Virus record (IMG/VR): IMGVR_UViG_3300020467_000030
Location: 1-28,098 of that record
DNA: 28,098 bases
Source: a virus
Reading direction: 5' to 3' (one strand)
Below the pieces are notes generated by a model, which ran no database searches, had not been told where the DNA came from, and worked only from the letters and a program-made list of their open reading frames with translations. Positions 1 to 28,098 of the stretch are shown here, in pieces. How positions within the stretch are numbered: the first letter of the stretch is position 1; each line of letters begins with the position of its first letter. The translations under genes and the position numbers were made by a program.

Positions 1-158
1 CTTGGTTCGCTCCTCAGATGCAAGTATTCGAGTCAGGAGAAGTCCAAGACATGTGTGGTGAAGACGTTTCTTTCTGTCTTGATGCGATCAAAGCGGGTTA
101 TGAAATATGGGTTGATCCGAAATGTAGAGTAGGTCATGAGAAAACTAGAATTTTATAA
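1..158 (+). CDS. Glycosyltransferase-like protein, C-terminal fragment
   Basis: This gene enters from the left edge, so only its last 51 codons are seen (reading frame from base 3, stop TAA at 156-158). The tail reads GEDVSFCLDAIKAGYEIWVD and continues with PKCRVGHEK. An acidic ED pair, then FC, then a hydrophobic strand ending in DP, and a His about ten residues later is the usual C-terminal part of GT-A fold (family 2-like) glycosyltransferases. In that family the ED region lies near the acceptor or base site and the His often helps bind the metal. The enzyme would move a sugar from a nucleotide-sugar donor; the acceptor cannot be told. The next ORF starts directly after the stop, so the two are probably co-transcribed. 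The catalytic DxD region lies outside the window, so the family call rests on the tail alone. Confidence 0.6.
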   Translation, partial: WFAPQMQVFESGEVQDMCGEDVSFCLDAIKAGYEIWVDPKCRVGHEKTRIL

Positions 159-362
159 ATGATTACAAATAATAACATGACTATCAAAGAGATGGAGAAA
201 TACAATATATACGTTGGGGATAAAAAGGTTCACTCCTCAGTTTCTGAGGAAGAAATGATGGACATCACGCAAACTTTTGCAGATGACTTTTATTCTGTGG
301 GCACACCCCATCCTGATCATGTACGAGTTGAGTATTTGGGCTACGATACCGAAGACGAGTAA
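159..362 (+). CDS. Small acidic protein of unknown function (67 aa)
   Basis: I do not recognise a named family. The ORF begins at the base after the upstream stop, with ATG at 159; a second in-frame ATG at 177 (MTIKEMEKYNIYV) is an equally good start and would give 61 aa. The protein is acidic, with no membrane segment and no cysteines. Its pattern is a short basic/aromatic beta segment (YNIYVGDKKVHSSV), an acidic helix (SEEEMMDITQTFADDFY), a Pro-rich turn (GTPHPDHV) and a final strand ending in an acidic tail. Small proteins of this general make-up are common beside structural genes of marine T4-like phages, but that is recollection rather than proof. It is the last gene before the hairpin terminator at 413-439, so it probably closes the glycosyltransferase transcription unit. 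Confidence 0.6.
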   Translation: MITNNNMTIKEMEKYNIYVGDKKVHSSVSEEEMMDITQTFADDFYSVGTPHPDHVRVEYLGYDTEDE

Positions 363-412
363 AATCCGACAGAAAATCTGGCTACGGAGTGTTTATTAGT
401 CTTTTTATAACT

Positions 413-439
413 GGGAGTCTTCGGACTCCCTTTCTTTTT
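413..439 (+). terminator. Rho-independent terminator with TTCG loop
   Basis: A perfect 7-bp stem GGGAGTC/GACTCCC (413-419 with 424-430) is closed by a TTCG tetraloop (420-423) and followed by TTTCTTTTT (431-439). This is a textbook intrinsic terminator. It lies between the stop of the 67-aa ORF (362) and the late-promoter-like box before gp25, so it separates the upstream unit from the baseplate unit. Confidence 0.85.
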
Positions 440-443
440 GCCT

Positions 444-458
444 CTAAATAGATAAATA
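444..458 (+). promoter_or_regulatory. Putative T4-type late promoter, tandem boxes, before gp25
   Basis: CTAAATA (444-450) is followed at once by GATAAATA (451-458). The boxes resemble the T4 late promoter TATAAATA and the CTAAATA-type late motif of marine T4-like phages. They lie directly after the terminator and 19 bases before the gp25 GTG start, where a late promoter for the baseplate operon is expected. No host -35 element is evident. The site is inferred from motif and position only. Confidence 0.6.
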
Positions 459-477
459 CACGAGATCGTAGTAAGAA

Positions 478-882
478 GTGCCAGTTCAAAAAACATCTCA
501 GGGTTTCAAAGACATATCATTATCTTTTAAACGACACCCTGTCACTAATGATATGCTACCCCTCAAAAACGAGGATGCTATCAAGAGGTCTGTTCAGAAT
601 TTGGTAAGAACACAACTAGGTGAAGTTTTCTTCAATGATACGATTGGCACACGAATCACCGCATCGTTATTTGAACTTGCAGATGATGAATATATTGATC
701 CAATACAAAATGAGATTGAAGTTGCCATAACCAATCATGAACCAAGAGTATTATTGAGAAGAGTTGATGTAGACTCTGACCCAGACTCTAATTCATTGGA
801 CATTACAATTGGATATGACATCGTTGGATTATCTGCTCCATCACAAACACTCAATTTTATCTTAGAACCAACTAGGTTATAA
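478..882 (+). CDS. 25: Baseplate wedge protein gp25 (lysozyme-like fold family)
   Basis: gp25 is the small conserved wedge protein that helps hold the gp6-gp7 core bundle and nucleates sheath assembly at the baseplate. At 134 aa it matches T4 gp25 (132 aa). Visible family marks are the N-terminal KRHP segment, the stretch IKRSVQNLVRTQLGEVFFND containing the conserved region before the first strand, GTRITASLFE, and the signature NHEPRV with EPR at residues 88-90. The start is GTG at 478: an in-frame TAA lies at 472-474 and no ATG occurs before the conserved region. A tandem late-promoter-like box lies 19 bases upstream. The stop overlaps the gp6 start by one base (TAATG), which suggests translational coupling. 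Order and length both agree with the assignment. Confidence 0.93.
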   Translation: MPVQKTSQGFKDISLSFKRHPVTNDMLPLKNEDAIKRSVQNLVRTQLGEVFFNDTIGTRITASLFELADDEYIDPIQNEIEVAITNHEPRVLLRRVDVDSDPDSNSLDITIGYDIVGLSAPSQTLNFILEPTRL

Positions 883-3008
883 TGGCATTACAACAATACA
901 CTAATCTAAATTTCGATGATATAAAAACTTCGATTAAGGATTACCTTAGAGCAAATAGTAATTTTACTGATTTCGACTTTGAGGGTTCTAACCTTTCAGT
1001 GTTGATAAATTTATTAGCGTATAATACATATATCACAGCTTTCAATACTAATATGGCAGTGAATGAAACATTCATTGATTCTGCCACACTGAGAGAGAAT
1101 GTTGTATCATTAGCGAGGAATATAGGGTACGTACCAAGATCAAAGAGAGCAGCGAAAGCAAAGGTTGATTATTTCATAGGTGATTTAGCAACAACTGTTG
1201 ACACCATAAAATTTCAACCAGGTATCATATCGAACGGAAGAGTATCAAGCACGAGTTACATATTCTCAATACCAGAACAAGTCACTGGCACTGCTGAGAA
1301 TGGTGAAGCAATAGGAACACTTGATATTTTTCAAGGGCAATATCTTGAAACTAATTTCGTTGTTGATGGTGCACAGAAAAATCAAAGATATGTTTTACCT
1401 AATGATAGTATTGATACATCTACAATTAGAGTCAAGGTAAGAGACAACATATCCTCTACAACAGTGACGGAATTCAATTTAGTTGATAATATCCTTGGTA
1501 TCACATCAGCATCAAACATATATCTTATCCAAGAAACTACTGATGAGAAATATGAGTTGCTATTTGGTGATAATATATTTGGTAAAAAATTATCAGATGG
1601 TAACGTAGTTGAGATATCATACATCAGAACTGAGGGATCTAATGGTAATGGTGTAAGAGATTTCACTTTTGCAGGTAAATTGATTGATCAAAATGGAGCA
1701 TCACTTCAAAACTTTACACCTATTCTAAACGTCAATGAACCCTCTGATAATGGTGATGAGATAGAATCCTTGCAGAGTGTAAAATACTACGCTCCAAGGC
1801 GATATGCGTCACAGCATAGAGCAGTTACTGCATCTGACTATGAAGCAATTCTACCAACAGTTTTTTCAAACATAGAATCTGTGAGTGCTTACGGAGGAGA
1901 GGATCTAAACCCACCTCAGTATGGAAAAGTCTTTATTGCTGCTAAACCTAGAAATGGTAATTTTCTTTCTGACTTTACTAAGAAACAAATATTATCATCT
2001 CTAAAAAGTTATTCAGTTGCTGGAATTGTTCCTGAATTTATTGATCTCAAGTTCTTGTATGTTGAGATTGATAGTACCATATACTACAATGCAAACTTTG
2101 TTGGTGATCCTGAGAATCTCAGAAGTGATGTTGTAAGTGCAATATCATCTTTTGCAGGTGGATCTGAGTTAAATAAATTTGGTGGTAGATTCAAATACAG
2201 TAAGATGCTTTCTTTGATAGACAGCATAAGCACATCTATTACTTCAAATATTACCACAGTAAGAATAAGAAGAAATTTAAACGCAAGTATTAATCAATTT
2301 GCTCAATATGAATTGTGTTTCGATAATGAATTTTATTGTCCTAATTCAACTTATAATATAAAGTCAACTGGTTTCTCTATATCAGGAACAGTAGGAACTG
2401 TGTATCTTACTGATGAAAAGATCGCAGGTTCAGATATTGGTAATCTAGTCTTATTCCAAATTGTGTCTGATGCAGATGTAAAAATTCTTTCAAAATCATT
2501 TGGCACAGTGGATTATAAACATGGTGAAATCATTATAGATACTGTGAATATAACATCAACCGTTCAACCAAATAATATTGTTGAGGTACAAGCAATTCCA
2601 CAATCAAATGATGTTTTGGCAAGAAAAGAGTTATACTTACAACTTGATATAGGGAAAAGTAATTTCTCTATGAGGCAAGATTCTATTGCTTCAGGTGCAA
2701 ACACATCAGGTACAAGGTTTAATGTACAGTCAAGTTACTCGAATGGTTCTAAGGTAAGGGGTGCTATCATATCAAGTACAGCAACCACAACTTCACTTGT
2801 AGGATATGTCGATGGTCAACCATACTTTGGTCCGTTCCATCAAATGAATAATGGTCAGAAGATGACAGGATCATCTCACTCTGACACAAGTAAAATTATT
2901 ACATCTACTCCTCAACAAGTAACTCCAACAGGATCTACATCAACAACATCATCTACATCATCAACAACAACGTCATCAACATCATCCTCAAGCAGTAGTG
3001 GATACTAA
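882..3008 (+). CDS. 6: Baseplate wedge protein gp6 (baseplate J-like)
   Basis: gp6 forms the ring of the baseplate wedge, pairing as a dimer with gp7 and gp25. The N-terminal part closely follows T4 gp6: DFDFEGSNLSVLINLLAYNT at residues 30-49 (T4 has DYDFEGSRLNVL and DLLAYNT), then FIDSATLRENVVSLARNIGY and VPRSKRAA. The central baseplate-J region contains GKVFIAAKPRNG at about 348-359, matching T4 GYAFIAAKPKSG. Length is 708 aa against 660 in T4. The extra length is C-terminal: a short domain with DGQPYFGPFHQMNNGQKMTG (residues 644-663), seen in some marine T4-like gp6 proteins, and then an almost pure Ser/Thr tail from residue 684 on. Both ends overlap neighbours by one base (TAATG). The gene is intact. 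Confidence 0.93.
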   Translation: MALQQYTNLNFDDIKTSIKDYLRANSNFTDFDFEGSNLSVLINLLAYNTYITAFNTNMAVNETFIDSATLRENVVSLARNIGYVPRSKRAAKAKVDYFIGDLATTVDTIKFQPGIISNGRVSSTSYIFSIPEQVTGTAENGEAIGTLDIFQGQYLETNFVVDGAQKNQRYVLPNDSIDTSTIRVKVRDNISSTTVTEFNLVDNILGITSASNIYLIQETTDEKYELLFGDNIFGKKLSDGNVVEISYIRTEGSNGNGVRDFTFAGKLIDQNGASLQNFTPILNVNEPSDNGDEIESLQSVKYYAPRRYASQHRAVTASDYEAILPTVFSNIESVSAYGGEDLNPPQYGKVFIAAKPRNGNFLSDFTKKQILSSLKSYSVAGIVPEFIDLKFLYVEIDSTIYYNANFVGDPENLRSDVVSAISSFAGGSELNKFGGRFKYSKMLSLIDSISTSITSNITTVRIRRNLNASINQFAQYELCFDNEFYCPNSTYNIKSTGFSISGTVGTVYLTDEKIAGSDIGNLVLFQIVSDADVKILSKSFGTVDYKHGEIIIDTVNITSTVQPNNIVEVQAIPQSNDVLARKELYLQLDIGKSNFSMRQDSIASGANTSGTRFNVQSSYSNGSKVRGAIISSTATTTSLVGYVDGQPYFGPFHQMNNGQKMTGSSHSDTSKIITSTPQQVTPTGSTSTTSSTSSTTTSSTSSSSSSGY
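2931..3003 (+). repeat. Trinucleotide TCA/ACA repeat coding the gp6 Ser/Thr tail
   Basis: About 70 bases are built almost entirely of TCA and ACA triplets with a few TCT, ACG and AGC variants. They encode residues 684-708 of gp6, nearly all Ser and Thr. The repeat is in frame and stops just before the final Gly-Tyr codons. Triplet slippage here would change the tail length without a frameshift. Confidence 0.7.
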
Positions 3009-6000
3009 TGATTGAAACATCAATAAACAAAGTAAAAATCCATGAGGTAGTTCAGGGTCAAATACCTGAGTCCATCGCATCAGAAAATCCTAATTTTGCA
3101 AATTTCCTTGAGCAGTATTATATTTCTCAAGAATTTCAGGGTGGTACGGTAGATATTGCAGATAATCTGGTTGAGTATAAAAATCTAAATTTTCTAAACA
3201 GTGAAAATCTAACAGGGTTCACATCCCTTACAAGTGCTGTAAATTTTGTTGATAAAACTATATTTGTTGAGTCTACTGAAGGATTTCCTAGTTCATATGG
3301 ACTATTGCAAATTGATGGTGAGATAATAACATATACAGGAATAGGAACCACATCATTTACGGGATGTGTGCGTGGTTTCAGTGGTATCGAAAATATTAAT
3401 AAAGTAAATGAACCAGAGAGTCTTACATTTACTGTAAGTGGTATATCAACACATGCGAATGAATCTCGTGTAAACAATCTCAGTAATAAGTTTTTAGGTG
3501 AATTTCTAAAGAAACTCAAGAAGCAAGTATTACCTGGTTTCGCAGAAAGAAGGTTGAATGAGAGATTAGATCAACCTAATTTTATAAGGCAATCAACTGA
3601 TTTTTACAAATCAAAAGGAACAGACGAGTCATTCAAGATATTATTTGGTGGATTGTACGGTGAAGCCGTAGAGATGGTGCAACCCTCCAAATTTATGATG
3701 AGACCATCAGATGCGGACTGGGTTGTCGCAGATGTTTTATTATGCGATGTGATAAGCGGAAACCCTTTGAAGATTGAAGGAGAAACACTAACACAAGGCG
3801 GTGCAAGCGGATCGATTTATAAAATTGAGAAATCATTTATAGATGGTAGAAATTATTTTCAGATAGGTATATCAAAAGGAACGCAGGTAGGTTCATTTAG
3901 TCAGACTAACAAGACGTTTGTAACTAAGTCTGTAGGAGTCAATACTACAATTGTGAATGTAGACAGTACAATCGGATTCCCAGATAGCGGATTTATAACT
4001 GTTGATTCTACTGTGCTTGCTTACACAGGTAAGAATTATACGCAATTTGTAGGGGTTGATACAAACTCTTCAGTGGTTTCAATCGGTTCTACAATAACAA
4101 GCGGTGTGAACGCAATATCCTATGAAGATGGTGATCTATCAAATGAAGTAAGATTAAATATTCTTGGTGTCATAAGCAAATTCAATGGCACTGCTAGAAC
4201 ACAGCAGACTGGTAGTTCAATCAATGTAAACACACTGGGTATCGAGCAGACGGATAAAAGGTGGACTACATGGATTGCTAATACTGCAACAAAATATCAA
4301 ATCAACACAATTCGTCAAATATCTCCCAACAATTATAGTGTATTACTAAAAAGCAATCATGCCTTATATAAAGGTGACACAGTTGACATCATTGATTTAG
4401 ATGATAAGGTAATTCAAGGTAATATAACAGGTACTCCACTTAAAGATACTATAAGGATCAACGCTCCTAATCTTGACGTAACGCAAACATATTTTATAAG
4501 AAGACAATTAAAAACTGATGGTGATGATGTTGTTGATGTGCAAAACTCATACTCCAACGGTCTTGAAGTATTCGTAGCTTCAAATAGTTTACCACACTGG
4601 AGCAAATCTCCAAAGAAAAGAATAAGAACATTCACTACTGCAGGTATATCAACAAATACAACTCAATTTACAGTAAACGACCACAACTACAATGATGGTG
4701 AATTAGTTGTATATACTGCATCGTCAACTAAACTCTCTAATCTTGATCAAGGTCAAGCGTACTATGTAAAGAAAATTGATGGTAACACTCTTGCTTTGGC
4801 GTACACACCTGAGAACGTTCGTCGTGGGGAATTTATTACATCTATTGACGGGTCTGATTTAGCAGGTATTACAACACACTTTCTTACTCCACAAGCAGTA
4901 TTCAACAGTGAAATAGGTGGACAAAGAATGCTTCGCAAATTTCCTGTGCCAGAGTACAGCACATCCAAAGAAAAAACTTCACAAGGTGGTGTTGGATTAT
5001 TTGCAAATGGTGTAGAGATTTATTCATACAAATCAACAGATAAAGTTTACTTCGGATTATTGAAGAGTGTTGATGTATTGAATACTGGTGGAGGTTATGA
5101 TGTAATAAACAGACCTAGTTTATCAGTTACACAATCAGGACACACTGGTATCGGTGCTGCTGTGGTTTCACAAGTTTCAGGTGAACTTACAGACGTTCTT
5201 GTTGATACAGAGGGTGTAGACTATCAAGAAAACCCAAATGTTGTCATTACTGGTGGTAATCATGATGGTGCTATATTAAAACCAAAAATGAAACTTACTC
5301 CTCAAGTTGTGGAATTTGACTCCACATCAACTGGAGGAGTTGTTGATACATCATTAGATAAATTTGTTTTTAAATCACCTCATGGATTCAAAGATGGACA
5401 AGAGGTGATATACAATGCAAATGAATCTGACCCAATAGGTATAGGCACAACACCTGGTAAATTGATTGACAAATCAACTTATTTTGTAATTAATAATAGC
5501 CTACAAGAAATACAACTATCAGATAATCAAAATGATGCTCTTCAAGGAATAGGTGCTATACCAATATCAGGAAGTGGTGGTGGAGTTCAATCGTTTGTAT
5601 CTGTTGAGCAAAGGTTGAAAGTAGATCAAATACTTGTTCAAAAAAATGCAACATTCCGCAACAGAAAGGTAACCGCACAATCAGTAGGAATAAACACTTA
5701 TACTGATGTAATAACTATTCCTAATCACGGATTCAATTCTGGAGAAATTGTAAAATATACACGAGAGTTTGGTGCTATAGGTGGATTGACGAATGAGAAA
5801 GAATACTTTATAGTGAAGATAACTGACAACTCTTTCAGAGTTTCTATATCAACCAGTCTAACTGATTATGTCAATCTTACATCTACAGGTAACGGAGACC
5901 AAATTTTTCAGGATCCTCCTATTGCAATTACCATCGACGGAAGACAAGGTATTACCACAGCAAACGCAACCGCTACCCCAGTCATTAGAGGAAGCATTGA

Positions 6001-9000
6001 CGCAGTTCATGTCTCTAGAAATGGTTCTGAGTACGGTTCTACGGTTGTAAATGATAACTTCAAACCAAACATTGATACACTAAGTGGAAAAAATTCTTTC
6101 TTACAATCTTTTGTTGTTGATGGTAAAGTAGATCAGATTATCATAAAACTCGGTGGTGAAAACTTCTTCAGTACACCTGATATTATAATAGACGGAGATG
6201 GTGTAGGTGCAAAAGCAAAGGCGGTTGTGTCTGGTGGGAAAATAATATCTATTGAGATGGTGCAGAAGGGATCTGGATATACCCAACAGAAAACTACAGT
6301 ATCCGCTAAAACACCAGGTTCTGGAGCGATATATTCTGCTAATCTAACAAACTGGACAGTCAATCAGGTATCAAGATTTGCGAAGACTGGTGACATGTCA
6401 CAGGATGATGGTTTTTATGAGACAGCAAAAGATACAGATTTAGGTAACCCCTACGTAAATTATTTTGTACCAAGAAACCTTAGAACATTCTTTGGTGATG
6501 AGGGTGTGGAGCACTCACCAATATTGGGGTACGCATATGATGGTCATCCAATATACGGACCTTATGCGTTTAAAAATACTAATGGTACTGGTGCACTCGC
6601 TTATTTACAATCAAGTTATAAAGCGGTTCAACGAACAGACGGACCTCCAACAACACAATACCCATTAGGTTTCTTTATTGAGGATTATGTTTATGTACAG
6701 GGATTGGGCGATCTTGACGAGCATAACGGTAGATTTGCAGTTACTCCTGATTATCCAAATGGAATTTATGCATACTACACCACAGTCGAGAAATCAATTA
6801 ATGGGAACACTAATAGTCCTTTCTTCTCTGTTAGAGAACCTCAATTCCCGTATGTCATAGGTGATAGTTATAACTCAAAATATGAAACATTCAATAATGA
6901 TTTGTCATCTAATCAAGATTTAGATCCCACATCATTCAACTTAGTAAGAAATACAAATCCACATAAGACAAGAACATACGAATTCATATCTAACTCAAAT
7001 AAAAATACAAGACAGACCAGTAAAATTGTCTCTGTGACATCAGGTGCAGTAGATGATATCAATATCGTAAGATCTGGTGAGGATTATAATGTAGGGGATA
7101 AACTTATATTTGATAATACAGATACAAAAGGTTTTGGTGCAATAGGTCAGGTAACTGAGATTGTTGGTCCTGATCTTGATAATACAGATACTCTTGTATC
7201 TGAAATAACAACCAGATCTGGTGTCAAGTTTACTTCAGATGGCACGAAAGCAACAGGAATCTGGACTGGTGCTCACGGTTTACCAAATAATTCATTTGTA
7301 AAAATATCAGGTGCATCAAATACTTTCGATGGTAGACATAGAATAAGTATAAAAGAGGTGAGTTCAGGTCTTGGTACTGCAATGTTACCTATTGGACTTA
7401 CTACAAGTGTGAGATTAGAAGATGATGTAAGTAAATTTAAGATTAATGATATTATAAAGATAGAAGCAGAGGAATTCAAGATATCAGCAGTAAACAGGTT
7501 ATTGAATCAACTTGATCTCATAAGAGCTCAAAATGGCACTACTGCTGTGGCACATACATTTGGAACATCCATTGTAAGACTAGAAAGAGAATTTACATTT
7601 ACACCAAAAACAAATGAATTAGTTGAAGGTGAGGTAGTACAATATTTTAGAGATGGTGATGTGGGTGCAGGTCGCACTTTTGGCGTGGGTATTACATCAT
7701 CCGTGACAACACAAAATTTTGGTACGATAGACATTCCAACAAGAACAATCTTTTTACCAAGACATCCATTTAGAGATGGTGAGAAAGTAAGATATTCACC
7801 TGGTGCTGGTGCATCAATTACATATCAGACTGATGCTATGAAGAGAGTATCAGCATCCTTCAAACGTCCCTTACCACCAGATGTATTTCTAAAAGTAATT
7901 GATAGAAATAAAGTCGGAATTGTGACAACTCTTGCTGGTATAAGTTCTGACTTGCAGCAGGTAATGTTTGAGGACGCTACAGGTATTGGTAATACTCATT
8001 CATTTGTATCACAAAGAAGTAACATAACTGGTGATTTACAAATTGTTGATGTTACTGTGAAGACAAAGGATGTACACACTCTAAGACCTAATGATGTAAT
8101 TGATATAAGTGTGGTTTCTGCTGCTACGAGTTCTGTTGTTGCAACATATTCTGACAACACAAGATTTGTAAGCATAGGATCGTCAATCAATCCACCAATA
8201 AACGTTACAGAAGGTGATAGATTAGAATTTGATCTATCCGACACATCATTGTCAGAAGTTAATTTAGATTTCTTCTTAGATCAAACATTTGAGAAACAGT
8301 TTGTTGGATCTGGTAAATCTGCTATTGAAATCACTGATTTCGGAGTGCCTGGTAATGCTCTTGCTAAGAAAACAGTTCATTTCAATCAACAAGTTCCAAA
8401 AACTTTATACTATAAGTTCTCAAGTATTGACACAGCAAAGATCATAGAAATTGATAAAGATGTATTTGATTATGGTAAGATAATTGTAAGTCAAAGTAAG
8501 TTCAACACTAGAGTCGGTATTACAACCATAGGTCCGAGAACATTCAAATATAATATTTTTGATGTTCCAGAGAGAGAAAAATATACAACATCATCAGATA
8601 TAAACTACACAACAAACTCTAAAAATATTACAGGTCCTGTTGGTAAAATTCTTCTAACTTCAGGAGGCATATCATATAAAGATTTACCAAGAGTATCGAT
8701 TGCATCAACCACAGGATCATCAGCAGATTTAAAAGCATCGGGTGCAAATATTGGTGCGATTGATAAAGTAAACATTGTTGATTTTGGATTCGACTACCCA
8801 TCTGACAGAACATTGAAACCACAGGCAGCGATGCCACAGGTTTTATTCTTGAAGGATAATTTTGCAGTTGATCAAGTAGCGATTACATCAACAGGTAATA
8901 ATTATCTTGTTGCTCCTAATTTAGTTCTCTTCAACTCAAAAACAAATACAGTTAATGTAAAGGCACAATTCGTTGCTGAATTGACAGGCACCAGTGTCGG

Positions 9001-11167
9001 AAAAGTAACCACAATAAAAACAGGTGGAAACCTTTCAGCTGGTGATGGTAAATTGATAGCAGTTGATAATACTAATGGTGTTGGTATCATAAGTGCAACA
9101 TATTCTAATCCAACAGTTACACTAAGACTCAAGACACCTGCTGGCGTTGGTTTTGGATCTGAGTCTCTACCCTTTGCTGTTGGTGATCAGGTATTTGTTG
9201 AGAATACAGGTGTTTCAACAGGTAATGGTTATAACTCACCAGACCATAATTACAAGTATTTTACACTTACAGGTGTAACCACTAATCCAGGTCAGGTAAA
9301 TCAGGCACTAATATCCTATGATGTAGATATCGATCCTGGTGAACACGACTTTGGAAACTATGGAACAGTAGCAAATAAGAAAAATATAGCACAATTTGAA
9401 CTTTCATTAATCGAAAGTGAATTTGTAAATAACGAAATTATTTACAATGATTCAAGTGAAGCAAGAGTTGTTTTAGGTGATGGAAAAACAAAGAATGTAT
9501 TGAGAGTTGATAGTGTTGTTGGTTTTAATACTGGGGACTCAATTACTGGTCAGATATCAAATGGTGGTGGTACCATAGAATCAATACAACAATACTCAGG
9601 TGATTTTGACACAGGGACACAACTTGAAAGATCATATGGATGGGAAAAAGATACTGGTAAATTGAATCAATTTGACCAGAGAGTACAGGACAGCGATTAT
9701 TATCAAAACTTTGCATACTCTCTCAAGAGTTTTGTTGGTATTAGTTCTTGGAGTGAACCAGTTGATTCATTGGCACACATAGGTGGATTCAAGAAACACT
9801 CAGATTTGATTATACCATCAACTCCAGTAGGTATAGGTACTACAAATACTATTTCAGTTGTAAGTAGTGCAGGTACCTCTGTTGTATTGATTGATAATGA
9901 TGCGAGATTGTATGAAAGGCATGATCATGACACAGGATATGAAATTCCAAATGATACAGAAACAATAAGTGATCAGATTGTGTTTAGACATAGTAGGTTT
10001 GGAGATTCATTACTATGCCAATCAAACAGGGTATTAGAAATTGATGATATTAGTCCTGATTTTTATAGTGATCCAGACAGAGTAAGAGAAGTTCAAATTG
10101 ACACATTTAGTATCAATTCTAATACAGCAATCAAGTATTATGCACAAGTAATATTAGATTCTGCTCTTGGAATTAATTTCAATGCGACTCAATACTGTGA
10201 ATTTGTTGTAACTCATGATAACACCAGAGTTTACATAAACCAATACTCAGATCTTGCTGACTCATTTGACATAGGTGAGTTCACTGCTACAATTTCAGGC
10301 ACTAATGTTACTGTATCATTTGTTCCATTCAATCCATCATTTACATATGATGTAACCTTCTATAAGGAGGGTATTCCAAATAGTGTCAGCACTGGAACAA
10401 CAGCTTATGCTCATATTGAAAAAACAGGAATATGTTCCGTATTCAATCCTTCAGGTTCACCATCAACAGTTGTATTTTTTGAAGTAGATACAACCAAATT
10501 TAGAAGTGGTGATGTTTTAGTTGTTCATAATGGAACTGATAAAAAAGAGATAGAAGAATATAGTTTCCTAACTGATGGCACAGATGTTGAATTTGTAGAT
10601 TTCAATAACGTTGCAACTGGAGCAACAATAGGAAGTTTCCAAATAGGAATGTCAGGAACTAAACTTCAATATAAGTATACTCCTCTAGCAGGTATAGGTG
10701 TGACAATCCAAGCGTTGTCAACACTTGTGGGTATAGCGACAACTGTTGCATCAGTTTCAAGTGACATAATGGAAATTCATATTGGTGATACTGAATTGAA
10801 TGCAACAAAGGTTGAGATTGGTGCTGCTTCTAGTCCGACTGAGAAAGCGATTGCAACCAAATCATTTAGTAATTACACATCAATGAGATATCTTGTAGAG
10901 ATTGAAAATGTTACTGACTCTACTCGATCCGTATTCAAAATAGCTGCTAACTCATTTGGTGGTAACGCTAACTTCAACAAGTATGGTAATCTTTCAACTG
11001 CTACAAATGAGAAACGTGACATTCGTAATACAAATATAATTTTATCTGGTGGAAATGTGATCATGGAATTTTTACCATTACCAAATAAATCCTACATTAC
11101 AAGAACATATGAAATCAGAGTTGATAAACCTGATAATGTTCCAACTGACACACTTATAGAACTCTAA
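3008..11167 (+). CDS. 7: Giant gp7-like baseplate wedge protein with YHYH domain
   Basis: At 2719 aa this is the largest gene here, between gp6 and gp8-side genes as T4 gene 7 is. T4 gp7 has 1032 aa. Only the N-terminal ~250 residues look like T4 gp7, and they match its C-terminal end: IPESIASENPNFANFLEQYY and, at 198-213, DFYKSKGTDESFKILF (T4 has DFYSTKGIEASYKFLF). The rest is beta-rich and repetitive. There are two GFP...Y-T-G modules (about 88-126 and 318-350), several H-x-F-x-x-G-E modules (about 450-1690) and many G-x-G-Y turns (about 690-1960). A YHYH-type domain spans about 1150-1290, with GYAYDGHPIYGPY (1174-1186), LDEHNGRF (1236-1243) and FPYVIG. Three similar beta domains end the protein (about 2366-2456, 2465-2570, 2617-2711). 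It probably supplies the wedge core plus large peripheral arms. The gp7 name rests on the N-terminal match and gene order. Confidence 0.82.
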   Translation: MIETSINKVKIHEVVQGQIPESIASENPNFANFLEQYYISQEFQGGTVDIADNLVEYKNLNFLNSENLTGFTSLTSAVNFVDKTIFVESTEGFPSSYGLLQIDGEIITYTGIGTTSFTGCVRGFSGIENINKVNEPESLTFTVSGISTHANESRVNNLSNKFLGEFLKKLKKQVLPGFAERRLNERLDQPNFIRQSTDFYKSKGTDESFKILFGGLYGEAVEMVQPSKFMMRPSDADWVVADVLLCDVISGNPLKIEGETLTQGGASGSIYKIEKSFIDGRNYFQIGISKGTQVGSFSQTNKTFVTKSVGVNTTIVNVDSTIGFPDSGFITVDSTVLAYTGKNYTQFVGVDTNSSVVSIGSTITSGVNAISYEDGDLSNEVRLNILGVISKFNGTARTQQTGSSINVNTLGIEQTDKRWTTWIANTATKYQINTIRQISPNNYSVLLKSNHALYKGDTVDIIDLDDKVIQGNITGTPLKDTIRINAPNLDVTQTYFIRRQLKTDGDDVVDVQNSYSNGLEVFVASNSLPHWSKSPKKRIRTFTTAGISTNTTQFTVNDHNYNDGELVVYTASSTKLSNLDQGQAYYVKKIDGNTLALAYTPENVRRGEFITSIDGSDLAGITTHFLTPQAVFNSEIGGQRMLRKFPVPEYSTSKEKTSQGGVGLFANGVEIYSYKSTDKVYFGLLKSVDVLNTGGGYDVINRPSLSVTQSGHTGIGAAVVSQVSGELTDVLVDTEGVDYQENPNVVITGGNHDGAILKPKMKLTPQVVEFDSTSTGGVVDTSLDKFVFKSPHGFKDGQEVIYNANESDPIGIGTTPGKLIDKSTYFVINNSLQEIQLSDNQNDALQGIGAIPISGSGGGVQSFVSVEQRLKVDQILVQKNATFRNRKVTAQSVGINTYTDVITIPNHGFNSGEIVKYTREFGAIGGLTNEKEYFIVKITDNSFRVSISTSLTDYVNLTSTGNGDQIFQDPPIAITIDGRQGITTANATATPVIRGSIDAVHVSRNGSEYGSTVVNDNFKPNIDTLSGKNSFLQSFVVDGKVDQIIIKLGGENFFSTPDIIIDGDGVGAKAKAVVSGGKIISIEMVQKGSGYTQQKTTVSAKTPGSGAIYSANLTNWTVNQVSRFAKTGDMSQDDGFYETAKDTDLGNPYVNYFVPRNLRTFFGDEGVEHSPILGYAYDGHPIYGPYAFKNTNGTGALAYLQSSYKAVQRTDGPPTTQYPLGFFIEDYVYVQGLGDLDEHNGRFAVTPDYPNGIYAYYTTVEKSINGNTNSPFFSVREPQFPYVIGDSYNSKYETFNNDLSSNQDLDPTSFNLVRNTNPHKTRTYEFISNSNKNTRQTSKIVSVTSGAVDDINIVRSGEDYNVGDKLIFDNTDTKGFGAIGQVTEIVGPDLDNTDTLVSEITTRSGVKFTSDGTKATGIWTGAHGLPNNSFVKISGASNTFDGRHRISIKEVSSGLGTAMLPIGLTTSVRLEDDVSKFKINDIIKIEAEEFKISAVNRLLNQLDLIRAQNGTTAVAHTFGTSIVRLEREFTFTPKTNELVEGEVVQYFRDGDVGAGRTFGVGITSSVTTQNFGTIDIPTRTIFLPRHPFRDGEKVRYSPGAGASITYQTDAMKRVSASFKRPLPPDVFLKVIDRNKVGIVTTLAGISSDLQQVMFEDATGIGNTHSFVSQRSNITGDLQIVDVTVKTKDVHTLRPNDVIDISVVSAATSSVVATYSDNTRFVSIGSSINPPINVTEGDRLEFDLSDTSLSEVNLDFFLDQTFEKQFVGSGKSAIEITDFGVPGNALAKKTVHFNQQVPKTLYYKFSSIDTAKIIEIDKDVFDYGKIIVSQSKFNTRVGITTIGPRTFKYNIFDVPEREKYTTSSDINYTTNSKNITGPVGKILLTSGGISYKDLPRVSIASTTGSSADLKASGANIGAIDKVNIVDFGFDYPSDRTLKPQAAMPQVLFLKDNFAVDQVAITSTGNNYLVAPNLVLFNSKTNTVNVKAQFVAELTGTSVGKVTTIKTGGNLSAGDGKLIAVDNTNGVGIISATYSNPTVTLRLKTPAGVGFGSESLPFAVGDQVFVENTGVSTGNGYNSPDHNYKYFTLTGVTTNPGQVNQALISYDVDIDPGEHDFGNYGTVANKKNIAQFELSLIESEFVNNEIIYNDSSEARVVLGDGKTKNVLRVDSVVGFNTGDSITGQISNGGGTIESIQQYSGDFDTGTQLERSYGWEKDTGKLNQFDQRVQDSDYYQNFAYSLKSFVGISSWSEPVDSLAHIGGFKKHSDLIIPSTPVGIGTTNTISVVSSAGTSVVLIDNDARLYERHDHDTGYEIPNDTETISDQIVFRHSRFGDSLLCQSNRVLEIDDISPDFYSDPDRVREVQIDTFSINSNTAIKYYAQVILDSALGINFNATQYCEFVVTHDNTRVYINQYSDLADSFDIGEFTATISGTNVTVSFVPFNPSFTYDVTFYKEGIPNSVSTGTTAYAHIEKTGICSVFNPSGSPSTVVFFEVDTTKFRSGDVLVVHNGTDKKEIEEYSFLTDGTDVEFVDFNNVATGATIGSFQIGMSGTKLQYKYTPLAGIGVTIQALSTLVGIATTVASVSSDIMEIHIGDTELNATKVEIGAASSPTEKAIATKSFSNYTSMRYLVEIENVTDSTRSVFKIAANSFGGNANFNKYGNLSTATNEKRDIRNTNIILSGGNVIMEFLPLPNKSYITRTYEIRVDKPDNVPTDTLIEL

Positions 11168-11175
11168 ATATCCTT

Positions 11176-14100
11176 ATGTCATTTACGTTATCATCGGTAA
11201 ATAAACAGTTCAACTCTGAGTCAGAAAGTTTTCAACAAACGTTCAAACTGACTCATAGAACAGCGTCGATTTTTAAAAAAGAATTTGATGGTGCAAGCAC
11301 TTCTGCGGTGATTACGTCTTCTAATACCTTTGTGATCCCAAATCATTTTTTTGTAACTGGTGAAGAGTTGACATATGATGCGACTAATGGTGAAGCTATT
11401 GGAATTCAACATGGAGTGAATGGTGTTGGTGCTGCAACAACTATCCCAATAACAGTTTTTGCAATCAAGAAGAGTGAGAATGAATTGCAAATAGCATCAT
11501 CACAAGCAAACGCAAAAGCAGGTAGTGAAATTGGAATTACTACAGTAGGAGTCGGTGCAACTCATTCCTTCAGTGTGCAGAAAAAACTCACAAAGGCAAT
11601 TATATCATTAGATAATATGATCCAGTCTCCACTTTACACAAGAGTGGGTGCTGCGACAACAGTAATTCAAGTACAAAATAGAGAAGCGATTGTAGGTGAC
11701 GCTTCGTTCTTGAAATCTTATGATATTATACAAATAAATGATGAGATACTAAGAATACAAGTTGTAGGATTCAATGGTATTGCAAATAATCTATTAGTTG
11801 ATCGTGCATGGATGGGCACGGAAAAAGGTGTACATGCAGCAAATGATGCGGTGCAATTAAAACTTGGTGATTATAATATTATTGGAGATAAAATAACATT
11901 CAAAGATGTACCCTTTGGTGGTAATAGACAATCTGTGGGTGTGTCTTCAGAAAATTTCAATTTGGTTGATAGCACTTTTTTCGCCCTTTCAGAGATACTT
12001 CCAACTGGAACAAAAGTGAAGATAAGATCACTAAACCCACCATCACCACTTACTGCAAATAAAGATTTCTTCATAATTCAAAACGCACCTAACACATTCA
12101 AATTTGCAGAAACAAAGAGTGAGGCACTTGTCGGTATTGCTCTTACAATTACAAATCCAGGTATTGGAACTCATCAGTTGATATTATCTGACAATCCACC
12201 AGGTTCTTCATTTCAAGGTAGGGCATTTATAAGATCAGACTATTCAGGTAATGTTGTATTTGATGATATATCAGAACAATTCACAGGTATTGGAAAAACA
12301 TTCACCATGAAAACTGGTGGATCAAACACAATTGGTGTTACAAGTGATTTTGGTGCTATATTAGTCAATAATATATTCCAAAAACCAGAAACTGATTATG
12401 AGTTCATAAGTAGTCCAAGTCCTGGCATTACATCTATAAGGTTTACTGGTAATGCTAATCAAGATTTTGTTTCAGAAACATACAGTATTAGTGATGTAAA
12501 CGCAAATAAATTACCAAGAAAGGGTATAATAGTATCAATTGGAAATACACAAGGATTTGGATATCAATTCCAAAAAGCAGGTCTGGGTACAGCAGTGGTG
12601 TCAGGATTTGGCACGGTTACAGTGTCTATGGCATTTACGGGTACAGGATATATTAACGGACCGTCAACGTATCAAGTAAGAGTAAGAGGAGGCAACCCAA
12701 CAACAGGTGCTGCTGGTACATTTACTGTGAGAGCAGGTCACATAGAAAATATATTCATGAATACACCAGGTGTAGGATATACATTTACAGATGTGCCTGT
12801 GCTTGAATTTGATAATTCTGTTCCATATGATGATTTAAAATTAGTAAGTCAGGGTACTGGTATAGGTGCATCAGTGTCCGCTTCTGTTGGAGTAGGATTG
12901 AGTATAAGAAGTCTGACATTGAATACTTTAGGATATGGGTATACTACGGGAGAACAATTAAGTATTGTTGGGATACCAACGGATGTAGGAATAGGAACTG
13001 ATTTTGAAAATGCCACTGTCACTGTAAGTGAAGTTCAAGATGATGAGTTTGCTGGATGGGTATTTGGTAAATTACAAATTCTTGATGATTTTTCAAATCA
13101 ATTCAACGATAAGAAACGTATATTTACAATTACAGAAAATGAGGCACCAATAAGCATTGAAGCAGACACAGGAAGTTTAATTGACTTGGATCAGGTATTA
13201 CTTATATTCATTGATGATGTCTTACAAAAACCTGGCGAATCATATACATTCAACGGTGGAACACAAATTGAATTTACAGAGGCACCAAGATCAGGATCAA
13301 GTTTACAAATTTTATTCTATCGTGGCACTGACGCTGACATATCCACTCTTTCTGCTATTGCTGAAATAAAGGTTGGTGATGGTGTGAGAATACTTACTCA
13401 TCCATCTAACCCTTCATTCCTAAGTCAAGATCAAAGAATTGTTAGTGACATCATAGCGAGAGATACTTTACGAACTAACGTATATAAAGGTCAAGGTATA
13501 ACAAACGCCAATGGATCTACAATAAGACCTATAGTTTGGAGCAAGCAGCAAGATGATAGAGTTATTGATGGTCGTGTGATATCCAAAGCTAGAGATGTTT
13601 ATGCAGGTAGAATATTCCCTACAACGAGAGTTATAAGGAGTGTTGCTTCAAATCATACTTCAGTTTATACAATTGGTGGAAGTCTAGCATTCAGAAAAAC
13701 AGAGGAAACTGATAGTAAAGACTTTAATGTAAGACTGATTGATGGTGAAAAAAATATTGGTTTTGGCACCACAGGATATACCATGCCTGTAAAAGATTTT
13801 GTAGGAGTCAATGTCAATGGAGATGAGGGTCATGTAGTTGGTATTGGTGTAACAGCACAAGCGATTTCATTTGATTTCTTTATTCCTCAAAACTCTCCAC
13901 TGAGAGAATCTGAGTTTGGTGGTGTTACAAAAACAGGTATTAGCACAGGTGATTACTTTGTGATAAGTAGATCAAATGTTGGTGCTGTTGGTGGGGGAGT
14001 GACATCTTTATCTCAAACACGAGCATCAACAGTAGGTATTGGTAATTCATTTGTCGATGGTGTATATCAAGCAAGTCATCATGAACCTGTTGCAGGTACA

Positions 14101-14322
14101 GGTGAGATAATTCGTGTATTTACGAATGTTGCCACAAATCATCAACTGAATTTCACTGGTCTTGGTGCTTCTGTCTACGGAGAGTATAGTTGGGCGAAGT
14201 TTACCACAGGCACAATAGGAACATCATTTACTGTCAATACAAGTGAGGGATTGACTGGTATATCCACAGCACCAACGCTTCAAAGGACAAATAAACTAAA
14301 ACTTGATTATACCCCCACATAA
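11176..14322 (+). CDS. Beta-rich virion protein between gp7 and gp8, family unknown (1048 aa)
   Basis: I do not recognise a T4 counterpart; T4 has no gene between 7 and 8. The protein is built of the same modules as its neighbours: an H-x-F-x-x-G-E module near residues 50-135 (IPNHFFVTGEELTYD), a second near 269-330, a membrane-free beta module with YDIIQINDEILRIQVVGFNG near 185-205 followed by DRAWMGT, and G-x-G-Y turns near 487, 531 and 585. Two fibre-type motifs are present: ILVNNIFQKPETDYEF near 393 and LIFIDDVLQKPGESYTF near 677. The pattern 'short name-like N-x-x-x-x-x-G-x-x-Y' is common in phage tail-fibre and adaptor proteins. No signal peptide or catalytic motif is visible. It starts 8 bases after the gp7 stop. 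A role as peripheral baseplate or fibre-adaptor protein is inferred from position and module content. Confidence 0.7.
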   Translation: MSFTLSSVNKQFNSESESFQQTFKLTHRTASIFKKEFDGASTSAVITSSNTFVIPNHFFVTGEELTYDATNGEAIGIQHGVNGVGAATTIPITVFAIKKSENELQIASSQANAKAGSEIGITTVGVGATHSFSVQKKLTKAIISLDNMIQSPLYTRVGAATTVIQVQNREAIVGDASFLKSYDIIQINDEILRIQVVGFNGIANNLLVDRAWMGTEKGVHAANDAVQLKLGDYNIIGDKITFKDVPFGGNRQSVGVSSENFNLVDSTFFALSEILPTGTKVKIRSLNPPSPLTANKDFFIIQNAPNTFKFAETKSEALVGIALTITNPGIGTHQLILSDNPPGSSFQGRAFIRSDYSGNVVFDDISEQFTGIGKTFTMKTGGSNTIGVTSDFGAILVNNIFQKPETDYEFISSPSPGITSIRFTGNANQDFVSETYSISDVNANKLPRKGIIVSIGNTQGFGYQFQKAGLGTAVVSGFGTVTVSMAFTGTGYINGPSTYQVRVRGGNPTTGAAGTFTVRAGHIENIFMNTPGVGYTFTDVPVLEFDNSVPYDDLKLVSQGTGIGASVSASVGVGLSIRSLTLNTLGYGYTTGEQLSIVGIPTDVGIGTDFENATVTVSEVQDDEFAGWVFGKLQILDDFSNQFNDKKRIFTITENEAPISIEADTGSLIDLDQVLLIFIDDVLQKPGESYTFNGGTQIEFTEAPRSGSSLQILFYRGTDADISTLSAIAEIKVGDGVRILTHPSNPSFLSQDQRIVSDIIARDTLRTNVYKGQGITNANGSTIRPIVWSKQQDDRVIDGRVISKARDVYAGRIFPTTRVIRSVASNHTSVYTIGGSLAFRKTEETDSKDFNVRLIDGEKNIGFGTTGYTMPVKDFVGVNVNGDEGHVVGIGVTAQAISFDFFIPQNSPLRESEFGGVTKTGISTGDYFVISRSNVGAVGGGVTSLSQTRASTVGIGNSFVDGVYQASHHEPVAGTGEIIRVFTNVATNHQLNFTGLGASVYGEYSWAKFTTGTIGTSFTVNTSEGLTGISTAPTLQRTNKLKLDYTPT

Positions 14323-14325
14323 ATA
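14319..14325 (+). promoter_or_regulatory. Putative late-promoter box before gp8
   Basis: ATAAATA overlaps the TAA stop of the 1048-aa gene and lies 25 bases before the gp8 ATG (14351). It agrees with the T4-type late box in sequence and spacing. The surrounding 28-base gap is AT-rich, so a chance match is possible. Confidence 0.4.
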
Positions 14326-14350
14326 AACATAACAAAAGTCTCAAAGTATA

Positions 14351-15895
14351 ATGCCAGCGATCATTACTGATCAGATAAGAGTCTTGAATGCGTCAAACTT
14401 TGTAAGCGGAATAGGAAACGCAAGCAATAGTTATTACGTTTTTATTGGTTTACCAAATGCTGATGAGAAGGCATCGGATTGGAATACAAACACTCCATCT
14501 CCGATTGATAACTTCGATCAACATGACGACATTTATGACACTCTAATATCTGCAAAAAAAATAAACTCATCCGATGTTCTTAGAGTAGTTCCAAAGATAA
14601 CTTGGTCATCAGGTACGATATTTGAAATGTATCGACATGACTATAGCATCAACAAATTGACACCTCAGACAAGTGCGTCTAATTTGTATAACTCTAATTA
14701 CTATGTGATGAACAAGGATTTCAGAGTTTATATTTGTATATCAAATGGTGCAGCTCCATCAAATAGTGGTAAAGGAATCGTATCGTTGGACGAACCAATT
14801 CACACTGATTTAGAACCAAGATTAGAGAGTGATGGATATGTATGGAAGTATTTGTATACCATTAAACCAAGTGATATTGTAAAATTTGATAGTGCTGATT
14901 TTATACCTCTACCATCTGATTGGACAACAAACACTGATGTGGATGATGTAAGAAACAACGCTGTTGATGGTAAGATAGAGACTGTAATTATTGAAGATAC
15001 TGGTAGTGCGTCGTATCAATTTGCTGGCACTAAAAATAATGTTCCTATAAAAGGTGATGGATCAGGTGCCCTTGCTTCTGTTACGTTCATTGATGGTAAA
15101 CCATCATCAGTGCAGGTAACCAATGGAGGTTCGGGTTATTCATTTGCGACTCTTGATTTAGACTCTGTTGTAACTGGTGCAGGTGCGTCATTCTCAGTTA
15201 TTATACCCCCACCTGGCGGACATGGTGCTGATGTTTACAGAGAACTTGGATCAAATAAAGTATTGATTTATTCAAGAATTGAAAATGCTGACATTACAAA
15301 CCCAGATTTTCCAACAGGAAACCAATTTGCAAGAATAGGTATTGTAAAAGATCCAGAGGTATATAATTCACCTGGCACATTACTTTCTAGTCCATCTGCT
15401 TCTGGTCTTTTTGGATTGAGATTAGCAGGTGCTGCAACTACTACAATATCAGTACAAGTTGATGGTCAGATCACACAAACAGTTAGTGCTGGTACTACAG
15501 CGATTGGTAAAATTGTAGGATATGATCAAATAACCAAGACATTACAGTATTGGCAAGATAGATCACTTGCTACCATAGGAGCTGGATCGTCAGTCCCTCG
15601 CTTCGGTTTCACGCTAAATAGGTTCACGTCAACACCTGGTACTGGTGGTAACACAAATATTGTTATTGAAACCACAGGAGGCACAACTGAAACTCTCTCA
15701 ATCGAGACTGCGTTTACAGGTGTATCAACCGACGTGAATAACAAAAAATATTACTTTGGTCAATCTTATACAAATGGACTTGCTAACCCTGAGATCAAAA
15801 AATATTCTGGAGATATTGTTTACATAGACAATAGACCAGAAGTAACAAGAGCAACAAATCAACGTGAAGATATTAAAATCATCTTAGAATTCTAA
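14351..15895 (+). CDS. 8: Baseplate wedge protein gp8, enlarged
   Basis: gp8 is a wedge subunit that dimerises and binds gp7 and gp10 in T4. The match to T4 gp8 is clear at several points. NFVSGIGNASNSYYVFIG (16-33) follows T4 NFYNSIG...IFITFG. DGYVWKYLYTI (161-171) matches DGYVWEYLFEI. NPDFPTGNQFARIGIV (317-332) matches the T4 segment FPEAALPGNKGFRQISII. The C-terminus KYSGDIVYIDNRPEVTRATN...IILEF (484-514) matches HSGEMIYMENRPPIIMAMD...ILFTF. Length is 514 aa against 334 in T4. The surplus falls in two places: between 171 and 310 (including a G-S-G-Y module, residues 230-290) and between 332 and 483. Both additions are Gly/Thr-rich beta sequence like that of neighbouring genes. The gene is intact, and its stop is two bases before the next ATG. 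Confidence 0.92.
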   Translation: MPAIITDQIRVLNASNFVSGIGNASNSYYVFIGLPNADEKASDWNTNTPSPIDNFDQHDDIYDTLISAKKINSSDVLRVVPKITWSSGTIFEMYRHDYSINKLTPQTSASNLYNSNYYVMNKDFRVYICISNGAAPSNSGKGIVSLDEPIHTDLEPRLESDGYVWKYLYTIKPSDIVKFDSADFIPLPSDWTTNTDVDDVRNNAVDGKIETVIIEDTGSASYQFAGTKNNVPIKGDGSGALASVTFIDGKPSSVQVTNGGSGYSFATLDLDSVVTGAGASFSVIIPPPGGHGADVYRELGSNKVLIYSRIENADITNPDFPTGNQFARIGIVKDPEVYNSPGTLLSSPSASGLFGLRLAGAATTTISVQVDGQITQTVSAGTTAIGKIVGYDQITKTLQYWQDRSLATIGAGSSVPRFGFTLNRFTSTPGTGGNTNIVIETTGGTTETLSIETAFTGVSTDVNNKKYYFGQSYTNGLANPEIKKYSGDIVYIDNRPEVTRATNQREDIKIILEF

Positions 15896-15897
15896 CG

Positions 15898-18800
15898 ATG
15901 CCACAGAACACCAACCTAAACGTCAGTCCATATTTTGACGACTTTGATTCTGAAAAGAATTACAATCGAGTCCTCTTCAAACCTGGCACACCAGTACAAG
16001 CAAGAGAGATGACCACTCTTCAATCTATCCTACAGGGACAGATAGAGAAGTTTGGTAAACATATGTTTAAAGAGGGATCAATGGTGATTCCTGGTAAATT
16101 TAATTATGATTCTAGATATACGTTTGTCAAGATTGAATCTACATTTTTTGGTGTTCCTGTAGAGTCATATTACGATAAACTCGTTGGTCTAAGAATACAA
16201 GGAAAGGTATCTGGTGTTATCGCAAAGGTGATGCAAGTGATGTCATCTACAGATTCCATTACTAATGATACAACTCTATACATCAAATTTGAAAGCACAT
16301 CAACTGATCTTCAAAATCAATATTTTCTTGATGGTGAAAACCTTGTAACACTAACAGATTTTACTTATGGTATAACAACTATAAGTGCTGGAAGTGATTT
16401 TGCTACTTGTGTTATATCAAATGCAACTGGTACTGCTACTGCATTTGTAATGAACAGAGGAGTATATTTTGTTCGTGGTGCATTCGTAGAGGTACAAAAT
16501 GAAACACTTGTTCTCGATCAATATACTAACACTCCCTCGTACAGAATTGGTTTCTTTGTCAAAGAGGATATTGTCACTGCTGTTGATGATGATAGTTTAT
16601 ACGATAATGCTGCTGGATTCTCCAATTTTACTGCTCCAGGTGCTGATAGGCTCAAGATTAGTTTATCTCTTACTAAGAAAAACCTAACAGATTTTCAAGA
16701 TGAGAATTTTATTGAACTATTCAGAACAGATCAAGGTGAACAAAAATTCATAGAAAGAAAGGGAGAAACAATATACAATCATATTGCAGATGAATTTGCA
16801 AGAAGAACATTTGACGAGAGTGGTAATTATTTTGTTGAGAAGTTTGATTTAGAGGCAAAAGAATCCCTAAATGACAGGCACTCTGTCTTCGGTACATATT
16901 TTGCAAATCAACTTACTGAGCAAGCTAATGTCCCATCAAAAGATTTGATGAACATTAGGGTCGGTCCTGGTAAAGCGTATGTAAGAGGATTTGAAGTTCA
17001 AGCACAAGGTCATTATTTTCTTGACTCTCCTAAACCAAGAACTACAAAAAAAGTAGAACAATCTGCAATACCATTTGAATCTGGTAATAAACTAAGAGTA
17101 AACAATGTATTTGGTGGTGCACAAATAAAGATTAATACTACTGACACTATCAATCTACAGGATCAAAGATTAGGTTCTAATAAATCAAATGCAGCAGGTA
17201 ATGTAATTGGTAGAGCAAGAGTATACGATTATAAGTTACAAAATACTGCATACTCTGGTAATACCAGTGTATTTGAGTTATCATTATTTGATATTCAAAC
17301 TAACACAAATCTTACAGTAAATACAGCACACACTATTCCACTCCCTGCAGTTATTGAGGGTGCAAGGAGTGGTGCAAGAGGTTATCTATCAAGTGCTGTG
17401 TCAAATAGCACATCTATTACACTGAGTCAAACATCTGGTCAATTCATACTTGATGAACCTATCATAATAAATGATGTTCAAGATGGTAGAATAATAACTG
17501 CTGTCACAGAATTTGATTTAGCAGACGTAAAATCTGTAAGATCAACAGGTGGTGGCAGAACTTTCTCTGCTGATGTGGTATTAGAACCCGTAAAGAATTT
17601 TGCAGGTAAAGGATTCAATATCACCACTGCTGGTGCTGTAACAAGTGGATCTACTGGATGGACAAAGAATTTTAAGGTTGGTGATATCATTGCATACAAT
17701 CTTAGTGGTATCACTGATACAGTATTCAATAGAGTTTCCGCAGTAAATCCAACAGCAAAATCACTTACTGTAGTTGCAGTGCAAGATGTGACTGGCGTAT
17801 GTGATGGTGGATTGCCATCATCTAATTCAACTGTCAGTGGATTACAAAAAGTAGGATCAAAAATTAGAAATTCAGGAAGTGGTTTCTTATATTCTCAACT
17901 ACCAAACTCAGGTATTGAATCAGTAGATCTTACTGACTCAACACTATTTCTTAGAAAGGAAGATACACAGCAGAGCACAGATGGTGATGGTGTAGCTACC
18001 CTACCATCATTGACAGGAACATCTTTAGTATACACACCATTTGATGAGGAAAGATATACTGTAATTTACAATGATGGATCTGTGCAAGCTCTCACAAGCG
18101 ATCAGGTAGTATTGACTGGGGGAGGTAAAGGTGTTACTATATCAGGTCTTACAGATAGTCAGAGTAATAATGTAGTCATACATTCCACGCAACAGAAGAG
18201 TCAGGTAAAATCAAAACAAAAATCTTTAGTAAGAGGTTCAACTACAACAATTACAGGATCAAGTAGATCCTTTTCAGGTGTTTCAACATCAATAAGCGAT
18301 GGTTTAGTGCCTAGTCCTACATACGGATTGCGTGTGCAAGATAGGGAAATTTCATTAGGACTTCCTGATGTTGTAAGGGTAAATGCTGTATTTGAATCGT
18401 CTACAAACGCTGCACCTTCAGTCCCATCTCTTACTCTTGCGTCGTTCAACGGACCTACAGGAGATAATAGCGATCTCATAGTTGGTGAAGTTGGAGTTGG
18501 TAAAAGTTCTGGTGCATCCGCACTGATCATCGCTAGATCAGGTTCATTAAAAGTTGAGGTTATTTTTACAAATGGCAATAAATTCCAAGATACAGAAGAG
18601 GTTACATTTACCGAGAGTGGCGTTACTGCAAATCTTTCTTCTGTTACTACTGGGGATCCTAATATCAGAAACAATTTTATTCTGGATACGGGTCAGCGAA
18701 ATGAATTTTATGATTTTGCTAGGTTAGTTAGGAAGCAAAATTTCTCTGCTCCACAGGGACAATTGAAAATTTATTTCGATAATTATGTAATAAATTCTGA

Positions 18801-21800
18801 GGATTCTGGTGACCTCATAACAGCAAGTAGTTATACAAGTGAATTTTATGATATAACTCCAGCTTTTGAAAACATTAGAAACGTTGATACAATTGACACT
18901 AGACCTAGAGTATCACCTTACTCTGGTTCAAGATCTCCTTTTGAGTTTGACTCAAGAAACTTCAGTAGTGCTGGTCAATCTGCTGCCGTTTTAGTATCAG
19001 ATGAAAACATTCAATTCGATTATAATTTCTATCTTGGTAGGATTGATAGATTATATCTCAATAAGAATAGTACATTTACACTTATACAAGGCACCCCTGC
19101 AGAAAAACCTGTAGAACCAGAACCTTTGAGTTCTTCATTTGAGTTAGCAAGAATTGACTATAAACCATATGTTTACAATGTCAAGTTAGATACGAAAATT
19201 ACTTTCCGTGCTAACAAACGTTATACGATGAAGGATATTGGAAAATTAGAAGATAGAATAGAAACCTTAGAGGAGACAACATCTTTATCTTTGTTAGAAT
19301 CTAAAACTGACAGTCTTGTTATCAAGGATCCTGACACAGGTCTTGATAGATTTAAGAATGGTTTTGTGGTAGATCCTTTCAATGATTTCAACGTTGCTGA
19401 TAAAACTATTGATACTTTGAAGTATGATATAGATGATGGTAAATTAGTTGCAAGAAAATATCATGATAGCATTGACTTACTATTAGGATCTAATTCAGTA
19501 GTCGGTACTGATGGTGCAGCAGATCCTCTCGTTGACCCAAGATTTGCAGAGGATTTAGGTTCTCCAAACATAAAGAAAACTGGTGACCTCGTATTATTGA
19601 ACTATAGTGAGGTTGTTGATAGAGAACAACCATTTGCAACAAGAGTTGAGAGTGTAAACCCATACGCTTTCAGAGATTGGGGTGGAAATTTATTCCTTGA
19701 TCCTGAATCTGATGTATTTGTTGACAGAATATTCTTAGAAGCAGATGGTGGCATCGGTTTCCACAATGATTTCGTATCAGAGACTGAACCAATACCCTTG
19801 ATGAGAGAACAAAACGTTGCTTTCATTGGAACAAGATTGAAACCAAATACAAACTTGATTTCATATTGGTCTGGTGAGGACATGATTGAAAATAATTCAA
19901 GAACCATACCTAAACTTTTGGAAGTTACACCAATTCAAGGTGCATTCCAAGTGGGTGAGGCAGTCAGGGGAATGGCAATATCGACACAAAATATAAGTCA
20001 ATCTTCTGATATACGATTCCGTATTTGTCAACCAGATCATAAAGCAGGTCCGTTCAATGCACCAACATTTACATATGAGGTCAATCCTTATAATCAATCT
20101 ATAGGAATATCTTCATCATACACAGAAACATCAACAATACTCAATATTGATATTCAAAGTTTGAATCAAAAATCTGATGGTAGTTTCTTTGGATTTGTGA
20201 CTGTTGGTATGAGACTTGTTGGTGAGACAAGTGGTGCAGAAGCAGAAATTAATAATATAAGACTTATAAGTGATAACAAAGGTACAGTAGCAGGTTGTTT
20301 TTATATACCACCAAGTCAATTCTTGAATGGAACAAATAGTGCATACATTACAAGTGTTAGACCACAAGACGTAGTGGTGGGTCAAAACTTTACAAATGCT
20401 GGTGCTAATCATTTCTCTGAAGGATTTGAAATTACAGAAACAACTCTTCTAAGAGTAGAACCTGCACCACCAGTTATACCACCACCACTTATTTTCCATC
20501 ACACTACAATTATTGATCAAACTGTGTTCATTGAAGAACCCATGGAAGATCATGGTGATGACCCACTTGCACAGAGTTTCTTTGTGGAAGAGGATAATGG
20601 TATATTCATGACATCTGTTGATTTATTCTTCTTGACTAAATCACAATCACTACCTGTGGATGTACGAATTGTTGCCTTAGATAATGGTTATCCAACTAAT
20701 AAGGTATTGAAAGGAGCGAGAGTTGTTCTCAATCCAGAAGATGTAAACATATCACCTGATGGTTCTGTAGCCACAAACTTCAAGTTTGATAGTCCAGTGT
20801 ATCTCTTACCTGGTGAATATGCCTTTGTTATAGGATCATCTGACGCTGATTACCAAGCGTGGATTTGTCAAATTGGTGAAGAGGATATTCAGACTAAAAA
20901 TTCACCAGAGTTAGGTAAGATTATTGTATCTAAACAACCAACACTAGGATCTTTATTCAAGGGTCAAAATGGTTCAACTTGGACTGCTACTCAGTTAGAA
21001 GACCTCAAATACATTTCATACAAAGCAGAATTTACTACAGAGACTGGTACTGTAAGAATGTACAACCCTGAGTTGAGTAAGTTTGGTGATAGAAATAAAT
21101 TACCAGAAAATCCAATAGAGACATTCTCACAAAGAGTTACAGTTGGATTGAACTCATCAATCGTGGGTGGTGCTAGTGCAATTGTTCATGTGGGATCACA
21201 GATCAAACAAAATAATACTACATCGACAGGTTTTGTGTCAGATTTACTATCACATATTGGAGGTAGTGGAAATGATTCTGGAATTACAATCACAAATGCT
21301 GGTGCAGGGTATGAAGATGGTTCATCTCAAGCTATTAATTTTGTCACTTTGACTGGTAGTGGTTCAGGTGCCACAGGTATCGCCACGGTATCATCTGGAT
21401 CAGTCAGTAAGATTACTTTATTGAATACAGGATCTGGTTATAGAGTAGGTGACACATTGACTGCTGCAATTGGTAATAGGGGACTAGGTAATGATCTTGT
21501 CGTGACTGTTGGTGTCACAACAGGAGTCAACGCTATTGAACTTACAAATGTTTCAGGTCCTACCTTCAATCTTACTGATGCGATTCAGGTGCACGACGCA
21601 TCTCTTGGTTATGGTGTAACAATATCAAACATAATACCATCATCAGTCAATGTAAACAATGCTGAATTTGATGGTAAGCATTTCAGAGTGACACATCCAA
21701 ACCATTGTCTACATGATGCAACAAACAGAGTAAGCATCACTGGCGTGACTGGCGATACTGTTCCAACAAAACTTACAGTGGGATATGCAGTCAGTGCTGT

Positions 21801-22974
21801 TAGTGCAATCAGTGTTGGTAGTAGCACAGGATTCAACTTCTTTGAGGGATCTCAAGTGAGTGCAAGTAATCCTGGTTTTGCATTAATTGGTGAGGAAATT
21901 ATCAGTTATACTTCTGTTGGCAGTGGTTCTCTAGGTGGCACCATCACAAGAGGTATTGATAATACATTTACAAGGACATATCAAGCTGGTGATCCCATAC
22001 AAAAATATGAATTATCTGGTATATCTTTGAGAAAAATCAATACATCGCATAATTTTGCAGATGTTACTAATAGTATTCAGGATAAAATCACTCTTGATAC
22101 TTATCATTTGAAGATAACTGGTTCATCATTCTTCAGTAAAGATAAGACAACTGGTGGTTTAGCAGGTAAAGCATCATCAAACATACAATTTGAAAGAGTT
22201 GATCCTGCGATTAGTTTTAGTTCACCAAAATCTACATCTGTCAAAGCAAAGTTGAGAACCACAACTGCAACAAGTGTTGGTGGAAATGAATCATCATTTG
22301 TTGATAAAGGATATGATGATATATCATTGGTCAATCCAACATTTTTCAAAGAACCAAGAATGGTTGCCTCTCGTGACAATGAGGTAAATCAGGGAACATT
22401 AGCATCATTACCTGGTGCTAAATCATTGACACTTGACTTTGAAATGTCTACGACTGATCCTAATGTATCACCTGTGATTGATGTATTCAACAGTTCATTG
22501 AATACAAAATCATCAAGAATCAACAAACCAGTACAAAATTATGTAACAGATAGAAGAGCGAATACTCTTGACGATCCTCATGATCAACTATATCTTACAA
22601 AACTAATCAAACTTGAAAACCCTGCTACAAGTATCAAAGTTTTATTTGCTGCAAATGTAACAGGTGCTGCTGATGTAAGAGTATTGTATAGACTACAAAG
22701 AGTTGATGGTGGTGGTGAAACTGACAAGGTATTTGAATTGATGCCTGGTTTTGATAATCTTGATGCTGCTGGATTCGTCTTAAATAGTAAGAACAATAAC
22801 GGTAAACCTGATAAGAAGACCTCTGCTAGTCTAGAAGGACAATTCAATGAATTTGAATTTACAGCAGATGATTTACCTCAGTTTACTGGTTTCCAAATCA
22901 AAGTGGTATTCTCTTCTACAAACCAAGCACAAGACCCAGAATTACTTGACTTCCGTGCCATCGCTGTGGCATAA
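15898..22974 (+). CDS. DUF4815-type giant baseplate/tail structural protein (2358 aa)
   Basis: The N-terminus is typical of the DUF4815 phage structural family: NLNVSPYFDDFDSEKNYNRV (6-25), then FKPGTPVQAREMTTLQSILQ (27-46) and QIEKFGKHMFKEG. A short predicted coiled coil near 1110-1140 carries YTMKDIGKLEDRIETLEETT, also usual in this family. A Pro-rich hinge (PAPPVIPPPLIF, about 1522-1533) precedes a second conserved domain starting DPLAQSFFVEEDNGIFMTSV near 1554 and running to about 1730 (TLGSLFKGQNGSTWTATQL). A G-x-G-Y region follows (about 1793-1880), then a G-F...G-E-E-I-I-S-Y module (about 1967-2010) and a C-terminal jelly-roll-like region (about 2160-2358) ending in PQFTGFQIKVVF. The gene occupies the place of T4 genes 9 and 10 but does not resemble them. 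It is inferred to be an outer baseplate protein connecting to fibres. Confidence 0.8.
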   Translation: MPQNTNLNVSPYFDDFDSEKNYNRVLFKPGTPVQAREMTTLQSILQGQIEKFGKHMFKEGSMVIPGKFNYDSRYTFVKIESTFFGVPVESYYDKLVGLRIQGKVSGVIAKVMQVMSSTDSITNDTTLYIKFESTSTDLQNQYFLDGENLVTLTDFTYGITTISAGSDFATCVISNATGTATAFVMNRGVYFVRGAFVEVQNETLVLDQYTNTPSYRIGFFVKEDIVTAVDDDSLYDNAAGFSNFTAPGADRLKISLSLTKKNLTDFQDENFIELFRTDQGEQKFIERKGETIYNHIADEFARRTFDESGNYFVEKFDLEAKESLNDRHSVFGTYFANQLTEQANVPSKDLMNIRVGPGKAYVRGFEVQAQGHYFLDSPKPRTTKKVEQSAIPFESGNKLRVNNVFGGAQIKINTTDTINLQDQRLGSNKSNAAGNVIGRARVYDYKLQNTAYSGNTSVFELSLFDIQTNTNLTVNTAHTIPLPAVIEGARSGARGYLSSAVSNSTSITLSQTSGQFILDEPIIINDVQDGRIITAVTEFDLADVKSVRSTGGGRTFSADVVLEPVKNFAGKGFNITTAGAVTSGSTGWTKNFKVGDIIAYNLSGITDTVFNRVSAVNPTAKSLTVVAVQDVTGVCDGGLPSSNSTVSGLQKVGSKIRNSGSGFLYSQLPNSGIESVDLTDSTLFLRKEDTQQSTDGDGVATLPSLTGTSLVYTPFDEERYTVIYNDGSVQALTSDQVVLTGGGKGVTISGLTDSQSNNVVIHSTQQKSQVKSKQKSLVRGSTTTITGSSRSFSGVSTSISDGLVPSPTYGLRVQDREISLGLPDVVRVNAVFESSTNAAPSVPSLTLASFNGPTGDNSDLIVGEVGVGKSSGASALIIARSGSLKVEVIFTNGNKFQDTEEVTFTESGVTANLSSVTTGDPNIRNNFILDTGQRNEFYDFARLVRKQNFSAPQGQLKIYFDNYVINSEDSGDLITASSYTSEFYDITPAFENIRNVDTIDTRPRVSPYSGSRSPFEFDSRNFSSAGQSAAVLVSDENIQFDYNFYLGRIDRLYLNKNSTFTLIQGTPAEKPVEPEPLSSSFELARIDYKPYVYNVKLDTKITFRANKRYTMKDIGKLEDRIETLEETTSLSLLESKTDSLVIKDPDTGLDRFKNGFVVDPFNDFNVADKTIDTLKYDIDDGKLVARKYHDSIDLLLGSNSVVGTDGAADPLVDPRFAEDLGSPNIKKTGDLVLLNYSEVVDREQPFATRVESVNPYAFRDWGGNLFLDPESDVFVDRIFLEADGGIGFHNDFVSETEPIPLMREQNVAFIGTRLKPNTNLISYWSGEDMIENNSRTIPKLLEVTPIQGAFQVGEAVRGMAISTQNISQSSDIRFRICQPDHKAGPFNAPTFTYEVNPYNQSIGISSSYTETSTILNIDIQSLNQKSDGSFFGFVTVGMRLVGETSGAEAEINNIRLISDNKGTVAGCFYIPPSQFLNGTNSAYITSVRPQDVVVGQNFTNAGANHFSEGFEITETTLLRVEPAPPVIPPPLIFHHTTIIDQTVFIEEPMEDHGDDPLAQSFFVEEDNGIFMTSVDLFFLTKSQSLPVDVRIVALDNGYPTNKVLKGARVVLNPEDVNISPDGSVATNFKFDSPVYLLPGEYAFVIGSSDADYQAWICQIGEEDIQTKNSPELGKIIVSKQPTLGSLFKGQNGSTWTATQLEDLKYISYKAEFTTETGTVRMYNPELSKFGDRNKLPENPIETFSQRVTVGLNSSIVGGASAIVHVGSQIKQNNTTSTGFVSDLLSHIGGSGNDSGITITNAGAGYEDGSSQAINFVTLTGSGSGATGIATVSSGSVSKITLLNTGSGYRVGDTLTAAIGNRGLGNDLVVTVGVTTGVNAIELTNVSGPTFNLTDAIQVHDASLGYGVTISNIIPSSVNVNNAEFDGKHFRVTHPNHCLHDATNRVSITGVTGDTVPTKLTVGYAVSAVSAISVGSSTGFNFFEGSQVSASNPGFALIGEEIISYTSVGSGSLGGTITRGIDNTFTRTYQAGDPIQKYELSGISLRKINTSHNFADVTNSIQDKITLDTYHLKITGSSFFSKDKTTGGLAGKASSNIQFERVDPAISFSSPKSTSVKAKLRTTTATSVGGNESSFVDKGYDDISLVNPTFFKEPRMVASRDNEVNQGTLASLPGAKSLTLDFEMSTTDPNVSPVIDVFNSSLNTKSSRINKPVQNYVTDRRANTLDDPHDQLYLTKLIKLENPATSIKVLFAANVTGAADVRVLYRLQRVDGGGETDKVFELMPGFDNLDAAGFVLNSKNNNGKPDKKTSASLEGQFNEFEFTADDLPQFTGFQIKVVFSSTNQAQDPELLDFRAIAVA

Positions 22975-22981
22975 TAAAGTT

Positions 22982-23137
22982 ATGAAGTTCCGATTACCGC
23001 AAAGGAAACTATACGTCATGTCTCTACGTCTTCAACGATGGCCAGTAAAATGGTGGGATGAAAAGGTGGAGGCAAAACGTAAAGAGAAGGAACTTAGACG
23101 TAAAAGAATCGAATCACTTTATCCTAAGAAAAAATGA
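22982..23137 (+). CDS. Small basic Trp-rich protein (51 aa)
   Basis: I do not recognise a family. The ORF is open further upstream, but that part lies inside the end of the DUF4815 gene in another frame, so ATG at 22982, eight bases after that gene's stop, is chosen. The protein is strongly basic. It has a short beta segment (KFRLPQRKLYVMSLRLQRW), a Trp-rich turn (WPVKWWDEKVE) and a Lys/Arg-rich helix (AKRKEKELRRKRIESLYPKK) ending in three Lys. No membrane segment is present. The stop overlaps the next ATG (ATGA, 23134-23137). The charge suggests nucleic-acid or acidic-protein contact, but that is only inference. Confidence 0.6.
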   Translation: MKFRLPQRKLYVMSLRLQRWPVKWWDEKVEAKRKEKELRRKRIESLYPKKK

Positions 23138-23280
23138 TAAACGCATGGTCACTAGCAGCAGAAGTCTTAGCGGGCACACTAGATGAAACTTATCCTATCA
23201 TCGAAAATGAAAAAGAACAGAGCAAAAGTAGAAGATCACAGATCACTGGAGAGGGATCTGACAAACAGAGCGATAGTTAA
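23134..23280 (+). CDS. Possible 48-aa ORF overlapping the next gene
   Basis: The ATG at 23134 overlaps the stop of the 51-aa gene (ATGA), the usual sign of translational coupling. The product would be 48 aa: a helical start (MINAWSLAAEVLAGTLDETY) followed by a polar, charged tail (EKEQSKSRRSQITGEGSDKQ). From 23183 on it overlaps the 73-aa ORF in a different frame for 98 bases. One of the two frames may therefore be only partly used. The coupled start and the well-formed N-terminal helix favour a real gene; the low-complexity tail, which lies in the overlap, is what reading through another gene would also give. Confidence 0.45.
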   Translation: MINAWSLAAEVLAGTLDETYPIIENEKEQSKSRRSQITGEGSDKQSDS

Positions 23281-23404
23281 TACCGACACATCAGCATATG
23301 AGAGATATATGAATGATAAAGAGGTAAGACAGAGATACAAAAATGAAATTGATACTCTCAAGATGGAAATTGAAGAGTTGAAGAACATGATAATGAATAA
23401 ATAA
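23183..23404 (+). CDS. Small charged helical protein with C-terminal coiled coil (73 aa)
   Basis: The sequence contains KKNRAKVEDHRSLERDLTNR, then AIVNTDTSAYERYMNDKEVR, and a heptad-like C-terminal helix (IDTLKMEIEELKNMIMNK). The pattern 'K-V-E-x-H-x-x-L-x-R-D...A-I-V-N-x-D...Y-x-x-Y' recalls short proteins encoded among structural genes of T4-like phages, which I recall without a named function. Two starts are possible: ATG 23183 (73 aa) and ATG 23207 (65 aa, beginning MKKNRAKVEDH). The second leaves out a poor N-terminal stretch and shortens the overlap with the 48-aa ORF, so it may be the true start. The terminal coiled coil suggests a small oligomeric virion or assembly factor. A late-promoter-like box overlaps its stop. 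Confidence 0.7.
   Translation: MKLILSSKMKKNRAKVEDHRSLERDLTNRAIVNTDTSAYERYMNDKEVRQRYKNEIDTLKMEIEELKNMIMNK
23397..23403 (+). promoter_or_regulatory. Putative late-promoter box before the 112-aa gene
   Basis: ATAAATA overlaps the TAA stop of the 73-aa gene (23402-23404) and lies 19 bases before the ATG at 23423, the same spacing as the box before gp25. Sequence and position fit a T4-type late promoter. No other promoter element is evident. Confidence 0.5.
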
Positions 23405-23422
23405 CATTGATATAGTAGCATT

Positions 23423-23761
23423 ATGGCAGTTCCTGTTGTAAACATCGAAATAGAACAAGGGACTGATTTTGAAGCACAGTTCAACATTACTAATGCAGAT
23501 GGTTCTGCATTGGATTTGACGAACAGGTCTTTGGAATCAAAGATGCGTAAGCATCATACTTCTACAGGGTCAATTGGTTTTGGTATTACCTTCGGTGGCA
23601 CACCCACTAATGGTCAAATCACAATATCGTTGACTGATACACAAAGTGGTATTATAACTGCTGGAAGATATAATTATGATGTGATAGTCACAAATGATCT
23701 CAACGGTAAAAAAGAAAAGGTCATAAGTGGTCAAGCATTAGTCAATCCAACTATAACCTAA
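23423..23761 (+). CDS. Small Ig-like virion protein (112 aa)
   Basis: This short, all-beta protein starts with VVNIEIEQGTDFEAQFNI, an opening shared with N-terminal domains of baseplate upper proteins and other small phage tail proteins ('I-x-I-x-x-G-x-x-F-x-x-x-F'). It continues with LDLTNRSLESKMRKHHTSTG and GQITISLTDTQSGIITAGRY, then NYDVIVTND, and a final strand KVISGQALVNPTIT. Alternating strands and a G-R-Y-x-Y-D turn are what an Ig-like or BppU-like domain shows. There is no signal peptide and no catalytic motif. It is joined to the next gene by a one-base overlap (TAATG), so the two products are probably made together. Position just before the fibre gene suggests a fibre-attachment or tail-tip protein. 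The exact role is unknown. Confidence 0.75.
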   Translation: MAVPVVNIEIEQGTDFEAQFNITNADGSALDLTNRSLESKMRKHHTSTGSIGFGITFGGTPTNGQITISLTDTQSGIITAGRYNYDVIVTNDLNGKKEKVISGQALVNPTIT

Positions 23762-24111
23762 TGACTTACAAAGTTTCTCTCGCAAATTCTAATTCAAGAT
23801 CAGTGAGATTAGTGAGCTCATTAAGTTTTGACATAGAAAAATTAGGAGGAGGATCAGGAGACGTGGCAGGGAACTTAACAGATCTGAATGATGTAGATCA
23901 ATCAGGGATTGGTAATCGTTTCGTGCTTGTTTATGATTCAGTGACAACAAAATTTAAATTTGTCAATCCTGATGAAGTAGTCAACGCTGCAGCAGGGAGT
24001 GCCACAGTCCCTGGTGGTGCACCAACACCTGATGGTTTCTCTCAAGAGACAATTGATGAACTAGATGAAGCTCTAGATAATAAGATTGATCTTGATGCAG
24101 GGCAATTTTGA
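23761..24111 (+). CDS. Small fibre-associated virion protein (116 aa)
   Basis: The middle of the protein, NLTDLNDVDQSGIGNRFVLV followed by YDSVTTKFKFVNPDEV, is the repeat-like segment found in tail-fibre and neck-region proteins of marine T4-like phages. A Gly/Pro-rich linker (GGAPTPDG) leads to a short acidic helix and the ending NKIDLDAGQF. That ending resembles the last residues of the 706-aa fibre protein (SLENISVDGGTF). The N-terminal 30 residues are basic and beta-like (YKVSLANSNSRSVRLV). There is no enzyme motif. It is translationally coupled to the 112-aa gene by TAATG. A role in fibre assembly or attachment is inferred from the shared segments and the adjacent fibre gene. Confidence 0.7.
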   Translation: MTYKVSLANSNSRSVRLVSSLSFDIEKLGGGSGDVAGNLTDLNDVDQSGIGNRFVLVYDSVTTKFKFVNPDEVVNAAAGSATVPGGAPTPDGFSQETIDELDEALDNKIDLDAGQF

Positions 24112-24117
24112 TAAATA
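24111..24117 (+). promoter_or_regulatory. Putative late-promoter box before the tail-fibre gene
   Basis: GATAAATA (24110-24117) overlaps the TGA stop of the 116-aa gene. The fibre ATG is at 24189, so a transcript from here would have a leader of about 65 bases, longer than at the other boxes. A 7-bp hairpin lies in that leader. Confidence 0.5.
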
Positions 24118-24121
24118 AGTT

Positions 24122-24139
24122 TGACTGTATTGACAGTCA
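24122..24139 (+). promoter_or_regulatory. Hairpin in the leader of the tail-fibre gene
   Basis: TGACTGT (24122-24128) pairs perfectly with ACAGTCA (24133-24139) around an ATTG loop. No T-run follows, so it is not a normal intrinsic terminator. It lies right after the late-promoter-like box and about 50 bases before the fibre start. It could be an RNA-stability or processing element. Confidence 0.45.
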
Positions 24140-24188
24140 GATTCTAATGCGTAAGTGACAGAACAACTAAGAATTACATACAGTCAAC

Positions 24189-26309
24189 ATGGCTTCTCCA
24201 ATACTGAAGTTTAAAAGAGGTAATTTCTCTAATCTTCCTGGTTTACAAGCTGGTGAACCTGCTTTCACAGTAGATAAATTCGATCTATACGTTGGTATAG
24301 ACTCTACCACAAGTAATAATAAATTTATTGGTTCAAATCGTTTCTGGACACAGGAAACATCAACTGCAGGTTCAGGTGTGAACCTCGTTGAGGGATCTAA
24401 TAATGGTAGTAATCATATTACACTGAAAGCACCTGCTACGATAGGTAGTAATCAGACTTACGTCTTCCCTGCTTCTCCTGTTAGTGGTGGATTCCTAAGA
24501 TCTGATGGTAGTTCAGGTCTTTCATGGGATACAGGATCAGGATTCAATAATGGTTCTATACCTGCTTTAGCAATAGATATTGACGGAGCGACTGCAAGTA
24601 GCACTGTTACTGACTCTGACCTCTTCGTATTTGATGACGGAGCAAACGGAACAAATAGAAAGATAACTGCAACCAACATGAAGGATTACTTCCTTGGTGG
24701 TGGTGCAGGTGCTAACTTCAACTCTATTAATGTTTCTGGTGTCACCACAGGTGGTCAACTTGATGCTACAACTCTAAAAGTATCTGGTATATCTACATTT
24801 ACAGGTCAAGTATTTGCTGATGTACAAGGAGACTTTACAAGTACGAAACCAATAAGAAACCAAAGTGGTGGTGGATTGATTGCAGGTGTTGGTGCTATCA
24901 AAAACACTGGTTCTGCAGGTCTTGTTACTGCGTTTAAGTTTACTGGTGGTGGTATAGACAGTTACACAGTATCAGGTGGAGTGGCACACGTTGCTACAAC
25001 TGGTGTTGCTGCAACAACCTTCACAACATCACAGACCACAGTTGCAACTCAAGGACAGACAGCGTTTACAGTTACTGCAGGTTATACTGACGGATTCGTT
25101 GAAGTATATCAAAACGGTGTTCGTCTGATTACTGGAACTGACTACACAGAAACAGATGCAAACACGATTACTCTTGCATCAGGTGCAACAGTTGGTGATG
25201 AGATTGAGACAGTTGCATGGAAGTCATTAGGTGATGTTGTAAACATAAACTCGGTCAACGTTGTTGACAACTTAAAGGTAACTGGTGTAACCACGACGGG
25301 AGGAGTCACGCTGTCCAGTGGTGCATTTACTGGATCAGGTAGTGGTCTGACAGCTGGAACAGTTCCACTTTCATCACTTGATATTGACGGTGGTACAGCA
25401 ACCACAACACTTGCAGATGCAGATCTATTCATTGTTGATGATGGTGCAGGTGGTACAAATCGTAAGGTAACATTTGAAACACTCTCTGACGCTGTATTAG
25501 GTGGTGGTACAGGTGCAAACTTTGCTGCTGTAAACGTAACGGGTATCACGACAGTTGGTGGTGTAATCGACGGTAACGGTGGTGCAAATATCTCAGGTGG
25601 TGCAGGTTTAGTTGCATCAACTGCTAAAATATCCGACCTTACTGATAATCGTGTTGTTATCGCAGGTACTTCAGGTGAACTAGAAGACAGTGGTAATCTA
25701 ACGTTCAACGGTTCGACTCTTGCTGTTACTGGTAACATAACTGCTAATAATGGTGCAACAATCACTGGAGCAGAGACGACCTTATCATCAGCCACCGTCA
25801 GTGACCTAACAGATAATAGAGTTGTAATCGCAGGTGCATCAGGTGCTCTTGAAGATAGTAACAATCTACAATTTGATGGATCGACACTAGCAGTCGTAGG
25901 TAGTATCACTGCTTCTCAAAACGTTACGATTACTGGTAACCTTACTGTAAATGGTACAACCACTCAATTAAATACTACCAACTCCACCATTGAAGATACA
26001 CTCTTAGAACTACAAAAAGTAGATGGTGGTGCACTAAGTTCTGATACAGATAAAGACGTAGGTCTTGTACTGAACTACTACAGTGGATCTGCTAAGAAAG
26101 CAGCATTCTACTGGGATGATAGTGCTGCAAAATTCGTGGTATCAGCAGTTGCAACAGAAAGTGCTGGAGTTCTCACAAACTCAACTGCAGGTTCACTTGA
26201 AATGGGAGCATTGTTCATCAATGATTGTGCAGGTAATACACAAGTAATATCTTGTTCAGGAACAACTCGTTCTTTGGAAAATATAAGCGTAGACGGGGGT
26301 ACGTTCTAG
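24189..26309 (+). CDS. Tail-fibre-like protein with internal repeats (706 aa)
   Basis: The N-terminus, ILKFKRGNFSNLPGLQAGEP followed by AFTVDKFDLYVGID, is the attachment-type start seen in many phage fibre proteins, where 'L-x-x-G-E-x-A-x-x-x-x-x-x-x-L-Y-V-G' is the core. The body is Gly/Thr/Ser-rich and repetitive. A ~70-aa unit occurs at 122-189 and again at 390-460 (key residues D-I-D-G, D-L-F, D-D-G-A-x-G-T-N-R-K). A ~40-aa unit occurs at 481-519 and 537-575 (SDLTDNRVVIAG). A fibre motif FVEVYQNGVRLITGTDY lies at 303-319. Near the C-terminus are NLTVNGTTTQLNTTNSTIED (584-603) and FYWDDSAAKFVVSA (640-653), common in fibre proteins of marine T4-like phages. The protein ends in VDGGTF. It probably trimerises and contacts the host; no enzymatic domain or chaperone cleavage site was seen. 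Confidence 0.8.
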   Translation: MASPILKFKRGNFSNLPGLQAGEPAFTVDKFDLYVGIDSTTSNNKFIGSNRFWTQETSTAGSGVNLVEGSNNGSNHITLKAPATIGSNQTYVFPASPVSGGFLRSDGSSGLSWDTGSGFNNGSIPALAIDIDGATASSTVTDSDLFVFDDGANGTNRKITATNMKDYFLGGGAGANFNSINVSGVTTGGQLDATTLKVSGISTFTGQVFADVQGDFTSTKPIRNQSGGGLIAGVGAIKNTGSAGLVTAFKFTGGGIDSYTVSGGVAHVATTGVAATTFTTSQTTVATQGQTAFTVTAGYTDGFVEVYQNGVRLITGTDYTETDANTITLASGATVGDEIETVAWKSLGDVVNINSVNVVDNLKVTGVTTTGGVTLSSGAFTGSGSGLTAGTVPLSSLDIDGGTATTTLADADLFIVDDGAGGTNRKVTFETLSDAVLGGGTGANFAAVNVTGITTVGGVIDGNGGANISGGAGLVASTAKISDLTDNRVVIAGTSGELEDSGNLTFNGSTLAVTGNITANNGATITGAETTLSSATVSDLTDNRVVIAGASGALEDSNNLQFDGSTLAVVGSITASQNVTITGNLTVNGTTTQLNTTNSTIEDTLLELQKVDGGALSSDTDKDVGLVLNYYSGSAKKAAFYWDDSAAKFVVSAVATESAGVLTNSTAGSLEMGALFINDCAGNTQVISCSGTTRSLENISVDGGTF
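24552..25568 (+). repeat. Two ~70-codon repeats in the fibre gene
   Basis: The unit at 24552-24755 (residues 122-189) recurs at 25356-25568 (residues 390-460). Both run from a P-A/L-x-x-I/L-D-I-D-G start through D-L-F-x-x-D-D-G-A to L-G-G-G-x-G-A-N-F and V-x-G-x-T-T. The copies have diverged but keep the same order of motifs, so this is an old internal duplication. Confidence 0.75.
25629..25913 (+). repeat. Two ~39-codon repeats in the fibre gene
   Basis: SDLTDNRVVIAGTSGELEDS (residues 482-501) and SDLTDNRVVIAGASGALEDS (538-557) head two units that continue with N-L-x-F-x-G-S-T-L-A-V-x-G-x-I-T-A. The DNA copies are at about 25629-25745 and 25797-25913. They are close to identical in protein, so the duplication is recent or under concerted change. 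Confidence 0.8.
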
Positions 26310-26310
26310 G

Positions 26311-26317
26311 CTAAATA
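26311..26317 (+). promoter_or_regulatory. Putative late-promoter box before the coiled-coil gene
   Basis: CTAAATA begins two bases after the fibre stop codon and ends 20 bases before the ATG at 26338. Motif and spacing match the boxes before gp25 and the 112-aa gene. A TATAAT lies at 26327-26332 but has no recognisable -35 partner. Confidence 0.5.
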
Positions 26318-26337
26318 ACCCAGTTATATAATACATT

Positions 26338-26526
26338 ATGAATGAAGAGGTCAATGCTCTTCTTAGGGTTTATCAGCAGAAAGTTAGTCAACTCACCGCT
26401 ATGAATATTTCACTTGAAGCAAAACTTCAAGTGCTCAACGCTCAAATAGAAGCACTATCCTCCCCTCAAGAGGAATTTGAAGGTGCTTCAGTACCAAATA
26501 CTAAAAAATCAACTGCTAAGAAGTGA
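26338..26526 (+). CDS. Small coiled-coil protein (62 aa)
   Basis: No named family is recognised. The first ~45 residues form one amphipathic helix with heptad spacing of Leu, Val and Ile (EEVNALLRVYQQKVSQLTAM, then NISLEAKLQVLNAQIEAL), so a dimeric or trimeric coiled coil is likely. A short acidic linker (PQEEFEGA) leads to a basic tail (TKKSTAKK). The gene starts 28 bases after the fibre stop and has its own late-promoter-like box. A small trimeric coiled coil next to a fibre gene could be a fibre chaperone or a capping piece; that is inference. Its final codons form the left arm of a perfect 15-bp inverted repeat, and its TGA stop overlaps the GTG start of the next gene. Confidence 0.75.
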   Translation: MNEEVNALLRVYQQKVSQLTAMNISLEAKLQVLNAQIEALSSPQEEFEGASVPNTKKSTAKK

Positions 26527-26550
26527 TATCCGACGAGCAGTTGATTTTTT
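26503..26550 (+). terminator. Perfect 15-bp inverted repeat spanning a gene junction
   Basis: AAAAAATCAACTGCT (26503-26517) is the exact reverse complement of AGCAGTTGATTTTTT (26536-26550). The 18-base loop (26518-26535) holds the TGA stop of the coiled-coil gene and the GTG start of the P-loop gene. The A-run on the left and T-run on the right give the form of a bidirectional intrinsic terminator, but the loop is longer than usual for one. It may act as terminator, attenuator or translation-control hairpin. Confidence 0.6.
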
Positions 26551-27269
26551 ATGTCGCAGTGCCAGGTAGTGGATGGGCAAAACTATCTCTACTGCTAGGT
26601 TGTTGTGGCAAAATCAATCTCAATAATACAGATAGAAGAGAAGACAGACAAGAGACAGGAAAACAAGGGGTTGGGTGTGTTCACCATAAGGGAGCATTCT
26701 GGGATCCTATGATGGAATTTGGTGAGGGGTTTGATGATCTTGAAAAGAATCATACTAAAGAATCTTTCAAGGCAGAGTGCCTCAAACCATTTACTGAAAT
26801 CAATGATCAAAACTATCTTATTCGATCACACTTCTTTGCAGAAACAAAGAACCTGAATTGGTTGAAAAAGAATTTTCCTGATAATAAAATAATCTTCATA
26901 CTAAGAGATACTAGATTATGTTGGGAAGGTTGGACTACCAGCATGACATTTACTGGTCGATATCCATCATACAAAGCATGGATGAAGTACACATTTATTC
27001 GTGATCATCCTGAAAATTATGATAAGATGTGGGGAATGATAATTAAACATGATAAGATGATAAGAGAGTTTGTCAGAGATCATGAGTGTCTTATCATACA
27101 ACCCAACAAAACCTTCTTAGATCTTTTAGATTATAGATGGGATGAAGAAGGTAAAGAAGAGTTTGATAAGTTAATTATGGTGCATCAATTTTTCAAAAGT
27201 GATGTGCCAATGTATGATGCTCCATTTGTTTTTTATAATTGCAATGACATTTTCACAATTCAATCCTGA
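26523..27269 (+). CDS. P-loop/sulfotransferase-like protein, copy 1 (248 aa)
   Basis: The N-terminus is a beta strand leading into a P-loop-like turn, IFYVAVPGSGWAKL (residues 8-21). Near 123-140 lies IIFILRDTRLCWEGWTTS. Strand-PxSG-W at the start and strand-RD with a later Ser is the layout of the sulfotransferase fold (5' and 3' phosphate-binding segments). Key residues differ: the usual Lys of the first loop is Gly 15, and the Ser eight residues after the Arg is Gly 136. The site also does not fit a standard Walker A. Activity is therefore uncertain. Other marks are HHKGAFWDPMMEFGEGF (54-70), SHFF (102-105) and a final FYNCNDI. The start is GTG 26523; an in-frame TAA at 26517-26519 excludes a longer protein, and alignment with the paralogue requires residues 5-7. 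It overlaps the next gene by 26 bases. Confidence 0.65.
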   Translation: MISDEQLIFYVAVPGSGWAKLSLLLGCCGKINLNNTDRREDRQETGKQGVGCVHHKGAFWDPMMEFGEGFDDLEKNHTKESFKAECLKPFTEINDQNYLIRSHFFAETKNLNWLKKNFPDNKIIFILRDTRLCWEGWTTSMTFTGRYPSYKAWMKYTFIRDHPENYDKMWGMIIKHDKMIREFVRDHECLIIQPNKTFLDLLDYRWDEEGKEEFDKLIMVHQFFKSDVPMYDAPFVFYNCNDIFTIQS

Positions 27270-28026
27270 ACAATTAGTTTTTTTCATAGGAATACCTGGT
27301 TCTGGTTGGGCAAAAATTGATTCTTTATTGAGGTGTTGTAAGAATTTCAATTTCAGCACATCAGATTTTAATGATGAGAGGTGGGAGAAAGTACAAACAA
27401 AATATTATGTTGAACATAAAGGTCATTTTAGCGGACCTGGTTGTGAGTTTGGTGAGGGATTTCAAGACTTACCAAAATATCATACTAAAGAAAGTTTTAT
27501 TGAAGAAGCATTGAAACCTTATGCAGAGGTAAACAATGAGCAGAGTTATATGATCAAGTGCCACTTTTTCTGCGAAAAACAAAACTTAGAATGGTTAGAT
27601 AAAACATTTCCTAATAATAAAATGATCTTTGTATTCAGAGATAAAGATCTTTGTGATGACAGATGGTTGACTTCCATGACATTTGCAAAAAATTATCCTA
27701 AGTATACTGCATGGCAAGTTGTAGATGATCCTGATGAAGAGATTGGTAATCATGACCCTCGCAACGTAGAAAATTTTAAAAAGTATAATCAAAAACATAA
27801 TTTATCAATGAGACAATTTTTTAGAAAAGCAAAAAAACCAAATTTTATTACTTGTCCAACTAGACATTTCTTAGATAAAGTAGGGTTTGAATGGGATGCG
27901 AATGGTCAGAAAGAGTACGGTGCATACATTAGAAACTATTGCATAGGACCTAAATTGACATTAGCACCCAGTTGGGATACCTCAATTGGTTTCTACAATT
28001 GTCAAGATATTATTGACTTCGCATAA
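27244..28026 (+). CDS. P-loop/sulfotransferase-like protein, copy 2 (260 aa)
   Basis: This is a clear paralogue of the gene before it, with the same order of marks: FFIGIPGSGWAKI (residues 13-25), HKGHFSGPGCEFGEGFQDL (58-76), HTKESF (80-85), CHFF (106-109), MIFVFRDKDLCDDRWLTSMT (127-146) and FYNCQDI (250-256). As in copy 1, the first loop lacks the sulfotransferase Lys and the position eight after the Arg is not Ser (Arg 140), so a canonical PAPS-dependent enzyme is doubtful. The frame is open to 27199, but ATG 27244 is chosen because it gives an N-terminus that aligns with copy 1 and removes a Met/Cys-rich stretch inside the previous gene. The stop overlaps the next ATG (TAATG). Substrate and role are unknown; modification of phage or host surface would fit the location beside fibre genes. 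Confidence 0.65.
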   Translation: MTFSQFNPEQLVFFIGIPGSGWAKIDSLLRCCKNFNFSTSDFNDERWEKVQTKYYVEHKGHFSGPGCEFGEGFQDLPKYHTKESFIEEALKPYAEVNNEQSYMIKCHFFCEKQNLEWLDKTFPNNKMIFVFRDKDLCDDRWLTSMTFAKNYPKYTAWQVVDDPDEEIGNHDPRNVENFKKYNQKHNLSMRQFFRKAKKPNFITCPTRHFLDKVGFEWDANGQKEYGAYIRNYCIGPKLTLAPSWDTSIGFYNCQDIIDFA

Positions 28027-28098
28027 TGGAATCTTATTTTAATGGAATTTGGAAAGACCAAAATTTTGAATCTCTTAAGTATTCTGGCTATCAGTTGG
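28026..28098 (+). CDS. Start of an unidentified gene, cut by the window end
   Basis: ATG at 28026 overlaps the stop of the previous gene by one base (TAATG) and the frame stays open to the end. The 24 visible residues (MESYFNGIWKDQNFESLKYS and four more) do not match a family I know and show no P-loop start like that of the two genes before it. The one-base overlap, seen at several other junctions here, supports a real start. Confidence 0.5.
   Translation, partial: MESYFNGIWKDQNFESLKYSGYQL

Follow-up and report, generated by a model that had tools for sequence, protein, structure and literature searches.

Analysis of a 28-kb stretch of viral DNA (the whole 28,098 nucleotides that were studied, hereafter the window) revealed a long inverted repeat at the junction between a short coiled-coil gene and a downstream gene, P-loop gene 1. 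In the mRNA, this repeat would fold into a hairpin that is drawn from the coding sequence of both genes, encloses their overlapping stop and start codons, and has probably been maintained by selection. As the best mechanism, we propose that the hairpin gates the expression of P-loop gene 1 by the translation of the coiled-coil gene, a reading to which we give about an even chance of being right.

The window corresponds to an IMG/VR virus record, and its largest structural protein finds its best match in T4-like cyanophages. Since psbA is present on a closely related 122-kb contig (G001), the clade of the window is one of cyanophages, viruses of marine photosynthetic bacteria. The coiled-coil gene and both P-loop genes lie on the + strand. 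A tail-fiber-like gene (24189-26309) is followed by the coiled-coil gene (26338-26526), whose 62-aa product is phrog_26572-like, by P-loop gene 1 (26523-27269), by its paralogue P-loop gene 2 (27241-28026), and by another gene, which starts at 28026. Each gene from the coiled-coil one onward overlaps the next, the overlap between the two P-loop genes reaching 29 nt with a start of the second (ATG 27241) that was assigned by comparison with the first. Both P-loop proteins match Sulfotransfer_3 under the curated cut-off (PF13469, 20.4 bits for gene 1). The AlphaFold model is of moderate confidence (pLDDT 66) and the top matches in a fold search were tyrosylprotein sulfotransferases; because no match had an E-value <0.001, a sulfotransferase-like nature of the P-loop protein is to be taken as a lead only. 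Relatives of P-loop gene 1 are encoded at 18 IMG/VR loci and those of the coiled-coil gene at 45, the pair also occurring in one uncultured phage record (L001), and no relative was found in cellular genomes.

The P-loop pair resembles a cassette (26526-28026) with the coiled-coil gene on one side and a gene starting MESYFNGIWKD on the other, and it is missing from some of the relatives among the loci compared (L006, L017, L039, L040, L059, L061, L088, and L097). Other relatives have, besides the pair, a gene on the reverse strand (in L006 it codes 135 aa, MKIYLAGPIEICSEDE...), which we take to be nucleoside 2-deoxyribosyltransferase-like and whose start, where the gene is present, overlaps the P-loop start. 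Besides, in the distant relatives L001 (1933-2268) and L011 (2796-3011), the coiled-coil protein terminates in DAGTF or DAGSF, an end that resembles the DGGTF/DGGSF end of the neighboring tail-fiber-like protein.

The left arm TAAAAAATCAACTGCT (26502-26517) and the right arm AGCAGTTGATTTTTTA (26536-26551) of the repeat are exact reverse complements over 16 of 16 bp and lie 18 nt apart. An earlier note on this DNA had described a perfect 15-bp repeat; the exact complementarity and the 18-nt loop stand, and the length is corrected to 16 bp. As this note had recognized, both arms are coding. The left one codes (T)KKSTA, i.e., the KKSTA tail of the coiled-coil protein, and contains, from 26505, the 13-bp core that is kept in relatives, while the right one codes (E)QLIF(Y), with the EQLIF start of the P-loop protein, and includes a T6 tract (26545-26550). 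It had also rightly placed the stop codon TGA (26524-26526) and the start codon GTG (26523-26525) in the loop (26518-26535), with the correction that the two overlap there as GTGA at a -4 spacing; the same start is found in the aligned relatives. The RNA from 26498 to 26555 has a folding energy of -18.5 kcal/mol (z -5.15), a stability that none of 200 shuffled sequences reached. A known RNA family was ruled out for the hairpin, as Rfam covariance models run over 25500-28098 gave no match except a sub-threshold, chance-level one at 27032-27104.

Two smaller hairpins were observed within the coiled-coil open reading frame, one at 26344-26362 (GAAGAG-7-CTCTTC), in which the arms are conserved and the loop bases vary, and the other at 26411-26433 (CACTTGAAG-CAAAA-CTTCAAGTG). 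As a whole, this reading frame shows a mild excess of structure only (synonymous-shuffle z of -1.5 to -2.8). Further helices were predicted by RNAalifold over all 283 columns; their covariation term was unfavorable (+0.72), and hence they are not claimed.

The 16-bp repeat is the sole perfect inverted repeat of at least 11 bp (loops of 3-30 nt) in the window. Twenty order-1 Markov simulations matched to the window in length yielded 0.15 repeats of at least 11 bp and none of at least 13 bp, which, together with the folding z-score, rules out a chance origin. When both genes were resampled synonymously over about 24 codons on each side, a repeat of at least 13 bp was obtained in 3 of 3000 trials and one of 16 bp in none, so that a coding coincidence is ruled out as well. 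The protein sequences thus do not force the repeat.

The earlier note had proposed aligning this junction in related phages and looking for compensatory changes. In the alignment, the hairpin is kept in all four close relatives (L002-L005, on contigs G001-G004), which share 83-88% DNA identity with the window in P-loop gene 1. Because their left arm holds four A where the window has six, the common core is limited to 13 bp. With all pairs counted, 98.5% of the arm cells are paired, compared with 32-60% when one arm is slid. While the arms are conserved throughout, covariation comes down to one compensatory pair and one broken pair, both in L005 (left arm CCAGCTGCT, right arm AGCAGCTGA). In the former, an A-U pair has become G-C through a change on each side (Thr to Ala on the left, a synonymous Leu change on the right), and in the latter a U-A pair is lost. 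A single covarying pair among five sequences was reached by 101 of 500 column shuffles and is not significant, hence the covariation alone proves little. Moreover, the folding energy of L005 is not exceptional, 25 of 300 synonymous resamplings being as stable, and the five contigs that make up the clade sample are not fully independent. DNA pattern scans for further members of the clade returned only L002-L005, besides more distant or unrelated matches.

In the P-loop gene, 11 sequences share the same amino acid at 133 codons. At 62 of these the third base is kept in the clade, and the right-arm codons DEQLIFY form the longest third-base-invariant run of the P-loop gene in the clade, with seven codons compared with four in the next one. 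Of the 62 frozen codons, CAG in the right arm alone has a third base that differs from all six outgroups, and its change favors pairing. Within the codon usage of the window, the G-ending codons of this arm are in the minority (GAG 0.36, CAG 0.24, and TTG 0.17). Over 13 positions, the right arms of the outgroups match the left arm of the clade at 8-10, those of the clade itself at 12-13. Since initiation often constrains the opening codons of a gene, this argument is slightly weaker. The frozen third bases and the direction of change fit selection for pairing; they would also fit a single template switch followed by recent descent. The latter, without function, is the main null explanation: one arm would have been copied from the other during replication (quasipalindrome correction) and kept by descent with no regulatory role. 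Template switching is a documented source of RNA hairpins and its mechanism is described for them (PMC8794818), the 8-10 matches already present in the outgroups are a typical starting point for it, and the changes in the arms of the clade are clustered and directed to pairing. However, a template switch gives an origin and not seven third-base-invariant codons in a gene where only 62 of 133 comparable codons are so, and the paired change in L005 would be left unexplained unless the switch recurs. We regard this null as rather improbable, and selection for the hairpin in this one clade as probable.

The hairpin is not general to this gene pair. No comparable perfect stem was found in relatives where the same two genes are adjacent, among them L008, L009, L010, L011, L001, L042, L043, and L046. 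L041 has a weak, A/T-only stem in the same place, which is not exceptional (94 of 300 synonymous resamplings), and in L006, L039, L040, and their kin the coiled-coil gene is separated from the P-loop genes by the reverse-strand gene. The hairpin is thus not shared by the gene family as a whole, and the comparison of sequences indicates that it is specific to one clade of T4-like cyanophages. In other branches of the locus, a compact and GC-rich terminator is found in noncoding DNA, either just after the coiled-coil gene (L083, L090, L094, and L096) or just before it (L001, L010, L011, L081, and L088), and the clade of the window has neither.

A strong hairpin of terminator type (e.g., AGGGGAGCAATTAGCTCCCCTTTTTT) adjoins the coiled-coil ATG or shortly precedes it in L088 (2501 and the preceding 60 bases), and likewise in L081, L085, L090, L094, L096, L097, and L011/L095. 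In most of these loci, it is preceded by a late-promoter-like TAAATA, so that late transcription would begin within the terminator stem or next to it.

According to the mechanism that we favor, expression of P-loop gene 1, and of the overlapping genes that follow, would require the short coiled-coil gene to be translated. Without an incoming ribosome, the 13-16 bp would close over the GTG and exclude 30S subunits, whereas a ribosome ending the coiled-coil gene would melt the left arm, stop at the TGA and be able to restart at the overlapping GTG. Expression may be gated a second time at the T6 tract past the stem, through termination of transcription if the leading ribosome lags. We infer that the hairpin forms in infected cells and acts in this way. 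The anatomy is that of structure-gated coupling, namely a -4 stop/start overlap and a predicted structure over the start, one strand of which lies inside the upstream reading frame; with the GTG in the loop, the 30S footprint spans both arms. Among the structures at -4 overlaps in the two 120-kb relatives, none is more stable than this hairpin. Opening the region from -20 to +14 around the start would cost 14.5-18.6 kcal/mol in the clade, compared with 5.3-14.6 in the outgroups (5.3-5.4 for L008 and L010, 14.6 for L009); the value of L009 being as high as that of L005, this difference is to be read as a tendency. Since the -4 overlap also occurs, without the hairpin, in the outgroups L008 and L009, the overlap alone may couple the two genes. 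A further point against gating is that structure directly 3' of a stop codon can lower the efficiency of coupling, according to a study cited in a review of translational coupling (PMC12548453).

The same structure was read in the earlier note as a ribosome-suppressed intrinsic terminator. The A-tract/9-bp/T6 hairpin would stop transcription before the P-loop genes, and readthrough would be allowed by a ribosome that covers the left arm as it completes the coiled-coil gene. This interpretation is partly supported, in that the terminator-like anatomy and the conservation of the arms are borne out. The stem is followed by a U-tract (a 9-bp core and T6, scoring 9.0 in the window and 17.9 and 16.0 in relatives), and the T6 tract is conserved in all five sequences. 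In a d'Aubenton-type scan, the hairpin gives the top two scores of the window (10.2 on the minus strand, 9.0 on the plus strand), and it ranks 7th of 58 in G001 and 16th of 62 in G002. For a terminator located 5 bp past a stop codon, translation reduces the efficiency from ~90% to <10% (PMC4824070); from such data, a terminator so near the stop would be almost fully suppressed by the terminating ribosome. As the hairpin starts 22 nt upstream of the stop codon, within this suppression zone, termination, if any, would take place mainly when the coiled-coil gene is untranslated, as the note had proposed. Furthermore, Cyanobacteria natively have no Rho (PMC5100998), so that a hairpin would be the available route to polarity for this cyanophage clade and a plausible substitute for Rho polarity. 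On the other hand, the hairpin is neither short-looped nor GC-rich: its 18-nt loop is atypical, since the strong terminators of these genomes mostly have loops of 4-7 nt and GC-rich 7-bp stems, only 4 of the 9 core pairs are G-C, and it is absent from the hits of a plain pattern scan that allows loops of no more than 8. Every U of the T6 tract pairs with A in the window, other lineages of the locus place their compact GC-rich terminator outside the genes, and the distant relatives lack a comparable perfect stem. An initiation block at the GTG accounts for the hairpin equally well, and we consider transcription termination possible but unlikely as its main mode.

An unregulated variant appears very unlikely. 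Here, the hairpin would be a leaky terminator or mRNA 3'-end stabilizer at the end of the structural-gene transcript, past which a constant fraction would read through. It would stand in for the ordinary terminator that flanks the coiled-coil gene in other branches; however, both arms are translated and would be melted by ribosomes, and by the data of PMC4824070 most of the termination at a hairpin that starts 22 nt ahead of the stop codon would be lost. The initiation block and the ribosome-suppressed terminator are compatible and non-exclusive, and the sequence cannot separate them. That one doubly coding hairpin does both, terminating transcription and blocking initiation at the stop/start overlap, seems improbable; if true, it would provide Rho-independent polarity to a phage of Rho-less cyanobacteria and tie an accessory gene cassette to the translation of a small structural-module gene.

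Gating of P-loop gene 1 by the hairpin, if real, would be a compact control that requires no extra DNA, the same bases coding two proteins and carrying the switch, and a way for a cyanophage of a Rho-less host to tie downstream genes to upstream translation. L008 and L009, with the same overlap and no hairpin, offer a natural with/without comparison for the clade, which makes the idea directly testable. Its logic is known from genes VII/IX of phage f1, whose spacing is also -4, and from the MS2 coat/lysis genes (PMC12548453). In f1, for which an RNA unfolding model was proposed, a -4 overlap also coincides with a hairpin lying partly in the upstream gene, which is thought to block downstream initiation until a ribosome passes, as we propose here. 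Unlike in f1, the predicted hairpin of the window holds the start codon in its loop, has arms that are coding in two genes, and is followed by T6. In MS2, upstream translation likewise opens the structure around the downstream start, but the spacing is -50 and both the structure and the genes are different. Rho-independent terminators that lie near or within gene ends and are suppressed by ribosomes, such as tR2 (PMC4824070) and the pyrBI attenuator, share with the window a hairpin and a U-tract within reach of the ribosome at the stop codon; they differ from it in that the window has an 18-nt loop, a moderate GC content and a downstream gene starting in the loop, its termination being only predicted. 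Hence, the kind of control is already known, and, as far as we found, an instance formed wholly of coding sequence over a stop/start overlap is new.
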